DNA from: Hymenobacter chitinivorans DSM 11115 | GTDB taxonomy: Bacteria > Bacteroidota > Bacteroidia > Cytophagales > Hymenobacteraceae | Direction of reading: 5' to 3' | Length of the DNA: 64,000 bases | Assembly (NCBI RefSeq): GCF_002797555.1 | Contig: NZ_PGFA01000004.1 | Location: 248,001 to 312,000 of the forward strand | Shown: one piece after another, positions 1 through 64,000 of the stretch | How positions within the stretch are numbered: the first letter of the stretch is position 1 | How the letters are laid out: each line of letters starts with the position of its first letter | Made by a program: the position numbers and the translations under genes | Notes under the pieces: generated by a model | Database searches by the model: none | Told to the model about the DNA's origin: nothing | The model's input: only the letters and a program-made list of their open reading frames with translations

Positions 1-279
1 TGATTAATACAATTAATATAGACCTGGAGCTATATTAATGATATATCATCTGCTACGCCATAATACTAGCTTGACAGCAGCCAAATTGCTGATTTGGCGC
101 TAAAAACGCAGTTTTTTTATAAAGAGGGATAAGTTCCCTTTAACGAGTGATTCTTGAGTTTCACCGAATAGTAATAAATGAAGTAGATTATTCATTTTAT
201 CTTTCGGAGTTAAAAATCATTTGCCGGTTTTGTCCTAATCCTGGACAGGTACGCCTGTTTCCGACCTTCCCACCGCCTG
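1..279. other. Left-edge intergenic region, A+T rich
   Basis: No convincing gene is seen here. The first 200 bases are clearly A+T richer than the rest of the window. A small inverted repeat at 80-98 (GCCAAAT/ATTTGGC) is followed by a T run near 111-118. It could be a weak terminator of a gene to the left, or part of the promoter of the cytochrome gene that starts at 280. The reading frame that covers the area overlaps the cytochrome gene and has no recognisable features. Confidence 0.5.
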
Positions 280-669
280 ATGCAAAAACGTATACTCTCG
301 TTGCCGACCCGGGCTTTTGCCGGGGTCGCCGTAGCTTTTCTTGCCCTTGCTACCGCCTGCACTTATTCCAAGGGGCAGGAGCCAAGCCCGTGCGCCGATA
401 CGACGCCGGTAACGTACCAGGCGGTTATTTCCCCCATTTTCGATACCAACTGCCGGGCCTGCCACGGAGCTGGCGTTTACCAGCAGCTGGGCGGCGGCAA
501 CGACTACAGTACGTACCAGGGAATCAAAAACCAGTCGGCTTCGCTGATTCTGGGCTGCATTCAGCACCAGCCCGGCTACGACCCCATGCCCAAGGGCCTG
601 GCCAAGCTTTCGACCTGCGACATTGCCAAGATCAAAGCTTGGATTGACGCTGGTCAGCCCAACAACTAG
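280..669 (+). CDS. c-type cytochrome lipoprotein
   Basis: This small exported haem protein probably passes electrons at the outer or inner membrane. Residues 1-27 form a lipoprotein signal that ends in the lipobox-like LATAC, with Cys27 as the lipidated residue. A CxxCH haem c motif (C58-R-A-C61-H62) follows, and Met103 in a DPMPKG loop is a plausible distal ligand. At 129 residues it is a single mono-haem domain of the type found in Bacteroidota envelope cytochromes. It is followed on the same strand by YceI and DUF5777 genes, a grouping often seen together in this phylum. The redox partner cannot be told from sequence. Confidence 0.85.
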   Translation: MQKRILSLPTRAFAGVAVAFLALATACTYSKGQEPSPCADTTPVTYQAVISPIFDTNCRACHGAGVYQQLGGGNDYSTYQGIKNQSASLILGCIQHQPGYDPMPKGLAKLSTCDIAKIKAWIDAGQPNN

Positions 670-745
670 GCGCGTGCTTCCCCGCGGAGTACCGCCGCTT
701 GCCCCGCCCGACTCTCTTCCTTCCCGCCGCTTATGCCCCTTTTCC

Positions 746-1345
746 ATGATGAGGCTCGTGTCCTTAGTGCTTATTCCATTGCTTTTAGTGGCCGCCCCGG
801 CCAGCTTTGGGCAAAGCAAGTTCATGACCAAGACGGGCCGGGTTACTTTCTTCTCCACCAGCATCATCGAGGACATAGAGGCCATTAACAACGCTACGGC
901 CGCAGTTATTGACCTTAATACTAGTCAACTAGCTTTTTCAGTGCCGATTAAGGATTTCACGTTTAAGCGCACCCTGATGCAGGAGCACTTCAACGAGAAC
1001 TACATGGAATCGGGGAAATTTCCCCGGGCCACGTTTACCGGCCGTTTTGTGGGCCTCGACGTGAGTACGCTCAGCACGGCTGGCACCCATCAGGTGAAGG
1101 CCGAAGGTGATTTGACCCTGCACGGCGTAACTCACCACGTCACGGTGCCCGGCACGCTGGAAATGAAGAACGGGCAGCTCCAGGCCTTTGCCCTGTTCAG
1201 CGTAGCCCCAGCCGATTACGGAATCGAAATTCCGCTGCTGGTGCGCGAGAACATTGCCAAAATAGTCAGTATCCGGGTCATTCTGATTGGCGACCCGGTA
1301 GGCGGCTCAGCAGCCCCGGTTTCGCGCTCGGCTTCTCCTAACTAA
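746..1345 (+). CDS. YceI family periplasmic lipocalin-like protein
   Basis: YceI proteins are secreted lipocalin-like beta-barrels that bind isoprenoid or other hydrophobic ligands. The start is placed at the first of two adjacent ATG codons (746/749), since it opens directly into a signal peptide (MMRLVSLVLIPLLL) ending near SFGQ; the open frame runs further upstream but that part is unlike any signal. The mature part carries YceI hallmarks: the GRVTFFS start, the FTFKRTLMQEHFNENYMES stretch, and LTLHGVTHHVTVPG. It lies about 75 bp behind the cytochrome gene and 23 bp before the DUF5777 barrel, so co-transcription is likely. The ligand is unknown. Confidence 0.9.
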   Translation: MMRLVSLVLIPLLLVAAPASFGQSKFMTKTGRVTFFSTSIIEDIEAINNATAAVIDLNTSQLAFSVPIKDFTFKRTLMQEHFNENYMESGKFPRATFTGRFVGLDVSTLSTAGTHQVKAEGDLTLHGVTHHVTVPGTLEMKNGQLQAFALFSVAPADYGIEIPLLVRENIAKIVSIRVILIGDPVGGSAAPVSRSASPN

Positions 1346-1368
1346 TTCAAAAACAAGTTTTTGTTTAT

Positions 1369-2280
1369 ATGAAAACACTTCAACGCACGAGTTCTTTTTT
1401 CTTTAGCCTGGCAGTGCTGCTGCTGGCGGTGCCCCTGGCGCACGCCCAGACCGATTTGCTGGGGCAGCTGGAAAAGGAGACGGTTGACCCGCAGAAGCGC
1501 GAGGTAGTGGCCGCCACTTTCAAAGGCACGCACATCATCAACTCGCAGTCGGTCGAGACGCCCGGGAAAGGTACCCTGGCCTTTCTGATTCAGCACCGCT
1601 TTGGCACGCTCAACAGCGGGGCCTACAATTTCTTCGGGCTCGACCAGGCCGTGCTGCGCCTGAGCTTCGAGTACGGCCTGACCAGCCGCCTGGCCGTGGG
1701 CGTGGGCCGCAGCTCGCAGGAGAAGACTTTCGACGGGTTCGTAAAGTACCGGGCCATTCAGCAGTCAACCGGCACGCGGGCCATGCCGGTTTCGGTGACG
1801 TTGTTTGCCTCTTCGGCCATTACCACGCTGAAGTTTAACGCGGCCGAAGACCGGAACCGCACTACGGCTTCGCGGATGACCTACGCGTACCAAGCCCTGA
1901 TAGCGCGTAAGTTCAGCCCGGAGCTGTCGGTGCAGCTCATGCCCACGCTGATTCACCGCAACTACGTGGCCACGGCCCCCGAGGAAAACGACGTGTATGC
2001 GCTGGGCGGGGCTCTGCGTCAGAAAATCACCAAGCGTACGGCCCTGACAGCCGACTATTACTATCTGTTTGGGGGCAACACGGCCAGCAATTTTCGCAAT
2101 GCCCTGGGCCTGGGCGTCGACCTGGAAACTGGTGGCCACGTGTTTCAGCTGCACGTGACGAACTCTCTGGGTATGACCGAAAAGTTTTTCGTGCCCGAAA
2201 CCACCGGCAAGTTCTTCTCCGGCGACCTGTACTTCGGTTTCACGGTAGCCCGCAACTTCACGGTTAAGTCCCAGATTTAA
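1369..2280 (+). CDS. DUF5777 family beta-barrel protein
   Basis: This is a predicted outer-membrane barrel of 303 residues. A signal peptide (residues 1-26, ending AHAQ) is followed by the DUF5777 signature region: TFKGTHIINSQSVETPGKG, then FLIQHRFGTLNSGAYNFFGLD and the LSFEYGLTSRLAVGVGRS strand pair. Alternating hydrophobic strands continue to a C-terminal segment rich in aromatic residues (YFGFTVARNF), as in outer-membrane barrels. The position just after YceI suggests the two products act at the same envelope site. The function of the family is not established; a porin or channel role is inference. Confidence 0.85.
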   Translation: MKTLQRTSSFFFSLAVLLLAVPLAHAQTDLLGQLEKETVDPQKREVVAATFKGTHIINSQSVETPGKGTLAFLIQHRFGTLNSGAYNFFGLDQAVLRLSFEYGLTSRLAVGVGRSSQEKTFDGFVKYRAIQQSTGTRAMPVSVTLFASSAITTLKFNAAEDRNRTTASRMTYAYQALIARKFSPELSVQLMPTLIHRNYVATAPEENDVYALGGALRQKITKRTALTADYYYLFGGNTASNFRNALGLGVDLETGGHVFQLHVTNSLGMTEKFFVPETTGKFFSGDLYFGFTVARNFTVKSQI

Positions 2281-2300
2281 GGCTGCCTCCGCTTCTGGCT

Positions 2301-2729
2301 ATGAAATTACGGCTCCTTTTGCGTCCTCGGGCGTGGAAAGTGGGGGTATTGGCTGTGCTGGCCCTGCTGGTTTGGAGCAGCTGGACCGAGCCTAGCCTGC
2401 ACGAGTATGCCCCAACTACTGAATTTATTACCCTGAGTGCCCCCAGTCTGCACCCGGGCCCCGCGGCCCAGCAGCTGCAGGCCCGGGCCCAGGCCCTGCC
2501 CGGCGTAACGGCCTGCGCCCTGCGCCCCGATAAGCAGCTGCTGACCCTGGCCTACCATCCCGACGAAGTGACGGCCGACGAAGTAAGGCGGCGGCTGGGG
2601 CTGAGGCCCCTGGCGGTGGCCGCCCCCGACCCTTCGGAGCGGCAGTGCCCGGTGCCGGCCGGCTACGTGCTAGCCCTGGAGCGGGTGCGCTTTGCCCTGA
2701 ATCTGCGCCGACTCTTCGTGTCGTTGTAG
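2301..2729 (+). CDS. Membrane-anchored HMA-like protein
   Basis: This protein of 142 residues has one N-terminal membrane segment (about 14-26) and then a soluble part. Residues about 55-95 (ALPGVTACALRPDKQLLTL, then HPDEVTADEVRRRL) have the beta-alpha-beta-beta-alpha pattern of heavy-metal-associated domains, but the CxxC metal motif is not present; a single Cys is found in VTACAL. It starts 20 bp after the DUF5777 gene, so it is probably in the same operon. HMA-like similarity is my reading of the pattern and needs a profile search. It may bind no metal. Confidence 0.55.
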   Translation: MKLRLLLRPRAWKVGVLAVLALLVWSSWTEPSLHEYAPTTEFITLSAPSLHPGPAAQQLQARAQALPGVTACALRPDKQLLTLAYHPDEVTADEVRRRLGLRPLAVAAPDPSERQCPVPAGYVLALERVRFALNLRRLFVSL

Positions 2730-2780
2730 GCGGCGGCCGGGGTTTCTATCCGTCTTCCCCAACCATTTTTACCACACTTA

Positions 2781-3290
2781 ATGAAAAACACCTTACTCCT
2801 GGCTGGCCTGCTGGCTAGCACTCTGCTGTTGGGCTCTTGTGGCAGCAAAGAAGAAGAAGCTCAGGCCACGGCCCCCACGCTCTACGACCGACTGGGCAAA
2901 ACGGAAGGCATTGCTAAAATCGTGGATGGCCTGATTGCCAATGTTGGCGCCGAAACGGCCACGGCCAACTCGGTGATGCTCCGCTCACACAAGCCTATGC
3001 TCGACGCCGTGAATGGCGTGAACGGCCAGGCTCCTACCGACCCAACCCGTCTGCAGCGCCTGCGCAACAACTTTATCGACCAACTGGGAGAAGCCGCCGG
3101 CGGCCCGCTGACGTACAAGGGCAAAAGCATGCTCGTGGCCCATACCGGCATGAATGTGACGGCCCTGGAATTCAGCGTGTGGCACAAGCAGCTCGAGGCC
3201 TCCCTGGCTTCGAATGGCGTAACGGAGTCCGATAAGGCGGCCGTGTACGCCATTGTCGACAAGATGCAAGGCGACGTAGTGGGTCACTAA
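2781..3290 (+). CDS. Lipoprotein-anchored group 1 truncated haemoglobin
   Basis: Truncated globins bind O2, NO or CO and often detoxify NO or handle oxygen. Here the globin fold (LYDRLGKTEGIAKIVDGLI, about residues 34-52) follows a lipoprotein signal with lipobox LLGSC (Cys20) and an acidic EEE linker. The F-helix region VAHTGMNVTALEF supplies the expected proximal His (His121). The length without the signal, about 150 residues, fits a slightly long group 1 globin. Being exported is unusual: most truncated globins are cytoplasmic. The context with a cytochrome c lipoprotein suggests a job in envelope redox or NO handling (inference). Confidence 0.82.
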   Translation: MKNTLLLAGLLASTLLLGSCGSKEEEAQATAPTLYDRLGKTEGIAKIVDGLIANVGAETATANSVMLRSHKPMLDAVNGVNGQAPTDPTRLQRLRNNFIDQLGEAAGGPLTYKGKSMLVAHTGMNVTALEFSVWHKQLEASLASNGVTESDKAAVYAIVDKMQGDVVGH

Positions 3291-3494
3291 ACCCGCCCCA
3301 CTTGGTCCCGAAGGTCGGCGGCGGATGCGGCCATCGGGGCCAAATTGGGGTGGGGAAGGGGGGACCTGGGCCACTCTGCGCAGTGCGGGCCGGCCGCGTT
3401 GGGAATGTCCTTCTAAACGCAAGACTTCCCTAGCTCGGCCGCGCCGTCGGTGGCGTATCCGAAAGTGCGGTACACACCATTATACATTCAAGGC

Positions 3495-3785
3495 ATGGAC
3501 GATTTGCGCGAACCAAGTGCTGAAATGGCCGCTGCGGCGACGATTCAGAAGCTGGAACATGCCTGGGAGCAGCTACGACGGGAAGAAGTGCGGCGCTACG
3601 GCAAAAAGCTGACGCCCGAGGAAGCCATGCTGCTGGAAGAAATGACGAAGTCCTTGCTGCAAAAGGTGCTCAGGCAGCCCGTGCAGCAGGCCGCTGGCCA
3701 CCGGGGCGAAACCGGTGCCTGGATTAACTCTCTGACCGAGTTGTTTGACCTGGAAAAACAACCTGCTCCCCTGGCTCGGCGGTGA
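3495..3785 (+). CDS. Stand-alone glutamyl-tRNA reductase C-terminal (dimerisation) domain
   Basis: The 96-residue product resembles only the last part of glutamyl-tRNA reductase (HemA): a helical segment IQKLEHAWEQLRREEVRRYG, then LTPEEAMLLEEMTKSLLQKV and a closing TELFDLEKQ. In full-length HemA this is the dimerisation domain; the catalytic and NADPH-binding parts, including the active-site Cys, are absent. ATG 3495 is used; an in-frame GTG at 3450 would add 15 residues. No HemA-like residues are seen in that frame upstream to the stop at 3432. It may be a degraded hemA copy or a small regulator that binds HemA; sequence alone cannot decide. Confidence 0.6.
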   Translation: MDDLREPSAEMAAAATIQKLEHAWEQLRREEVRRYGKKLTPEEAMLLEEMTKSLLQKVLRQPVQQAAGHRGETGAWINSLTELFDLEKQPAPLARR

Positions 3786-3811
3786 GCTTGCCGGGCTTAT
3801 TAAGCTGCCGC

Positions 3812-3955
3812 ATGAAGATGGAGGACGTAGAAGAGCTAATGCGGCGGGCGGCCGACCAATACCCGGAGCAACCCGACGCGGATACTGGCTGGCAACTGCT
3901 GCTGGCGCGGTTCGACTTACCCACATCATTGCCCACCGAGCTTCGGCCCGATTAA
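3812..3955 (+). CDS. Small hypothetical protein (47 aa)
   Basis: A short frame starting ATG AAG ATG 26 bp after the HemA-like gene and ending TAA at 3953-3955. The product (MKMEDVEELMRRAADQYPEQ, then TGWQLLLARFDLP) resembles the cytoplasmic N-terminus of many Bacteroidota anti-sigma-like or barrel proteins that begin with a 'RRAADxYP' helix, but the membrane and C-terminal parts are missing. It is therefore either a genuine microprotein or the remnant of a truncated gene. It ends 28 bp before the convergent ABC gene. Confidence 0.35.
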   Translation: MKMEDVEELMRRAADQYPEQPDADTGWQLLLARFDLPTSLPTELRPD

Positions 3956-3983
3956 CTATTCACGGGCAGTATTGCTATCTGCC

Positions 3984-4772
3984 TCAGCGGGCCGGGGGCA
4001 CCGCCAAACTGGCCTCACTTTCCAGAAATTCCCGCTCGGCCTGCACCACGGCGGCCGAAAGTGGCTGCAGCTGGGGCTCAGGCCTCGACAGATTGAGCAA
4101 GTAGCCCGGCAGGGCCGCAAGGTTGTCAAGGTCGTGGGTGATGCAGAGGATGGTTTTGCCGGCCTGCGCCACCCACTCGTGGAGCAAATCGAAGATGCGG
4201 CGGCGGTAGTACACGTCGAGCTGCTGGGTGGGCTCGTCGAGCAGGTAGAGGCCCGCATCCTGCAATGCCAATTGGGCCAGCCACACCAGCTGCTGCTCCC
4301 CGCCCGAGAGCTGGGTAAAGTCGCGGCGGGAGAGGTGAGCCGCGCCCACGCGCTGCAGGGCCGCTTCGGCCAGCTCGTAATCCCGCTTGCTATAAGAGCT
4401 CAGAAAGCGGTGGTGGCGAAACCGGCCCATGACCACCAGCTCCCGCACCTCAATGGGAAAGCCCACCGAGCTGCGCTGGGGCAAATGGGCCAGCAGGCCG
4501 GTAGCGGCGGGGCGGCGCACCTGGCGCAGGTCGTGGCCGGCAAGGTGGACCGTGCCCTGGTAGGGAATCTGGCCGGTCAGGGCCCGGAACAGGGTGGTTT
4601 TGCCGCAGCCGTTGTGCCCAATAATGGCTACGAAAGCCGGCCCGGGCAGGCACAAAAAAAGGTTGCGGAGCAGAACGCGCTGTTCGTACCCCGCAACCAG
4701 ATTTTGAATGTTGAGTGCTGGTTGTTGATTGTTGCCTGGTTGGTTACTCAAAATGGAGTCTACAGCCTGCAT
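3984..4772 (-). CDS. ABC transporter ATP-binding protein, FecE/BtuD type
   Basis: This is an ATPase subunit of the iron-siderophore/haem/B12 importer class. Visible motifs are Walker A GHNGCGKTT (about residues 54-62), a Q-loop, signature LSGGEQQLVWLAQL, Walker B LYLLDEPT and the switch ILCITHD. The first ATG (4772) puts an N/Q-rich leader (LSNQPGNNQQPALNIQ) before the fold begins at LNIQNLVAGY; this leader is coded by a simple repeat, so the true start may be a non-ATG codon further in. No permease or binding protein is next to it, so the partner genes are elsewhere. The substrate is not determinable. Confidence 0.88.
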   Translation of the reverse strand: MQAVDSILSNQPGNNQQPALNIQNLVAGYEQRVLLRNLFLCLPGPAFVAIIGHNGCGKTTLFRALTGQIPYQGTVHLAGHDLRQVRRPAATGLLAHLPQRSSVGFPIEVRELVVMGRFRHHRFLSSYSKRDYELAEAALQRVGAAHLSRRDFTQLSGGEQQLVWLAQLALQDAGLYLLDEPTQQLDVYYRRRIFDLLHEWVAQAGKTILCITHDLDNLAALPGYLLNLSRPEPQLQPLSAAVVQAEREFLESEASLAVPPAR

Positions 4773-4813
4773 TCAACAATCAATCTTTACTAATCAGCAA
4801 TCAACAATCATCA
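4704..4813. repeat. AACAATCAA-type simple repeat in inverted arrangement
   Basis: The stretch 4704-4735 on the + strand is made of TTGATTGTTG-like units; 4770-4813 carries the complementary AACAATCAA-like units, so the two blocks are loosely inverted copies. The left block lies inside the first codons of the ABC gene and the right block lies upstream of it. Such blocks look like slipped-strand intergenic repeats that have extended into a gene start. Confidence 0.5.
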
Positions 4814-4818
4814 TTTCC

Positions 4819-5040
4819 TTAGTATTCGTCCTCGTTGAACATGAAGTCCTCTTTGGTCGGATAGTCCGGCCACACTTCTTCGATGTTCTCGTAAGGTTGG
4901 CCATCATCTTCCAGGGCCTGCAGGTTCTCTACTACTTCCATCGGGGCGCCCGAGCGGATAGAGTAGTCAATGAGTTCATCCTTGGTGGCAGGCCAGGGGG
5001 CATCTTCCAGATACGAAGCCAGTTCGAGGGTCCAATACAT
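4819..5040 (-). CDS. DUF2795 domain protein
   Basis: A 73-residue acidic cytosolic protein of the DUF2795 family. It shows the family layout: a leading helix (MYWTLELASYLEDAPWPATK), the central DELIDYSIRSGAP turn, VVENLQALEDDGQPYENIEE, and a closing WPDYPTKEDF box. It sits between the DUF349 gene and the ABC gene on the same strand, with spacers of 134 bp upstream and 46 bp downstream. Function unknown; the small size and acidity are typical of the family in Bacteroidota. Confidence 0.85.
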   Translation of the reverse strand: MYWTLELASYLEDAPWPATKDELIDYSIRSGAPMEVVENLQALEDDGQPYENIEEVWPDYPTKEDFMFNEDEY

Positions 5041-5174
5041 AGTCGTGTGTGCTACAAAAAAAGGTTGGCAAAAGTAGTGTTAAAAAGGAATCGGTGAGCC
5101 GCCTACTTGCAGAACACGGCTCAGGTGGAATGGTTGCTTCAGCAGGACAACGTAAAATACCGCTGAATGTTGGG

Positions 5175-6488
5175 CTACGCAACTAAGCGGCGCCGTAAGA
5201 TTTCGATGAGCTCGGTTTTGGTCCGGATTTTACGGTCGAAGGCCCGCACTTTACCCTGCAGCATGGTTCGGAACGTGTCGTTGCCGGGAGAGTCGCTGAG
5301 CTTGCCCAGGTTTTCTTCCAGCGTCAGGCGCTCCTGCTGGTCCGACTTGATAAAGTCGCGCAGGGCCTGAATCCGGGTGTTTACCTGCTCGTCTTTGGTT
5401 AGCACTTCGGGGTTGCTGGCCTGCCGCTTACGGATGAAGTGCTCCAGGGCACTCATTTCGAACACCTTGTCGCAGGCCAGGATAAAGGCCTCCCACACCC
5501 GGTCCGACTCCTCACCGCGCACGGGGCCCACCTTCTTCCAGGCGGCCTGCAGCTCTTTGGCCCGGGCCACGGCCTCGTTCATAGGGCGGTTGAGCAGGGC
5601 GTCGGCTTCGGCTACCAGGGCCCGCTTGCGGCTCAGGTTGTCGTCGGGGCCGCCGCTGCTGGCCGTCACGGTTTCGACGCGCTTGGTGCTGATGTGTTCC
5701 TTGAGACGCTCGAAGAAGTGGTTGTGCGCCGCCCGGAAGCGGGTCCACAGCTCGTTGGCCTGCTTGCGCGGCAACGAGCCCCCGACTTCCTTCCACTCCT
5801 GCTGCAGCTGCTTGAGCTTGGCGGTGGTGCCTTCGAAATCGTCGGAGTTCTGCAGCGCTTCCGACTTGTGAATGAGCTCTTTGTACTTGTCGAAGACGCG
5901 GTTGGTCATGGCCTTTTTCTGGGCCATAAACTCCTTTTTCTTGACAAAGAACTCCTCTACTGCGTCGCGGAAGCGGGTTTCCAGCTCCTCGGTAATCTGC
6001 TTGTCCACTGGGCCGGTCTTGATCCAGGCCTGGCGCAGGTCCTTGAGCTTGTCGCCGGCGGCCTGCCAGTCGATGGAGTCGCGCAGGGCTTCGGTTTCCT
6101 GAATCAGGCTGATCTTGGTGGCCAGGTTTTTTTCCCGGTTGCGGGCAATGGTCACCTTGATATTTTCCTCGGCCTCGGTCAGGCGGCGGTGCAGGGCCTC
6201 AAAGTCACCGAGGCCGTCGTAGGTGGCGGTTTGCTCTTTCAGGTGCAGGGCCTTCATCAGAAAGGAGCCCTTGTTTTCGGACTCCTCCATCTTGTGCAGG
6301 AGTTCGTCGACCTTGGCGCGGAAATTTTCGAAACGCTGGGCAAAATATAGCAGAGCGGCTTCCTCAGTGTCTTTTACCAGGCCAATTTGCCGGGCCGGCA
6401 AATCCATAACGGGTTGTAGCCACACCTGGTCGCCCTCGATGTAGCCATATCGGCGAGCTTCGGCCAGTAAGTGGTCTTGTGGTTCCAT
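5175..6488 (-). CDS. DUF349 domain protein, coiled-coil
   Basis: A 437-residue soluble protein made largely of repeated DUF349 units, each with the W-K pattern LRQAWIKTGPV, LQQEWKEVGGSLPRK and LQAAWKKVGPV followed by an F-R-x-A helix. The charged heptad helices between them should form coiled coils. A C-terminal helical region follows (EENLGKLSDSPGNDTFRTM). DUF349 proteins are common in Bacteroidota and linked to stress or nucleic acid processes, but no biochemical role is settled. Transcribed away from ettA across a 508-bp gap. No membrane segment or signal is seen. Confidence 0.88.
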   Translation of the reverse strand: MEPQDHLLAEARRYGYIEGDQVWLQPVMDLPARQIGLVKDTEEAALLYFAQRFENFRAKVDELLHKMEESENKGSFLMKALHLKEQTATYDGLGDFEALHRRLTEAEENIKVTIARNREKNLATKISLIQETEALRDSIDWQAAGDKLKDLRQAWIKTGPVDKQITEELETRFRDAVEEFFVKKKEFMAQKKAMTNRVFDKYKELIHKSEALQNSDDFEGTTAKLKQLQQEWKEVGGSLPRKQANELWTRFRAAHNHFFERLKEHISTKRVETVTASSGGPDDNLSRKRALVAEADALLNRPMNEAVARAKELQAAWKKVGPVRGEESDRVWEAFILACDKVFEMSALEHFIRKRQASNPEVLTKDEQVNTRIQALRDFIKSDQQERLTLEENLGKLSDSPGNDTFRTMLQGKVRAFDRKIRTKTELIEILRRRLVA

Positions 6489-6996
6489 AAACTAATAACG
6501 CAGGGCGAATAGGGTGAAGTGGGGGTTCAGAGCGGAAATATGTACAAGATTTACGGCATGCCTAACAGTTCCATTGGTTTTTTGCCGGCCGCCGGCCAAT
6601 TGGCGGAATCTTAGGCCGGGCTGCCTACCTTTGGAGAACCGACTTGACCATTTGGACGGCCCGGGAAGCCGAACTGCAAGAATGCTCTCGAATGGTAGGC
6701 TACGCACTGGCAGCCTGCACGGTTATGACATTCACGCAACACGCCGCCGGCTGCTAAGGGATGCAGCCACGGCAAACAGAACAGGTTAGGGTACCGCAAT
6801 GAGCCCGCAAAATATCGAGTATTACCAAATACCCAACTGTTTACCGTTTTCGGCGGCCTTGCCCGCCCCGTTTTACGGCCCAAACCCACGCCTTGCGCCC
6901 CGGCTGGCCGGCCGCAGCGGCGCCCTTGGGCAAGTGCCCCTCTCTTCGTACGTTTACCTGAGGCCCTGAGGCCCTACTACTTCCAACCACCCCTCC
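6489..6996. other. Divergent intergenic region between DUF349 and ettA
   Basis: No gene with family similarity is visible in these 508 bases. The short open frames in it are proline/glycine/arginine-rich and overlap each other on both strands. It must hold the promoters for both flanking genes and may hold a long ettA leader. Confidence 0.5.
6600..6633 (+). promoter_or_regulatory. Candidate Bacteroidota-type promoter
   Basis: TACCTTTG at 6626-6633 matches the TANNTTTG -7 box of the primary sigma factor of Bacteroidota. TTGG at 6600-6603 lies 22 bp upstream and could be the -33 box. If used, it would give ettA a leader of about 360 bases. The match is short, so it could be by chance. Confidence 0.3.
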
Positions 6997-8661
<1,665 letters not shown>

Positions 8662-8680
8662 GACGGTTAGTAATGCCAGC

Positions 8681-8730
8681 TACAACACAACGAGCCGCCG
8701 AAAATTATTTCGGCGGCTCGTTGTGTTGTA
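8681..8730. terminator. Bidirectional terminator hairpin
   Basis: A perfect 20-bp stem (8681-8700 with 8711-8730), extended by AAA/TTT to 23 bp, closes a 4-base loop. It lies between the convergent ettA and the gene ending at 8818, and the A/T flanks inside the stem suit termination in both directions. Confidence 0.85.
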
Positions 8731-8817
8731 GCCCTATTGGGCGTGGGTAGTTTTGGGCCAGGTTGCTCGTGCGGCAGTGCGTGGCTGGGCACAAGAGCCG
8801 AGGAAAAGCCGTGCTGT

Positions 8818-9903
8818 TTAATCCTTTTGGGAAACGGCCCATTTAAGAGCTGTCTTAAACCCAATAGTATTACGATTCAAATCCTTGGCGAATTCGCTGT
8901 ATAAGGACAAGTGCAGCCAGAGGTTTTCGGTTAGCCGGGGCTCTAGTACCGCCGAAATGAGCCCGGCCACATCGGTAGGCGGAGTGCTGCCATCGGAGGT
9001 TTTTACGTCACGGTGAGTAAAAGTGGCCGCGCCTTCCAGCGAAGCCTTGACCGAGCCGAAGCTACCCCGAAGTCGCAGACCAGTTAGGAAGGTGTTTTGC
9101 GAGTAGGTTCCGCCCAGCTTATTGGTATTGACGACCTTCTCATCCCACCGGCCCCGGGCGTGCAGAATGCCCTGCACGGTACTGCCCAAGCCGTAGCTCA
9201 CGGACGTCCAGGCCGCGAAGCCGTTGTATTGTAAGTCGTTTATCCGGCTTGAGTCGCTACGGCTGCTCAGGGCCGCTGCGGCCGTCCACGCGAAACCCTG
9301 CTCGCCGGTTTGGCGGAGTTTGGCGGCCTGCTCCTCCTTCAAGCGGGCAATTTCCGCGTCCTTGGCCCGAGCCCCTTTCTCATCGGGGGTGAAAATAATG
9401 TTGGCCATTGCCTGGGCATCCAGCTTGTCGTAAAAGTCTAGTACCGCATCGTCCAGGCGGGGGTCACTGGTGTTGACAAGGGTAAAGTGAATCCCGAGGG
9501 CACCCTGCAATGCTTCGTCGACGGAGCTTTGGCCTTTGGTGGTGCCCAGGGAAAACTGGGTATTAGCAAAAAAGCGCCGTACCGCGCTGGTGCGGTATTG
9601 CTGCAGCGTAGTAGTAGCCATGAAAGGCGCCGCATCGATAGCTACTCCGTTCTGGATACGCCCCCGCTGGTCGATGGCGTCGGCTAGGGAGGCGGCAAAC
9701 AGGCGGGGGCTAATCGGCCGGACCACGTTTTCGGGCGCCACCCCCAGCGTGACAAAGGCTGGGGAGGCAGGCACCGAAAAGTCTAGGCTGCGGTTGCTGG
9801 CGGGGCTATTATCCCCCTGGTGCTGGGCCCCCGCATGCCGGGAAAGCAGAACGCCAAGGAGGAAAAAACTGGCCGTCGAAAAAGTGCGGGTACGGTTGTT
9901 CAT
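8818..9903 (-). CDS. Secreted hypothetical protein, probable outer-membrane barrel
   Basis: No named family is recognised. The 361-residue protein begins with a signal peptide (MNNRTRTFSTASFFLLGVLL, cut near AGAQ). The middle contains a charged helical stretch (AKDAEIARLKEEQAAKLRQTG), and the second half alternates short amphipathic strands (AAWTSVSYGLGSTVQGILHARG; LGGTYSQNTFLTGLRLRGSFG) that end in a Trp/Lys-rich tail, as in small outer-membrane barrels. Its start codon overlaps the stop of the preceding gene by four bases (ATGA), so the two are translationally coupled. It is the last gene of the unit read from 11821. Confidence 0.6.
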   Translation of the reverse strand: MNNRTRTFSTASFFLLGVLLSRHAGAQHQGDNSPASNRSLDFSVPASPAFVTLGVAPENVVRPISPRLFAASLADAIDQRGRIQNGVAIDAAPFMATTTLQQYRTSAVRRFFANTQFSLGTTKGQSSVDEALQGALGIHFTLVNTSDPRLDDAVLDFYDKLDAQAMANIIFTPDEKGARAKDAEIARLKEEQAAKLRQTGEQGFAWTAAAALSSRSDSSRINDLQYNGFAAWTSVSYGLGSTVQGILHARGRWDEKVVNTNKLGGTYSQNTFLTGLRLRGSFGSVKASLEGAATFTHRDVKTSDGSTPPTDVAGLISAVLEPRLTENLWLHLSLYSEFAKDLNRNTIGFKTALKWAVSQKD

Positions 9904-10313
9904 ACGGCCAAGTCACAAGAACCATTAAAGCTTTTGGATGGCGCATCGAAGGAGCCACGCGCCGAAATGGGCGGAACCAAGACGTCCTGGTCGTTCTGGG
10001 TGATGCGCAGGGTGAAGTCGTAGGGCTCCTCTGAATTATCACTGAAGCCGAAAAAGGTAATGGACCAGCCCAGCTTCCAGCCTGCCATTTCCTTGATGGC
10101 GTTGACTTTGGGCTCGTGAGGCGGAAAGATGGTGGGGTCAAGCACTACTTTCCGCAGGCTCTGCTGGTTGTCGCCCTGGTTGATTTCAACCCATCTGCCA
10201 CTGCCCGGCGCCTGTACCAGGAAGTGAAACTTGCAGTAAGAAATACCGCCCATGGAGAGCTCCACAACGGGCATTGGGCCAGCCGGGTCGAAGGTTGCAG
10301 TCATAGAAGCCAT
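9900..10313 (-). CDS. Hypothetical protein, beta-rich (137 aa)
   Basis: No family is recognised. ATG 10313 is chosen since the upstream part of the frame lies inside the end region of the previous gene; ATG 10304 is also possible. There is no signal peptide or membrane segment. The sequence is rich in beta-type residues (VVELSMGGISYCKFHFLVQ; WKLGWSITFFGFSDNS), suggesting a small soluble beta-sandwich. It follows the membrane protein gene and overlaps the next gene by 4 bp, so it belongs to the same operon. Confidence 0.6.
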   Translation of the reverse strand: MASMTATFDPAGPMPVVELSMGGISYCKFHFLVQAPGSGRWVEINQGDNQQSLRKVVLDPTIFPPHEPKVNAIKEMAGWKLGWSITFFGFSDNSEEPYDFTLRITQNDQDVLVPPISARGSFDAPSKSFNGSCDLAV

Positions 10314-10384
10314 AGCTGTTGAAGGATGAAAAAGTGAGAAAATAGAACCACGGTATTGGGTGCGGTGGGCCAGCGGCGGCACCG

Positions 10385-11821
10385 CTAGGACTTCTGAGGC
10401 ATCCGCGGGGGCTTGATGCCCAGGTTGCGAATATTGACGACGCGGCAAAGCAGATCAAACCAGAAGGGGGCGCCTACCGCCAGCAACAGGGCCGTAATAA
10501 CCCAGCCCAGCCAGGTTTGCCAGCCTTGCTGCACCTGGTACTGCGGATTAAACCAGTGGCTTTGCTGGGCCTGACTGCGCCGGGCTGAATCGGCCTGGGC
10601 TGCTTTTCGCAGCTCGCTCAGCTGTTTTTGCTGCTCCGCGGCTAGCCGGGTCGGGGTGCGGTTGCTGCTTTGGGCCAGTTCTTTGGGCAGAGCCCCCGGA
10701 GTTTGAGGCAGGGAGCTGATTTGCCACCGGTAGCCGGTCACGGCCAGGTCGCGGTCGAGCAAGGGCAGGGCCTGGCGCTGGTAGCGCCGGTAGTGCGCCG
10801 GCACCGTCACCAGCACCCAGGTGTCGCCGGAAGCCCCGGCTGCTTTGCTGGCTTTGAGCTTACCGTCTTTATCACGCAGGCGGGCCTCGGTGCGGGCCGC
10901 AATTTCTTCGTAGAAATCCGGAAGCGTGGTGCTGTCTATTGGAGCCAGGGCCACTTTGCGCGCCCGGATGGTGTCTCGGCTGGGCCGCCCGATGGGGAAG
11001 CCATACCCGCGCAACTGCGTGGCCGCGTCGGCAATGGTTTGCTGGGTGGCCTGGACGTAAGTCACCAGGCTGTCGGTGTTGGCCGCTACTTTGGGCGGCG
11101 TAATGGGGCTGCCCTGGGCGCTGGAAGGCAGCTTTTGGGTAATCAGCGTCGAAATCTGGCCCCGCTCGGCATCGTGGGTGCGCAGGTACTGGATAATGTA
11201 GGGCGTGTCGATGTTGCCCAGCGCGGCCACCAGTACCCCGATGAAAAAGAGCCGGGGCCGCACCCGGCGCTTGTACCAGCCGGTGAGTCGTTCCCCGTAA
11301 GCATCGTACCAGGCAGCAATGTTGCGCTGGTAGATTTCCAGCGCGTCGGGCTTGGTTTGGTCAACGTTGCTCAGCAGGTCGGCCAGGAGCGTGATGGCCG
11401 GCGGATTGAGCGTTGCCGGCGGGGCGGCCAGGGCCGCCGCCACGGCCTGAATAGGAGTAGCGGGAGCCACGGCCGCGCCAGCAGTGGGGGCCAGCAGGTT
11501 CAGCAGGGTTTTGGCAAACAGGTCTGGCGCGATGTAAGCGGGCAGGCCATCTTTGCCAAGCCACCAGCTGAGCGGGGCCGTAGCCGCCACCACGTTCGGA
11601 GCGGCCTGGTCTGGCGGCGACAACAGGGCTACCGGGGCGTTGGCGTACAGGGCGTTGGCCGTGTCGACGCCGAGTGAGCCTTGCAGCTGCTCGTAGAGAA
11701 ATTTGCCCCGCACGTTGCGGTAGCCGGCCCACAGCTCGTAAATTGACAAGACCACCTGGCTGCAGATCAAATACAGAAAAGCCATTGCAATAGCTATTTC
11801 GAGTAGCATGGCCAGCGTCAT
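10385..11821 (-). CDS. Hypothetical membrane protein with N- and C-terminal membrane helices
   Basis: A 478-residue protein of unknown function. It starts with a membrane helix (LLEIAIAMAFLYLICSQVVL), has a second near residues 190-205 (LFFIGVLVAALGNIDTPYII) and ends with a helix and a GAPFWFDLL box (residues about 445-465). The region between is mostly soluble, with a long Ala/Pro-rich linker and an EQQKQLSELRKAAQAD coiled coil before the last helix. The 20-bp motif at 11885-11904 precedes it by 64 bp. The GAPFWFD ending occurs in membrane proteins of several phyla, but the family has no known job as far as I can tell. Confidence 0.65.
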   Translation of the reverse strand: MTLAMLLEIAIAMAFLYLICSQVVLSIYELWAGYRNVRGKFLYEQLQGSLGVDTANALYANAPVALLSPPDQAAPNVVAATAPLSWWLGKDGLPAYIAPDLFAKTLLNLLAPTAGAAVAPATPIQAVAAALAAPPATLNPPAITLLADLLSNVDQTKPDALEIYQRNIAAWYDAYGERLTGWYKRRVRPRLFFIGVLVAALGNIDTPYIIQYLRTHDAERGQISTLITQKLPSSAQGSPITPPKVAANTDSLVTYVQATQQTIADAATQLRGYGFPIGRPSRDTIRARKVALAPIDSTTLPDFYEEIAARTEARLRDKDGKLKASKAAGASGDTWVLVTVPAHYRRYQRQALPLLDRDLAVTGYRWQISSLPQTPGALPKELAQSSNRTPTRLAAEQQKQLSELRKAAQADSARRSQAQQSHWFNPQYQVQQGWQTWLGWVITALLLAVGAPFWFDLLCRVVNIRNLGIKPPRMPQKS

Positions 11822-11884
11822 AAACCGAGTAGTGAGCAGTGGAAAATAATGCCGAAATGTAGGGTAAGCTCACGCCCGACTTTT

Positions 11885-11904
11885 CCGTGCCACCACTGAA
11901 CTTT
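11885..11904 (-). promoter_or_regulatory. Conserved 20-bp motif, copy 1
   Basis: Read on the minus strand it is AAAGTTCAGTGGTGGCACGG, ending 64 bp before the start codon at 11821. Near-identical motifs occur at 16410-16429 and 34384-34403, each upstream of a minus-strand operon. A TACATTTC sequence resembling the -7 box lies between this copy and the gene, so the motif may be an activator site above a standard promoter. Confidence 0.6.
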
Positions 11905-11955
11905 GCCCTGCCGTCTCCTGGCCCGCGCCCCTGAAGAAACGTCGGGGGGTAAGCT

Positions 11956-14900
11956 TTAATGGCCGTTGGGCTGGGCTGAATTTTGTTCCGAGTTTGTTTT
12001 GAGCTGCGCAAAAATGCCGGGTAGGCTGGCTGAAGAAGCCGGCGTAAACGTGCCGCCGCTGGTGGCCAGCTCCTGAATAATATGCATACCCAGGCGCCGG
12101 TAACTCTCAAACTGGGGCTCACTGAAGAACTGGTCGGCGGTAGACTGGTGGGGAAAGGCCGCATTTTTGTCGGCGTACTCCCGCACGTCGGTTGGCTCCT
12201 CGCCGGTGAGCGAGGTTTTTAGGTAAAGGAGGTAGCCCGAGGGCTGGTTCGGTGGGTCGTCGGGGTAGTTGATGGTGCCCACGGCATAGTGCCGGCTGGA
12301 AATTCGCTTGGTTCGGTTCGTGATTGGCCTTACGTCAATTTTTATTTCAACCCCGAAATCCACCAGGCAGCGCCGAATAGCATTGGCCAGACCCTCGCAG
12401 GTAAACAGGTGGTCTTCTTCGCCGTCGCCCAGAATAATGTAGCGGCAGCGGCGGCGCACCAGCTCGTAGAGGCCCATATTATCGAAGTGCCCTCCGTCGG
12501 AGAGATTCACAAACCAGTCGTCGGTAGCGGAGCGGCCCACCAGATCCTTGAGCAGGTAGAGTAGGCCCAGACCCGGCCCCGAGCGGCGCCAGGTGTCTTG
12601 CTGCCGCGGATTGCCGATCCACCAGCCCAGGCGAATGTTGAAGAGCGTCAGCAAAAAGGCCGAGGCCGGCGAGGAGCTGTAGCCCCGGTTCGGATTCACG
12701 GCCGCCCCAGAAATGGTGAGGGCCGTGCCCAGGCCCGGGCCATTGCTGTCGGGGTAGGCGTACTGCCGGGTCGGGCGGTAGCCAAAGTCGTAGGTGGGCA
12801 CATTGGGGTTGATGGCCCGGATGCGGCTGATGTCGAAGCCGCAGTAGTGCGCCGTAAACACGAAGGATTCGGCCTTGCGGTCCTGCCGGTCCAGCTCCAG
12901 CTCCGAAATCACCGTAGCATTCAGGGCCGTGTTGATGATAAGGTAGGGCCCGTCGTAGGGCGTGGTGAAAGTCAGCGGGTCGTGGCGGCGCAGGCTGCAG
13001 AGCTTCACGTCGTCGCGCCGGTCGAAGCTGGTGAAGGGGTTGGCGGTGAAGGCCCGCTCAGTGCGGCGGCGCGACGCGCCCAGGTAGGCCCGGGTCAGGC
13101 GGTTGCGGTAGAAGTGGTGCAGGGAAAACTCGTTGACATCGACGCGCCAGGCGAGCAGCAGGGCCAGCAGGGCCAGCAGGGCGCAGCAAACCAGGGCGTG
13201 CTGCTGCTCATTGCCCAAGCCCCAGTTGAGGCCTAATACCGCCTGCAGGGCGTTGGCAACCAGCAGCAATACGCCCAGGCCGAAAGCGTAAGGCCCGATG
13301 CTGAGCAGCGTGTTCAGCCAGGAACTGGACTGTTGTTGGTCGGGCTGAGCCGGGGTCCGCTCACTGTAGGCCCAGCGCAGGGCCGCCAGTACCAGCGCCA
13401 CCCAGCCCGTGGCGGCTACCTGGGCCCCCAGGTGTTTTTGAATAACGCCAACCAGGTCATTGCCGAGCAGGATGCAGCCCGTCAGCACCAGCCACAGCAC
13501 CACGGCCAGGGTGATGACGGCACCCATGCGGCCCCACCACTCGCGCCGCTCATCGGGAAAGTTGCGCCCCAGCAGAGCCATGCGGGTGACGACCGTCACG
13601 GCCAGGGTTTCTACTACCACTGGCAGGCCCAGAATAAAGGCGACATTCCGGTACAAGGTCGGATTGGAACCAGCCTTCTTAACCGGGTACTGCAGCGCTG
13701 TATAGAGCGTGGCGCCCGGGGGCTGAGAAAAGGAGCCAATCTTGACCAACTCCCGCACTTGCTGTTGCTGCACGGAAATGCTGGTGTGGAACAGCGCGTG
13801 CAGCCCCTTCCAGGTGAGCACCAGCGCTATTAGGCCAACCAGAGCCGCCAGCAGGCTGCCCATAAAAATCAGGACCCAGGTCCCGATCCAGGGCCAGAAT
13901 TTGAAGTCATCTTCCTCAGCGGCGGCGTCAGGCTGGCCGTAAAAGCACCGGTCGTAGCGCCCGATGATGGCCACCAGCAGCAGCACGGCCAGCAGCGTGG
14001 CAGCTATCCAGGCGCATTCACGCCAGATACTCACCCAGAATCCGACAAAGCCCAGGTTAAAATCGGGCGGGGTATGGTGCACCATCAGGGCGCTGCCAAT
14101 GCCGCCCACGGCCAGGCAGCAAACCAGTGTGCTCGTAACCAGGAAACCCACGCGCGCCTTTGGCGGCCAGGTGTGGCCCGCCCCGTACATGCTCATGCCC
14201 AGGCCCCCGGCCGTACCGGCCACCACCGCCAGCCCCGAAAGCAAGCTGGTCCAGAACCGCGGGGAGTAGTTATCGGCAGAGAGGGGAGTCTGCCAGCAGT
14301 GCCGCAGCCACACGCCCAGGGCCAGCACCGAGCCCAGGGCCAAAACCAGAATCAGCTGATTGAGCACGGTGTTGCGCAGCCAGGTCAGGCCCAGCGTCCA
14401 GGAGTCTTTCGACATGATGCTGGGGTTGGGGGCCAGGTAGTTGCTGAACATGCGCAGCCAGCGGATGGGGCGCACTTCTTCCGCCCGGGGCTCGGGGGCA
14501 ATGTTGGGGCAGAGCCGGTCTACCACTTTGCTGAGTGCGCCGGCCCGCTTCACCCAGGCCGTAAACCAGGCCCCCAGGTAGCTCCCGCCCGACACCGTGG
14601 ACAGATAGTCGACGTGGGGCAGCCAGCCGTAGCTGGCCAGCATCTGCAAAATGCCCAGGTTGAAGGTAGCCGACCGGATACCGCCGCCCGAAAACGCCAG
14701 GCCGCACAGCTCCAGGGTGCGGGCCCGCTCAAAAACGTCGTAGCTGGCCGGCAGCGGCTGGCCCGGGCCGCCGTGGCGCCGGGCTTCCACTTCCTGCAGC
14801 TCGCACCGTAGGATTACCTCGAAGGGCAGGGCACATTCGCCTTCCCGCAGTACCTGGTCCCGGGCGCTGTCGTCGAGGAGCAGGAGCAGGCTTTTTTCCG

Positions 14901-15462
14901 GAGTCAGCGCCTCCTTTTTCTGCAGAACTTCCTTGGCCTTGCGCACCATAACCGGCTCGTAAGGAGCCAGGACTTCCACCATGGTTTGCCGGACTTGCGG
15001 CTCGTTGTAGAGCAAGCTCCGGATGGCGTAGCGCCACTGCTCGGGGGGCGGAAAGTTCTCCGGCTTGGTTCCCAGGAGGTGGGCTCGTTTGTGCAGCCCT
15101 TCCAGCAGCAGCTTTCGTTTGGGCAGCAATAAGGTTTGAAGCAAGCCGAGGGCCTGGTGTACAAAGGTTTCCAGGCCTTGGGTCGGTGGGGCGCTGGCTT
15201 GGGTAGAAGGATACTTTTCGGGCGCGGCCAGCTCTACCGCCCCGGCGGCCAAATCGGGATAATCGGTAAGCGTGGTGCGAAGCTGCCGCTCAAACCCGGG
15301 AAGATTGTCGTCCGTCAGCTCCAAGGCCAGCAGGGCAGGGTACGCCGTGGGCGTAGTGGGCGGAGTAGAGGTCAGCGTCTTGGGCGGCATCAGGACCAGC
15401 GCATCCTGCAGCAGGCCCACGTACCCGGTTAGGCGCGCTGCTAGTTCCGTTACTACATCCAT
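11956..15462 (-). CDS. Giant patatin-like phospholipase with inserted membrane domain
   Basis: Patatins are Ser/Asp-dyad lipid acyl hydrolases. The oxyanion motif GGGIRS is at about residues 259-264, the nucleophile motif VSGGSYLG at about 288-295, and the catalytic Asp in DGGHFDN only at about 987-993. Between Ser and Asp lies an insertion with about nine or ten hydrophobic helices (for example LILVLALGSVLALGVWL, WVLIFMGSLLAALVGLIALV, ALVCCALLALLALLLAW). Residues 1-250 form a helical N-terminal region. At 1168 residues it is several times the size of a simple patatin. The gene follows the LysM/CHAP-like gene by 63 bp and is probably co-transcribed. The lipid substrate is unknown. Confidence 0.88.
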   Translation of the reverse strand: MDVVTELAARLTGYVGLLQDALVLMPPKTLTSTPPTTPTAYPALLALELTDDNLPGFERQLRTTLTDYPDLAAGAVELAAPEKYPSTQASAPPTQGLETFVHQALGLLQTLLLPKRKLLLEGLHKRAHLLGTKPENFPPPEQWRYAIRSLLYNEPQVRQTMVEVLAPYEPVMVRKAKEVLQKKEALTPEKSLLLLLDDSARDQVLREGECALPFEVILRCELQEVEARRHGGPGQPLPASYDVFERARTLELCGLAFSGGGIRSATFNLGILQMLASYGWLPHVDYLSTVSGGSYLGAWFTAWVKRAGALSKVVDRLCPNIAPEPRAEEVRPIRWLRMFSNYLAPNPSIMSKDSWTLGLTWLRNTVLNQLILVLALGSVLALGVWLRHCWQTPLSADNYSPRFWTSLLSGLAVVAGTAGGLGMSMYGAGHTWPPKARVGFLVTSTLVCCLAVGGIGSALMVHHTPPDFNLGFVGFWVSIWRECAWIAATLLAVLLLVAIIGRYDRCFYGQPDAAAEEDDFKFWPWIGTWVLIFMGSLLAALVGLIALVLTWKGLHALFHTSISVQQQQVRELVKIGSFSQPPGATLYTALQYPVKKAGSNPTLYRNVAFILGLPVVVETLAVTVVTRMALLGRNFPDERREWWGRMGAVITLAVVLWLVLTGCILLGNDLVGVIQKHLGAQVAATGWVALVLAALRWAYSERTPAQPDQQQSSSWLNTLLSIGPYAFGLGVLLLVANALQAVLGLNWGLGNEQQHALVCCALLALLALLLAWRVDVNEFSLHHFYRNRLTRAYLGASRRRTERAFTANPFTSFDRRDDVKLCSLRRHDPLTFTTPYDGPYLIINTALNATVISELELDRQDRKAESFVFTAHYCGFDISRIRAINPNVPTYDFGYRPTRQYAYPDSNGPGLGTALTISGAAVNPNRGYSSSPASAFLLTLFNIRLGWWIGNPRQQDTWRRSGPGLGLLYLLKDLVGRSATDDWFVNLSDGGHFDNMGLYELVRRRCRYIILGDGEEDHLFTCEGLANAIRRCLVDFGVEIKIDVRPITNRTKRISSRHYAVGTINYPDDPPNQPSGYLLYLKTSLTGEEPTDVREYADKNAAFPHQSTADQFFSEPQFESYRRLGMHIIQELATSGGTFTPASSASLPGIFAQLKTNSEQNSAQPNGH

Positions 15463-15525
15463 AGCCGCTGCTGGTTAAGAAGTTACATCAAGGAGTTGTC
15501 GGGCTGGCCCGGCCGGCTAGGCACC

Positions 15526-16299
15526 TTAGTCGTGCACGTAATACTTGGGCTGGGCCCGGTGGAAGCCGTCCTTGATGTGGCCCATGTTGAAATTGATGCC
15601 CCCGGCCTGGGCGCAGGCGGGACCCTTGTCGGTGAGCTGGCCCGGGCGGATCACGGCCGTGTGGCCGTGACCTCCGCTGGGATTTTTCCAGAGCGCCACG
15701 GCTACTTTGCCCAGGTTGGCCTGGTCCTGGGCCTGGCTGGCGGTGGCCAGCTGCCAGGCGTCGTGCGGCACGCCCTCGGTGCGCATCCACTCTACCGTCG
15801 CGTTGATGTTGAGCTCGTGAGCGTGCGGCTGGAAGGGCGCCGCCGCGTGGCCCCGCGGGTCAATCCAGTGCGGAATCTGGCAGCCCATGGCCCGGGTTAC
15901 GTCCCAGAGAAAAATATTGCAGAAGGTGTCGGTGCTGTTGCGCAGGTAGCGCGGGTTGTGGGCCACGGCAAACTGGTTGATGACCTGCTCGTAGATGCCG
16001 GGCTTGCGGTGACCGGGCAAGTTGGTCAGCGGCGGCTGCACAAGGGCCGCGCGGTTGGTGGAAATGGTAGAAGGAGCCGGGTGGACGCCGTTGAAGCTCT
16101 GCGCCTGTCCCGGCAGCTTGGGCGGCATGGGCAGGGGCGCCGGAGTCGGAATCTTGATGAGCTGGCCAATGAGCACCAGATTAGGATTGGTAATCTGCTG
16201 GTTGGCGTCCAGCAGCTCGTCCAGAGTGAGGCCGTGGTGCTGGGCCAGTTTGGCCAGCGTGTCGCCGGCTTTGATTTCGTGAATAGAAGCTACGGGCAT
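15526..16299 (-). CDS. LysM domain plus CHAP/NlpC-like putative peptidoglycan enzyme
   Basis: ATG 16299 is chosen because the LysM repeat starts directly after it (SIHEIKAGDTLAKLAQHHG, then VLIGQLIKIP, residues about 5-50). A Pro-rich linker (51-65) leads to a domain with Cys127 in TDTFCNIFLWD and His211/His213 in GGHGHTAVIRPG, the order and spacing of a Cys-His papain-like CHAP or NlpC/P60 fold. Peptidoglycan amidase or endopeptidase action is inferred. There is no signal peptide, which is odd for a wall enzyme and would fit export by another route. The second member of the 20-bp motif family lies 111 bp upstream; the patatin gene follows. Confidence 0.7.
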   Translation of the reverse strand: MPVASIHEIKAGDTLAKLAQHHGLTLDELLDANQQITNPNLVLIGQLIKIPTPAPLPMPPKLPGQAQSFNGVHPAPSTISTNRAALVQPPLTNLPGHRKPGIYEQVINQFAVAHNPRYLRNSTDTFCNIFLWDVTRAMGCQIPHWIDPRGHAAAPFQPHAHELNINATVEWMRTEGVPHDAWQLATASQAQDQANLGKVAVALWKNPSGGHGHTAVIRPGQLTDKGPACAQAGGINFNMGHIKDGFHRAQPKYYVHD

Positions 16300-16409
16300 A
16301 AGGCAGGGGATGTAAGGTGACACACAGGCAGTAGGACAGGGCCGCCAAGGTCCGGAGCTCCACGGCCCGGCAGCACCTACGATTTGCGCATTCCTGCTTG
16401 CTTTTGTGT

Positions 16410-16429
16410 CCGTACTACCACTGAAATTT
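16410..16429 (-). promoter_or_regulatory. Conserved 20-bp motif, copy 2
   Basis: The minus strand reads AAATTTCAGTGGTAGTACGG, ending 111 bp before the LysM gene start at 16299. It differs from copies 1 and 3 at three or fewer positions each. Confidence 0.6.
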
Positions 16430-16548
16430 GTGCAAGTGCGCTGCCAGTCTGCTAGTTGTACCACGCCGGTTGCCAGTGCTGCGGCCCGGTTCCGCTTGGT
16501 TGGCTCCTCGGCCGGCTTCCCCATTGAAGACTTACCGGAAGAAATATT

Positions 16549-16578
16549 TGCTAATTAAATTAGTTATTGCTAATTAGC
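16549..16578. promoter_or_regulatory. Paired TGCTAATTA sites upstream of the TIR gene
   Basis: TGCTAATTA occurs at 16549-16557 and again at 16568-16576, 19 bp apart; the second copy is part of a perfect 10-bp palindrome GCTAATTAGC (16569-16578). The spacing of two helical turns suits a dimeric regulator. TATCTTTT at 16597-16604 could be the -7 box of the TIR gene. Confidence 0.4.
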
Positions 16579-16611
16579 TTGGGTAAAACCTTGCTCTATC
16601 TTTTTCCCGCT

Positions 16612-17232
16612 ATGAAAACCGCCCGAACCAGTGTATTCATCAGTTACAGCCACGCCGATAGTCATTGGCGGGAGATGCTGACCATTCATTTACACCCCCT
16701 AGTGCGCGACCAGCACGTGCAGATCTGGAGCGACTGGGACATGCACAAGGGTGAACGGTGGCAGGACCGGATTCGGCGGCAGCTGGCCCAGGCCAAGGTG
16801 GCCATCTTCCTGGTCAGCGCCGATTTTCTGGCTTCCGATTTTATCCATGCCGAAGAGCTGCCGCCCTTGCTGGTGGCCGCCGAGCAGGAGGGAGCTATTC
16901 TGCTGTCTATCATCGTGCGGCCCTGCGCCTTTCGGGATTCGCCCCTGAGTCGGCTGCAGGCCATGAACAGCCCTAGTCAGCCCCTGTCGGGAATGAGCAA
17001 AACCCAGCGCGAGCGGGTCATGCTCAGCGTCTACGAAGAACTGCGGAGCGTATTCAGGCCCCAGCCCGGCTTGGCGGAGCCCCCGGCAGCTCCCTTGGGC
17101 GCAGCTAGCAAAAAAACGGGCCGGCTAGCTGCGGCCAAGCCAACTGCCAACCCGCCGGCCGGGCCGGCTGCCTCACCTGCGGCCAAAAAAACGCCGGCCC
17201 GCCCCAAAAACAAGCCTGGGCACGTGGGCTGA
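16612..17232 (+). CDS. TIR domain protein with basic Ala/Pro/Lys tail
   Basis: Bacterial TIR domains often cleave NAD+ or make cyclic ADP-ribose signals, commonly in antiphage defence or as secreted effectors. The TIR fold covers residues about 5-145: box 1 VFISYSH, the loop IWSDWDMHKGERW, and SADFLASDFIHAEELPPL, in which Glu81/Glu82 are candidates for the catalytic Glu. The last 55 residues are low-complexity and basic (AKPTANPPAGPAAS, then KKTPARPKNKPG), like a nucleic-acid or surface-binding tail. ATG 16612 is used; an upstream in-frame ATG at 16567 falls in the regulatory repeat. No second defence domain is fused. It is divergent from the LysM/patatin operon. Confidence 0.87.
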   Translation: MKTARTSVFISYSHADSHWREMLTIHLHPLVRDQHVQIWSDWDMHKGERWQDRIRRQLAQAKVAIFLVSADFLASDFIHAEELPPLLVAAEQEGAILLSIIVRPCAFRDSPLSRLQAMNSPSQPLSGMSKTQRERVMLSVYEELRSVFRPQPGLAEPPAAPLGAASKKTGRLAAAKPTANPPAGPAASPAAKKTPARPKNKPGHVG

Positions 17233-17465
17233 GCGGGCAAGAAAAGCAGCCAGTACCGGGGCCCGTTGCCGGAGTGGCCGGGTAGCCCCATAGGGCTGGG
17301 CCTGGCTGAGCAAACGGGTGAGCTTGGCGCCAAAAATTGAGACGGATTGGCTAGCCAACCAGCAGATATTGGGGAAGTACTACGGAATGTGCTGTAAGTC
17401 CTTTTTAAGAATTTTCTAATCAATTATCTGCTTATCCGCATATAGTAAATTATCAATACGGTTAG

Positions 17466-17473
17466 TAGTTTTG
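17466..17473 (+). promoter_or_regulatory. Candidate -7 box (TAGTTTTG)
   Basis: A full match to TANNTTTG, 30 bp before the ATG of the large T9SS gene, in an A+T-rich stretch (17400-17470). No clear -33 partner is seen. Confidence 0.35.
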
Positions 17474-17503
17474 CGATTCGCTCTCAATCCTTTACACCGT
17501 TGC

Positions 17504-20500
17504 ATGAATCGTTTTTATTTATCCCAACTCCTGGTGGGGCTGCTCCTGCTGGGCTGCTGGCTTAGTCCGCTCGGGGCGCTGGCCGACCAAACCACGCCCC
17601 GTATCATTCGCTCGGCGGCCAACGGCAACTTCTCAGCCGCCACTACCTGGGTGGGTGGCTACGTACCCACCAACTACGACTACGTCATCATTGACCACGC
17701 CGTAACCCTGAACCAGAACTTCTCCGTCGGCGGGCTGGCCAACAGCATCTACGTGGGCGGGCTGGTCGTCAACAACGGGGCTTCGCTCACCGGGCCCTAC
17801 ACCGTAACCGTGACGGGTGGGTCGAGCTTCACCTTCACCAACAACGGCACGCTGAACGTCAGCAACGTGGCCTTCAACGGTAGTGGGGCCACCTTCGTCA
17901 ACAATGCCACGGCCACGCTCAACGGCAACCAAAGCTGGAGCAACGGCGGGCAGGTCATCAACCGGGCCTACCTGACCGTGAACGGCAACATCAGCCAGGA
18001 TGCCGGCGGGCAGCTGCTCAACGACGCCATCAACGGCACGCTCACCATCACGGGCACGATGCTGCTGAACGGGGCCGTGCTCTGGGAAAACCGCGGTACC
18101 ATCAGCTGCTCGGCCACCGGCGACCAGGCCCTGACCATGTACGGGGGCAGCGTACTGTATAACCGCCCTACGGGGCGCTTCAAGATGGTAAGCGGGGGCG
18201 TATACCAGCAAAATAACGCCCTGGTAGCCAATGACAACCTGTTTTCGGTGCGGCGCTACTTCAGTGAGGGCGGCCCCACCCTGAACTCCGACTCACTCCT
18301 GATCAGCGGGGCCCTGATTAACACTGGGGCCTTCACCAACGCCCGCAGCGGCTACGTGCAGGTGGGCACCAGCACCGCGGCCGGCTCCCTGACCAACCAG
18401 TACAGCTCCAGCGCCGTCATCACCAACGACGGCCTGATCCGGATCTATGGCAACCTAGCCAACAACAGCGGCCTGCTGACCGGTACGCTGGGCGGCTTTA
18501 CCATCAGTGGCAACTCCTCCAACAGCGGTAGTTTGCAGGGCAGCATCTCTGTCTGCACGGCCGGTACCACTACCAACTCGGGCACTGTGGCCAGCACCGT
18601 TACGAGCTGCACCTACGTACCCGTAACTAATTCCCTGCGTCCCAACGACCTGGACGGGCCGGAGCGGATGTGCACCTCGGGCACCGGCAGTACCAGCGTA
18701 TTTTCGGTGGCGGCCGTGAGCGGGGCCTCGTCCTACACCTGGAACGTGCCCGCCGGCTACTCCATCATTAGCCCCAGCGGAGCTACCAACGGCGGCCGGA
18801 CGCTGGCCAATACTACGGCCCTAAGCGTCACGGTGCAGGCCGGCTCGGCTACGGGCATCATCACGGTGCAGGCCAATGGCGCGGGTAGCTCCTACAACGC
18901 CACGGGCCGCCTCATTCGCCTCTCAACCGGCGCCCCGGCCCAGCCCACGGCTATTCAGCAGCCCGCCACGGTGCCCTGTCCCAATTCGCAGGGCCACGTA
19001 TTCAGCGTGGTGCCGGTAATGGGCGTGGTCTATAACTGGACGGTGCCCAGCGGCTGGATTCTCAACTACGGGCAGGGTACGTCCACCATTTCGGTTACCG
19101 TAGGCTCCACCGGCGGCGACGTAACGGTGGCGGCCGTGAGCGGCTGCGGTACCAGTGCAGCGCGCAGCACGAGCGTAGCCCCGCCCACAGCCCCGGCGGC
19201 CGTGAGCTTCACGGCGGGCCCCACGGCCATGTGCAATAACAACAACAGCGCCACCTACACCGTGAATGCCGCGGCCGGTACCACCGGCTACCGTTGGGTA
19301 GTAACGGGCGGCACAGTAGGCACCTACACGCCCACGCCGGGCGTGTGGTCGACTAACTCGGTTACCATTTCCTTTAACACGGCCGGGCAGCAAACCGTGA
19401 CCGTAACGCCGCTGAACAGCTGCTCGGACGGTCCCAGCACCGTCTACAACGTGCTGGTGAACCAGAACCCCGGCCAGGCGCAGTTTGCCGCAGCCAGCGG
19501 CATGACCAATGCCGCCGCACCCTGCGCCGGCAACCCCGGCTACATCTACCGGGTGACCCCCATTACCGGTATTGCCCAGTATTCTTGGAGCGTGCCGACT
19601 GGCTGGGTCATCACGTCCGCTACCACTCCCGACCCCAGCAACAGCAGCCGCTACATCAGTACCGGCCCCAGCATTACGGTTACGCCTGGCACCACGGCCC
19701 AGAGCGGCCAGATTAAGGTTACGGGCGTGAGCCAGTGCTCCGGCGGCTTCGACAACTCGTTGAACGTGGCGCCCATTGCCTCGCCCACTACGCCCGCCGC
19801 CCTGGCCAGCAGCACCGGCAACCTGGCCAAGTACTGCCCCAATACGGCCGCCACGTACTCGGCCGCCATGCCTACGGGTACCGCGGCCGTGTGGACGGTG
19901 CCCACCGGCTGGACCATCAACTCGACTACGCTCTCCGGCGGCACGGCTACGCTGAGCGTCACGCCCGGGGCCGCTGCCCAGGATGGGGCCGTAACCCTGC
20001 AGGCCCGCAACGCCAACGGCTGCCTGAGCCCGGTTTCGACTACCGCCACCCTCACGCCGACTTCCCCGCCGCCCGTCTTTACCGCCACCACGGCCAGCAC
20101 CAACCCCGGCGCCGTCGTGGCCGGGCAAAGCTATACCTACCAGGTAAGCAGCACCGGGGCCGGCAGCTACGAGTGGCGCGTGCCCAGCGGCTGGGCGATT
20201 ACCGCGCCCAGCGGGGCTACCAACGGCGGCCTCCGCCTGGTTACGAGCAGTAACACCATCACCGTCACGGCCGGCACCTCCTCCGGCGACGTGACGGTGG
20301 AGGGCACCACCAGCGGCTGCGTGAGCAATCCGGCCACCCGCGCCGTCGTGGCCGACCAGCTGGCCACCTACGCCGCCCAAGCCTACAGCCCAGCCAAGAA
20401 GGTGAGCTGCTACGCGGTAGGGCAGGTGCTGTACGCCGTAACCGATGCCAACGGCGGCGTCAGCAGTGCGACCATCAGCAGCGGTAGCCTGCCCGCGGGC

Positions 20501-21523
20501 GTCGAGCTGAACTCCGACACCGGTGAGCTGATGGTGGCCGGCACCCTGGCCGCCAGGCCCGCCTCCGGTAACGTTGGGACTCAGTCTAGAAGCAGCACTA
20601 CGTTTACCGTGCAGACGACCGATGCGCAGGGCGGCGTAACCAGCACCCCGCTCACGCTGACCTTTAACACCGACCAGACGGCCAGCGTCGTCACGGCGCC
20701 TTCCAAGAATTTGCAGCTCTACACCGCCGGTGAAGTACTGGCTACCTACACTGACCCGGACGGGGTCATTACCAGCGCTACGCTGGCCAGCGGCATTATT
20801 CCCTACGGCACGGCGCTGCGGGCCCGCAACGGCCTGGGGGAGCTCTACGTGGCCAATACCAGCCAGCTCACGCCCGGCACCTACACCTTCACCACTACCT
20901 GCACCGACGCGGGCTGCACCGTGGGGCTAAGCCAGACGCCCGCGACGCTGTCCATCGGCAACAACCAGGCCCTGCCCGTCAGTCTGACCAGCTTTACGGC
21001 CCGCCGAGCCAATGGGGGGCCGGTGGTGCTGAACTGGAAAACGGCCCAGGAAGTCAACAATGACTACTTCGCCGTAGAGCGCAGCCTCGACGGCACCACT
21101 TTCGTGGAGCTGGCACGGGTAGCCGGGCAGGGCACGACCTCGCAGGCTCACACCTATCAGTACTCGGATGGGTATGCTCCCGCCACGCTGGCTTACTACC
21201 GGCTACGGCAGGTTGACCTGGGCAGCCCGGTGGGTAGGTATTCGCCCGTGCAAACGGTAACGGCCGTGGCTGCCGGGGTGCGCCTGGCCGCGGCGGCCCA
21301 CCCCAACCCCACCACGGGCCGCGTGCTGCTGGAGCTGGGTACGGCCTCGGCCGAAGCCCTGCACGTCGTGGTGACGGCGCCCGTGGGCACCCGCCTCGGT
21401 ACGCACGTTATGGCGCCGGGCCAGCCGCTCCACCTCGACCTGAGTGCTTACCCTGCCGGTCTATACCTGCTCCACCTAACCCAGGGCGGCCAGCAGACGG
21501 TACTGCGCGTGGTGAAAGAATAA
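17504..21523 (+). CDS. Giant T9SS-secreted surface protein with PKD/Ig-like repeats
   Basis: This 1339-residue exported protein has a signal peptide (residues 1-28, ending GALAD). A beta-helix-like region rich in Asn/Gly follows (SAATTWVGGYVPTNYDYVII onward, to about 370). Next come about six Ig/PKD-like repeats, each centred on a W-x-VP-x-GW core (YNWTVPSGW, YSWSVPTGW, AVWTVPTGW, YEWRVPSGW). Two Ig/cadherin-like segments with the phrase YTDPDGVITSATL follow, then VSLTSFTARRANGGPVVLNW and a C-terminal type A sorting domain beginning AAHPNPTTGRVLLELG. It is expected on the cell surface or released. ATG 17504 is used because the signal peptide starts there. The function may be adhesive; no catalytic motif is seen. 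Confidence 0.9.
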   Translation: MNRFYLSQLLVGLLLLGCWLSPLGALADQTTPRIIRSAANGNFSAATTWVGGYVPTNYDYVIIDHAVTLNQNFSVGGLANSIYVGGLVVNNGASLTGPYTVTVTGGSSFTFTNNGTLNVSNVAFNGSGATFVNNATATLNGNQSWSNGGQVINRAYLTVNGNISQDAGGQLLNDAINGTLTITGTMLLNGAVLWENRGTISCSATGDQALTMYGGSVLYNRPTGRFKMVSGGVYQQNNALVANDNLFSVRRYFSEGGPTLNSDSLLISGALINTGAFTNARSGYVQVGTSTAAGSLTNQYSSSAVITNDGLIRIYGNLANNSGLLTGTLGGFTISGNSSNSGSLQGSISVCTAGTTTNSGTVASTVTSCTYVPVTNSLRPNDLDGPERMCTSGTGSTSVFSVAAVSGASSYTWNVPAGYSIISPSGATNGGRTLANTTALSVTVQAGSATGIITVQANGAGSSYNATGRLIRLSTGAPAQPTAIQQPATVPCPNSQGHVFSVVPVMGVVYNWTVPSGWILNYGQGTSTISVTVGSTGGDVTVAAVSGCGTSAARSTSVAPPTAPAAVSFTAGPTAMCNNNNSATYTVNAAAGTTGYRWVVTGGTVGTYTPTPGVWSTNSVTISFNTAGQQTVTVTPLNSCSDGPSTVYNVLVNQNPGQAQFAAASGMTNAAAPCAGNPGYIYRVTPITGIAQYSWSVPTGWVITSATTPDPSNSSRYISTGPSITVTPGTTAQSGQIKVTGVSQCSGGFDNSLNVAPIASPTTPAALASSTGNLAKYCPNTAATYSAAMPTGTAAVWTVPTGWTINSTTLSGGTATLSVTPGAAAQDGAVTLQARNANGCLSPVSTTATLTPTSPPPVFTATTASTNPGAVVAGQSYTYQVSSTGAGSYEWRVPSGWAITAPSGATNGGLRLVTSSNTITVTAGTSSGDVTVEGTTSGCVSNPATRAVVADQLATYAAQAYSPAKKVSCYAVGQVLYAVTDANGGVSSATISSGSLPAGVELNSDTGELMVAGTLAARPASGNVGTQSRSSTTFTVQTTDAQGGVTSTPLTLTFNTDQTASVVTAPSKNLQLYTAGEVLATYTDPDGVITSATLASGIIPYGTALRARNGLGELYVANTSQLTPGTYTFTTTCTDAGCTVGLSQTPATLSIGNNQALPVSLTSFTARRANGGPVVLNWKTAQEVNNDYFAVERSLDGTTFVELARVAGQGTTSQAHTYQYSDGYAPATLAYYRLRQVDLGSPVGRYSPVQTVTAVAAGVRLAAAAHPNPTTGRVLLELGTASAEALHVVVTAPVGTRLGTHVMAPGQPLHLDLSAYPAGLYLLHLTQGGQQTVLRVVKE

Positions 21524-21540
21524 GCCCGGCTCTGCTACCG

Positions 21541-21595
21541 AAAAGCCCGCTACTGGCTCCTGCAAAACACGTGTAGGAGCCGGTAGCGGGCTTTT
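21541..21595. terminator. Terminator hairpin
   Basis: AAAAGCCCGCTACTGGCTCC (21541 onward) pairs with GGAGCCGGTAGCGGGCTTTT, giving a stem of about 23 bp with one mismatch. The T run suits the T9SS gene; the A run on the other side suits the convergent gene ending at 21610. Confidence 0.85.
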
Positions 21596-21609
21596 TGCTG
21601 GGCCGCCGG

Positions 21610-21861
21610 CTAGCCGCCGTAGTGGTGCGCCACCAAAGCCGGCTCGTCGGGCAGGACCTCGGCCTGGAAGCCGGCCGCGCGCAGCAGGGTGATAAGCTCG
21701 GCGGCGGGAATAAAGTCGGAGGAGGTTTCTACCCGCAGGATATTGTCGCAGTCGTCGAGGTCGAAATTGGCCCGGTACTGGGCAAAGGTTTGGTGGATCT
21801 GCTCCACCAGCCGCCGGGCGTGGCGCCGGGCCCGGACGTTGGTTTTAAAGACTTCTACCAT
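21610..21861 (-). CDS. Small conserved hypothetical protein (83 aa)
   Basis: A soluble 83-residue protein with a predicted beta-alpha-beta-beta-alpha-beta ferredoxin-like pattern (MVEVFKTNV, then FDLDDCDNILRVE, LITLLRAAGFQAEVL). It resembles small HMA-like proteins found across Bacteroidota that keep the fold but lack CxxC. The single Cys is in DDCDN. Read in the same direction as the DoxX gene, 42 bp behind it, so possibly co-transcribed. No function is known to me. Confidence 0.6.
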   Translation of the reverse strand: MVEVFKTNVRARRHARRLVEQIHQTFAQYRANFDLDDCDNILRVETSSDFIPAAELITLLRAAGFQAEVLPDEPALVAHHYGG

Positions 21862-21903
21862 AACGCAGGAATAGGAAGATAAGCGCTGGAACGGGCCGCC
21901 GGC

Positions 21904-22302
21904 TCAGGCCACGCTGAGCTGGGTCTTCGGCTCGGCCGGGGCGGCAGCGCGGCGCTGGTTGGTGCGGTACGATACGGCAATAACCAGGAAGAAAACCAGG
22001 ATTGGCAGCCACTGGCTTAAAGGGGCGCCGATGGCCAGGCCCGAGTACAGGGCCCCGGCCAAATCGAAGACGAAGCCGGCGTAGGCCCACTCACGCAGGC
22101 GCGGGAAGCCGGGCACCAGCAGCGCCAGCACGCCCAGCAGCTTGGCTACGCCCAGAAATGGCAGCAGATAAGCCGGGTATCCCAGCTGTTTGAAGCCTTC
22201 CACCGCTTCGGGTACGCTCAGCGCATTACTAATGCCCGAGAGCAGCATCAGGGCGCAGAGCAGGCCGGTCGAAATCCAGTAGAGAATGTTGGTCGTTTTC
22301 AT
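21904..22302 (-). CDS. DoxX family membrane protein
   Basis: A 132-residue protein with four membrane helices: WISTGLLCALMLLSGISN, LPFLGVAKLLGVLALLVPGF, WAYAGFVFDLAGALYSGLAI and WLPILVFFLVIAVSYR. The GISNALSVPEAVEGFKQLGYP loop after helix 1 is typical of the DoxX-like group. DoxX proteins are linked to thiol/redox processes or to quinol oxidation, but many Bacteroidota members have no known role. The stop is followed by the small gene at 21861. Confidence 0.8.
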   Translation of the reverse strand: MKTTNILYWISTGLLCALMLLSGISNALSVPEAVEGFKQLGYPAYLLPFLGVAKLLGVLALLVPGFPRLREWAYAGFVFDLAGALYSGLAIGAPLSQWLPILVFFLVIAVSYRTNQRRAAAPAEPKTQLSVA

Positions 22303-22539
22303 GGCAAAAAGACGTTTGGGGTTGAACGGATGGAAGAGTTAGCGCTCCAAAGCTCGATCTGGTGCTAACGGGAGTAGTGCTAAGGTGTCCGGCGCGGGAT
22401 TTGATTGCCAACAAATTTAGTAAGACTCGGGCCCCGGCAGCAGGGCTAATTCCGACTTATTGCGGGTGCATTGCGACAGGTAAATATTCGGCGGCCCGCC
22501 CGGGCCCCGCCGCCTCGCGGCTGGCCCAAGACTGCAGAA

Positions 22540-22601
22540 GCCGGCCCCACCCCAACCAGTTCGCCGAATCCTTTCCGGGGGCCGGTTGGGGTGGGGCCGG
22601 C
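22540..22601. terminator. Hairpin terminator after the antiporter gene
   Basis: An 18-bp perfect inverted repeat (22540-22557 with 22584-22601, arms rich in C and G), separated by 26 bases, lies 36 bp past the antiporter stop. There is no T run, so it may act as an mRNA 3' stabiliser or be factor-dependent. The rest of 22303-22539 holds only the DoxX leader. Confidence 0.6.
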
Positions 22602-22636
22602 TATATCCAGGGCCAAGCCGCCACCTGCGGGGGCCG

Positions 22637-24259
22637 CTAGTGCGGCATGTGGCTGATTTTGGCTTCGTCGAGGTCGAGCTGGGCTTCTTGGTGGCGCAGC
22701 ATTTCTTCCTCAAACACGTCTTCCTGGCGCAGCACAAACAGCTCCTCCCGCTGCACCTGCAGCACGTCGAGCAGTACCTGGTGGTAACGCTGCAGAGCCC
22801 GGCGCTTCGACTCGTCGTAGTCCAGGGCTTCGAGCAGGTTGCCGGTGCGCTGGGCCTCGGCCTGCATGCGGTGCTGCAGGGCGCTGATCATCTCATTGTC
22901 CCGGATGTCGGCTTCATAATTACGGGCCAAATGGGCCAGGGCCACGTGGCGCAGCCGCAGGCGGATGCCCGCCTCCTGCTCGTCGGTGGGCATGCGCTCC
23001 TCGGTATCGGCCACCCGGGTCAGGCGGATGATGGCCGGCAAGGTCAGGCCCTGAAACACGAGCGTGACCAGAATCACGACGAAGGTGATGAACAGAATCA
23101 GGTTGCGCTGCGGAAAAGCCTGCCCGTTGCTCAGCAGCAGCGGCACCGACAAAGCCGAAGCCAACGATACCACCCCGCGCATGCCGGCCCAGCCGATGAT
23201 AACCGGCCCCTGCCAGCCCGGGCTGACTTCCTGGGTGCGGATACTGCGAAACAGCCAGCGCGGCACAAAGGCCGCCGGAAACATCCACAGCAGCCGGATA
23301 ACGATGACCATGGCGCTGATGATAAGCCCGTAGGTAATGGCCTGGCGCAGGGAATAATTACCCAAGCCCTGCACGGCCACCGGCAGCTCCAGCCCAATGA
23401 GGATAAAGACCAGGCCGTTGAGGGCAAAGCCCACGCTGCTCCACACGCTGGCCGTTTGCAGGCGGGTGTTGGCGTCGAAAACCCGATGAGAGTGGTAGGA
23501 CAGCATCAGGCCCCCGCTAACTACGGCCAGCACGCCCGAGAAGTGGAATTCCTCGGCCAGCAGGTACATCACGTAGGGCGCAATAAAGGTGAGCACCGTG
23601 TTGATGCTGGGCGTGGTAGGCAGATACTTATGAATCAGGTAGAAGCCGTAGCCCACGGCCAGCCCGATGACCAGCCCCAAGCCGCTGGCCAGCACAAAGC
23701 TGGTGGCCGCCTCGTGCCAGGAAAAGGCGCCCGATACCACCGCCGCCAGCGCAAACCGGAACACAATCAGGCTGCTCGCATCGTTGATCAGGCTTTCGCC
23801 CTCCAAAATACCGGTTACCCGGCGCGGCACCTTCACGCCCTTAAGCACCGAAGTGGCGGCCACCGCATCGGGCGGGGAGATGATGCCGCCCAGCAGAAAC
23901 CCCAGGGCTAGGGTGAAGCCCGGGATGATGCTGGTCGAGACGTAGGCCACGATGGTGGAAGTGAAAAATACCAGCCCGAACGCCAGCAGGGCAATGGGCC
24001 GCTTCCAGCGCCAGAAGTCCTTCCAGGAGGTGTCCCAGGCGGCCTGATAGAGCAGGGGCGGCAGGAAAATCAGGAAAATCAGGTCGGGGTCGATGACGAT
24101 CAGCGGCAAGCCCGGCACGAAGCTCAGCGCCAGCCCGGCCAGCACCAGAAAGATGGGGTAGGAGATGCGCAGTTTCTGGCCCAGCATCACGAGCAGCAGC
24201 ATGGCAAACAGCAGACCCAGAACCAGCAGTATCGTTTCGTGTAGGGCGTTATCGTGCAT
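22637..24259 (-). CDS. Na+/H+ antiporter, CPA1 (NhaP) family
   Basis: This protein exchanges Na+ (or K+) for H+ across the inner membrane. From ATG 24259 it has 540 residues: about twelve membrane helices in residues 1-400, and a cytosolic helical tail of about 140 residues (DEQEAGIRLRLRHVALAHL onward). The CPA1 core is visible in PPDAVAATSVLKGV, then EGESLINDASSLIVF, with the ND pair of the ion site, and in WAGMRGVVSLASAL. An in-frame ATG 33 bp upstream is less likely, since the signature helix starts just after MHDNALHE. It is monocistronic, with a hairpin after it. Confidence 0.93.
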   Translation of the reverse strand: MHDNALHETILLVLGLLFAMLLLVMLGQKLRISYPIFLVLAGLALSFVPGLPLIVIDPDLIFLIFLPPLLYQAAWDTSWKDFWRWKRPIALLAFGLVFFTSTIVAYVSTSIIPGFTLALGFLLGGIISPPDAVAATSVLKGVKVPRRVTGILEGESLINDASSLIVFRFALAAVVSGAFSWHEAATSFVLASGLGLVIGLAVGYGFYLIHKYLPTTPSINTVLTFIAPYVMYLLAEEFHFSGVLAVVSGGLMLSYHSHRVFDANTRLQTASVWSSVGFALNGLVFILIGLELPVAVQGLGNYSLRQAITYGLIISAMVIVIRLLWMFPAAFVPRWLFRSIRTQEVSPGWQGPVIIGWAGMRGVVSLASALSVPLLLSNGQAFPQRNLILFITFVVILVTLVFQGLTLPAIIRLTRVADTEERMPTDEQEAGIRLRLRHVALAHLARNYEADIRDNEMISALQHRMQAEAQRTGNLLEALDYDESKRRALQRYHQVLLDVLQVQREELFVLRQEDVFEEEMLRHQEAQLDLDEAKISHMPH

Positions 24260-24374
24260 CAGGAAAGCAGCTAAGGGCCGGGGCTTCCCCAACCTGGACC
24301 GGAAGGTAGCCGCTGCCGGCTAAAAACGCTACTGGCGGCGCTGCTGGGCGCCAGGGCAGGGGCCGGTGTAAGCG

Positions 24375-24409
24375 GAACGTCATTCCGAACGAAGTGGGGA
24401 ATGACGTTC
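24375..24409. repeat. Palindromic intergenic repeat
   Basis: GAACGTCATTCC at 24375-24386 is exactly complementary to 24398-24409, with an 11-base loop. The core (GTCATTCCGAACGAAG) resembles dispersed palindromic elements seen between genes in many bacteria, including Bacteroidota. It lies in the 424-bp gap (24260-24683) that holds no gene. Confidence 0.55.
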
Positions 24410-24592
24410 GGTGTACATTCGATAGCACTTTCCGTTAAGGGCGTGGGGGCGTAGTCGGTTAAGCTGCCCCGACAGCAGGGCAGCAACCAATGCTTTTATC
24501 GGCCCGAAAGTAAGGGAAGCGGCGACTCACCACCTCACCCGATTTGCGGCGCTAGCCCCGAAGGCAGCCCCGGCGCCCGGGGCAATGCGTAA

Positions 24593-24655
24593 AAAGCCGA
24601 ATTTCCGTGCCATGCTTCGGTGAAACGGCATGACACGGAAATCCTGAACGGCTTT
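24593..24655 (-). terminator. Long hairpin terminator after the 25202-24684 gene
   Basis: Two nested stems, AAAGCCG/CGGCTTT (24593-24599 with 24649-24655) and ATTTCCGTGCCATGC with its near-complement (24601-24615 with 24628-24642), form one long hairpin. Read on the minus strand it ends GGCTTTTT, a good rho-independent signal 29 bp past the stop at 24684. Confidence 0.7.
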
Positions 24656-24683
24656 AATAAGTGCTGCTGGCAACCGGGATTAG

Positions 24684-25202
24684 CTAGGGTACTGACTGGT
24701 AATCACAATCGGCGTTTCTTGGAGTGGGGATGGATTTGGTGCAAAGACCATCAATGTGCACCTTGGCTACGTGGTCTTTATCCGGATTGCGGCAACAATA
24801 AACCCGCGTATAAAGTACCTCGCTGCTCTGCATCGCGCCAGTTGCGGTAGAACGATAAATTACCTGCGCTTTTGCGGTATTCCCGCTGGGGTCTACCTTT
24901 AATCTTACCCGCTCAAACTGCGCATCATCCAGGTCGATATTTGCTGACCGATCCTTTATTCTGGAGTTTTTCGTGGGGATAGCAGCTCCCGCTGTGCTTT
25001 TGTCACGCAATACCTCGACCCGGGTACCATCAATGCCTATTTGCTCAGGAGCATTGTCACCGATGGTTTGCTGCTTTTCGGCCTTCCAGGTACCTTGTAT
25101 GGGTGCGGCGGGTTCGGTTTGCGCATAGGCACAAGGTGCGGTCAGCACCAACAAACCGACTAGTAAGAGGACGAGAGCAGGAGCTGCGCTGAGCGTTTTC
25201 AT
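24684..25202 (-). CDS. Secreted hypothetical protein (172 aa)
   Basis: A signal peptide is present (residues 1-28, LVLLLVGLLVLTAPCAYAQ). The mature part (IQGTWKAEKQQTIGDN; DDAQFERVRLKVDPSGNT) has the look of a lipocalin-like or small beta protein beginning with the 'GTWK' phrase common in Bacteroidota secreted proteins. Two adjacent Cys (YCCRNPD) and two further Cys near the C-terminus could form disulfides. Codon use is A+T-richer than its neighbours. The start is 9 bp after the stop of the preceding membrane gene: one operon. No function is known. Confidence 0.65.
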   Translation of the reverse strand: MKTLSAAPALVLLLVGLLVLTAPCAYAQTEPAAPIQGTWKAEKQQTIGDNAPEQIGIDGTRVEVLRDKSTAGAAIPTKNSRIKDRSANIDLDDAQFERVRLKVDPSGNTAKAQVIYRSTATGAMQSSEVLYTRVYCCRNPDKDHVAKVHIDGLCTKSIPTPRNADCDYQSVP

Positions 25203-25211
25203 GGGTGTAGT

Positions 25212-25832
25212 TCAAATTGTGGGTATCGATGGTAGAGCAGCGGAGGTCGAGTCAGTACTCCGGTCCTTAAGCAGCTTGTCTATGAATCTTTTAGGGGCTA
25301 ATCCAACTATAAAAACCTCGAGTAGGGCCGCCCCGGTTACAGAGTTTATTCTTTCAATAGGAATATGGCTGAGGAGCGAATCGGAGGCCACTGAATTGGC
25401 CAGCGTAACAAGCCAGAGCAGCATAGCTGCGGCTCCAATGATGAGGCCCAATAAGGGCCCGAATAAAATGGCCGACGGTTTGACCTTTTCAGCTTCAGTT
25501 ATCCCATACAGAATCTTTGTAACGATACCGATGAGCCCGCCCATGGCACCAAGCAGCAGCGCCGCCCCAAAAGCGTCCTTATTACTGCTCCAGGGCCACC
25601 AGGAAGTTTGCTGATCATCGGTGGCAAACTGACAGGACTCCTGAATTTCCTGCCGTAAGAGCTTGTCCTCGCGCTTGTCGCCGTGCTCTTTCATGATTGG
25701 TATCTTGGTTTCCTCATCGCAGTAGCGGGCTAATGAAAGGGCCTGATACGCACCGGAGCCAAAATAAACAGCCGTCGTCATCCAAAGCAGCAGCCATAGA
25801 AACAGTATTCTGTTGTCCCGTAAAATCGCCAT
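25212..25832 (-). CDS. Hypothetical membrane protein (206 aa)
   Basis: Four hydrophobic segments are seen: ILFLWLLLWMTTAVYFG (residues 9-25), then AFGAALLLGAMGGLIGIVT, ILFGPLLGLIIGAAAMLLWLVTL and the shorter AALLEVFIVGL. A charged loop with two Cys (ARYCDEETKIP, QESCQFATDD) lies between the first two. No family is recognised. It is the first gene of a two-gene operon with the secreted protein. The region is visibly A+T-richer than flanking DNA, which suggests transfer. Confidence 0.6.
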   Translation of the reverse strand: MAILRDNRILFLWLLLWMTTAVYFGSGAYQALSLARYCDEETKIPIMKEHGDKREDKLLRQEIQESCQFATDDQQTSWWPWSSNKDAFGAALLLGAMGGLIGIVTKILYGITEAEKVKPSAILFGPLLGLIIGAAAMLLWLVTLANSVASDSLLSHIPIERINSVTGAALLEVFIVGLAPKRFIDKLLKDRSTDSTSAALPSIPTI

Positions 25833-25871
25833 AGAAACTAAGCTGAGAAAGTGAGAATTAGATAAGATATA

Positions 25872-26114
25872 TTACCATATCGGCTGGTAGTATGTATCAG
25901 TGGTAGCACGGAATTTTAGCCGCGGTATATACCTGGCGTATGCCACCGCCATTGGCTCATCTTCTGTCACAACGCTGCCGCCGACTTTAACCAAAGTACC
26001 AGCAAACGCGTCCATATCAGGCGGCAGTGCATACTGGCATCTGCTTGCTATTCCGGGGCCAAAAAGGAGGTAAGGAGCCACACGTGCAAATCTGGGGTGC
26101 TCAGTCCTCTTCAA
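25872..26114 (-). CDS. Short hypothetical frame, possibly a gene remnant
   Basis: The frame starts at a TTG; the same frame stays open further upstream into the HNH leader without a good ATG. The product (80 residues; FARVAPYLLFGPGIASR, then PMAVAYARYIPRLKF) has no recognised domain, and it is followed 39 bp on by the membrane gene at 25832. It may be the end of a gene cut when the HNH unit arrived. Support is weak. Confidence 0.28.
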   Translation of the reverse strand: MKRTEHPRFARVAPYLLFGPGIASRCQYALPPDMDAFAGTLVKVGGSVVTEDEPMAVAYARYIPRLKFRATTDTYYQPIW

Positions 26115-26175
26115 AGCCGTAGGCAGGGTAAGACGTGCCGCCAGAACGATGCCTGCGGCTATCTTGCCCCGACCT

Positions 26176-27132
26176 ATGACCGACCTGCCCCACTACCTCA
26201 CCCGTTTCCGCAAGCTCAAGACCAGTAAGCTGGCCGGCGAAGAAGCGCCCTACAAGCCTGCCTTACTGCTGGCCGTGCTCGAAGGCCTCGAAGATGGCAG
26301 CGTCCAGGCCAATCAAATAGTCATTACGCCCGAGCTGCTGGCTGCCTTCCAAAGCAACTGCCGCGACCTAAGCACCTCGGGCCGGTTTCGGGCCAACAAC
26401 TTCGCGTTGCCCTTCTACCACCTCACCGGCGACGGGTTCTGGCACCTGCGCACTCACTTTGGCCAGCCCCTGGTTCTGACCTCCTCCGGCTCGCCCCGCA
26501 GCCTGGGCCACTTGCGCCAGGTGGTAGCCTACGCCAGCTTCGACGAGCCCCTGTGGCTGCTGCTCCAGGACAGGGCCACCCGCCACGTGTTCCGCGACGC
26601 CCTGCTCGACCGGTACTTCCCCCAGACCCGCCTCCGCTACCGTCCCACGGCCGGCCCCGAGGCCCTGCGCGTGCTGGGCCAGCAAATGCTGCAGGAGCCG
26701 GCCGCCGTCTACCAAACCCATATTAACCTGGCCGACGAAGTAGAAACTGCCGTGCGCAGCGCCGTTTTCAAGCGCGAGGTGCTCAAGGCTTACAACTTCA
26801 CCTGCGCCATTTCCGGCCTGCAGCTCATCAGCACCAGCACCACTGCCCCGGCCCCGCTGCTCGATGCCTGCCACATCGTGCCCTGGGCCATCAGCCACGA
26901 CGACACCATCGGCAATGGCCTGGCCCTGACGCCCACCCTGCACCGCGCCTTCGACCGCCACCTCCTCCGCATCGACCAGGACTACCGGGTGCGGGTAGCT
27001 AGCTCCTTCCGGGAGCTGCGCGGTGCCGAGCATGGGCTGTTGCAGTTCGAAGGCCAGAAGCTGCGGCTGCCCGAGCGGCGGGAGTGGTGGCCGCGGAAGG
27101 AGGGGTTTGGGGTTGGGGCTGGCAGGTACTAG
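26176..27132 (+). CDS. HNH endonuclease with ScoMcrA-like DNA-binding N-terminus
   Basis: A 318-residue nuclease. The C-terminal HNH module has CAISGL at about 210, DACHIVPWA at about 231-239 and GNGLALTPTLHRAFDRHL at about 247-264, giving the His-Asn-His metal site. The N-terminal part (residues 5-95: HYLTRFRKLKTSKLAGEEAP, YKPALLLAVLE, then FALPFYHLTGDGFWHL) resembles the domain that precedes HNH in ScoMcrA-type enzymes, which recognise phosphorothioated DNA. A type IV (modification-dependent) restriction role is inferred. ATG 26176 is used; a GTG/ATG nine codons earlier adds only a Pro-rich leader. Two paralogous genes of unknown function follow. Confidence 0.8.
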   Translation: MTDLPHYLTRFRKLKTSKLAGEEAPYKPALLLAVLEGLEDGSVQANQIVITPELLAAFQSNCRDLSTSGRFRANNFALPFYHLTGDGFWHLRTHFGQPLVLTSSGSPRSLGHLRQVVAYASFDEPLWLLLQDRATRHVFRDALLDRYFPQTRLRYRPTAGPEALRVLGQQMLQEPAAVYQTHINLADEVETAVRSAVFKREVLKAYNFTCAISGLQLISTSTTAPAPLLDACHIVPWAISHDDTIGNGLALTPTLHRAFDRHLLRIDQDYRVRVASSFRELRGAEHGLLQFEGQKLRLPERREWWPRKEGFGVGAGRY

Positions 27133-27274
27133 TGAAGCCCTGATACTTTCCGGCAACTGTGGGGCCGTGGGGCTGATGCCTCCGGTAGCAGGCGGCCCCA
27201 CTTATTTTTCTTGCCCGCCGCCGATAAATCGGTCTGCTGGTGTAGCTTAGGTGCTCATCCCCAGAGCTAGCCCC

Positions 27275-28618
27275 ATGAGTGACCCGGCCCCCGTTTCGCG
27301 CAGTGCCCAGCGCCACCTCGACCTGATTCGCCACCACGAGGAAACATTGGCCCGGTACCAGGCCGACCCGGCCGTGGCCGAGTGGCTACGGCAGTTTCGG
27401 GGAGACGGGGCCCGATTTCTGGAGCGCTATGCCACCGAGCGGGCCAGCGCGCTGGTAGACGGCCGCTCGTTCTGGGATATCAACCAGCGCGAAGAAGCCG
27501 ACCTGGTGCAGGAGGCCACCGAGCGCCTGTGGGAGATTCAGCAGCGCAAGCTGTTTGAGCTGCAATGTCGCTGGCGGGCCGAGGAAGTACGCCTGCCGGC
27601 GGAGCTGGTCGTGCTGAGCCAGGACTTCGAGCGCTGGGGTGCCCGCATTGAGCAGTGCCCGCTGGTGCCGCCCATTGCGGCGGCCGAGGTAGAAAGCTAC
27701 CTGGCGTACCTGCTCAGCGACGCCTGCACCGATGCCGATGATGACTCCGGTCGTCCCCGCGAATGGCAGAACTACGAGCGGTTTCGGCGCTACCTGCTGC
27801 TAGAGGCCGAAGGGCAGGACCCCGAACAGGTGCGCCGCGAAGCCGGCCGGAACCCCGAACCGGGTTTGGGCGGCCTGATGGGCATGCTCGCCGATTTTTT
27901 CCTGGACTACCCGGCCTGGTATGCTCACTGTGATGCCGTGGCGGGCCCGCCCAACCTGGTGCTGTACCTGCCCGACCTCCGGGGCGAGAAAGAGGAATAC
28001 TACCGGCATTTGGGCCGCACGGGCAAAGCGCCCGACGTGTACGAGGAGCCCGACGGCGGCGACGAACCAGCGCCCGTTGACCCCCCACTCACTGCCCCGG
28101 ATGCCGACCCGCCCCTGCGCTACCTTAGTTACAACCAGTTCGATAGCCTTACGGATACCCTGATGCGGGAATTTGAGACGCCGGAGCTGCTGCGCTTCCA
28201 TGAAGCCCTGCTGCATGAGCCCACCATGGCACCGGTAGCGGCCCCCGGCACGGACGACGATGACGACGATGATTACGAGCAGGACGACGAGAACGAGGCC
28301 GCACTAGCTGAGCTAGGCGCCGAGGCCGGGCGGGTGCTGCTGGAAATTCCGGAGCGCCTGCCCATCGAAGCCCACCCCGACTGGCGCGTGGCCCTGCACC
28401 GTACCTGGCTCGGCTGGCGCAAGCAGCGGCTGGCCACGGCCCTGCAGGCGGCCTACGCCGACTACGCCGCCCGCGAGCAGGCCGGTCAGCCCCATCCTTC
28501 GCCCTATTCAAAATCGGACGACCTCAGCGACCTGGCCCGGAAGTCCTGGAAGCAGGTGCGCAAGCTCATCCTCAAGGGGCGGGAGCGGGCCGGCGAGCCC
28601 CGCGACTTCAACTTTTAG
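27275..28618 (+). CDS. Uncharacterised acidic protein, paralogue A
   Basis: No family is recognised. The 447-residue soluble protein is mostly helical. It shares its whole layout with the next gene: a helix ending RKLFELQCRWRAEEVRLP, a CPLVPPIAAAE box, LSDACTDADDD, then DYPAWYAHCDAV, a GEKEEYYRHLGR segment, and the closing GRERAGEPRDFNF. A run of Asp/Glu (DDDDDDDYEQDDENE, about residues 329-343) divides it. No Walker, nuclease or membrane motif is seen. It starts 143 bp after the HNH stop, with paralogue B 68 bp after its own end. A role as partner or immunity factor for the HNH enzyme is speculation. Confidence 0.6.
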   Translation: MSDPAPVSRSAQRHLDLIRHHEETLARYQADPAVAEWLRQFRGDGARFLERYATERASALVDGRSFWDINQREEADLVQEATERLWEIQQRKLFELQCRWRAEEVRLPAELVVLSQDFERWGARIEQCPLVPPIAAAEVESYLAYLLSDACTDADDDSGRPREWQNYERFRRYLLLEAEGQDPEQVRREAGRNPEPGLGGLMGMLADFFLDYPAWYAHCDAVAGPPNLVLYLPDLRGEKEEYYRHLGRTGKAPDVYEEPDGGDEPAPVDPPLTAPDADPPLRYLSYNQFDSLTDTLMREFETPELLRFHEALLHEPTMAPVAAPGTDDDDDDDYEQDDENEAALAELGAEAGRVLLEIPERLPIEAHPDWRVALHRTWLGWRKQRLATALQAAYADYAAREQAGQPHPSPYSKSDDLSDLARKSWKQVRKLILKGRERAGEPRDFNF

Positions 28619-28686
28619 CGGCTCACGGCGGGCGGCGTTGGCCGGCCGGCGTGGCACATTCATTCACTAGTTATCCTTCGTTTGTT

Positions 28687-29952
28687 ATGGATTATCATCA
28701 TGCCGCCCTGGCCCGCGAAGCGGAGCTGGAGCAAGTACGTCTTGCCACTGAGCACGCCCTGCGTACCGACCCCCGCTACCAGCCCTACTTTGCTGGCTAC
28801 ACACCCGCCAGCATCGAAGCCTTTATTCAGCACTACGCCCGCCACAAGGTGAGCTGCCTGGAACAGGGCCCCGGCATGGTGAAGTTCCGGCTGCACCAGG
28901 TCATCGAGTACCAGGAGGAAGCCTACGAGCGGCTTTTCGACGTGCAGCGCAAGAAGCTGTTCGACTTGCAGGTGCGTTGGCGGGCCGGTGAAATCACTCT
29001 ACCCGGGGTGCAGACCTACCAGCAGTTTGAGGCCTGGCAGCGCAACGGCATTCACCGGTGCCCGTTTCTGCCCCCCATCACGCGGGCCGAATACGAGCTC
29101 TACCGCGACTGGCTGGCCAGCGACGCCTGTCAGGAGTTTGCCAACCACCAGGACTACTACCGCAACGACTCGGAATGGCAGGACTACAACGCCATGCGCG
29201 CCGAGTGGGTGCGGGCCCAGGCGCCCCCAACCCCGCCTACCGAAGAGAATAAGCGGCAAGAATACATCGAATACCCCGCCTGGTTTGCCTACTACGATGC
29301 CCGCACCGGGACCCCGGCCGGCTACCCTTTCGCCACCCATTCCAACCGCCGGGGAGAGCTGCAGGACCACTATATGGACCTGGCCCGGGAAGAGAGATGG
29401 GCCCTCAACCCGCCCAAGCCCTACGTGCCCGACCCGCGCCCCGACGTGATGAACCTCCACAACGAGCCCGATGCCTTTGCCGATGCCCCCGACCGCTACC
29501 TGACCGAGGACGACTGGCACTTCGCCGAGTTTACCCGCCGCTTCGACCCGGACCCGGAAACCCTGCTGGCCTACCGCCGGGCCATGCTGTGCGTGTACAA
29601 CGGCAACTACAACAACGTGCTCAGCCACACCAGCCAAAACCTGGAGCTGCTGGCCGATGCCCGCGGCCCCTGGCCCGTGCCCACCCACGCCGACTGGCGG
29701 CAGGGCATCTATGCCGCCGCCGCCCGACTGCACCGCGAGCTGCTGCTGGCCGCCCTACCCGCCGTGTTCGAGGACTATGAATTCCGCCTTCAGGCCGGCC
29801 TGCAACCCGCTCCACCCGACGAGTACCGCGCCTACCACGACGACAAGCCCGCTGAAGACCCCGCCAAGGAGTGCCGCATTATGCCTTACCTCAAAGAAGG
29901 TATTCTGCGCGGCCGTGAGCTGGCCGGTGAGCCCCGCAACTTCAATTATTGA
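28687..29952 (+). CDS. Uncharacterised acidic protein, paralogue B
   Basis: A 421-residue relative of the preceding gene. It carries RKKLFDLQVRWRAGEITLP, CPFLPPITRAEYELY, LASDACQEF, EYPAWFAYYDA, RRGELQDHYMDLAREER and the C-terminal GRELAGEPRNFNY. ATG 28687 is preferred to the GTG at 28651. It is rich in aromatic residues and lacks the Asp run of paralogue A. The conserved segments, especially the CP-x-x-PPI box and the GExRxFN(F/Y) end, are candidate functional sites. The pair is flanked on the right by a broken copy of the HNH 3' end. Confidence 0.6.
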   Translation: MDYHHAALAREAELEQVRLATEHALRTDPRYQPYFAGYTPASIEAFIQHYARHKVSCLEQGPGMVKFRLHQVIEYQEEAYERLFDVQRKKLFDLQVRWRAGEITLPGVQTYQQFEAWQRNGIHRCPFLPPITRAEYELYRDWLASDACQEFANHQDYYRNDSEWQDYNAMRAEWVRAQAPPTPPTEENKRQEYIEYPAWFAYYDARTGTPAGYPFATHSNRRGELQDHYMDLAREERWALNPPKPYVPDPRPDVMNLHNEPDAFADAPDRYLTEDDWHFAEFTRRFDPDPETLLAYRRAMLCVYNGNYNNVLSHTSQNLELLADARGPWPVPTHADWRQGIYAAAARLHRELLLAALPAVFEDYEFRLQAGLQPAPPDEYRAYHDDKPAEDPAKECRIMPYLKEGILRGRELAGEPRNFNY

Positions 29953-30434
29953 GGCGTAGCGTCCGGCCCAGCGGTGAGCCTGGGTGGGCCTAACCGGCGA
30001 AGTGTATAGGTTTATGCGAGTCGCACCTTCACGCGCGTAGTGCTGGCGGGCCTGCACCTACCCCATTGTGCCCTGGTTTCCCTCCTCCGATTCCTCAGCA
30101 ACCCGCAGTGCCGCGTACGGGTAGCCAGTTCGTTCCGGGAGTTACGCGGTGACGAACACGTGCTCTTGCAGTTCGAAGGCCAGCAGCCGCGTCTGCCTGA
30201 GCGGTGGCAACGGCGGGAGGGGTTTGGGCGATAATAAGCCAATGCCGCACTGCTGTTATAGCTTGGGGAACAGTCGGATAGAAGCAATACGCATTAAATA
30301 CTATATTTAGCTAGGTGCTCAGCAGGGCACATCCCACGTAGCACCGCCGGTTGCGGAGGGCAGTAACCGGCTGCTCAGCGGCTATGCAGTTATACACCGG
30401 GAGTTACACCAGAAACTATTCCTCGTCCGGGCCT
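29953..30434. other. Gap with HNH remnant, otherwise no gene
   Basis: Apart from the decayed HNH tail at 30112-30234, the 482 bases contain no gene I can support. The A+T-rich part around 30280-30310 probably holds the promoter of the DUF3592 gene. Confidence 0.5.
30112..30234 (+). pseudogene. Broken copy of the HNH 3' end, copy 2
   Basis: RVRVASSFRELRGDEHVLLQ followed by FEGQQPRLPERWQRREGFGR matches the last 40 residues of the HNH protein at 26985-27110 in the same orientation. The DNA shows many silent differences, so the copy is not recent. No HNH catalytic residues remain; the sequence upstream of 30112 is unrelated. Confidence 0.7.
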
Positions 30435-31394
30435 ATGTTGCAGAACCTGTTTCGCTTGCTGGGCCGCGTATACCGCCTGCTCTGGACTTGCATCTTGGTG
30501 GCCCTGCTAAGTGTAGCAACCCTGTTGACCTGGCACTTCTACCAGCAGGAGCACCTTGCAGCCCAGCTAAACGCCGGGGGGCAGCCCGTGACGGTGCGCG
30601 TTGAGCGGGCCGATAGGGCACCGCGGGCCTTGTGGGATGGGCTGGGCAACTTCGTCTACGTCGGCTTCCGCTACCAGGGCCGCCCCTACGAAACCCGTTT
30701 CGTGAACGACACGCTGTGGCTGTCGGAAGGCGACCGGGTGACGCTGCTCTATCAGCCCCGGCTCGACGTGTTCGGGCAGGCCCCGGTCCAGCCGGTTGCC
30801 CGGCCCGACCGGGTGGTCTCGCGGTTGATTGGCTGGACGGCAGTGGCCGATTTTACCCGGGAAACCAAGGCACTGGCCCTCTTCATCCTGGTTAGCGTCG
30901 CCTTGTTTTTTGTGGGGAGCGGGCTGCTGGCCTCGCTCACCGGCCTGACGGTTATCCAAGCACTGGCCCGGGGCGTTCTGGTCATCTGCCTGGGCATGGG
31001 CGCCTTGTTCTTTACCTACAACACCGTGCAGTACTACCGGTACGCGGCCCAGCTCCAGCGCCACGGGCAGCCGATGGAAGTAACGGTGGTCGATACGGAC
31101 CGGGTTTCGCACGGCCGGCGCACCAGCTGGTACACCTACCAGGCCACCTTCCGGTTCAAAGGCCAGGAGCGGGTCGTGCCCATTGAGCGGGCCGACTTCG
31201 AGCGCCTCAACGCGCAGAACTCCCGCCTGGCCGTGCGCTACGACCCCACCCTGAACGACTTCATCTCCGCCGATTACGACCCGGGCCTGTCCGAGCTGGT
31301 ACCGCCCCTGTTTCTCGGGCTACTCCTGGTGCTGGCTATCAGACCAGTGCGGCCCCGCCCGGTCGTGCCGGCCGCAGGTGGGGGTGCTGGTTAG
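30435..31394 (+). CDS. DUF3592 membrane protein (two modules)
   Basis: A 319-residue membrane protein with two repeats of a DUF3592 module: one extracytoplasmic beta region after helix 1 (VTVRVERADRAPRALWDG to LYQPRLDVFG) and one after helix 3 (VTVVDTDRVSHGRRTSWYTY to YDPTLNDFIS). Membrane segments are at about residues 15-32, 160-180, 187-205 and the C-terminus (PPLFLGLLLVLAI). ATG 30435 is preferred over upstream in-frame starts, which lie in a region with no coding character. It lies between two HNH-tail remnants. Function unknown. Confidence 0.78.
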   Translation: MLQNLFRLLGRVYRLLWTCILVALLSVATLLTWHFYQQEHLAAQLNAGGQPVTVRVERADRAPRALWDGLGNFVYVGFRYQGRPYETRFVNDTLWLSEGDRVTLLYQPRLDVFGQAPVQPVARPDRVVSRLIGWTAVADFTRETKALALFILVSVALFFVGSGLLASLTGLTVIQALARGVLVICLGMGALFFTYNTVQYYRYAAQLQRHGQPMEVTVVDTDRVSHGRRTSWYTYQATFRFKGQERVVPIERADFERLNAQNSRLAVRYDPTLNDFISADYDPGLSELVPPLFLGLLLVLAIRPVRPRPVVPAAGGGAG

Positions 31395-31398
31395 CTGG

Positions 31399-31480
31399 CT
31401 TGAGTTCGAAGGCTAGCCGCTATGGCTACCCGAGCGGTCCAAGTGGTGATTTAGTAGGCAAGGATTTGGGGCCGGGTGGC
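31399..31480 (+). pseudogene. Broken copy of the HNH 3' end, copy 3
   Basis: GAGTTCGAAGGC followed by CTACCCGAGCGG aligns with the HNH gene at about 27043-27120 (CAGTTCGAAGGC, CTGCCCGAGCGG), and the similarity goes on through AAGTGGTG and AAGGATTTGGGG beyond it. In the HNH frame there is a TAG at 31414-31416, so it cannot code for the tail. Starts 5 bp after the DUF3592 stop. Confidence 0.55.
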
Positions 31481-31505
31481 GGGCATGTTGTTGGTCCCAA
31501 ACCGA

Positions 31506-31540
31506 ACAAGACCCCACGGCGGATGCCCGTGGGGTCTTGT
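31506..31540. terminator. Terminator hairpin
   Basis: ACAAGACCCCACGG (31506-31519) pairs exactly with 31527-31540 around a 7-base loop. It can serve the DUF3592 gene on the + strand and the convergent gene ending at 31600. Confidence 0.75.
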
Positions 31541-31599
31541 TACGGATAGATTGCCTCGCTGATTGCTTCGCCTACAACTTGGTGCGGCGCAACCAACTA

Positions 31600-31989
31600 C
31601 TACTGGTTGTTGGCGTCGTCAATCTTGCCGCCATCGTTGGCGGTGCTGGGCGTCTGGCCGCCATTGTTGTAGGCGGTGCGGTCCTTGGTGGTGTTCTGGG
31701 AGTGGTGGTTGGGCTTGCGCTGGTTGTCGTCGCCCCCGCCGGTGTTCCGGGATTCGGCGTTGGGCTCGTCGCCGCGGTGGCTGCTGCCGCGGGCGTCGCG
31801 CACCAGCTCGCCGCCGTCGTTGCCGTGGTTGCCGCCGTGGCGGCCGGTGGTATCATTGGGGCCGGCAGGCGTCCGGGTGGCGTCGCCCTGCTGCTGGGCG
31901 CCGGCGCCTTGGGTGTTTTCGGGGCGGGAAGTGTTGCTGCCGTCGTTGGCCACTTCGGCCTGGGTGCGGCGGTGCTCGTTCTGGTCCAT
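31600..31989 (-). CDS. Intrinsically disordered hydrophilic protein (129 aa)
   Basis: The protein is almost wholly made of Asn, Gly, Asp, Thr, Gln and Arg (MDQNEHRRTQAEVANDGSN; GGGDDNQRKPNHHSQNTTKD), with no hydrophobic core, signal or Cys. It therefore should be disordered, like hydrophilin or stress-protection proteins. The opposite strand has a longer open frame made of Val/Ala/Gly runs, which I read as its shadow. Function cannot be inferred. Confidence 0.5.
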   Translation of the reverse strand: MDQNEHRRTQAEVANDGSNTSRPENTQGAGAQQQGDATRTPAGPNDTTGRHGGNHGNDGGELVRDARGSSHRGDEPNAESRNTGGGDDNQRKPNHHSQNTTKDRTAYNNGGQTPSTANDGGKIDDANNQ

Positions 31990-32107
31990 AGCGTGGGGTG
32001 GTTAGTCGTGGAATAGAAGATTGATATAGGTTATACGCGCTGAGGGATAGGGCGTTTAGTTAGATTCAGTCCCTTTGCCAGGATGGATTACGCAGTTCAT
32101 TCAGCGA

Positions 32108-33100
32108 CTAGCGGCTCTTTTTCTCCCCGCGGCTCAGCCAGACCTCGATTTGGCCGGGGGGCACGGTGCCGGCCAGCTTGCGGCCCGTCAGGGAGAGCAG
32201 CGTAGCCCGGGGCGTGCCGGGCAGGGTGTTCAGGAAGGCCTGGGTGGTGCGCAATACCTCGGCGGCGGTGGCGGAGTCGGCGGCGAAATAATACCGCACG
32301 CTGTTGCCGTACTTGCCGTCGACGCGCTCCACGCCGGGGGCCTCCCAGCCTTCCTGCTGAAACCGCTGCTGCAGCTGCTGGGCGGTGGCCCGGGGAAATT
32401 CCCGAAACTGAATGTAGCAGGTGGGCGGGGTGGTTAGTATGGCCGCGTCCTCGGCCGGGGCACTGGCGGGGGCCGCCGCGGACGGGTCCAGCAGGGTCCG
32501 GTTTTCGGGGGCAATGGGCAGGCTGGGCAGCAGGGCGGCGGCCAGCGTCACCGACGAGTCGGCGTTGGCTGAGGAGCGGGTCCGTTCTTTGGCGGCGGCG
32601 GTGAATGAGGCAAGCAGGGCCGCGGCTCGGTCTGGGTCGCGGCGGCCCATAATCCGGGCGGCCAGGTTGAGGCGGGCCAGCACCTGGGCCGTGTCGCCGG
32701 GCCCGACGGGGGTGGCCATCCGGGCCCGGTAGATTTCCTCGGCAATGTTGAACATCAGCGAATCGTCGGCCTCGTTTTCGGCCGACCCCAATACGGCGGG
32801 CTGCCACCCGGGCCGGGCGTGGGAGTAGAGCCGGTCCAGGGTTACCAGGGCCAGGTTACGCTTGGTAATGTCCTGGCCCGAGTCGAGGCTGGCCAGCGCG
32901 GCAGTCAGCTCGTCCACGCGCTTGGTGCGCTCCATGTTGTGGGTGTAGTCGTCGACGCTGCACTTGGCGAAAAATCCCAGCAGCGTCACCAGAACAAACT
33001 GGGCCAAGCTGTTAAGAATCGGGATGCGGGCGTTGAGCTTGTCCCAGCCATCCGGGGGCGGGTTGGGCGGCAAGGGGGCTGGAGTATCGGGAGCAGTCAT
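32108..33100 (-). CDS. Hypothetical membrane-anchored protein with SPOR-like C-terminal domain
   Basis: A 330-residue protein with a Pro-rich N-terminus (PAPLPPNPPPDGWDKL), one membrane helix (ILNSLAQFVLVTLLGFFA, about residues 28-46), a helical middle part and a C-terminal beta-alpha-beta domain (CYIQFREFPRATAQQLQQRF, then GNSVRYYFAADSATAAEVL) that looks like a SPOR- or LytR_C-type fold. SPOR domains bind denuded peptidoglycan, so a wall-linked role is possible; the similarity is by pattern only. It follows the gene at 33168 by 67 bp in the operon preceded by the 20-bp motif. Confidence 0.6.
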   Translation of the reverse strand: MTAPDTPAPLPPNPPPDGWDKLNARIPILNSLAQFVLVTLLGFFAKCSVDDYTHNMERTKRVDELTAALASLDSGQDITKRNLALVTLDRLYSHARPGWQPAVLGSAENEADDSLMFNIAEEIYRARMATPVGPGDTAQVLARLNLAARIMGRRDPDRAAALLASFTAAAKERTRSSANADSSVTLAAALLPSLPIAPENRTLLDPSAAAPASAPAEDAAILTTPPTCYIQFREFPRATAQQLQQRFQQEGWEAPGVERVDGKYGNSVRYYFAADSATAAEVLRTTQAFLNTLPGTPRATLLSLTGRKLAGTVPPGQIEVWLSRGEKKSR

Positions 33101-33167
33101 GAGCGGAACAAGCGTAAGGGAGTAGAAACACCAGCGTCGGGTAGGCGGCCGGGTCGGGGCGCACTAC

Positions 33168-34319
33168 CTATGGCTGGCCGCCCTGCTGCGCCGCTTTGTT
33201 TGTCTCAGTACGTTTGGTTAAGGGGGCTGGTGCGTTAGGCTTTGGGGCCTTGATTGAATCGGTGCCCGGCTGCTTCTTTACTGGCGGGGCAGCGGCTGTT
33301 GTCGCCTGGCGGGTAAGCTCCTGTTGGGAGTAAGCCACCAGCTCCTTGAGAATGGCCGGGTTGCGCAGCCGGTTAAGCCGGGGCGGCATCATCTCCCTGA
33401 TGCAGTCGATGGTATCCTGCTCGGTCATGGAGCGCACGGCCGCCGTCGAGCCCAGGCCGGCCGGAATGCCGGTCGGGGAAGCCAGGGATTTGGCCTTGTC
33501 GGCCACGGCGCGCTGAATGGCCTCATCCCAGCGTTTGGCGTCTATGTCAACTGAAACGATGTTTTGGTATTTGTCTCGTTGCGGCTTAAAGATGGTGGGA
33601 TAAGCGCTGAGGGCACTGGCCAGAAAGGTGGGCGACTTGTCGGAAGCCAGTACGCTGCTGATCGTGCCAAAATACACGGATGCCAGCGGCAATGATGTGC
33701 TGCGGTAACGCTGCACGATGCGGGCGCAGCAGCGGTACAAATCGGCGCACAGAGCATCCCGCACGAGGGAGGAGTCACCTAGTCGTAGCCCCAGCGTCTC
33801 CCTGTCGAAGGCGATGAGCTGCAAATCCTTGTCGTTGTTGTCCTGGCCCATTTCCAGCAGCAGCCGGTCGGTGCGGGTGTCGCTGAGGTTTATGGCCGAA
33901 ACGGTCGTGCGCATGGTCGGGTCGCTCATGCCGAACTGCTGCCGGATCTGTTTAAAGCTGATTTGTTCCCAGCCGTTGGCCCGCAGCAGGTACACAACCG
34001 AATCGTGCAGGGTTCTGCGGGCCTCTTTTTTACCTAACTGGATAACTCCCCAGCAGCCAAAAACAAGTACTATGCACACAAATAGAATAGCAAAGTCGGT
34101 GCCTTGGGTAGTTACTCCCGGGGAGGTAGCAAGCAGGGTGGTTTGCTTGAGCACGGTGTACACCGCCCCGAACAAGACGATAGTAATGCCCAGGCATACC
34201 AGAAATAACTCCCCAAAAGGCGCAAACCAGAAGTAATCCGTGAGGGCGCCAGCTGTGGGCAGGTCGAAATTCAGGCCGGGCAGGGCGCTGAGTAGCAAGA
34301 CGGGGGGGAGGGCAGGCAT
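33168..34319 (-). CDS. Hypothetical membrane protein (383 aa)
   Basis: Two membrane helices near the N-terminus are visible (GELFLVCLGITIVLFGAVY and FAILFVCIVLVFGCWGVIQL); the first 25 residues (LPPVLLLSALPGLNF) are also hydrophobic. The rest is a soluble helical domain (SVVYLLRANGWEQISFKQIR; DTRTDRLLLEMGQDNNDKDL) and a disordered Thr/Lys/Pro tail. No family is recognised. ATG 34319 is chosen; the 20-bp motif lies 65 bp before it, close to the 64 bp found in front of the gene at 11821. Confidence 0.62.
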   Translation of the reverse strand: MPALPPVLLLSALPGLNFDLPTAGALTDYFWFAPFGELFLVCLGITIVLFGAVYTVLKQTTLLATSPGVTTQGTDFAILFVCIVLVFGCWGVIQLGKKEARRTLHDSVVYLLRANGWEQISFKQIRQQFGMSDPTMRTTVSAINLSDTRTDRLLLEMGQDNNDKDLQLIAFDRETLGLRLGDSSLVRDALCADLYRCCARIVQRYRSTSLPLASVYFGTISSVLASDKSPTFLASALSAYPTIFKPQRDKYQNIVSVDIDAKRWDEAIQRAVADKAKSLASPTGIPAGLGSTAAVRSMTEQDTIDCIREMMPPRLNRLRNPAILKELVAYSQQELTRQATTAAAPPVKKQPGTDSIKAPKPNAPAPLTKRTETNKAAQQGGQP

Positions 34320-34383
34320 GGCAGAAGGGCTTTGGCACAAGAGGTTAGGCCTCGAAGTTGCCCATCGGTTTACTCTCTTGCGT

Positions 34384-34403
34384 CCGTACCACCACTGAAC
34401 TTT
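34384..34403 (-). promoter_or_regulatory. Conserved 20-bp motif, copy 3
   Basis: The minus strand reads AAAGTTCAGTGGTGGTACGG and ends 65 bp before the start codon at 34319. It begins at the stop codon of the LuxR-type gene. One base differs from copy 1. Confidence 0.62.
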
Positions 34404-35052
34404 AGGCTGCCACCCAGCCCTGGCGCATGGCGCACACCACCAGGCCCACCAGGGTGCGGGCCCCGGCCTTATGCAGCAGGGCTCGGCGGTGACTTTCCAC
34501 GGTGCGCACGCTCAGGCACAGCTCATTGGCAATGTCCTGGTTGCAGTAGTCGGCCACCACCAGGCGCAGCACTTCCAGCTCCCGCCGGCTAAAAGGCGTG
34601 GGGGGCGGCAGCAGGCGGGCCGCGGGCCGAACCGAAGCTGCCGGCAGAGGTCGGCTGAACGCGCGGCTGGGGGCTAAGAGGATGCGCGCGGCGGCCACTA
34701 CTACCTCCGGGGCCGCGTGCCGGGGCACCAGGGTCAGCTCCCGGGGGCGGGCCGGCAGGTGGCGCAGCTCAGGGGCCTGGCGCGGCCCGGTCAGTAGCAG
34801 CAGGTGCTGGTGGGCCCGGGCCTGGGCCAGTTGGGCCACCAACTGGGGCAGGGGTGGGTCGGGCAGCAGCCCATCCACCACGACCAGGCCGTAAGCGGCC
34901 TGCCGCAGCAGGGTCGGGGCCTGGCAGGCATCGGCCGTGAGCACAAATTCCAGAGTTGGCCAGGCTTGTTGCAACGTCAGCAGCAAGCCCTGCCGGTAGA
35001 GGGTAGGCGGACCCACAATCAAGATGGGCCCTGAGCCTGAGGAAGATGACAT
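34402..35052 (-). CDS. LuxR-type regulator with degenerate receiver domain, paralogue 1
   Basis: A DNA-binding regulator of 216 residues. The C-terminal HTH (about 150-210) shows the LuxR signature FSRRELEVLRLVVADY, then NQDIANELCLSVRTVESHRR. The N-terminal half has receiver shape (PILIVGPPTLYRQGLLLTLQ, LVVVDGLLPD), with a possible phospho-Asp in VVVD, but the usual acidic pair after the first strand is GPP, so normal phosphorylation is doubtful. ATG 35052 is used; the longer upstream frame is not receiver-like. The HTH is almost identical to that of the gene at 36750-37394. Confidence 0.82.
   Translation of the reverse strand: MSSSSGSGPILIVGPPTLYRQGLLLTLQQAWPTLEFVLTADACQAPTLLRQAAYGLVVVDGLLPDPPLPQLVAQLAQARAHQHLLLLTGPRQAPELRHLPARPRELTLVPRHAAPEVVVAAARILLAPSRAFSRPLPAASVRPAARLLPPPTPFSRRELEVLRLVVADYCNQDIANELCLSVRTVESHRRALLHKAGARTLVGLVVCAMRQGWVAA
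34438..34608 (-). repeat. Direct repeat: LuxR HTH segment, copy 1
   Basis: About 165 bp coding for the HTH is close to identical with 36798-36967, in the same direction and 2.36 kb apart. The receiver halves of the two genes are much less alike. Confidence 0.7.
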
Positions 35053-35312
35053 GACGAAGAGAATAGTTAGGGCATAGAAAGTAGGCGGATAGGGTAGCAA
35101 TAGGCAGAGGGGAGTAATCAGGGCGGGGCAGCTGCGCAAGCAACACCATAAAGTACACAAATAGGATGATATTATAAATAATAATCAGAATAATTATATA
35201 TTAAAGCTCCGGCGCCTTTTCGTGGGCGTGGCTCGGGAAATAAATGCCCCGCCAGGCAACGCCCCGGCCCGTGGCCTCATCTACCGGTTATCAGCACCAA
35301 ACCCTTTTCGCT
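35053..35312. other. Divergent A+T-rich control region
   Basis: The 35160-35210 part is almost pure A/T (ATTATAAATAATAATCAGAA) in a G+C-rich setting. It lies between the LuxR-type gene and the head-GIN gene, which are read away from each other, so it should carry both promoters and perhaps the regulator's own operator. No gene is seen. Confidence 0.55.
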
Positions 35313-36026
35313 ATGAAAACCGCTATTCGCCCCTTGCTCCTCGGAGCCCTCCTCTGTAGTGCTGCCGCCGCCCAGGCCCAGGTCCGGCAAAGTCGCCCCG
35401 TTGAACCCTTCCAGGCCGTGCAGGCCGGCGGTGGCATCGACGTTGTGCTGACCCAGGGCCCGGCCGCGGCCGTGGTCGTAGATGCCGCCAGTGAGGCCCA
35501 ACCCCACGTGGTTACCAGCGTGAAGAACGGCGCGCTGACCATTGGCTGGGACACCGACCGGTCGTGGCGCAGCCTGCTGGCGGGGCGCAAGCTGGGCCCC
35601 GTGCGCGTGTACGTGACCTGCCCCCGCCTCACGGCCCTGTCAGTCAGCGGCGGCTCCGATGCCCGGAGCGAAACCCCGCTCACGGCCGAGGACATTCGCC
35701 TCGGGGCCAGCGGCGGCTCGGATATGCAGCTCACGCTCACGGCCAAAAACATTATCTGCAACGTCAGCGGCGGGGGCGACATGACCCTCTCGGGCCGGGT
35801 GGAGCGCCAGAAGGTGGCCGTCAGCGGGGGCTCCGATTACCACGCTTTTGCCCTGCAGAGCACCACGGCCGAAGTAAGCGCCAGCGGGGGCTCCGACGCC
35901 AACATCAGCGTGGATGGGGAATTGGTATCCAGCGCCTCGGGCGGCTCCGACGTGCGTTACAAAGGCGGGGCCCGGCTGGTCAGCTCCCAGGCCAGCGGGG
36001 GCAGCAGCACCCGCCCCGCCCGCTAG
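35313..36026 (+). CDS. Head-GIN (DUF2807) secreted protein
   Basis: DUF2807 proteins form right-handed beta structures of repeated Ser/Gly-Gly units. The 237-residue product has a signal peptide (residues 1-23, ending AQAQ), then FQAVQAGGGIDVVLTQGP, the head-GIN start. About six SGGSD/SGGGD turns follow at regular spacing (SVSGGSDARSE, GASGGSDMQLT, NVSGGGDMTLS, AVSGGSDYHAF, SASGGSDANIS, SASGGSDVRYK). Export to the periplasm is likely; function is unknown. ATG 35313 is used because the signal begins there. Confidence 0.88.
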   Translation: MKTAIRPLLLGALLCSAAAAQAQVRQSRPVEPFQAVQAGGGIDVVLTQGPAAAVVVDAASEAQPHVVTSVKNGALTIGWDTDRSWRSLLAGRKLGPVRVYVTCPRLTALSVSGGSDARSETPLTAEDIRLGASGGSDMQLTLTAKNIICNVSGGGDMTLSGRVERQKVAVSGGSDYHAFALQSTTAEVSASGGSDANISVDGELVSSASGGSDVRYKGGARLVSSQASGGSSTRPAR

Positions 36027-36058
36027 CCGCCGCTTACGGCTGAGCCTGAAGTACCACC

Positions 36059-36090
36059 GCCGCCCCGGTAGCTGCCGCTGCCGGGGCGGC
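36059..36090 (+). terminator. Hairpin after the head-GIN gene
   Basis: GCCGCCCCGG and its complement (36059-36068 with 36081-36090) form a strong stem with a 12-base spacer, 32 bp past the stop. It lacks a T run, so termination is tentative. The remaining bases up to 36286 show no gene. Confidence 0.45.
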
Positions 36091-36286
36091 GCCGTTGGGA
36101 GCCGGCGCCAGGTTCCGCGCGGGGCAGCCGCTATTTGGGCCAGACTGAAACCAAGCGGCGCAGGGCAGCGTTGCGGGCAAAACCGAGGTTTTCGCGCGGA
36201 AGTCGGCTGCCGGCCGGCGGCTTTGCGTAGGAATAGCCTGTGGTTACGCTTGCTGCTCTCTCTTCGTCCTGATTTTCCTCTCTCCC

Positions 36287-36700
36287 ATGCTCCGTCCGCG
36301 TACTTTCCTCTCTGGTCTAGCTCTGAGCCTGTTTTCCGGGGCCTGTCTGGCCCAGCAACCCGTCACGGCTTCGGCTCCCGCGGCCTCTCAAGAATGCTCC
36401 ACCCTGACTGGAGTAGTAACCGACGAAAACCAACGGCCCCTGACCGGGGCTACGGTTGTCATTGTGGGCGTCAATGATGCCTTTAGCACCAATTCGGAGG
36501 GGCAGTACATCGTGAGCAGCCGCAAGCCCCTGCCGGCGGCGGCGCGGCTGCAAATCAGCGCCGGCGGCTACGAAACCCAGACCCTGGTCCCCAGCGGCTG
36601 CCAGCTGCCCACTGTATCGCTGAAGCTGCTGCCTGGCACCCGCTTCAAGCGCGATGGTCGAATCAAGAAGACGACGTCGACCGGTAAGGTGCGCTATTAG
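36287..36700 (+). CDS. Secreted carboxypeptidase-regulatory-like domain protein
   Basis: A 137-residue product with signal peptide (LSGLALSLFSGACLAQ, about 1-23), a short Ala/Ser linker, and one CarboxypepD_reg-like beta-sandwich (residues about 38-115): LTGVVTDENQRPLTGATVVIVG, FSTNSEGQYIVSSR, and RLQISAGGYETQTLV. This is the domain that usually precedes TonB-dependent receptors in Bacteroidota, but no receptor follows; the C-terminus is short and basic (FKRDGRIKKTTSTG). Such stand-alone domains occur; their role is unclear. Confidence 0.85.
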   Translation: MLRPRTFLSGLALSLFSGACLAQQPVTASAPAASQECSTLTGVVTDENQRPLTGATVVIVGVNDAFSTNSEGQYIVSSRKPLPAAARLQISAGGYETQTLVPSGCQLPTVSLKLLPGTRFKRDGRIKKTTSTGKVRY

Positions 36701-36749
36701 CGGCTGCATTCCAGTACTAGCGGCCGAGCCGTAGGGGCCAAACTCTTGC

Positions 36750-37394
36750 TCAGAGGCTGACTTCCGTCGTTGTTACCCAGCCCTGCTTTACGGCCTGTAC
36801 CACTAGGCCCACCAGGGTGCGGGCTCCGGCTTTCTGCAGCAAAGCCCGGCGGTGGCTTTCCACGGTGCGTACGCTCAGACACAGCTCATTGGCAATGTCC
36901 TGGTTGCAGTAATCAGCCACCACCAGGCGCAGCACTTCCAGCTCCCGCCGGCTAAAGGGCGTAGGCGGACCCGCGGCCGCGGCGGGCAGGCTTGGTTTCA
37001 GGGCCCAGGCGCGGGGCGGAGTATGGGCCAGCAGCTGCTCGATGGCGCCGCTCACTTCGTGCGGGGCCGCGGCGTGGGGCAGGATAGTCCAGGGGCGGGG
37101 ATACAGCAGCGGGGGCAGGGCACTAGAGCCCGCCTGACTAAAGCACAGCACGTGCTGGGTGCTGCGCACGGCGTAGAGGCGCTCCAGGAGCACGAGCAGG
37201 GGCCGCGTAGTCAGGGCTTCGTCCAGTACCAACAGGGTATAGGACCGGTGCTGCAGAAAGTTCAGCAGCAGGTCGGTATCCGAAACCAGGCAGATGGTCA
37301 GGCCAGGGCAGGCTTCGCGCAGGAGAGCAAGCAGGCCTTGCCGGTGCAGAGTGGCAGGAGCCGCAACAAGGGCGGCCCCGAAGTTCGACGACAT
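36750..37394 (-). CDS. LuxR-type regulator with degenerate receiver domain, paralogue 2
   Basis: A 214-residue paralogue of the gene at 34402-35052, read in the same direction. The HTH (FSRRELEVLRLVVADY, NQDIANELCLSVRTVESHRR, LLQKAGARTLVGLVV) is nearly the same residue for residue. The receiver half differs: the acidic pair is replaced in ALVAAPATLHRQG, though an Asp remains in LLVLDEALTTRP. It may therefore bind the same operators but sense different input. It ends 49 bp after the convergent CarboxypepD_reg gene. Confidence 0.82.
   Translation of the reverse strand: MSSNFGAALVAAPATLHRQGLLALLREACPGLTICLVSDTDLLLNFLQHRSYTLLVLDEALTTRPLLVLLERLYAVRSTQHVLCFSQAGSSALPPLLYPRPWTILPHAAAPHEVSGAIEQLLAHTPPRAWALKPSLPAAAAGPPTPFSRRELEVLRLVVADYCNQDIANELCLSVRTVESHRRALLQKAGARTLVGLVVQAVKQGWVTTTEVSL
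36798..36967 (-). repeat. Direct repeat: LuxR HTH segment, copy 2
   Basis: This is the partner of the segment at 34438-34608. The two runs agree over long stretches (for example GGCAATGTCCTGGTTGCAGT), with most changes at third positions. Confidence 0.7.
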
Positions 37395-37573
37395 AGCAGG
37401 AGTAAACTTATAACCATGAACACGGGATTATCAGTGAAGCAATAGGGGAAAAAGCGTAGTAGCAGGGCAGGGCGGCAACTAAGCCGGGGGGCTGAGTCGG
37501 CAGCTAAAATGGGAGGTCTATTCAGCTTTAGCAATACCCACTTCTGGGTATAAATCAATGCGTTGACCGAAAA

Positions 37574-37612
37574 ACAAAAGCCCCGGCCACTTCTTCTGGC
37601 CGGGGCTTTTGT
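37574..37612. terminator. Terminator hairpin
   Basis: ACAAAAGCCCCGGCCA (37574-37589) is exactly complementary to 37597-37612, with flanking A and T runs. It ends the lactonase gene at 37630. The remaining gap (37395-37629) shows no gene. Confidence 0.85.
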
Positions 37613-37629
37613 TGAGCAGGGCCTTTCGG

Positions 37630-38541
37630 CTATTGTACGCCTTTTACCAGCATGGGTAGGGTGTAAAGAGCTTCGGAGGCGGTTATAAACAAGGTTTTGC
37701 GGTCCTTACCGCCGAAGCAGACGTTGGCCGTCCACTCGGCCGGAATATCGATGTGGGCAATCTGCTGGCCGGCGGGGTTGTACACCGTCACGCCCTTGCC
37801 GGTCAGGTACACGTTGCCCTGGTTGTCGATGGTCATGCCGTCGGAGCCCTGTTCCACGAAGAGCTGCCGGCCGCTGAGCTGGCCGTCGGCGCCAATCTGG
37901 TAGCGGTAGGTTTTGTTGGCCTTGATGTCGGCCACGTAGAGCTGCCGGCCGTCGGGGGTGCCGATGATGCCGTTGGGCTGCTCCAGCTTGTCATCCACGG
38001 CCACGGGCTCCTTGCGGCCCTTGCCCAGGAAATACACTTTCTGGCCCCCGATGGCCGGATCCGGAGTTTGGCGCTGCCAGTACTCGCGCTGGTAATACGG
38101 GTCGGTGAAGTAGATGCCCTCGGTTTTGGGATTCACCCACAGGTCGTTGGGGCCGTTGAGGCGGTGGCCCTGCACGTTGTCGAGCACCACGGTGGCCTTG
38201 CCGTCGGGTCCGATGGACCAGAGCTGGTTTTGCTCGTCGGCGCAGGCCAGCAGGCGGCCTTTCTGGTCGAAGTAGAGCCCGTTGGAGCGGCCGGCTTTAT
38301 CCAGAAAAACGCTCAGCTTGCCGTCGGTGCCGTACTTCCAGATCTGGTTGTTGGGCTGGTCGGTGAAGAACACGTTGCCGGCCTTGTCCACGGCCGGGCC
38401 CTCGGTAAACTTAAACTGCTTGCTGACCAGCCGGGGCTGGGCCTGGGCGGCCATAATGGGGCTGGTTTGCTGGGCGGCGGCCGGCAGGGCTACGGCCAGG
38501 CACGAGGCCGCCAGCAGACCGGAGAAAAACGGGTTGGTCAT
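37630..38541 (-). CDS. SMP-30/gluconolactonase/LRE family protein, secreted
   Basis: A six-bladed beta-propeller of the type that hydrolyses sugar lactones using a divalent metal. It is exported: residues 1-23 form a signal (SGLLAASCLAVALPAAAQQ). Blades carry the family marks KFTEGPAVDKAGNVFFTD, GPDGKATVVLDNVQGHRLNG with PNDLWVN, EQPNGIIGTPDGRQLYVAD and GSDGMTIDNQGNVYLTG; the Glu and Asn/Asp of EGPAV, NGPND and GSDG are the expected metal ligands. ATG 38541 opens into the signal; the longer frame upstream is not a signal. The neighbouring sugar-active genes (GH43, pectate lyase) fit a carbohydrate role, but the substrate is unknown. Confidence 0.88.
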   Translation of the reverse strand: MTNPFFSGLLAASCLAVALPAAAQQTSPIMAAQAQPRLVSKQFKFTEGPAVDKAGNVFFTDQPNNQIWKYGTDGKLSVFLDKAGRSNGLYFDQKGRLLACADEQNQLWSIGPDGKATVVLDNVQGHRLNGPNDLWVNPKTEGIYFTDPYYQREYWQRQTPDPAIGGQKVYFLGKGRKEPVAVDDKLEQPNGIIGTPDGRQLYVADIKANKTYRYQIGADGQLSGRQLFVEQGSDGMTIDNQGNVYLTGKGVTVYNPAGQQIAHIDIPAEWTANVCFGGKDRKTLFITASEALYTLPMLVKGVQ

Positions 38542-38732
38542 CGGAATAGAGGAATACGGGAAAGTAACGGTAGGGCCGGGGCCCGGGCCCAAGCGCCGCC
38601 TGAAGGTACAAGCTTGGCGCAGCAAAGCGCAAAATATCCGCCGCCGCCGAGCTACACCGCCCGGCCTTCCAGCGTATGAGTAGGCCAACGGGAGCCGGCC
38701 AGCTGGTTCCCGGCTTGTTCACCCGCTAGCCT

Positions 38733-39689
38733 TTGTTGCCCGTGCCTACTGATATTTTTCCTACGCCCCCGGTGGAGGCGCCGCCATCTTCCAAGCTGGC
38801 CATTGTGGCGGCCCTGGCGGCCAACCTGGCCATTGCCGTCATTAAGTTCGTGGCTGCGGCCTTCACCGGCAGCTCGGCCATGCTGGCCGAAGGCATTCAC
38901 TCCGTGGTGGATACGGCCAACGAGTGGCTGCTGCTGCTGGGCCTGCGCAAAAGCCAACGGCCCGCCCACGCCGGCCGGCCGTTCGGCTACGGGCGGGAGC
39001 TGTACTTCTGGTCGTTTGTGGTAGCCATCTGCATTTTTGCCATTGGCGGGGGGATTTCCATCTACGAGGGCATCGAGCACCTGCGCCACCCCACGCCCCT
39101 CGGCGACCCAACCTGGAACTACGTGGTGCTGGGCCTGGCTTTTCTCTTCGACGGAGCCTCGTTTCTGGTGGCCCGGCGCACCTTCAATGAGCAGCGGGCG
39201 GGCCGGCCATTCTGGACCACGTTCCGGGAAAGCAAGGACCCTTCGATCTTCGTGGTGCTCTTTGAGGATGCCGCCGACTTGCTGGGCTTGCTGGTGGCGT
39301 TTCTGGGCGTGTTCCTGAGCCATCAACTGCACAATCCCCGCCTCGATGGGGCGGCTTCCCTGCTTATCGGCGTTATTTTGCTGGTGGTGGCGGGCCTGCT
39401 GCTGCGCGAAAACCGCAGCCTGCTGCTCGGGGAGCCCGCCGGTACCGACCTGCTCGGCCAGATAACGGCCCACGCCCGGGCCGATGCGGCGGTAGTGGCC
39501 GTGGCCGAGCCGTTGTCGTCCTACCTGAGCCCCCACGAAATTCTGCTGGTGCTGCGCGTCGAGTTTGTGCCCCGGCTGGCCGCCACCGAGCTAACCCAGG
39601 CCGTGGAGCGGCTGCGCACCAGCATTCAGCAGCAGTTTCCCGACATTCGCCACGTCTTTATCCAGCCCGCCTTTTTGCAAAACGCCTGA
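38733..39689 (+). CDS. Cation diffusion facilitator (CDF) family transporter
   Basis: CDF proteins export Zn2+, Fe2+, Co2+ or similar ions in exchange for protons. Membrane helices are visible at KLAIVAALAANLAIAVIKFV, MLAEGIHSVVDTANEWLLLL, FVVAICIFAIGGGISIYEGI, WNYVVLGLAFLFDGASFLVA, VVLFEDAADLLGLLVAFLG and LIGVILLVVAGLLL. The HSVVDTANE and FEDAADLLG sites carry the metal-binding Asp/His pattern of the family. A cytoplasmic ferredoxin-like tail follows (residues about 235-315). The start is uncertain: TTG 38733 or GTG 38742; no ATG fits. It is divergent from the lactonase gene. Confidence 0.88.
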   Translation: MLPVPTDIFPTPPVEAPPSSKLAIVAALAANLAIAVIKFVAAAFTGSSAMLAEGIHSVVDTANEWLLLLGLRKSQRPAHAGRPFGYGRELYFWSFVVAICIFAIGGGISIYEGIEHLRHPTPLGDPTWNYVVLGLAFLFDGASFLVARRTFNEQRAGRPFWTTFRESKDPSIFVVLFEDAADLLGLLVAFLGVFLSHQLHNPRLDGAASLLIGVILLVVAGLLLRENRSLLLGEPAGTDLLGQITAHARADAAVVAVAEPLSSYLSPHEILLVLRVEFVPRLAATELTQAVERLRTSIQQQFPDIRHVFIQPAFLQNA

Positions 39690-39708
39690 GCAGAGCCGCC
39701 CCGGGGCG

Positions 39709-40146
39709 CTACTTCCGCATCGAAATGGTTACCACCTGGGCCGCCCCGTTGACGACAAACTTGCACTCGTCGAACTCCGGCGGGGCCAGCTTGGGGCGCA
39801 CGTTGTTGGAAAAGGCGTAGGGCTCGGTCGGGATACCCATGAAGTTCTTGTCCACCAGGTCGTTGTCGTTCAAGTCCTGGGTCAGGGCCACGGCCCACTC
39901 CCCGTTGGGCAGGTCGATGGGCAGCGTAATCTGCTTGCTGCCCCCGGGCTTCACGTACTTGAGCAGGGTGTAATTGCCGCGCTTGAGAAAATTCTCCTTC
40001 ACGTTGTAGAAGTACAGCTTCACTGTGGCCTTGGTGGAAGGCAAATCGGTGACGACTACCTGCACCGGGGCCGAGGTAGTGGGCGACGTTGCGGCGCTGA
40101 GCAGGGTGCAGCCGGCGGCCAGAAAAGCTACTGGGAGAATTTTCAT
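39709..40146 (-). CDS. DUF2141 secreted protein
   Basis: A 145-residue protein with a signal peptide (MKILPVAFLAAGCTLLSAA, about 1-19) and the DUF2141 beta-fold: VKLYFYNVKENFLKRGNYT, LPNGEWAVALTQDLNDNDLVD, and the typical KNFMGIPTEPYAFSNN box near the C-terminus. The family is found in proteobacteria and Bacteroidota and its function is unknown. It lies between the CDF and the STAS-like genes, convergent to the CDF gene with 19 bp between stops. Confidence 0.88.
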   Translation of the reverse strand: MKILPVAFLAAGCTLLSAATSPTTSAPVQVVVTDLPSTKATVKLYFYNVKENFLKRGNYTLLKYVKPGGSKQITLPIDLPNGEWAVALTQDLNDNDLVDKNFMGIPTEPYAFSNNVRPKLAPPEFDECKFVVNGAAQVVTISMRK

Positions 40147-40381
40147 GGAAGCGGGAAGGCAAGGTGTGAAGAGCGTAAAACCGGGGGCTACCCACGGGCC
40201 AAGAACGGCCAGCGGCCGGGCGCGGCGGTGGTGCCTGCCTAGACACGGCCCCGGCGGAATAAGTTTCGCCCCACCCGCCGGGCCGGCCTGGACTTTAGGG
40301 CGGCAGTAGTACTATTCCCGGCGGGCCGTATCTTTGACTAGCCAGGGCTGCGGACCACTGCCGGAGCCGCGGGCCCTTTCT

Positions 40382-40789
40382 ATGCAGCTGCAGCCCCTGA
40401 TTGACGAGCCCCGAATCTACATCGGCTACGACGCCCAAAACCAGTGGCTGTATGCCGACTGGAAGGGCGAGCATAGCCAGGATTCGTCGCAGGAGTGCTG
40501 CCTGCTGCTGCTGGACTGCCTGCGGGCCTGGCCCTGCGCCAAAATCCTGAACGATAATTCCAGCATTACCCGCACCACGGTAGAGCTCACCGAGTGGGGC
40601 GCCTGGTGGCTGCAGGAAATGCGGCGGGCCGGTCTGCAGTACGTGGCCTGGGTGTTTCCGCGCAACTTTGCCGCCCGCCAGGCCACTGAAAAGGTGTTGG
40701 GCTACATCACCGAGCCCTCCGTCGGGGGCTTCGACGACGTGGCCTCGGCCTACGTGTGGCTGCTGCAGCAGCCCGTGCGGCCCGCCTAA
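40382..40789 (+). CDS. Hypothetical protein, STAS/SpoIIAA-like fold
   Basis: A soluble 135-residue protein. The pattern IYIGYDAQNQWLYADWKGEH, CLLLLDCLRAWPCAKILNDN, WGAWWLQEMRRAGLQYVAWV and a C-terminal helix resembles the SpoIIAA/STAS-like proteins that are frequent in Hymenobacter-type genomes as orphan genes. ATG 40382 is chosen. No kinase or sigma-factor partner is nearby. Function unknown. Confidence 0.55.
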   Translation: MQLQPLIDEPRIYIGYDAQNQWLYADWKGEHSQDSSQECCLLLLDCLRAWPCAKILNDNSSITRTTVELTEWGAWWLQEMRRAGLQYVAWVFPRNFAARQATEKVLGYITEPSVGGFDDVASAYVWLLQQPVRPA

Positions 40790-40884
40790 GGCTGCGGAGT
40801 GAGCTTTACCGGGAGCTACGCCGTAGAAAGACGCGGAGGCGGCTGTGGAGCCGTCCGCTGCGTTTCTTACCGACCCTGCCCGCT

Positions 40885-41874
40885 ATGTCCGCTACCTATC
40901 AAAACCCCATTCTCGACGAGGATTTCCCCGACCCCACCATTATTCGAGCCGCCGATGGCTACTACTACGCCTACGGCACCCAAACCAAATATCAAGGCCG
41001 CATCATCAACCTGCAGGTGGCCCGCTCCCGCGACCTGGTGCAGTGGGAGCTGTTGCCCGATGCCCTGCCCCAAAAGCCGCAGTGGGCGTCGGCCACTCAA
41101 AAAATCTGGGCGCCCCACGTCACCGAGCACGCCGGCCGCTACTACCTCTACTACTCGGCCCTGCCCAACGGCACCGATACCTACTGCCTGGCCGTGGCCA
41201 CCGCCGAAACGCCCGCCGGACCCTTCACCGATATTGGCCAGCCCCTGCAGTGTGGCCCGGGCTTTCTGAACATCGACCCGATGGTATTTGACGACCCGGC
41301 CACGGGCAAGTGCCTGCTCTACTGGGGCTCGGGCTTCGGGCCACTGCTGGTGCGCGAGCTGGCCCCCGACCGGATTTCGTTTGCCGAGGGCAGCCAGGTG
41401 AAAGAGCTGGTGCAGCCCGTGCCCGATGATGACCCTGCCAACTACCAGCGCCTGCTCGAAGGCAGCTGGGTGGTGCTGCGCGAGGGCTGGTATTTCCTGT
41501 TTTACTCGGGCAACAACTGCTGCGGCGACGATGCCCACTACGGCGTGATGGTGGCCCGCTCCCGCCACGCCACCGGCCCTTTCGAAACCCTGTCCCAGGC
41601 CACCAGGCAGGGCCACAGCATTATCCTGGAAACCAACCAGCACTGGCGCGCCCCCGGCCACAACTCCATCGTAACCGACGCGGCCGGGCAGGACTGGCTG
41701 GCCTACCACGCCATCGACCCGCAGCAGCCCACCTTCGACGCCATCGACGACGCGCAGGGCTACTCCCGCCGCGTGATGCTGCTCGACCGAATCGAGTACC
41801 ACCAGGGCTGGCCCCGCATGGCCAATGCCGCCGCCCCGTCGCGCACGCCCCAGCCCGCCCCCGTGGCAGAGTAA
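40885..41874 (+). CDS. Glycoside hydrolase family 43 enzyme
   Basis: GH43 enzymes are five-bladed propellers that release arabinose or xylose. The three catalytic carboxylates are visible: general base Asp16 in DEDFPDPT, the pKa-modulating Asp132 in LNIDPMVFDD, and the general acid Glu192 in LLEGSWVVLREGW. Further family marks are IWAPHVTEHAGRYYLYYS and APGHNSIVTDAAGQDWLAYH. The protein has 329 residues from ATG 40885 and no signal peptide, so it acts in the cytoplasm or at an unknown site. The nearby T9SS pectate lyase and lactonase suggest plant-polymer use. Exact activity (arabinosidase or xylosidase) is open. Confidence 0.9.
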   Translation: MSATYQNPILDEDFPDPTIIRAADGYYYAYGTQTKYQGRIINLQVARSRDLVQWELLPDALPQKPQWASATQKIWAPHVTEHAGRYYLYYSALPNGTDTYCLAVATAETPAGPFTDIGQPLQCGPGFLNIDPMVFDDPATGKCLLYWGSGFGPLLVRELAPDRISFAEGSQVKELVQPVPDDDPANYQRLLEGSWVVLREGWYFLFYSGNNCCGDDAHYGVMVARSRHATGPFETLSQATRQGHSIILETNQHWRAPGHNSIVTDAAGQDWLAYHAIDPQQPTFDAIDDAQGYSRRVMLLDRIEYHQGWPRMANAAAPSRTPQPAPVAE

Positions 41875-42008
41875 GCCCAGGGCGTGGGGGTATAGTAAAG
41901 TGCCTATATTGCCCACGCAACCCGCTCGGTTCAAACCGTGACTTTGCCAATGCCGGTCGTGGCCGGGCTTCGGTTTTCCTGTTTCACCCAACCCTTATTT
42001 TGCACGCA

Positions 42009-42560
42009 ATGAAAAATTTCCGCCCGCTGCTCCCCCTGACTTTGCTGCTCGTGAGCCTGCTCTCGGCTTCCCTCAGCTGGGCCCAGACGACCACGACGAC
42101 GCCCGCAGCTCCCGCGGCCAAACCCGCTCCCGCCAGCCCCGCTGCCACGGCTACCGGCAAGATTGGCGGCGCCAACGTAACCATCAAGTACAGCAGCCCC
42201 AGCGTGAAAGGCCGGCAGATCTACGGCGGGCTGGTGCCCTACGGCCAGGTGTGGCGGGCCGGTGCCAACGAGGCTACCACCGTCGAATTCAGCAAGGACG
42301 TGATGGTGCAGGGCAAAAAGCTGCCCGCCGGCACTTACGCCTTCTTCGTCATCCCGACCGAAAAGGACTGGACCGTCATTTTCAACAAGACGGCCAAGCA
42401 GTGGGGTGCTTTCAAGTACGATGAAAAGCAGGACGCGCTGCGCGTAACCGCCACCCCGCGCAAAACCACTGCCCCGGCCGAAAGCCTGGCCTACGACGTG
42501 ACCAAAGATGGCATCGTGCTGCGCTGGGAAAACCTGGAGCTGCCCGTGGCCATCAAGTAG
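42009..42560 (+). CDS. DUF2911 secreted protein
   Basis: A 183-residue exported protein. A signal peptide (LLPLTLLLVSLLSASLSWAQ, residues about 7-26) leads to a Thr/Ala/Pro linker and the DUF2911 domain: NVTIKYSSPSVKGRQIYGGL, VPYGQVWRAGANEATTVEFS, GKKLPAGTYAFFVIPTEKDW and the closing LELPVAI. DUF2911 is common in Bacteroidota; the role is not known. ATG 42009 is used; the frame extends 9 bases further to a TTG. Confidence 0.9.
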   Translation: MKNFRPLLPLTLLLVSLLSASLSWAQTTTTTPAAPAAKPAPASPAATATGKIGGANVTIKYSSPSVKGRQIYGGLVPYGQVWRAGANEATTVEFSKDVMVQGKKLPAGTYAFFVIPTEKDWTVIFNKTAKQWGAFKYDEKQDALRVTATPRKTTAPAESLAYDVTKDGIVLRWENLELPVAIK

Positions 42561-42584
42561 TAGCGGGCCTTTTTGAGCTTGTTC

Positions 42585-42619
42585 AAAGCCCCGCCGGTTA
42601 GTCCGGCGGGGCTTTTTTT
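42585..42619. terminator. Terminator hairpin
   Basis: AAAGCCCCGCCGG (42585-42597) pairs with 42603-42615 and is followed by a T run to 42619. It ends the DUF2911 gene and lies 4 bp from the convergent gene's stop. Confidence 0.85.
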
Positions 42620-42623
42620 GCGT

Positions 42624-42977
42624 TTAGAGCCATTCCGGGGGCGTCGGTTCGGCGCTGAGCCAGACCACGGTGCCGGGCGGCACGTCCAGCGCCTCGGCGA
42701 GGTGGAGCAGCAGGGCCGGTTCGGGCGGGGGTAGCGGGCCGTCGGCGGGGCTGGGGTGGGCTACTTCCTCCACGCTGGCCGTGGTGGGGTGGCGCCGGCC
42801 ATCGGCCAGTTCCAGCTCTACGGGCAGCATGGTGTACAAGGCAAAGCGGCGCAGAGCTTCGGCGGGCTGGCCGGCGGCGCTGCGCACAAGCACGCCCAGG
42901 CCAGTCAGCACGAAGCTGGAATCAATCGTCAGGAGCTTTTCGGAAGGCATGGCGGGCAGTAAGTCAATAGGGAGCAT
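42624..42977 (-). CDS. Small hypothetical protein, Hymenobacter-type
   Basis: A soluble protein of about 117 residues. It begins MLPIDLLPAMPSEKLLTIDS; the second Met (42950) is an equally good start, giving MPSEKLL. The pattern (SSFVLTGLGVLVRSAAGQ; ALYTMLPVELELADGRRH; ALLLHLAEALDVPPGTVVWL) looks like a beta-rich domain. Related small proteins, ending in a VxLS or WLLA phrase, are frequent in this group, but no function is known. No signal peptide. Confidence 0.55.
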   Translation of the reverse strand: MLPIDLLPAMPSEKLLTIDSSFVLTGLGVLVRSAAGQPAEALRRFALYTMLPVELELADGRRHPTTASVEEVAHPSPADGPLPPPEPALLLHLAEALDVPPGTVVWLSAEPTPPEWL

Positions 42978-43096
42978 ACGGCGGGGGCTCTTCGGGGGCC
43001 TAGCCTCGCACTCACGGCCTCGCACGGAGGTGTTTCCCCGCTGCCACCCCAGCGCCCGTGGCCTGCTGATGGGCCGCGGTATTCCGAATACCTCTT

Positions 43097-43122
43097 CCGG
43101 CAACGTTGCCGGCAACGTTTGC
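43097..43122. promoter_or_regulatory. Tandem LacI-family-like operator
   Basis: CCGGCAACGTTGCCGG (43097-43112) is a perfect 16-bp palindrome centred on AACGTT, the core of LacI/PurR-type operators. It overlaps a second half-match, GGCAACGTTTGC (43111-43122), so CCGGCAACGTT is repeated with a 12-bp period. It lies about 118 bp before the pectate lyase start. Confidence 0.6.
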
Positions 43123-43177
43123 ATAACTTTAGTCAGGCCCCGGTCTTGTTAAATTCTTATTTTCTGAAACTTAAAGG

Positions 43178-43185
43178 TAGGTTTG
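43178..43185 (+). promoter_or_regulatory. Candidate -7 box (TAGGTTTG) of the pectate lyase gene
   Basis: Matches TANNTTTG in an A+T-rich stretch 55 bp before ATG 43240 and about 56 bp downstream of the operator-like palindrome. Confidence 0.45.
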
Positions 43186-43239
43186 TGTGAACCGCTCCGC
43201 GGCTCATATCCGCTATTTCCCACCCCAAAGTTCCCGATT

Positions 43240-45495
43240 ATGAAGCAGTTGTTTACTCTGCTATTACTGTTGTTTCCGGTGGTCCTGCGCGCGCAGGCGC
43301 CGACCGTCTTAGAATCATCCGGTTGGCTGGAGTCGGCGTACGTGAAGTGGCAGCCCCTGGCCAGCGCGCAAAGCTACAATGTGTACTACAGCGGTGGGGG
43401 CGTGGTCAATCAGAAGATTGACAACCAGCTGATCCGCAGCTACGGCTCCTATTACCGGGCCGACGTGCTGGGTCTTAGCCCGGGCGCCTACACGCTCAAA
43501 GTCGTGCCCGTCATCTCGGGGGTGGAAGGCACCGCCGCCACGACCAGCGCCCTGACGGTACAGGCCCAGGACCGGACCGGGTTTGCCTTCAGCAATGGCC
43601 GCGTGCCGGGAGCTTACAATGCCGACGGCACCGTGAAAAGCAATGCCGTGGTATTGTACATCACGCAAAACACCAAGAACACGGTTTCACTCAACGTGAG
43701 CGGGGCCAGTGTGAATCCGTGCGTGGGGCTGCAAACCATTCTGGATGGTTACAAGAAAGGCAAGGACACGCGGCCGTTGCTGGTGCGCTTGGTGGGGCAA
43801 ATCACCGACCCGAGCTACCTGCTCGCCGGCGACCTGGTAATCGAGAACAACAACTTTGCCTCCAGCTATATCACCCTCGAAGGCGTGGGCAACGACGCCG
43901 TGGCCGACGGCTGGGGAATCCGAGTCAAGAATGCTTCCAACGTCGAAATCCGCAACATCGGCACGATGAACTGCGACAGTGACGAGGGCGACAACATCGG
44001 CCTGCAGCAGGACAACGACTATATCTGGGTGCACAACGTCGACTTCTTCTACGGCCACGCGGGCAGCGACGCCGACCAGGTCAAGGGCGACGGGTCGCTG
44101 GATTGCAAAAAGTCGACCTACGTGACCTTCTCCTACAACCACTTCTGGGATTCGGGCAAATCCAACCTGCTGGGTCTGAGCGAGGCCACCACCCAAGGAC
44201 TCTACATCACCTACCACCACAACTGGTACGACCATTCGGATTCGCGCCACCCCCGGGTGCGTTTTTATTCGGCCCACGTCTACAACAACTACTACGACGG
44301 CAACTCCAAATACGGGGCCGGCTCTACGGAAGGCTCCTCCGTGTTCATGGAAGGCAATTACTTCCGCAACTGCAAGTATCCGATGCTGACCTCCATGCAG
44401 GGCACGGATGTGTACAACCCCGCCACGCAGAAAAATGACTACGTGAACATGCCCATTTTCTCCAAGGAAGATGGCGGCACCATCAAGGCCTTCGACAACT
44501 ACATGGTGGGGCAGCAACGCTTCGTTCCGTACGGCGCGGCCGGCTACCCCAATTCCACGGTCGACTTCGATGCCTACGTGGCCTCAACCCGGACCGAGGC
44601 ACTCAGCAGCAGCATCGTGTCGGCGTATGGCAAAACCCCCTACAACAACTTCGATACGAACCCGGCCGTGATGTACGCCTACACGCCCGACGGCCCCGAA
44701 GCGGCCAAGGCCGAGGCCACGCAGTACGCGGGGCGCATAACGGGTGGCGATTTTAAGTGGGCCTTCGACAACGCCGTCGACGATGCGTCGTCGGCCATTA
44801 ACGTGCCGTTGCAAACGGCGCTGGTAAACTACAAGACCGGCCTGGTTTCGGTTCAGGGTGATGGGGCCCCCACCGGCGGCGGCACGGGCGGCGGCGGAAC
44901 CACGGCGGCCGATATGGTGCACAACTTCACCTTGTCGGGCACCACCAACACGTTCTACACCATCACCGGCAACCTGTCCACTTCCCAGGGCACGGTGCAG
45001 TACAACGGCCTGACCCTAACTCAGTGCCTGAAGCTGGAGTCGTCGACGGCCATTGCCTTTACGACCACCGCGGCCGCCACCCTCACGCTGGTTTTCAACG
45101 ATGCCTTTAGCGGCACGGTAAAAGTGGACGGCGTAAACCAGACCGTCAGCGCGGGCCGGCTCACGATGAGCCTGCCGGTGGGCACTCATCAAATTGCCAA
45201 AGGCACCACGGCCAACCTCTACTACATGAGCACGGTGTATGCGGCGCCCTTGGCCACCCGCCGGCCGCAGGAGCTGCAAGCAGTCAACGTGTACCCCAAC
45301 CCGGCGGCTGACCAAGTGCTGGTGGAGTGGAAGAGCAAGCGGGAGTTTTCACTCTACACCACCACGGGCCGCCTGGTGAAAACGGGCCTGACCAATCAGC
45401 CCGTTGACCTGAAAGACGTGAAGCCCGGCTTGTACCTCATCACGATTCAGGACGAGGACGGCTACCAGCGGACGAGCCGCTTGTTTAAGCAGTAA
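43240..45495 (+). CDS. Family 1 pectate lyase with T9SS sorting domain
   Basis: Pectate lyases cleave polygalacturonate by beta-elimination using Ca2+. The 751-residue protein has a signal peptide (KQLFTLLLLLFPVVLRAQ, about 2-19) and a small FnIII-like domain (about 20-120). The parallel beta-helix (about 125-480) carries WGIRVKNASNVEIRNIG, IWVHNVDFFYGHAGSDADQ with KGDGSLDCKKSTYVT (Ca site), and YHHNWYDHSDSRHPRVRF, in which Arg of RHPR is the catalytic base. A Gly/Thr linker, a further beta domain, and a type A sorting domain (VYPNPAADQVLVEW to the end) complete it. ATG 43240 opens into the signal. Upstream are a LacI-type palindrome and a TAGGTTTG box. Confidence 0.93.
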   Translation: MKQLFTLLLLLFPVVLRAQAPTVLESSGWLESAYVKWQPLASAQSYNVYYSGGGVVNQKIDNQLIRSYGSYYRADVLGLSPGAYTLKVVPVISGVEGTAATTSALTVQAQDRTGFAFSNGRVPGAYNADGTVKSNAVVLYITQNTKNTVSLNVSGASVNPCVGLQTILDGYKKGKDTRPLLVRLVGQITDPSYLLAGDLVIENNNFASSYITLEGVGNDAVADGWGIRVKNASNVEIRNIGTMNCDSDEGDNIGLQQDNDYIWVHNVDFFYGHAGSDADQVKGDGSLDCKKSTYVTFSYNHFWDSGKSNLLGLSEATTQGLYITYHHNWYDHSDSRHPRVRFYSAHVYNNYYDGNSKYGAGSTEGSSVFMEGNYFRNCKYPMLTSMQGTDVYNPATQKNDYVNMPIFSKEDGGTIKAFDNYMVGQQRFVPYGAAGYPNSTVDFDAYVASTRTEALSSSIVSAYGKTPYNNFDTNPAVMYAYTPDGPEAAKAEATQYAGRITGGDFKWAFDNAVDDASSAINVPLQTALVNYKTGLVSVQGDGAPTGGGTGGGGTTAADMVHNFTLSGTTNTFYTITGNLSTSQGTVQYNGLTLTQCLKLESSTAIAFTTTAAATLTLVFNDAFSGTVKVDGVNQTVSAGRLTMSLPVGTHQIAKGTTANLYYMSTVYAAPLATRRPQELQAVNVYPNPAADQVLVEWKSKREFSLYTTTGRLVKTGLTNQPVDLKDVKPGLYLITIQDEDGYQRTSRLFKQ

Positions 45496-45504
45496 TTCCG
45501 CAAA

Positions 45505-45561
45505 CAAACACGCCGCCCCTCCTGCGCAGCTTGGCTGTGCTCGGGAGGGGCGGCGTGTTTG
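45505..45561. terminator. Terminator hairpin
   Basis: CAAACACGCCGCCCCTCC (45505-45522) is exactly complementary to 45544-45561. It lies between the convergent pectate lyase and M61 peptidase genes and can serve both. Confidence 0.85.
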
Positions 45562-45599
45562 TGTAAGGGCTTTATCCTACGAGTAGCGCACCGGGCCGC

Positions 45600-47411
45600 C
45601 TACAGATTTTTCAGCCAGGCCTGGCGCAGGGCCAGCTGGGCCGGGGTGGCGTCGGGGAGCACGGCGAAGTTGTAGCGCTTGATCTGCTCCTGCTGAATCA
45701 GGCGGCAGCGCACTTTCTGCTCGGTACCCGCCCGGCGCAGGGTCAACTCGTACTCCTCGCCGGCCTTGCGGGTTTGCAGCGCCATCAGGGTGGGCTTGAT
45801 CGAGGTGGGCGTAATGGCTGTGCCGTTGATGGCTACCAGTTCGTCGCCCACGGCCACGCCGCAGCTCTGCCAGGTGCTGGGTATTTCGGTAAGCTGCACC
45901 GCATTGCCCGCGTAGCGCACCGACGGATTGGCCGTGCCCACGGCCACCACCTGCTGGCCCGTGTGCAGCACCGGCGTGTAGCGGATGCCGACTTTGGCGT
46001 AGTACTCCTGCAGGGGCAGGGGCTCGGCCTGCTTCACGTAGCGGTTGAAGAAGTCCTGGATTTCGGGGTAGGTCAGCTTGGTAAACTCGGTGAAGAAGTC
46101 TTTCTCACTGAAGGGCTTGTTGGGGCCGTAACGCTTGGTCAGCTCGTTCATCACCTCGCGCAAACCCCGCTTGCCACCACTGAGCTCGAGCAGGCGCAGG
46201 TCGAGCAGGGCCGCCGTGAGGGCGCCGCGCTGGTAGATGTTGCCGTACTGCCGCTGACCTTCATCGGTAAAGGAGTTTAGGCCCAGCTTGCTCAGGGAGT
46301 AGGTCGTGTCGGTCTGGGTTTGGGCGTACGCCACTTTGCCCGACATTTCCTGCAGGTACTCGTCCAGCGTGACCAGGGCGCCGCGCAGCTTCATCATGCC
46401 CGAGGCCCACTCCGTGGTGCCCTCATACAGCCACAAATGCTCCGAGCCGGTGGGCTGCACGAAGTTGAACTGCTCGATAATCTCGGAGTGAATATTGAGC
46501 GGGGTCACGACGTGGAAAAACTCGTGGGCGGCAATGCTGGTCACCAGGTTGGCCGACTCGGGCGTGAGCGGAGTTTCGCGCAGCACGTACTCCGAGCTGT
46601 AGGAATGCTCCCAGGCCCCGAAATTCTGGTCGTCGAAGTGGTAGAGGAAGGTGTAGCGCTTCACGGGCAGCTGCACCAGAAAAGCCTGGGCTGCCTGCAG
46701 CATCTGCTGCATGTAGCCCAGCAGGGGCTCGGCCTTCACCTGGTCGGTTTTGGAGTAGCAATACAAGGCCACTTCCGCGTCGCCGAGCTTGGTTTTGGCC
46801 TCGGTGAGCCGGCCCAGCAGGAAGGGCGAGTCCACGGCCTGGTCGTAGGTGGCGGCCGTGTAGTAGCCCTGCTTGTCGGTGGTCAGCGGCGTCCCGATTT
46901 TCCAGTCGGCCGGGTAGTTGAGCTTGATCCGCAGGGGTTTACCTTGCCAGCCCTGCAGGTAGCCAAAGATACCCTGCCCGTTGAGCAGGGCGTGGTCGGC
47001 TTCCAGGGAAGTGCCGCACATGCGGTACACGCGGTGCTCCGTCACGGGCGTGTCCCAGGTTTCGGCAATGGTGTAGCGGATAAAGCGGGTTTTCTCGGGT
47101 TGCAGCAGCTGCCACTGATTCACGGAGGCCTGCTTTACTTCCAGGGGCTTGTTCTGGGCGTCGAAGGCCTCAAACTTGCGCACGAAGCGGCCAATATCCA
47201 TGACCTGATAGGTGCCCGGGGCAGTAGCGGCAAACTGGTAAATGCTCTGCTCCTTGTGCAGCTTGGGCACTTCCAGCTGCACCTGAAACAGGTTGGCGTC
47301 GGTTTTGGGGTCAATGTTGACGGTGTAGGTCAGGGCTTTCTGGGCCTGGGTCAGGGTGGTGGTGGCCAGCAGGAGGCCCCCGGCAAAAGCGGCAATGCGC
47401 GAGGCAGTCAT
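45600..47411 (-). CDS. M61 family glycyl aminopeptidase-like metallopeptidase with PDZ domain
   Basis: M61 enzymes are zinc peptidases that prefer Gly/Ala at the N-terminus. The 603-residue product from ATG 47411 has a signal peptide (IAAFAGGLLLATTTLTQAQ), an N-terminal beta domain (about 25-180), and the peptidase domain with HEFFH at about 294-298 (zinc His pair and catalytic Glu). The third ligand Glu follows in WLYEGTTEWASGMM about 30 residues on. A PDZ domain follows (about 495-580: WQSCGVAVGDELVAINGTAI). A TTG six bases upstream is the alternative start. It is probably periplasmic; no partner gene is adjacent. Confidence 0.92.
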   Translation of the reverse strand: MTASRIAAFAGGLLLATTTLTQAQKALTYTVNIDPKTDANLFQVQLEVPKLHKEQSIYQFAATAPGTYQVMDIGRFVRKFEAFDAQNKPLEVKQASVNQWQLLQPEKTRFIRYTIAETWDTPVTEHRVYRMCGTSLEADHALLNGQGIFGYLQGWQGKPLRIKLNYPADWKIGTPLTTDKQGYYTAATYDQAVDSPFLLGRLTEAKTKLGDAEVALYCYSKTDQVKAEPLLGYMQQMLQAAQAFLVQLPVKRYTFLYHFDDQNFGAWEHSYSSEYVLRETPLTPESANLVTSIAAHEFFHVVTPLNIHSEIIEQFNFVQPTGSEHLWLYEGTTEWASGMMKLRGALVTLDEYLQEMSGKVAYAQTQTDTTYSLSKLGLNSFTDEGQRQYGNIYQRGALTAALLDLRLLELSGGKRGLREVMNELTKRYGPNKPFSEKDFFTEFTKLTYPEIQDFFNRYVKQAEPLPLQEYYAKVGIRYTPVLHTGQQVVAVGTANPSVRYAGNAVQLTEIPSTWQSCGVAVGDELVAINGTAITPTSIKPTLMALQTRKAGEEYELTLRRAGTEQKVRCRLIQQEQIKRYNFAVLPDATPAQLALRQAWLKNL

Positions 47412-47843
47412 AAACAAAAAGAAAGGATAGTGGGCCTAAGGGATGCCGAAAGTACGCAAGTGTTGCTTTTGCTTGCCCGCGGCCGGGTGCCAAAACGTAA
47501 CCCCGCCCGCGCTGGTGGGAACTGAGCTCTGGTGGCTTGCCGAGGGCATCAGTCAGGCTTAATTGAATTAAACCCGTTTCGGAAGCCACATGGCTTCGGT
47601 GCTAGAGTTACGGTTCGGCCGGGCCGGCCACCAACCGAGAGGCCAAGGAGAGGGCTCAAAAAATGACGATTTCATAATAGGATATTATTAGTAAATAAAT
47701 GTAATAAGCTAACTAATTGCCTTTTTTATTGCACTTATAAAATATAGTTGTTGCACTGCATATTGTCTTTGCGAAGTTTGTGTCGTTTTATTGTATACCT
47801 ATTGCATACGCCGCTCCATTTCCAATCCTTCAACTCATGTGCT
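47412..47843. other. Divergent intergenic region, A+T-rich right half
   Basis: These 432 bases separate two genes read away from each other. 47670-47780 is strongly A+T-rich and probably carries the promoter of the lectin-like gene. The left half is G+C-rich with no gene. No clear TANNTTTG with a good partner was found. Confidence 0.5.
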
Positions 47844-50018
47844 ATGCAAGCAATTTGTACTTTTTCTCTGGCCCGCGCTACTGTCCGGCGCTGGCATAAA
47901 ACCCTGTGGGCCGTGGCGGGCGGCTTGCTGCTGGCCTCGGCGGTGCAGGCCCAGCCGGCTTTTCCGCGTAATGAGACCTTCAAGGGCAGCACGGCTTCCA
48001 ACTTTACCTTCGGGGGTGTGGCTCGTCTGACCGGCACGGGTGGCACCAACGACCCGGTGGGCAGCGGCTACCTGCGCCTAACCGATGCGGCAAACAACCA
48101 GGCCGGCTACGCCATTGATAACGTGGGTTTTCCCTCGTCGGCGGGTTTTACCATCTCCTTCGAGTTCTTTTCCTACGGCGGTACTACGCCCGGCGCCGAC
48201 GGCTTCAGCGTGTTTCTGGTCGATGCCGCCCAGCCTAGCTCCGGCTTCCGCATTGGAGCCACCGGCGGCTCGCTCGGCTACGCCCAAAAAACCGTAGACC
48301 CCGTTGCCCCCGGCGTGTCCAAGGGCTACATTGGCATTGGCCTCGATGAGTTCGGCAACTACTCCAACGGGCAGGAAGGCCGCTCGGGCGGCAACACCGA
48401 GTTCGATGCCAACGGCCGGGTGCCCAATGCCATTGCCATCCGCGGGGCCGGCGACGGCTCGGCCACGACCGACTACCCCTACCTGACCGGCACCGACCCC
48501 GGGGCCCTCGACTTCTCCCTGGACGTGGGTACGACCCGGGCCCAGGCCGGCTCCGACGATTACCGGCGCGCCTTTATCGACGTGGTGCCGACCACCGTGG
48601 GCACGGTCACGACCTACCGGATTTCGGTGCGCATCCAGCACGGCAGCTCCATCCGCACGGCCATCGACAACTTCGTGGTGCCCACCCCGCCCCAGAACCT
48701 GCGGCTGGGTTTTTCGGGCTCTACGGGCGGTAGCACCAACATTCACGAGATTCGCAACCTGAACATCGTGCAGGTGCCCTTCGCTAATACCGACTTGGCC
48801 ACCACGCTCTACAACGCGCCCGTCACGCTGAACGTGCTCAGCAACGACGTGGCCCCCGGCAGCAGCATCGACCCTACTTCCGTTGATCTGGACCCCGGCA
48901 CCGTTGGCATTCAGTCCACGCTGGAAGTGCCTGGTAAAGGCCGCTTTGCCGTGGATGACGCTGGGGTAGTGATGTTTACGCCTTCGGGTACGTTTGCCGG
49001 CACCGTGGTGGCGCCCTACACGATGCGCTCCATCCTGGGCGAAGATTATACCTCCAGCCCGGCCAACATCCGCATTACGGTGCAGGGCGCCGATATAGTA
49101 GCTACCATCGGCGGGCCCGCTTCGGCCAACCGGGGTGCCGCCGTGACCTACTCCGTCATGACGGCCAACCGCGGTGCCACCACGGCCCTCAACGTGGTGC
49201 CCCGCCTGCAGTTGCCCGCCGGAATGCCGCTCTCGGCCGTAACGGTCCCCAACGGCAGCTACGACCCGGCCACCGGCTGGGTGACCTACAACACGATTAC
49301 CTCCCTGACCAACGGCGCCGCGGCAGTCGTCAACACGGCCGTTTTCCGGGTAACTAATAATCAGCCCGCTACTCTGAACAATCAGGCCTCGGCCACTTCC
49401 GCCGTGCCCGACCCCGATTTGAGTAACAACACGGCCTCGATGCAAACCAGCGTTGGCGCACCGCTGCCCGTAGAGCTCATTTCCTTCACGGCCGCGGCCG
49501 ACAACGCGGATGCGGTGCTCAACTGGAAAACGGCTTCCGAAAAAAATAACGCCCGTTTCGAGGTGGAACGCTCCTTTAATGGGGCCGAATTCCAACTGGT
49601 TAAGACGGTCGACGGGCACGGTACTACCAGCAGCGCCACCCAGTACCAGCACCGCGACGTGCGCATCGGGGCCGCCGCCCACCGGCTGGTATACTACCGC
49701 CTGCGGCAAGTAGATACCGACGGCAGCGAGTCGTTTAGCGCCGTGCGGACCGTGCAGTTTACCACCGCCCGTAAGCTGGCGGTGAGCGTGTATCCCAATC
49801 CGAGCCCCGGCACCGCCACCCTCGACCTGACTGGCCTGCCCGCCGGGGAGTGCCGCGTGCTGCTCACCGACCTGACCGGGCGGGTGCTGCGCCGCTACGT
49901 GGCCGCCGGTGCCCAGGAGCAGCCGCTGGAAGTGGCTAACCTGGCCCCCGGGGCCTACCTACTCCAGGTGCAAAGCCCCACCTCGTCGCCGCTGGTGTTT
50001 CCCTTCGTGCGGCAATAA
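47844..50018 (+). CDS. T9SS-secreted protein with L-type lectin-like domain
   Basis: The 724-residue exported protein has a long signal (WAVAGGLLLASAVQAQ, ending at about residue 35). A legume-lectin-like sandwich spans about 36-320: NFTFGGVARLTGTGGTND, GFTISFEFFSYGGTTPGADG with FSVFLVDA, and IGLDEFGNYSNG, followed by FIDVVPTTVGTVTTYRISV. Next are Ig-like and DUF11-type segments (about 330-560), the common VELISFTAAADNADAVLNWK block and a sorting domain starting VYPNPSPGTATLDLTG. ATG 47844 is used. Sugar binding on the cell surface is inferred. Confidence 0.87.
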   Translation: MQAICTFSLARATVRRWHKTLWAVAGGLLLASAVQAQPAFPRNETFKGSTASNFTFGGVARLTGTGGTNDPVGSGYLRLTDAANNQAGYAIDNVGFPSSAGFTISFEFFSYGGTTPGADGFSVFLVDAAQPSSGFRIGATGGSLGYAQKTVDPVAPGVSKGYIGIGLDEFGNYSNGQEGRSGGNTEFDANGRVPNAIAIRGAGDGSATTDYPYLTGTDPGALDFSLDVGTTRAQAGSDDYRRAFIDVVPTTVGTVTTYRISVRIQHGSSIRTAIDNFVVPTPPQNLRLGFSGSTGGSTNIHEIRNLNIVQVPFANTDLATTLYNAPVTLNVLSNDVAPGSSIDPTSVDLDPGTVGIQSTLEVPGKGRFAVDDAGVVMFTPSGTFAGTVVAPYTMRSILGEDYTSSPANIRITVQGADIVATIGGPASANRGAAVTYSVMTANRGATTALNVVPRLQLPAGMPLSAVTVPNGSYDPATGWVTYNTITSLTNGAAAVVNTAVFRVTNNQPATLNNQASATSAVPDPDLSNNTASMQTSVGAPLPVELISFTAAADNADAVLNWKTASEKNNARFEVERSFNGAEFQLVKTVDGHGTTSSATQYQHRDVRIGAAAHRLVYYRLRQVDTDGSESFSAVRTVQFTTARKLAVSVYPNPSPGTATLDLTGLPAGECRVLLTDLTGRVLRRYVAAGAQEQPLEVANLAPGAYLLQVQSPTSSPLVFPFVRQ

Positions 50019-50042
50019 GTTCTTGTAGGTCGGACAAAAACC

Positions 50043-50071
50043 AAAGCCGCTGGCACTGCCAGCGGCTTTTT
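50043..50071 (+). terminator. Terminator hairpin
   Basis: AAAGCCGCTGGC (50043-50054) pairs with 50058-50069 around a three-base loop, followed by T residues. It lies 25 bp past the stop of the lectin-like gene. Confidence 0.85.
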
Positions 50072-50254
50072 GGTGTTTAAAGAGCAGTAGAAAGGAAGCT
50101 TGCCTCACATGCTTATGCGGGTAGCGCGTCGGCTGGGTGCTGACTGAAAGAGGCTTTCCGGTGGCTAAATGCCCGAAAACTTGCGTGGCCCCGGCGGCGT
50201 ACCTTACTCAGCTTTCACCTGCGGAGCTGATGCTTCGTTTTCCCCTTTTAGCGT

Positions 50255-50932
50255 ATGTGCGGCCGTTATACCTTTACCTCCCCCGTCCCCGTAATCGAGG
50301 AGCGCTTCGACGCCAGCTTTTTGGAGCCCATGGACCCAACGTATAATGCGGCTCCGTCTCAGCAGTTGCCCATCATTACCAACGCCGAGCCCGGCCGCAT
50401 TCAACTGGTGCAGTGGGGGCTGCTGCCGGGCTGGGTAAAAGACGTAAAGGCCGCGCCCAAGCCCATCAATGCCCGCGCCGAAACCCTGACCGAAAAGCCT
50501 TCCTTCCGGCAGCTGCTGCAGCGGCGGCGCTGCCTGGTGCTGGCCGACAGCTTCTACGAATGGCAGCAAACCGCACCGGCCAAAAAAGGACCCAAAACGC
50601 CCCACCGCATTTTGCTGCGCAACGAGCAGCCCTTTGCCTTTGCGGGGCTCTGGGATGAATGGGTCGACCGTTCGTCGGGGGAAGTCGTGCCCACGTTTAC
50701 CATCATTACCACTGAGCCCAACGAGCTGATGGCCTCGCTCCACAACCGGATGCCCGTTATCCTGCCCGACCGGCGGGCGGAACTGGCCTGGCTCGACGAC
50801 GGCCACTCCGTGACCGAACACCAAACCCTGCTGCAGCCCTACGCCGCCAGTCTGATGCAGGAATACGTGGTCAGCACCCTGGTCAACTCCCCGGCCAATA
50901 ACGACCCGAGCGTACTGGCCCCGGCCGCTTAA
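50255..50932 (+). CDS. SRAP (HMCES/YedK) family abasic-site protein
   Basis: SRAP proteins cross-link to abasic sites in single-stranded DNA and protect them. The hallmark N-terminus MCGRYTF puts the reactive Cys at residue 2 once Met is removed, and this fixes the start. Other conserved parts are PTYNAAPSQQLPII, INARAETLTEKPSFR, the DSFYEW box (about 102), FTIITTEPNELMASLHNRMP with its active-site His, and VILPD. At 225 residues it has the usual length. It acts in the cytoplasm. It overlaps the convergent small gene by 4 bp at the stops. Confidence 0.95.
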   Translation: MCGRYTFTSPVPVIEERFDASFLEPMDPTYNAAPSQQLPIITNAEPGRIQLVQWGLLPGWVKDVKAAPKPINARAETLTEKPSFRQLLQRRRCLVLADSFYEWQQTAPAKKGPKTPHRILLRNEQPFAFAGLWDEWVDRSSGEVVPTFTIITTEPNELMASLHNRMPVILPDRRAELAWLDDGHSVTEHQTLLQPYAASLMQEYVVSTLVNSPANNDPSVLAPAA

Positions 50933-51168
50933 GCTACGTAGGTATAGGCAGCCGGCGCTGGCACCGGCAGAATGCCCAGGCGCCGGTATGCGGGCCGCGA
51001 CTTGCGCTTCTTGCGGCGCTTGGCGGCGTCGCGGTTGAAAATGCGGGCCTCCACTGATCCAGCCGTTATGGTGAGGGTGGTAGAAGTCGATGGGGCGGAA
51101 GTCGACATGGCTTCGGCTGCTTCAGCGCCGCATACGGCCAGGATCAGGAGTAGAGCAACAGTTTTCAT
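50929..51168 (-). CDS. Small secreted basic protein, paralogue 1
   Basis: A 79-residue precursor with a signal peptide (MKTVALLLILAVCGAEAAEA), a Ser/Thr-rich stretch (STSAPSTSTTLTITAG) and a highly basic tail (RDAAKRRKKRKSRPAYRRLG). The same plan is seen in the next gene on the same strand (51332-51547). Its role is not known; possibilities are a surface-binding or nucleic-acid-binding peptide. Confidence 0.6.
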   Translation of the reverse strand: MKTVALLLILAVCGAEAAEAMSTSAPSTSTTLTITAGSVEARIFNRDAAKRRKKRKSRPAYRRLGILPVPAPAAYTYVA

Positions 51169-51272
51169 AGGCGCAGAGTAGAAGTGTGCAAATAATTAGT
51201 AGAAGATTTCGAGGTCAATAATACGAGCTGTGCTTAATAAGTGCAAATAAAAAGAAGTTAATTGAAGTAAAA

Positions 51273-51308
51273 AGCTCTGCCGGGGTGCTTGTGCTACCCC
51301 GGCAGAGC
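51273..51308. terminator. Terminator hairpin
   Basis: GCTCTGCCGGGG (51273-51284) pairs exactly with CCCCGGCAGAGC (51297-51308). It lies downstream of the gene that ends at 51332 on the minus strand. Confidence 0.8.
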
Positions 51309-51331
51309 CAATAGAATTGAGCTAAAAAGGC

Positions 51332-51547
51332 TTATCGGCCAAACAGCCCACCGCGGTGGTAGCGGCTACGGCTAGGCTTGCGCCGCTTCTTGTTCTTGTA
51401 CTTCTTACGCTTAAACAGGCCCCAGTCGGAAGCGGTGTTGGCATCAGCGCTAAGCGTGGTAGTAGCCAGGGCGGTGGGCGCTACGCTGGCTTCAGCCTGC
51501 GACGAGAGAACCAGCGTGGTGAGCAGAAGAGCGACAAATGTTTTCAT
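51332..51547 (-). CDS. Small secreted basic protein, paralogue 2
   Basis: A 71-residue precursor. The signal peptide (MKTFVALLLTTLVLSSQAEA) is followed by an Ala/Thr-rich section (PTALATTTLSADANTASDWG) and a tail dense in Lys/Arg (FKRKKYKNKKRRKPSRSRYH). It has the same plan as paralogue 1, with which it shares only short identities. Each gene has its own A+T-rich upstream region, so they are probably separate units. Confidence 0.6.
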   Translation of the reverse strand: MKTFVALLLTTLVLSSQAEASVAPTALATTTLSADANTASDWGLFKRKKYKNKKRRKPSRSRYHRGGLFGR

Positions 51548-51656
51548 AGTATGTTGTATTATGGTTTGATGTTTTTGTCTTTTGGTGTTGCAATATTAGA
51601 CAATTGTATGAGATAGATGCAATAAATAAATACCACATGATAATGTGAAAGCAAAA

Positions 51657-51695
51657 AGCCCCGGCAGCCTGAACGAATTCAGTCTACCGGGGCTT
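51657..51695. terminator. Terminator hairpin
   Basis: AAGCCCCGGCAG (51657-51668) pairs with 51684-51695 (CTACCGGGGCTT, one mismatch). It lies 22 bp past the stop of the gene ending at 51717. Confidence 0.75.
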
Positions 51696-51716
51696 GCGAA
51701 TCGGGTAAGGAAAAGG

Positions 51717-52076
51717 CTAGTGGCCTTGGTGCGCCTGGTCGCCTTTGTTTTCCTGATTGCCTTTGTTAGCCGCCGCCTTGGGTTTGGGCTCTTTCACGGG
51801 CTCGGCGGAGGTGTTGGCGTCTTCAGGCGCGTCGTCCTGGCTCATGGAGCGATTCACCACAATTACGCCCACGGCGGCAATGGCGGCAATGCCCAGAATG
51901 AGCTGGGTGGGGGTAAAGCGCTGAGCGGCTTTTTTGAGCAGCGTGCCCCCGTGTTTCAGCAGGTCGTCGATATGGTCATGGTCGCCCTGGATAAGCACGT
52001 GGTAGGCGCTTTCGAAGGTACGAGCCAGATCTTCGGGCATAATTTTCTCCAATTGTTGTTCCATCTGGGATTCCAT
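51717..52076 (-). CDS. Small single-pass membrane protein
   Basis: A 119-residue protein: an N-terminal helical cytosolic part (MEDLARTFESAYHVLIQG-like, residues 10-55), a membrane helix at about 60-76 (LILGIAAIAAVGVIVV), and a hydrophilic, charged tail (PVKEPKPKAAANKGNQENKG). No family is recognised. A short protein of this layout may be a scaffold or stress-related protein; there is no direct evidence. Confidence 0.6.
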   Translation of the reverse strand: MESQMEQQLEKIMPEDLARTFESAYHVLIQGDHDHIDDLLKHGGTLLKKAAQRFTPTQLILGIAAIAAVGVIVVNRSMSQDDAPEDANTSAEPVKEPKPKAAANKGNQENKGDQAHQGH

Positions 52077-52181
52077 AGCGGAGGTGTAGGTGTTGGTGGA
52101 AAAGTCAGTACAGAGTAGCGTGGCGCCACTGAGAAGCCTGTACGCAAAAAGTCCCGGGTCGGCTACACTTTTTCACCTGGC

Positions 52182-52244
52182 GTTTCGCAATTGTCATTTA
52201 ACCGTTGCGCTGGTAGCTGAACGGTTAGATGGCAATTGCGAAAC
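52182..52244. repeat. 25-bp near-perfect inverted repeat
   Basis: Arms 52182-52206 and 52220-52244 match at 23 of 25 positions, with both mismatches able to form G-U pairs in RNA, around a 13-base loop. It lies just after the DUF1501 gene on the minus strand. No T run follows, so it may be an mRNA 3' structure or the remains of a mobile palindromic element. Confidence 0.6.
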
Positions 52245-52255
52245 GGGAAATGGCC

Positions 52256-53845
52256 TTACCGCTCCACCGTCAGCAGGCGGGAACTGGCCCGGCTGCCCTC
52301 CTGCACCTGGCAGTAATATGCTCCTGCCGCCAGCCCATCCGGGAGCAGGGGCAGGCGCTGCACACCCCGGGGCAGGGGCCGGTCGAGCAGGCGGCGCACT
52401 TCCCGGCCCAGCATGTCGTAGAGCAGCACCTGCACGTGGCCGCCGTCGGCCTCAAACTCGATGGTGGCTTGCTCCCGCACGGGGTTGGGATACACGCTGA
52501 AGCCCTTGATGCTCATATCGGTAGCCGAGGCTACGCCGGTGGCCACGCCCGGCCGCAGCACCGGCACGTAGGGGAAAGAGGCGCCAGCGTGGGGCAGCAG
52601 GGCCTCAATGGTAGCTTGCGGCACCCGAAACCAATCCAGCAGCAAACTGCCGTAAATGGCCCGGAAATCGAACTGCATGGGCACGTTGTCGTTGACGCCA
52701 GCCGTGGCGGGCAGCACGGGGTTGGTGCCGTGAATCATAGGGTTGACGCTGCTGCCAAACACGATGAGCGGGGCCGCCGCGCCGTGGTCGGTGCCGTAGC
52801 CGGAGTTCGACTTGATGCGGCGTCCAAACTCGGAGAAGGTCATGCCCACCACCCGGTCCTGGACCTGCAGGCGGCGCAAATCGTCGAGGAAGGCTTCCAG
52901 AGCCTGGGAGATTTTGCCCAGCAGCGTGGCGTGGGTGCCGGTGGCGGTGCTGCCCGTGGCCGGTACTTGGCCCGCGTGGGTATCGAAGCCGCCCAGGTTG
53001 CAGACGTAGAGCCGGGTTTGCAGGCCCCCGGCCACCAGCTGGGCCACAATCTTGAGCTGGTCGGCCAGGGAGTTTTGCCCGGCCGCGGGGTAAAGCGGCG
53101 AGAGGTTCTGGGCCCGGCCCGCCGCCGTTTTGATGGACGTATTATACACCTGCGTCTGCTGGACCACCTGCCGGATAAAGGTTAGCTCGTGGCCGGCCGG
53201 CGTGTTGGGGGCCGTATCCACGCCCCCGGTCAGCAGCTGGTAAAACGAAGCCGTGCTGGCAATGGCCATGCCCATGTTCACGCTGGGGCCCTGCACGCAG
53301 TTGCTCACCACCGAGCCGATGCTGATGGCCAGCGGGTCGGGGGCCTGGGCGTTGGGGTAGCCGGTCGGGAAGTTGGGATACTCGCCGTTGAGGTAGCGCC
53401 CGGCCCAGCCCGAGGTGATGGTTACGTTTGAATCGGAGGCCGACGTCCAGATGTCGGTGGCGCGGAAGTGGCTGAAGTTCGGGTTAGGGTAGCCCACGCT
53501 CTGCACCACCCCGATTTTGCCGCCGTCATACAGGTTTTTCAGGCCCGTCATGGCCGGGTGTATACCGGTAGCCGAGGTCAGGCGCAGCACCTGGCTTTCG
53601 GGAATGGCAATGTTGCTGCGGGCATTCATCAGGGCCGAGTACTGGTCTAGGGGAATAACCATGTTCAGCCCGTCGTTGCCGCCGTTGAGCTGAATCAGCA
53701 CCAGCACCCGGTCGGTTTGGGTAGCGGCATTGGTCAGGGCGGCCAGTTCGGGTGAGTAGCCGTAGGCCCCAATGGGAAAGCCACCCAGCAACGCCGGCAG
53801 CACCGACGCCGCGGCCGTGGTTTGGAGGAAGTCTCTGCGTTTCAT
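52256..53845 (-). CDS. DUF1501 protein with Tat signal and T9SS sorting domain
   Basis: DUF1501 proteins belong to a sulfatase-like, metal-dependent hydrolase group and occur next to DUF1800 genes. From ATG 53845 the 529-residue product begins KRRDFLQTTAAASVLPALLG, a twin-arginine (Tat) signal. The DUF1501 core follows: LVLIQLNGGNDGLNMVIPLD, VGYPNPNFSHFRATDIWTSA, GGFDTHAGQV, VVGMTFSEFGRRI and GTDHGAAAPLIVFG. The last 75 residues form a type A sorting domain (GFSVYPNPVREQATIEFEAD). It follows the DUF1800 gene by 95 bp of repeated DNA. Substrate unknown. Confidence 0.9.
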   Translation of the reverse strand: MKRRDFLQTTAAASVLPALLGGFPIGAYGYSPELAALTNAATQTDRVLVLIQLNGGNDGLNMVIPLDQYSALMNARSNIAIPESQVLRLTSATGIHPAMTGLKNLYDGGKIGVVQSVGYPNPNFSHFRATDIWTSASDSNVTITSGWAGRYLNGEYPNFPTGYPNAQAPDPLAISIGSVVSNCVQGPSVNMGMAIASTASFYQLLTGGVDTAPNTPAGHELTFIRQVVQQTQVYNTSIKTAAGRAQNLSPLYPAAGQNSLADQLKIVAQLVAGGLQTRLYVCNLGGFDTHAGQVPATGSTATGTHATLLGKISQALEAFLDDLRRLQVQDRVVGMTFSEFGRRIKSNSGYGTDHGAAAPLIVFGSSVNPMIHGTNPVLPATAGVNDNVPMQFDFRAIYGSLLLDWFRVPQATIEALLPHAGASFPYVPVLRPGVATGVASATDMSIKGFSVYPNPVREQATIEFEADGGHVQVLLYDMLGREVRRLLDRPLPRGVQRLPLLPDGLAAGAYYCQVQEGSRASSRLLTVER

Positions 53846-53852
53846 CAGAAAT

Positions 53853-53938
53853 AGTGAAGTGGTGAAATTGTGAACTTGTGAATCGGTGGCGCGCGAATCC
53901 GGAACGGGATTCACCACTTCGCCACTTCACAATTTCAC
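53853..53938. repeat. GTGAA-type simple repeat, inverted halves
   Basis: Between the DUF1800 and DUF1501 genes, GTGAAGTGGTGAAATTGTGA-like units at 53854-53881 face complementary TTCACCACTTCGCCACTTCAC units at 53910-53937. It is a loose inverted repeat made of a 7-9 base unit, similar in style to that at 4704-4813. Confidence 0.5.
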
Positions 53939-53940
53939 CT

Positions 53941-55662
53941 TTAGCTGAGGTGGTATTCCGCCAGGCCCATCATCGTGCGCAGCAGGGCCTGGAGCTTGGT
54001 GGTCACGGCCGTTTTCTTGGCCGTATTGGTGGGAGCTGCCAGGTATTGGGTCCACTCGTCGGTCCACTCAAAGTCGGGCAGGCCGGGCAGCAGCACGTCG
54101 TTGAGGAAAGCCAGCTGCCCGGTCGTTAGGCTGATGGGCAGCAGCAGGCGGGCCAACTCGGCAATGAGCAGGTTAGGCTCCTGGGCCGTGGCCGCGGGCA
54201 AACTTTGCACCAGGGCCAGCACGTCGATGTTGATTTTGAAGCTGTTGCGGGTGTAGCCCGTGGTGCTGATCATCTGGTCCGTAAACTGGTTGCGGCGGGG
54301 CAGGGTCACGGCGTTAATCCACATTTCGTAGTACTGCGGTGTTTGGTAGTAAGCCGCCCAGCCCGCCACGTTGGGCGGGTCGCCCACCAGCTGCTGCTGC
54401 AGGTTGGTCAGGCTGTTGAGGTAGTCCCACATGCCGTACTGGGCCACCGGGTTCGAGGCCGGTGGAAAGGTAATCTGCAGCTGCCGGCCCACGGTCAGGG
54501 TAAAGTCCAGGGGGCTCTTAATCAGGCAGCCCATGTTCACGGCGTCGTAGAAATGCTCACTCGAGAGCAGCGTGCGCAGCACCGGCGCCACGTTGTAGCC
54601 ATTCTGAATCAGGAGCTGGGCCAGGGGCTCAATGACGTTTTGCTCGGTGGTGGCGTCAATGACGTAGTACACCAGCCAGCGGTAGAGCTTGCGCACCAGA
54701 AACCGCGCCGTTTCGGGCTGATTGAAAATCAGGTCAATCAGCGTTTTGTATTCCTGGTCGCCACCGTTGGGGATGGTGGCGTTGCCGAAGGCGGCCGAGA
54801 ATACCTTGGTGCCCGTGTCGTGGCGGGAGGCGGTGTAGTAGCTACTGATGGTGGCCTGGTTGTCGCGCCAGCCGGTCAGCACCCGGGCCGCGGCCTGCAC
54901 GTCGGCCTCAGTGTAGGTAGTGTAGTTGCCGGCTCCAATCAAGGGCCCTTTGCCCACCGTAAACAGCTCCAGCAGCTCCCGGCCGTAGTTTTCGTTAGGC
55001 GCCGAGGCCGTGCTTTGGTTGCCGTTGAGGTAACGCAGCATGGCCGCATTCACCGTCACATCCTTGGCCAGCTGCTTGATGTTGCCCAGCGCGTGCTGCC
55101 GCAGCAGGGCCGTGTACTGGTAGGCGTGCCGGGCGTCGTTGATGTCGCCAAACTCGATGACGAAGTGGTTGTGCCAAAACAAGGTCATCTTCTCCACCAA
55201 CGACAGGTTCTGGGTCAGCATCTGGCCCAGCCACCACGCCCGCAGCGAGGAGCGTCGCACGCTCTCGAAGTTCTGGTCAAAGGGCTGCGTCACCCAGGTT
55301 GAGCCGATGGCCACGCTGGTATCCGTCGCCGACACATTCACCGGTGGCGCCGGAGCGGCGGGCACGGTCAGCAGGTCATTCACCACCTGGGTCAGGCTGC
55401 GCCCCGCGGCCGTCACGATTTCCGTCCGGGTCGGCCCAAACAGCGTGCGGCGCAGCAGGTGCGCGGCCTGCTCGTAACCCCAGGTGCCCGTGTAGGGCGC
55501 AATGCCGGCCGTGGAGCGGGCCGTGCTCGGCAGGGCGGTGTTGGCATAGCGGCTGACGGTTTCTTCCTCGGCCCCGCCCGGTTCAGCAGGCCGCTCAGCC
55601 AGCCCGGTAGCCGGGGCCGTCAGCACCGCAGTGTTTTTGCGTAGAAATGTTCTTCGGTCCAT
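53941..55662 (-). CDS. DUF1800 protein, Tat-targeted
   Basis: A 573-residue exported protein. The N-terminus MDRRTFLRKNTAVLTAPATG is a twin-arginine signal, and ATG 55662 is chosen for it. The DUF1800 body shows AAHLLRRTLFGPTRTEIVTA, MTLFWHNHFVI, LGNIKQLAKDVTVNAAMLRY, NYGRELLELFTVG and VAGWAAYYQTPQYYEMWINA. The pair with DUF1501 is conserved across many phyla, though the biochemical role is unknown. No sorting domain is seen at the C-terminus, unlike its partner. Confidence 0.9.
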   Translation of the reverse strand: MDRRTFLRKNTAVLTAPATGLAERPAEPGGAEEETVSRYANTALPSTARSTAGIAPYTGTWGYEQAAHLLRRTLFGPTRTEIVTAAGRSLTQVVNDLLTVPAAPAPPVNVSATDTSVAIGSTWVTQPFDQNFESVRRSSLRAWWLGQMLTQNLSLVEKMTLFWHNHFVIEFGDINDARHAYQYTALLRQHALGNIKQLAKDVTVNAAMLRYLNGNQSTASAPNENYGRELLELFTVGKGPLIGAGNYTTYTEADVQAAARVLTGWRDNQATISSYYTASRHDTGTKVFSAAFGNATIPNGGDQEYKTLIDLIFNQPETARFLVRKLYRWLVYYVIDATTEQNVIEPLAQLLIQNGYNVAPVLRTLLSSEHFYDAVNMGCLIKSPLDFTLTVGRQLQITFPPASNPVAQYGMWDYLNSLTNLQQQLVGDPPNVAGWAAYYQTPQYYEMWINAVTLPRRNQFTDQMISTTGYTRNSFKINIDVLALVQSLPAATAQEPNLLIAELARLLLPISLTTGQLAFLNDVLLPGLPDFEWTDEWTQYLAAPTNTAKKTAVTTKLQALLRTMMGLAEYHLS

Positions 55663-55903
55663 GCGCGGCGTGGTTTGAAAAGCTTCAGAAAGGGCGAACA
55701 AGCTCTTGTAAGGTAAGCGTTTAGCCCCTGTTTGACTAGCGTTTCAGCTATAGACCATAGAGAATAGCCAACGTTTAATGTTGTTTTCTAATCGGAGTCG
55801 CACCCAATCTTGCCTGGGTGCCATATGCGTCCGTTGGGTGGGCTGGTAGTGTGGCAAAAGCCAAAATTTTATAAGCCGGCTGGGCTAGCCGAGCAACACA
55901 AAA

Positions 55904-55930
55904 AAAGCCCCGCTGCAGCAGCGGGGCTTT
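55904..55930. terminator. Terminator hairpin
   Basis: AAAGCCCCGCTG pairs with CAGCGGGGCTTT around a 3-base loop (55904-55930), with an A run before it that reads as a T run on the minus strand. It ends the protease gene at 55958. The rest of 55663-55957 is the A+T-richer leader of the DUF1800 gene; no gene is seen. Confidence 0.85.
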
Positions 55931-55957
55931 CCAAGGTGAGGCGGGGCGGAACCGGGT

Positions 55958-57118
55958 CTATTCGTACACTTTCACCACGAATACGTAGTCCTGCAGCTTG
56001 CGAATCTGCTGGCGGCGCGAGGTGCCGGCCAGTTGGTTGGAGCGCGGTACGTTGTAGGGCGTCGCCGTTCCGGCATTCGACAGCGAATCGACCAGGCGCA
56101 TCAAATACGACGACTTGGTAGCAAAGGCGGCGCTCTGCATGTCGGCCTGCCGCCCGCTGATGATGCCAATCAGGTTGCCCCGGTCGTCGAGCAGCGGGCC
56201 GCCGCTGTTGCCCGGGTTCACCGGAATCGAAATCTGGTAGAAAGCCGTGTCGCCCTCGAAACCCGAGCGGGCACTCAGCGAGCCTTCGCCAAACACGACG
56301 TCCTCGCGCGGGTAGCCCAGGGTAAACACTTTCTCGCCTAGCTCGGCCGTGCCGCGCTTAAACGAATAGGGCAGGCGGCCGAAACCGTTGAACTTGTGGT
56401 CTTTGATGCGCAGAATGGCTAGGTCGTGGGCCACGTCGGTAAAGACGGGCTCGGCGCGGTAGCGCTGCCGGTCCCGGCTTTCAATCAGCAGCGAATCGGC
56501 CCCCTGAATGACGTGGTAGCTGGTCACCAAATAGCCATCGGCGGTAAGGGCGAAACCCGTGCCGCTGAACTTGCCGGGGTTTGCCTCCGCATCGGGCTTG
56601 ACGCCGTCAATCTGGTTGATGGCCCGGTTCATAGCCTTCTGGGTTTGCTTGATGCGCTCCACCTCACGGCGCAGCACGGTGTAGCCGTACAGCGAAGGCC
56701 GCTGGGCGGTGCGCCACCATTCCAGGCCGAGCAACGTGGCAAATACGGCCAGCACCGCTACCGAAGCGGCCACCATGGCCGTAGCCCGGTGCTTGCCCCA
56801 GAATTCCCGCAGCTTGCGCTCCACCGGCGAAATATACACCTGCGGCATCAGCGGGTTGCCGGTTTCCACCGTCTCCCCGTCCAGGCGCACGGCCGCTTCG
56901 GCGTCCATATCGGCCTGAATGGCGTGGAGCTTGCGGCGCGTGGCCAGCCGCTCCCCGTAGCCGTGCAGCGTGCTGGTCAGCTGGGTGAAGTCGGCAAAAT
57001 TCTGGGCAAAGTTAGGATCCGCGGCCAGGCGGCGCTCCAGGTCGGTGCGCTCCCCAGCCGATAACCCACCCGTCTGGTAGGCTTCGAATAAAGCGTAATA
57101 GTCAGCTTCCGTTTTCAT
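55958..57118 (-). CDS. Anti-sigma-like membrane protein fused to trypsin-like protease
   Basis: The 386-residue protein joins a cytosolic N-terminus (YYALFEAYQTGGLSAGERTD, LERRLAADPNFAQNFADF, typical of Bacteroidota anti-sigma proteins), a membrane helix at about 113-132 (AMVAASVAVLAVFATLLGLE) and a periplasmic serine protease with the full triad: His in TSYHVIQGAD (about 202), Asp in AHDLAILRIKD (about 232) and Ser in NPGNSGGPLLDD (about 303). It lacks a PDZ domain. It follows the sigma factor gene by 43 bp, so they are one operon. A self-regulated or stress-sensing anti-sigma factor is inferred. Confidence 0.85.
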   Translation of the reverse strand: MKTEADYYALFEAYQTGGLSAGERTDLERRLAADPNFAQNFADFTQLTSTLHGYGERLATRRKLHAIQADMDAEAAVRLDGETVETGNPLMPQVYISPVERKLREFWGKHRATAMVAASVAVLAVFATLLGLEWWRTAQRPSLYGYTVLRREVERIKQTQKAMNRAINQIDGVKPDAEANPGKFSGTGFALTADGYLVTSYHVIQGADSLLIESRDRQRYRAEPVFTDVAHDLAILRIKDHKFNGFGRLPYSFKRGTAELGEKVFTLGYPREDVVFGEGSLSARSGFEGDTAFYQISIPVNPGNSGGPLLDDRGNLIGIISGRQADMQSAAFATKSSYLMRLVDSLSNAGTATPYNVPRSNQLAGTSRRQQIRKLQDYVFVVKVYE

Positions 57119-57161
57119 AGTCTGGCGCAGAGTGGGTGCTCTGCTGGCTTCCCGGGGCCGG

Positions 57162-57749
57162 TCAAAACGACTCTTCCTCCTTGTAATGGGCGAAGAACAA
57201 TTTTTTCAGGCGCACCAGGCACTTGTATTTTTGATTCTTGGCGTTGTCGGCGTTGGTGTAGCCAAATTCCGCCGTAAGCTGCTGCATAGACTTATCCAGC
57301 AGGTAAAAACCTTCTAAAAGCGAACGACAGGGTTCTCCCACTCGTTCCAGCGCCTCGCTCATCGTCGCGAAGCGCTTGTCGCGCTCCTCGGCCAGGGCCA
57401 GGTCGGCCTCGGCGCCGGTTTCGAGGTAGGGCTCGTGGTCATCGAGGCGGCCGCCGAAACGGGTTTTCTCGGTGAGGCGCTTGAGCCAGAGGCGGCGGCA
57501 CACGGCGTAGAGGTAGGTTTTGATCTGGCAGCTCAGCTCCAAAGAGCCTTCGCGCACTTTCTCATAAAATACCATTACGCCCTCCTGGTACACATCCTTG
57601 GCCTCGTCTTCGGTTCCGCTGTTTTGCAGAACGTAGTGCGAGACCATCGGCAGGTGCAAACGGTAGAGCTGTGCCAGCGCCCGGTCGTCGCCCTGGCGGA
57701 TAGCCGCCACGAACTCTTCGTCGGTGTAGGAAGGAATTCCCTTACCCAT
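57162..57749 (-). CDS. ECF-type RNA polymerase sigma factor
   Basis: A 195-residue sigma-70 family protein. Region 2 spans about residues 10-85 (FVAAIRQGDDRALAQLYRLH, DEAKDVYQEGVMVFYEKVRE, QIKTYLYAVCRRLWLKRL). The region 4 helix-turn-helix is about 130-185 (GEPCRSLLEGFYLLDKSMQQ, then GYTNADNAKNQKYKCLVRLKK). It should direct RNA polymerase to a small regulon in response to its membrane partner, the next gene. Inverted GGTAACCC sequences upstream (57783-57822) may be its own promoter element. Confidence 0.9.
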   Translation of the reverse strand: MGKGIPSYTDEEFVAAIRQGDDRALAQLYRLHLPMVSHYVLQNSGTEDEAKDVYQEGVMVFYEKVREGSLELSCQIKTYLYAVCRRLWLKRLTEKTRFGGRLDDHEPYLETGAEADLALAEERDKRFATMSEALERVGEPCRSLLEGFYLLDKSMQQLTAEFGYTNADNAKNQKYKCLVRLKKLFFAHYKEEESF

Positions 57750-57782
57750 TCGCTTTGTCGGTTAATACAGTGCGGGCCCTTT

Positions 57783-57822
57783 GGTAACCCGCGAAAAATA
57801 TTTTTTCTACGGTCGGGTTACC
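57783..57822. promoter_or_regulatory. Facing GGTAACCC elements between two divergent genes
   Basis: GGTAACCC at 57783-57790 and its exact complement GGGTTACC at 57815-57822 are an inverted pair 24 bp apart. GTAAC-type hexamers are common -35 elements of ECF sigma factors. The minus-strand copy lies 66-73 bp before the sigma factor start, and the + strand copy lies about 95 bp before the lipoprotein start, so both genes could be targets of this sigma factor. Confidence 0.5.
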
Positions 57823-57884
57823 TTCTTTAAAAGACGGTATGAAGGGCGTTTTTCAGACTAAAATTTTCCAAACGTAACACCAAA

Positions 57885-58127
57885 ATGAAGAATCTCCTGA
57901 AGGTTTCTGCCCTGGCTCTCGTATTCGCTACCACGCTTGCTTCGTGCGAGTCGAAGACGGCTGAAACCACCGAGACGACGACGGTTGAAGCTCCCGCTAC
58001 GGAAGCTACCACCACGACTACGGATTCGGCTTCGACCACGACCGTAGCTGCTGACACGACGGCTGCTGCCGCTCCTGCTGCTACCACCGAGACGTCGACG
58101 ACCACCACGACGACCGAGCAGAAGTAA
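57885..58127 (+). CDS. Thr/Glu/Ala-rich lipoprotein (80 aa)
   Basis: A lipoprotein signal (LKVSALALVFATTLASC, lipidated Cys at residue 21) followed by a 60-residue low-complexity tail of Thr, Ala, Glu and Ser (ETTETTTVEAPATEATTTTT). The tail should be disordered and acidic, perhaps a surface-attached brush. Such tails are common in Hymenobacter-like genomes. It is divergent from the sigma factor. Confidence 0.8.
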   Translation: MKNLLKVSALALVFATTLASCESKTAETTETTTVEAPATEATTTTTDSASTTTVAADTTAAAAPAATTETSTTTTTTEQK

Positions 58128-58162
58128 TTACGCGCCGGCTCTGGCTGGCATGTAAACGCTGC

Positions 58163-58200
58163 AAACGGCCCGGCTGCCCACTTGGGGAGCCGGGCCGTTT
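58163..58200 (+). terminator. Terminator hairpin
   Basis: AAACGGCCCGGCT (58163-58175) is exactly complementary to 58188-58200. It lies 35 bp past the lipoprotein stop. Confidence 0.85.
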
Positions 58201-58263
58201 CTGTTTATCAGAGAGTTAAGTGAAAATTAAAATACTGAATAGGTTAAATATTTAAGTATTTTA

Positions 58264-58515
58264 ATGCAATATTTGCAACTGCATTTTTCCAAGCTATTAT
58301 TATCCGCCTTGCCGAAGACACTACCATCCACTCCCGTGCCCGTGCGCTTTGCTGAGGCCCAAGACCGGGCCGGGACCAGTGGGCCCAGCCCAGCGTCCAT
58401 GGCGCCGGAGGCTGAACCGGCAGCACCCGTGGCCCGCGTACTGGCCGTCGGTGAATATCTGGTGGGAGATGCGGAAGATACTCTGCTCAACGGCCACCCC
58501 GACATTCGCTACTAG
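58264..58515 (+). CDS. Small hypothetical protein (83 aa), uncertain
   Basis: The frame starts ATG after an A+T-rich leader. Its product (MQYLQLHFSKLLLSALPKTL, then a Pro/Ala linker, ending ALAVGEYL-like VLAVGEYLVGDAEDTLLNGH) has no known family. A frame on the other strand overlaps it, but this one has the more protein-like C-terminus. It ends 15 bp before the convergent gene at 58531. Confidence 0.35.
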   Translation: MQYLQLHFSKLLLSALPKTLPSTPVPVRFAEAQDRAGTSGPSPASMAPEAEPAAPVARVLAVGEYLVGDAEDTLLNGHPDIRY

Positions 58516-58530
58516 CCGTGCCGTTAGCAG

Positions 58531-60336
58531 CTACAGCTTTTCTTCGAGCCACAGAAAGCTCGCGCCCAGTATAAACAGCCCAAAAAACCAGATGGCCGGA
58601 TATGGCTGCTCGGTAGTAGTAACCGGCGCCGCAGCTCCGGCCCCCAGAGTAGTATAGAAGTGCGCCGCGGCTTGTTGCCGCCGAGCTAGTTCGGGCCCTA
58701 GCCAATCATTCAGAGCAAAGACGTAGAAGGAAAAGGGCCGCGGCCCCGCAACCCGTGCTTGGTGCCAGCCCACTGCGCGGGGCCAAAACTTTCCAACGTG
58801 CCACTCGGGTAACTCCGCCTGCTGCTCCAGCGCCAATACTGTCACCGCCATTGATGACGCCCCCGATGCCACCGTTGTCGAAACGGGCGCAGTAGCGGCT
58901 GTGAGCCGCAGCTGAACCGGCTGGTCCGGGCGGGGGTAGGGCGTCAGCAATTGCCAGTAGGCCTGAGGCGGCTGGGGCCGCGCAGTGGCCTGTAGCAGTT
59001 GGCTCCAGTAGCTGCCGTAGATGGCGGTGGCGCCTTGCAAAAACCAAGGAAAGGTCTGGGCTACCACTGATACCGTAACGAAGCCCAGGCCGGTGCGCTG
59101 GGTAGCTACCAAGGCGTGACGTTGGTGGTCAGTGACTAGAACCTGAGCAGTGGGGGCCGGCCGCAGAGTGGCGGGCACCAGGGCCTGGGCCACGGCAGGG
59201 GCGTCTGGCCACTGAATGGGCAAGGGCCGGTCGGTACTGCCGGCCACGCGCGGAACCACTGCGAAGCTGGCCCGGGCTGGCAGCGGGCGGGGCAGGGCTG
59301 CCGCATCGGCCAGCACGAGAAGGCCAAGTCCGGTGGTGCGCACTGCCGTGGCCAACGCCTGGGACTCGGTGGCGGAAAGGGCGCTTAGCACGGCGCCATC
59401 GGTTATGACAGCGTCGTAGCGGGCCAGGGTGTTACTAGTTAGCCGGTTGAGGTCGTGGGTGGGCTGGTTGAGAAACTCGGTTTGGAGCAGCCCCCGGCTG
59501 ATGCCCGTGCGCAGGGCCACGCGGTGCTGTTGGGCACCGAGGTAGTTTTTCAGAAACTTAAACTCAAACGAAGCCGTGCTGCTCAGCAGGAGCAGGCGTA
59601 GAGGCTGCGGGGCGGTGACTTCCAGCGGCACGGGTTCGGTGGCAACCAGCTTGCCCGCCCGGCGGGCCCGGAGCTGGTACACCGTAGGGCCCGTTGCCTT
59701 GGGAGTTACCCACAGCTGAAAAGCAGTTTGACCGGGGCCCAGGCGCACCGAATCGGTGGGGCGGCCGGCGCCGTGCAAACTGATCCACACGGGGGCTGCC
59801 GCGGCCGGGCCGGGCGCAAACGTGCCGGCAACCCGTAAGGGCTGACCCAGTTCGAGCTGGCGGCTCCAGACGGCCTGTTGGAAGCCGGTGAACGGCCCAT
59901 TTTCGTGCAAGACCAATTGCAGCGGCCCCAGGTTTGCCAGCTCTTCGGGCAGCATGCCCTGCCCCAGCACGTGCAGGCGGCGCAGACCGGGGCATTGCTC
60001 CCGCAACAGCAGTAGGCTAGGCAGCGTGGGCGTATCGGAAGCCGTGGTGAAGCCCAGGCGCCACACTGCGGTAGCCGGCCCGAGGCGGCGCAGCACCTGG
60101 CGGAGGCTGTCGGGGTGATAACCGGGCGTCAGCAGCACGGCTTCCCCGCTGGTGCCCGGCACGTGGTGGTGGGGAGGAAAGGCCGTAGCCCACAAGCCCA
60201 GCACGGCCAGCCCACCCGCCACCAAGCGCAGCAGTAGATGCTGCCGGTTGGGCCGGCGCAACGCCGCTACCGTGAGGCCCAGGCCCAGCAGCAGGCAGAG
60301 CAGCAGCAATACATAGAAAGTAACGGAGTGCGACAT
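58531..60336 (-). CDS. Bat-operon-associated membrane protein (601 aa)
   Basis: Two hydrophobic helices at the N-terminus (FYVLLLLCLLLGLGLTVAAL, HLLLRLVAGGLAVLGLWATA) and one at the C-terminus (IWFFGLFILGASFLWLEE) frame a periplasmic part of about 520 residues. The middle (residues 300-480) resembles the glutamine amidotransferase/VWA-like segments of proteins encoded beside BatA (LRLLLLSSTASFEFKFLKNY, YDAVITDGAVLSALSATES). No metal or catalytic site is visible. It is the last of three tightly packed genes, 11 bp after the DUF4175 gene. ATG 60336 is used. Confidence 0.6.
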   Translation of the reverse strand: MSHSVTFYVLLLLCLLLGLGLTVAALRRPNRQHLLLRLVAGGLAVLGLWATAFPPHHHVPGTSGEAVLLTPGYHPDSLRQVLRRLGPATAVWRLGFTTASDTPTLPSLLLLREQCPGLRRLHVLGQGMLPEELANLGPLQLVLHENGPFTGFQQAVWSRQLELGQPLRVAGTFAPGPAAAAPVWISLHGAGRPTDSVRLGPGQTAFQLWVTPKATGPTVYQLRARRAGKLVATEPVPLEVTAPQPLRLLLLSSTASFEFKFLKNYLGAQQHRVALRTGISRGLLQTEFLNQPTHDLNRLTSNTLARYDAVITDGAVLSALSATESQALATAVRTTGLGLLVLADAAALPRPLPARASFAVVPRVAGSTDRPLPIQWPDAPAVAQALVPATLRPAPTAQVLVTDHQRHALVATQRTGLGFVTVSVVAQTFPWFLQGATAIYGSYWSQLLQATARPQPPQAYWQLLTPYPRPDQPVQLRLTAATAPVSTTVASGASSMAVTVLALEQQAELPEWHVGKFWPRAVGWHQARVAGPRPFSFYVFALNDWLGPELARRQQAAAHFYTTLGAGAAAPVTTTEQPYPAIWFFGLFILGASFLWLEEKL

Positions 60337-60347
60337 ACAAAAAGTGG

Positions 60348-62594
60348 CTACCGGCTTAGCGCCTGGAAATAACGCCGGGCCAACCGGTCGGGGCCGGCGG
60401 CGCGGCTGGGCGCCGGGGGTGGGGTGGGTAGCAGGTCCGTCAGCGCCGATTCGACGGTGGCGGCGCAGGAGCGGCACGGAGCCGCGCCGGCCCGGATTTC
60501 GGCGGCCAACTGGCGCAGGTAGCGCACGGCCGATAAGTAGCGGCCGGGGTTGCGCAGGGCCGCCTGGGCTACCGCCGGGCTAGCCCGGTCGAGCAGTAGG
60601 GCGTCGGCCGGCCTGGTAGCAGCACCCTGGTGCAGGGTCGCCAGCAGCCGCAGCGCCGCCTGAATGGTGGTCTGGCTGGCTGGGGCGGGCAGCTGAGCTT
60701 GGCGCTGGGGCGGGGCCGCGCCTTTTAGCTCCCCACTGAGCCGGGTGGTTGATTCGGGAATGACGGGTGGCTCAAAGCCGGATTTGCGGACGTAGAGGCG
60801 GGTTTGCTGCTGCACTTGCTTGAGTAGGCGCAGGGCCCGGTATTCGTAGGGTAGGGCTTCGGCGGGCCGGGCCGTGCGCAGGCGCAGCTCGGCTTCCCAC
60901 ATCTGGCTGAGCACCCCGCGGAGCTTGGCCTTGACGGCGGGCTCGAGGAAGTCGGCGGTTTCGGAGTCGTCGTGGTGGTGCACGTAGGGGTCGAGCAGGG
61001 CTTCCGACTCGGCCGTAACGGATGCTTCGGCCGCTGGGGCCGCTGCGTGTTCGTGGCCGGCTTCCTCACCCTCGGCGTGGGCCGCTTCGCCGGCATGGTC
61101 GGCGTCGGACTCGGCCACGGGCGGGCGGGTAGCACTTTGGCCAAAGCTTTCCTCAAACTCCTCGCCCAGGAACTTGCCGTAGCGCAGCCGCAGTACTTTC
61201 TGGTCGTGGCCCAGGTCGTTGGAGCGGGTCGAGAAGCTGCCGGCATCAAGCTGTTTCCGCTCGGCCAGCAGCTTTTCGGTATCGATAATAACCTGGCGCT
61301 GACTCCGGAAGTAGGCCGGCACCACGTTGACGCCCATGGCCATGTCGGAGCCGGACTCGTCGACGGTAGTGTCTTCCCACTGCACCAAATAGGTGTCGGA
61401 GCGGGTACTGTGGCGGTTGTTGTCCCAGGCCTGCACGTAGAAATACACCTCGTCGCCGTAGGTCAGGCCCAGGGCGGGCAGGCGGAGCAGGTGGCGCAGG
61501 CTGGCCTGGGTGGGCTGCCCGCGCAAGCTGGCGCTCAGGTCGGTGGCAACTTCCTTGAACTTCACGGCCTCACCCTGGCCCTGGGCCACGGTGGCCACGA
61601 GGCGGGCTCGGGTCAGGCCATAGTCGTCGCTGAGCGCGACCTGCACGTTGACCTGGGGCTTTTGGCCAAACTCAACCAGGGTGTAGGGTTTGGGCGTGCG
61701 AATCTGGATGGCCGGGCCCCGGTCGGGCTGCACTTCCACGGCGTAATCATCGGAAATCTGGCCGGCAAAGCGGAGGCGGTATAGCGTGGAAGCAGTAAAC
61801 ACGTGGGCCGCCGTAAACGTCAGCGGCTGACCGGTCACCGGCTGCAAACGCTGGCGCCGGCCGCCCACTTCCAGCTCGGGCGGCCCGCCAGCCGCCCGGG
61901 ATACCTGCACCGTCCACTGTACCCGGGAGCCCTGGGGGCAGCGAAACGACGGCTCGGCGACCGTGAATCCGGGGCGGCGGGTGTAGGCCGGCGGCGCAAT
62001 CTGAATGCGGGTTTCGGTGATGCGCGGCGCGGCGGGCCGGGCAGCCTTTCCGGGCTGAGCCGGGAAATGCAGCGCCACGCTTGGTCCGGCCTTGGGCCCG
62101 GCGGGAGCCGGCGGGGCCGGCCAGAACTGCAGGCCCAGCAACGCCAGCAAGGCCACGGCGGCAACTAGCAGTGCGGGCCTGAAAGAGACAGGCAGCACGG
62201 GCCGCTTCTGGTGCTGCAGCTGTTCGAGCCGGGTAGCCACGTGCGCCTGCTGCAGCTGCTCCAGCAAGTTGAGCTCGGCCGCGGGGCGCAGCAGCAGGCC
62301 GGTGCTGTCTTCGAGCTCGGCAAATTCGCGGTCCAGCCGCTGGGCTACGACTGGGAGAGGCTGGCGCCAAATCAGCCACAGCCGCCAGGCGCAAAAGGCC
62401 AGGCCCGCCAAACCAAGTCCGGCCAGCAGGGGCAAGGCCCCCGAAAAGCGTTGGGCCAACCCCAGTAGCAGGGCCAACCCGGCCGCCACGGGCAGCAGCA
62501 CCGCGGCCGTGCGTCGCCCCTGCTGGGCCCGCCGAATCTGGTGCAGTGCCAGGCCGCCGGCGGTTAGCGCAGTATGGTTCGTAACGGTACTCAT
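60348..62594 (-). CDS. DUF4175-like membrane protein of a Bat operon
   Basis: A 748-residue protein. Two helices near the N-terminus (RTAAVLLPVAAGLALLLGLA; LAGLGLAGLAFCAWRLWLIW) and one at about 150-170 (ALLVAAVALLALLGLQFWP) are followed by a beta-rich region (about 200-400: VQVALSDDYGLTRARLVATV, YGDEVYFYVQAWDNNRHSTR), a coiled middle part with Glu/Ala/His-rich stretch (GEAAHAEGEEAGHEHAAAP) and a helical end (YEYRALRLLKQVQQQTRLYV). This matches the DUF4175-type proteins next to BatA/MoxR genes in Bacteroidota. The start overlaps the stop of the preceding gene (ATGA). Function is unknown. Confidence 0.75.
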   Translation of the reverse strand: MSTVTNHTALTAGGLALHQIRRAQQGRRTAAVLLPVAAGLALLLGLAQRFSGALPLLAGLGLAGLAFCAWRLWLIWRQPLPVVAQRLDREFAELEDSTGLLLRPAAELNLLEQLQQAHVATRLEQLQHQKRPVLPVSFRPALLVAAVALLALLGLQFWPAPPAPAGPKAGPSVALHFPAQPGKAARPAAPRITETRIQIAPPAYTRRPGFTVAEPSFRCPQGSRVQWTVQVSRAAGGPPELEVGGRRQRLQPVTGQPLTFTAAHVFTASTLYRLRFAGQISDDYAVEVQPDRGPAIQIRTPKPYTLVEFGQKPQVNVQVALSDDYGLTRARLVATVAQGQGEAVKFKEVATDLSASLRGQPTQASLRHLLRLPALGLTYGDEVYFYVQAWDNNRHSTRSDTYLVQWEDTTVDESGSDMAMGVNVVPAYFRSQRQVIIDTEKLLAERKQLDAGSFSTRSNDLGHDQKVLRLRYGKFLGEEFEESFGQSATRPPVAESDADHAGEAAHAEGEEAGHEHAAAPAAEASVTAESEALLDPYVHHHDDSETADFLEPAVKAKLRGVLSQMWEAELRLRTARPAEALPYEYRALRLLKQVQQQTRLYVRKSGFEPPVIPESTTRLSGELKGAAPPQRQAQLPAPASQTTIQAALRLLATLHQGAATRPADALLLDRASPAVAQAALRNPGRYLSAVRYLRQLAAEIRAGAAPCRSCAATVESALTDLLPTPPPAPSRAAGPDRLARRYFQALSR

Positions 62595-64000
62595 GCGGAC
62601 TGGACTTTAGCGGCAAAAGTACGGGTGGCTACCACGCGCTCCAGTCCCCAGAGCACCGCCGCCGCCACGACCAGCCAAATACGCAAATCGGTGTCGGTGG
62701 GCGCGCTGCGGCGGTTGCCGAAGCTCGTTGGAGCAACTGTGGCACGGCCGGTAATCTGGCACGGGGCCAACTGCCGCTGGTCGTGCGGGTCGGGAGCGGC
62801 CGGCCGGGCGGGCTGCAGCAGGTCCAGCAGCAGGAAGGGCAAATCGGGGCTGTCGGCCAAGCGGCTCCAGGCTGGGTGCAGGCGGGTGTGGAGCCGGTAA
62901 GCAGCGCCCGGGCCAGCTACCCGGCGGCTCAGCACCGGCCGGCCGTTGGCGGCTTGCCAGAGAATATCCGTCTTGCTCTGGTCCGCTACGGTGTCCAGGC
63001 GAGTTATGGCATAGCTGGCAGTATAGGGCGCTACGGTAAAGCTGGTGGATTGGGCTACGCCGGCCGGGCGGGCGTCCTGCCACAGCTGTAGGCCCCGGGC
63101 AACGTGCTGCTGCCAGGCGGCGGGCACCGGAGCATCGGCGAGCCAGAAAAGCCAGTGCAGCGGCGCGCCGGCCTGGGGCGGGCGGGTAGAAACCGTCAGC
63201 TCCAGGCGCGGGCCCAGGCCCAAAGCCGCCGCCCGCAGCGCCGCCGCTACGTAGCGGGCATCCAGGGTGTGGTCGGCATCGTGGTAGAGCCATACGCGCA
63301 GCGGCTCAGTCAGAATCGGCACCCGCGACGAGTCGGGCCCTTCGACTTGAATAAAGCTGCGCCCGGCCACCGAGGAGTAGCGCAGCGGCGGCAAGCCCGG
63401 CACGCGGGGCAGCTCGGTGGCTGACTGGGTCGGCCGGGCCACCGTTACGGCCCGGGTCAGCACGGCGTCTTCCGTGCTTCGGCTGATAAGCAGGCGCAGA
63501 CTATCGGGCGCCGCGAGGTGGGCGCCGCGCAGCCAGGTAGTTTCGGGCGTTGGCAGGGGCACGGTTTGCCAACGCACGGCGGCGGGCAGCGCCGGGCGGC
63601 GGCCCTGGAAATGGCGCAAAGTGGCGGAAGTGTACACGTACAGTGGCTGGCCGGGAAATGAATCAGCGGCCTGCTGCACGCGGGGCCAGAACGAGTAGCT
63701 GGCCGCCGCGGCCGCGGCGGCTGGTTGCGTAGCCAGTCGTTGCCACACCGTATCCGACACCCGGGCAAAGCGCGGCCCGAGCTGCCGCAGCACGAAGCCC
63801 CGGCGGCGCAAAGAGTCAATCGTGGGGCGCACGGCCGCTACCGACGCCGAGGTCAGCAGGTCGGGGCTAATAAACACTTGGCCACGGCGGGGTGGGGGTG
63901 GCTGCCGCCATATGGGGTTAGCCAAGGCCAAAGCCAGCACTGCTACCACCAGAATGCGCAGCAGCAGCAAGGCTATTTGCTCCAGCCGGAGGTTGCGCAG
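62591..64000 (-). CDS. BatA-like membrane protein, 5' end beyond the window
   Basis: The frame runs open through the right edge; the 470 codons present start LRNLRLEQIALLLLRILV, then AVLALALANPIW, which is the second membrane helix and turn of BatA-type N-terminal domains (aerotolerance family). Then comes a periplasmic body with a Rossmann-type VWA-like pattern (VFISPDLLTSASVAAVRPTI; LRLLISRSTEDAVLTRA) and a C-terminal helix (IWLVVAAAVLWGLERVVA). No MIDAS DxSxS is seen. It is the first visible gene of the three-gene operon and overlaps the DUF4175 start by 4 bp. The true start lies to the right of 64000. Confidence 0.78.
   Translation of the reverse strand: MRNLRLEQIALLLLRILVVAVLALALANPIWRQPPPPRRGQVFISPDLLTSASVAAVRPTIDSLRRRGFVLRQLGPRFARVSDTVWQRLATQPAAAAAAASYSFWPRVQQAADSFPGQPLYVYTSATLRHFQGRRPALPAAVRWQTVPLPTPETTWLRGAHLAAPDSLRLLISRSTEDAVLTRAVTVARPTQSATELPRVPGLPPLRYSSVAGRSFIQVEGPDSSRVPILTEPLRVWLYHDADHTLDARYVAAALRAAALGLGPRLELTVSTRPPQAGAPLHWLFWLADAPVPAAWQQHVARGLQLWQDARPAGVAQSTSFTVAPYTASYAITRLDTVADQSKTDILWQAANGRPVLSRRVAGPGAAYRLHTRLHPAWSRLADSPDLPFLLLDLLQPARPAAPDPHDQRQLAPCQITGRATVAPTSFGNRRSAPTDTDLRIWLVVAAAVLWGLERVVATRTFAAKVQSA

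Follow-up and report, generated by a model that had tools for sequence, protein, structure and literature searches.

In Hymenobacter chitinivorans DSM 11115, the 3' end of a gene akin to SBD-HNH restriction genes recurs twice behind the intact gene, and these tails are probably (probability about 0.6) the scars of serial insertions behind the SBD-HNH stop codon, in which the 3' part of the target was duplicated. The analysis covered a stretch of 64,000 nucleotides (the window), and the Hymenobacter genomes compared with it represent different species.

The SBD-HNH gene and the copies of its 3' end

The intact SBD-HNH gene (26149..27132, + strand) matched Pfam HNH_2, PDB 8h0l, and NCBIfam NF045808. 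In its protein, a sulfur-binding-like N-terminal domain is fused to an HNH domain: residues 13-163 matched the sulfur-binding domain SBDHga1 (PDB 8h0l, E 9e-19), and residues 219-275 matched HNH_2 (Pfam, E 2.9e-11). SprMcrA and EcoWI are described as SBD-HNH phosphorothioate-dependent restriction endonucleases, and on that description they share with the window protein a sulfur-binding-like N-terminal domain followed by an HNH domain (PMC7461809). Judged by sequence, the window protein resembles SBD-HNH (phosphorothioate-type) restriction enzymes; unlike the curated members, it fell under the NCBIfam cut-off (NF045808: E 5e-30, 104.6 bits, curated cut-off 180 bits), and it is a putative phosphorothioate-dependent enzyme.

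The 3' end of this gene (copy 1, about 26955-27132) is followed by copy 2 (30081..30234) and by a decayed copy 3 (31400..31478), all three on the + strand. Copy 2 was 76% identical to the HNH tail (30081-30216 against 26955-27090), with a local alignment score of 120; the best of 1000 dinucleotide shuffles scored 33. For copy 3, the identity was 70% (31403-31476) and the score 43, against a shuffle maximum of 31 in 1000; it could also be aligned to the HNH tail of G078 up to the G078 stop codon (score 52). A DNA tail profile was built from 14 clade-A HNH tails (13 relatives and copy 1 of the window itself), and nhmmer searches of the 64-kb window with it returned all three copies: copy 1 at E 4e-43, copy 2 at E 6e-24, and copy 3 (31400-31452) at E 6e-8. 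No other match was better than E 0.46. Across the 5.87-Mb genome, the top three matches of the HNH tail were the three window copies, the third with E 0.0018 (among the 40 of 77 first-look candidates that were scored). The initial annotation had described two downstream recurrences in the same direction, the last with a stop in frame, and had singled out the similarity of the last as the point to check. Both copies exceeded the shuffles and the profile background, the stop in copy 3 is an in-frame TAG, and chance similarity of copy 3 was ruled out by the shuffles, the genome search, and the tail profile.

Copy 2 is nearest to HNH clade A (80 versus 21 bits). It remains in frame, and over 90 nt it differs at codon positions 1/2/3 by 2/3/11 changes, which agrees with the earlier description of an intact frame with many silent changes; its limitation to the last 40 or so codons did not hold, since the HNH relic begins further upstream. 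A middle piece of the displaced copy (29989..30060, +) matched nt 575-647 of the G154 HNH gene (score 52; none of 300 shuffles reached it, the highest scoring 32), and its similarity to the window's own HNH gene was not above chance (score 25, reached by 25 of 300). Further small HNH pieces lie between this piece and the tail. Copy 2 is a multiply deleted HNH relic that begins 36 bp past the paralogue pair, with pieces from about HNH codon 192 onward. These upstream pieces ruled out the idea that copy 2 is a clean tail with a single sharp junction, and the notion that all tails start at the same codon was dropped on the same ground.

Copies 1 and 2 are different HNH alleles, the middle of copy 2 matching the G154 gene and not the window's own. 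Within the intact gene, 26664-26790 is closer to the G149 allele, and the 3' part is nearest to G154 (94%, among 11 relatives). The initial annotation had suggested swapping by homologous recombination, and the differing alleles of copies 1 and 2 agree with this mechanism but do not prove it. Over four gene/orphan pairs, 19/17/40 differences were counted at codon positions 1/2/3 (binomial 4e-4), and 13/11/28 (0.002) without the G024 pair. This third-position excess is only a hint that the copies diverged while coding, because third-position changes also accrue in the intact copy by itself, and the gene of the G024 pair was already broken.

Neighboring genes and the locus in other genomes

Between copies 1 and 2 lies the cargo: the paralogues P1 (27275..28618, +) and P2 (28651..29952, +), which are 29% identical. 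The P1 family is present in 16 of 149 genomes; P1 protein identity was 87% in G154, 69% in G025, and 66% in G082, and P2 adjoins P1 in these three. As to function, Pfam, PADLOC, NCBIfam, and fold searches of P1/P2 gave no match. The AlphaFold2 model of P1 is helical (pLDDT 78) and had no fold match at E 0.001, and among PDB sequences, searched with P1 alone, the best E was 0.12.

Copy 2 is followed by a spacer (30235..30434, +), which by blastn is like the HNH-DUF3592 spacer of G051, and by a DUF3592-like gene (30435..31394, +), the likely ancestral neighbor of HNH, whose G051 counterpart (75% protein identity) stands directly after HNH. The blastn alignment joined 30091-30314 to the G051 HNH tail plus spacer; the spacer by itself matched weakly (score 29 against G051, 1/1000 shuffles; 32 against G160, 0/1000). 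That a DUF3592 gene directly precedes copy 3 was correct in position, but the family label rests on a sub-threshold Pfam match of the ORF from 30435 (E 2.9e-4, 21.9 bits, cut-off 25.3); a longer ORF from 30351 had no Pfam match at E 0.1. Behind copy 3, a terminator-like hairpin (31505..31541) was read from the sequence by eye, and a gene on the - strand (31600..31989), with relatives of 83-86% DNA identity in G068, G051, and G154, bounds the variable stretch downstream. On the other side lies 22637..24292 (-), whose product we take to be Na+/H+ exchanger-like (NHE); this neighbor of clade-A HNH genes is less than 8 kb from HNH in all 13 clade-A relatives of the tail profile. Further upstream in the same region is 6997..8661 (+), presumably an ettA-like ABC-F gene; the other recurrent target is the 3' end of this gene.

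A variable accessory-gene site with tails left behind had been proposed, and gene content near HNH did differ among the five genomes compared, all of different species. G051 has the order NHE, HNH, spacer, DUF3592, with one HNH gene and P1-P2 absent, and G154 has HNH, P1, P2, two other genes, and DUF3592. The order is HNH-Fic-tail in G149 and G066 and HNH fragment-hydrolase-tail-Fic-tail in G024, the Fic gene being SoFic-like in all three; a DUF3037 gene also precedes a tail. Window positions 26150-29959 were 88% identical to G154, and copy 1 and its spacer matched this carrier of the same P1-P2 (spacer score 167, 0/1000 shuffles). G154 has P1-P2, yet no recognizable HNH tail ahead of DUF3592; behind DUF3592, no HNH tail match was found in G051 or G154, and no relative shows copy 3 forming. 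The orphan tails fit the local HNH clade and not the cargo: that of G149 favored clade A (88 versus 34 bits), and those of G066 (139 versus 62 bits) and G024 (128 versus 61 bits) favored clade B. The G066 and G024 tails were nearer to other clade-B genes than to their own genome's HNH (0.89 versus 0.88 and 0.90 versus 0.82).

Direct repeats of 83-161 bp flank 5 of the 17 close SoFic loci, and the other 12 had no convincing repeats. In G007 and G172, SoFic follows an ettA-like gene and is flanked by direct repeats of the ettA-like 3' end. This 3' end matched once in 115 of 120 genomes, twice in three (G007, G172, and G155), and not at all in two (among 7 first-look candidates scored per genome). 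Repeat identity, compared across different species, was 93% in G007, 90% in G149, 87% in G066, 83% in G024, 76% in G172, and 75% in the window, where P1-P2 is flanked by a direct repeat of 146 columns. Among 14 P1-family loci tested, the window alone had flanking repeats, and the view that P1-P2 generates repeats every time was not supported. In a control, the 3' end recurred downstream for 19 of 789 genes; some are tandem paralogues, and the rest had no explanation. Because SoFic behind the ettA-like gene goes with a duplicated ettA-like tail, the tail does not belong to the cassette; what is duplicated is the 3' part of the gene behind which the cargo entered, whichever gene that is. Tails are left behind, as first proposed, but the proposed step-wise duplication of HNH units is not the general rule, since SoFic duplicates the ettA-like 3' end too.

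Probable insertion scars and rival explanations

Under the preferred reading, accessory genes would enter just behind the SBD-HNH stop codon, and their entry could duplicate the 3' part of the gene. The front copy would stay intact, and the displaced copy, joined to the old downstream gene, would decay. P1-P2 would have entered between HNH and its former neighbor DUF3592, and copy 2 would be the former HNH end, as supported by the empty HNH-DUF3592 arrangement in G051; copy 3, behind DUF3592, may be an older scar of the same kind. We infer homologous plus illegitimate recombination as the mechanism: DNA from a related strain may be taken up and joined at one end by homology to the target gene and at the other end without it, and such one-sided joining would give an insertion with long target duplication.

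The main rival, possible though unlikely, is tandem duplication of the whole HNH gene with cargo between the copies (for example, by single-crossover integration), the redundant copies having been eroded from the 5' side to tails. Such a history would leave HNH pieces like those retained in copy 2 from about codon 192, and comparable remains occur in the genus: in G025, an HNH 5' part comes immediately after an HNH 3' part, that is, decayed tandem copies; G020 has a pair of HNH genes separated by 11 kb, one of them frameshifted; and orphan HNH heads and middles are also found. However, the tails of G149, G066, and G024 start within about 16 bp of the Fic reading-frame end, with no clear HNH relic just before them (shuffles reached the score in 77/300 for G066, 31/300 for G024, and 65/300 for G149), and cargo between two intact HNH copies was seen in none of the examined loci. 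The ettA-like cases have similar short repeats, and a second ettA gene was not found there. With the window's HNH as query, the G149 pre-tail stretch was borderline (1/300), the match falling in Fic coding sequence. The borderline G149 control and the tail neighbors in G066 and G024 slightly lowered our confidence in insertion scars and slightly raised that in duplication.

Site-specific entry, in which an integrase or other element would recognize the HNH 3' end as its attB and the tails would be attL/attR remnants of lost elements, is improbable. Integrations at 3' ends leave regenerated 3' ends plus displaced fragments, the pattern such an element would be expected to give, but P1, P2, and the DUF3592-like gene had no integrase or transposase family match in Pfam, the SoFic repeats range from 83 to 161 bp, and each insert holds one or two genes. 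It is more improbable still that the cassettes bring the tail with them as a mobile attachment site, comparable to the attC of integron genes. The tails do stand directly behind cargo genes in one orientation; against this, they track the local HNH clade, within 1.5 kb of 13 of 17 SoFic loci nothing matched HNH better than E 1, a full HNH gene but no HNH tail is present in G007, and the repeat behind the ettA-like gene is ettA-like sequence. The cassette-borne site was rejected on the SoFic loci that lack both HNH neighbor and tail and on the ettA-like cases.

Several points were counted against insertion scars: the weak match of the spacer alone, the reach of copy 2 to about codon 192, which also fits an eroding HNH duplicate, the absence of repeats at other P1-P2 loci and at 12 of 17 SoFic loci, the missing tail in G154, the lack of a relative with copy 3 forming, the tail neighbors in G066 and G024, and the 19 of 789 control genes.

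Relation to known systems

Repeats from long target duplication are about 100 bp. Insertion with long target duplication was described by Nobusato et al. (2000) in Helicobacter pylori as an inserted gene within a direct repeat of a sequence that is single in the insert-free genome, often tied to restriction-modification genes (PMC1643837, PMC4978471). The Hymenobacter tails are duplicated target 3' ends, as in this pattern, and share with it a long direct repeat around the insert (in the window and 5 of 17 SoFic loci) and, in the related genome G051, a single target with the insert absent. They differ from it in that the cargo is SoFic, P1-P2, or a hydrolase, that a restriction gene or an ettA-like gene supplies the duplicated 3' end, and that the scars stack serially at one target, the window repeat being old (75-79%).

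In Vibrio cholerae type VI effector/immunity arrays, new modules are reported to enter upstream and to push the old 3' end and downstream genes back, with homology-facilitated illegitimate recombination as the proposed process (PMC5361080). On that account, the two systems share upstream entry and backward displacement of the old 3' end and its neighbors (PMC5361080); unlike those arrays, the Hymenobacter locus has no toxin-immunity logic, its anchor is a restriction gene, and its cargo is unrelated to that gene. In contrast to integron-type gene cassettes, the repeat goes with the target gene; an integrase-driven 3'-end island would hold an integrase gene in the insert, and Pfam gave no integrase family for P1, P2, or the DUF3592-like gene. 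Judged by title and abstract, no published account of these tails was found for Hymenobacter HNH endonuclease recombination or defense islands.

SoFic follows targets of three kinds (an ettA-like gene and genes of two HNH subfamilies), with duplication in each case, which suggests a rule in the entry process and not a feature of one locus. A wider reading, which we consider doubtful, is that single accessory genes, SoFic above all, are integrase-free mobile units in Hymenobacter that prefer sites just behind target stop codons and duplicate the last 80-160 bp so that the target stays functional, with the HNH restriction gene as preferred landing site, perhaps because nicking or breakage close to its 3' end sets off the process. 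The scars bear on how single accessory or defense genes enter hotspots without integrases and transposons: they reveal the target, the boundaries, and partly the order of arrival, and their occurrence across several species and more than one target gene makes the process testable. For annotation, a short orphan 3' end that follows an accessory gene can be an insertion scar and not what remains of a separate gene.

Repeats of the HNH 3′ end in the window

A kinship search assigned the window to a single genus, Hymenobacter, from which its closest named matches also came. In the product of the HNH gene (26149-27132), a sulfur-binding-like N-terminal domain (residues 13-163; PDB 8h0l, E 9e-19) is combined with an HNH_2 domain, and residues 18-317 match the NCBIfam phosphorothioate restriction model with an E value of 5e-30 but with a score short of the cut-off of that model. 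The initial annotation had reported that the 3′ end of this gene (copy 1) recurs twice downstream, as copy 2 (30112-30234) and copy 3 (31399-31480). The alignment scores of copies 2 and 3 were 120 and 43, far above the maxima of 33 and 31 in 1000 shuffles, and in the whole 5.87-Mb genome these copies were the second and third best tail matches. A profile of 14 tails, including the window's own copy 1, detected copy 2 at E 6e-24 and copy 3 at E 6e-8 in the window, with the next match there at 0.46. These results confirm that the tail repeats in the window, copy 3 included, are real.

Copy 2 had been described as a tail alone, but it also contains HNH sequence at 29989-30060, which aligned with nucleotides 575-647 of the HNH gene of a relative, G154 (score 52; 0 of 300 shuffles above 32), whereas the window's own HNH gene gave no match above chance to this segment. 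Small HNH pieces lie between 29989-30060 and the copy 2 tail in a gapped alignment. Because the middle of copy 2 fits the HNH gene of G154 and not that of the window, copies 1 and 2 do not simply represent the same allele twice. The window HNH segment around 26664-26790 was 86-93% identical to that of G149 and 62-78% identical to those of G051 and G154 (sliding windows), and it is an allele differing from that matched by copy 2.

The gene order in G051 is Na+/H+ exchanger-like gene, HNH, spacer, DUF3592-like gene, hydrolase, and TIR; in the window, the paralogue pair P1 (27275-28618) and P2 (28651-29952) stands between HNH and the DUF3592-like gene (30435-31394). Copy 2 and the following spacer (30091-30314) aligned to the HNH end and spacer of G051 (10132-10359), the spacer alone being weakly supported (1/1000 shuffles against G051 and 0/1000 against G160). 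Copy 1, its spacer, and P1-P2 resemble G154 instead, with 88% identity over 26150-29959 and a spacer score of 167. Identity to G154 was 94% for the HNH 3′ third, 88% for P1, 91% for P2, 81% for the DUF3592-like gene, and 87% for the exchanger-like gene (22637-24292, minus strand). Between P2 and the DUF3592-like gene of G154, no recognisable tail was found, and two other reading frames occupy the interval. A strong inverted repeat (22539-22602; 30-nt arms, 83% complementary, 4 nt between) is situated close to where the exchanger-like gene ends. Searches with the P1/P2 family gave no known domain, and the predicted fold, all-helical, had no matches.

Tails and their target genes

Two HNH clades, A and B, were present among the tail loci. 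With clade-specific DNA profiles, window copy 2 (80 versus 21 bits) and the G149 tail (88 versus 34) scored as clade A, and the tails of G066 (139 versus 62), G024 (128 versus 61), and G082 (96 versus 40) scored as clade B. The clade of the tail was in each case that of the adjoining HNH gene or, for G082, of that genome's HNH. A tree of 54 tails, printed without support values, agreed with the profiles and left the G070 tail unplaced. The genome's own HNH was nearest to the orphan tails of the window (75%) and G149 (86%); those of G066 and G024 had marginally closer neighbours among other clade-B genes (89% versus 88% and 90% versus 82%). The accessory gene SoFic in G149, G066, and G024 belongs to one family (74-100% identity to the G024 query), yet different tails stand behind it. 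The tails thus belong to the target gene and not to the cargo. Differences between intact and orphan tails were commonest at the third codon position (40 of 76 over four pairs), which hints at divergence in part while still coding.

SoFic was found at full length in 18 places at ~72% identity or more, 17 of which were taken as loci with 1.5-kb flanks (one shorter). HNH matches were near four of them (G149, G066, G024, and G007, where a complete HNH gene lies behind Fic); within these flanks, the other 13 had no HNH match better than E 1. Flanking direct repeats of 83-161 bp were detected in five of the 17 (G024, G066, G149, G007, and G172). The G074 locus had a 27-bp match alone (E 6e-4) and was left out of this count, and a direct test of the other 11 gave no flanking direct repeat. 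At least one palindrome-like TGTAAAG...CTTTACA element, a possible operator, lies upstream of SoFic in L092, L093, L145, L085, and L155.

Orphan pieces and duplicated 3′ ends across Hymenobacter

Searches of 120 genomes of the genus with models for three parts of HNH (tail, middle, and head) gave a tail match in 58. Four of the genomes have an orphan tail that lies up to 5 kb behind an HNH gene or a large piece of one and in the same orientation: that of the window, G149 (HNH, Fic, tail, then a gene taken as HsdR on its sequence), G066 (HNH, Fic interrupted by a stop, tail), and G024 (HNH fragment, hydrolase, decayed tail, Fic, tail). In G082, a tail stands behind a DUF3037 gene close to where the contig ends, and no HNH is in view. 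Orphan tails lacking both intact cargo and an intact HNH of their kind occur in G047, G151, G076, G019, G025, and G070, some accompanied by HNH head or middle pieces. Orphan heads or middles occur in G081, G038, G030, G159, G018, G048, G001, G059, G027, and G053, the piece lying ~6 kb (G053) or ~11 kb (G001) downstream or ~1.6 kb upstream (G027) of an HNH. Most HNH loci seen are single-copy, with exactly one HNH match in 37 of 50. In G025 (L095 10336-11106), an HNH 3′ part comes before an HNH 5′ part, the decayed remnant of a pair of tandem HNH genes.

As a control, the last 165 nt of 789 genes from 80 fetched loci and a 26-kb window piece were searched for recurrence 30-6000 bp downstream (E 1e-6). 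The 3′ end recurred for 19 genes, including HNH in the window, G066, and G149 and an ettA-like ABC-F gene in G007 and G172, where SoFic lies between the 3′-end copies. The remaining positives were tandem paralogues, repeats within array regions, and further cases. The paralogues included P1/P2 and a pair that we take to be LuxR-type regulators (34402-35160 and 36750-37394, minus strand), whose 3′ ends have 194 nt in common at 88% identity. Of 120 genomes, 118 gave a match to the ettA-like 3′ end, a single one in 115 and two in G007, G172, and G155, in a count that scored seven first-look candidates per genome and may miss decayed copies. The insert between the two copies in G155 (contig C71, L261 2947-3500) is ~500 bp long and is not SoFic. 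The initial annotation had suggested a site of cassette exchange at HNH; cargo does differ between genomes, but the tail-duplication pattern is not restricted to HNH, the ettA-like 3′ end being duplicated around SoFic.

Proposed insertion model and probable accessory hotspot

An empty arrangement in a relative, direct repeats, agreement of repeat with target, and cargo varying between genomes were all observed, and the orphan tails are best explained as insertion scars. DNA from a relative would pair with the 3′ part of the target gene, and the other side would be joined without homology, so that the resident 3′ end would come to lie after the insert. By analogy, copy 3 may be the scar of an earlier insertion, an event not captured in any relative.

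In Helicobacter pylori, "insertion with long target duplication" has been described, often with restriction-modification genes (PMC1643837, PMC4978471). In Vibrio type VI clusters, an effector 3′ end is displaced along with the old downstream genes, an arrangement attributed there to a mechanism resembling homology-facilitated illegitimate recombination (PMC5361080). The Hymenobacter case has the structural features of the H. pylori process but differs in its cargo, in landing at a restriction gene and an ettA-like gene, in both at the 3′ end, and in serial stacking. Nothing published on this locus was found in the open-access literature searched.

The ettA-like gene (window 6997-8661) precedes HNH in G175 and, judged by coordinates, at short distance in G072, G055, and G018 as well. 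Tandem arrays of the P1/P2 family lie directly behind the ettA-like gene in G022 (C1:429256-435992, L164) and G038 (C6:24774-31317, L163). The TIR-like gene at 16612-17232 (plus strand) is by eye a close relative of the G051 TIR behind HNH-DUF3592-hydrolase, in a different position, and SoFic and ThsB-like TIR proteins were labelled by PADLOC models. On these grounds, the stretch bounded by the ettA-like gene and the one at 31600 resembles an accessory hotspot.
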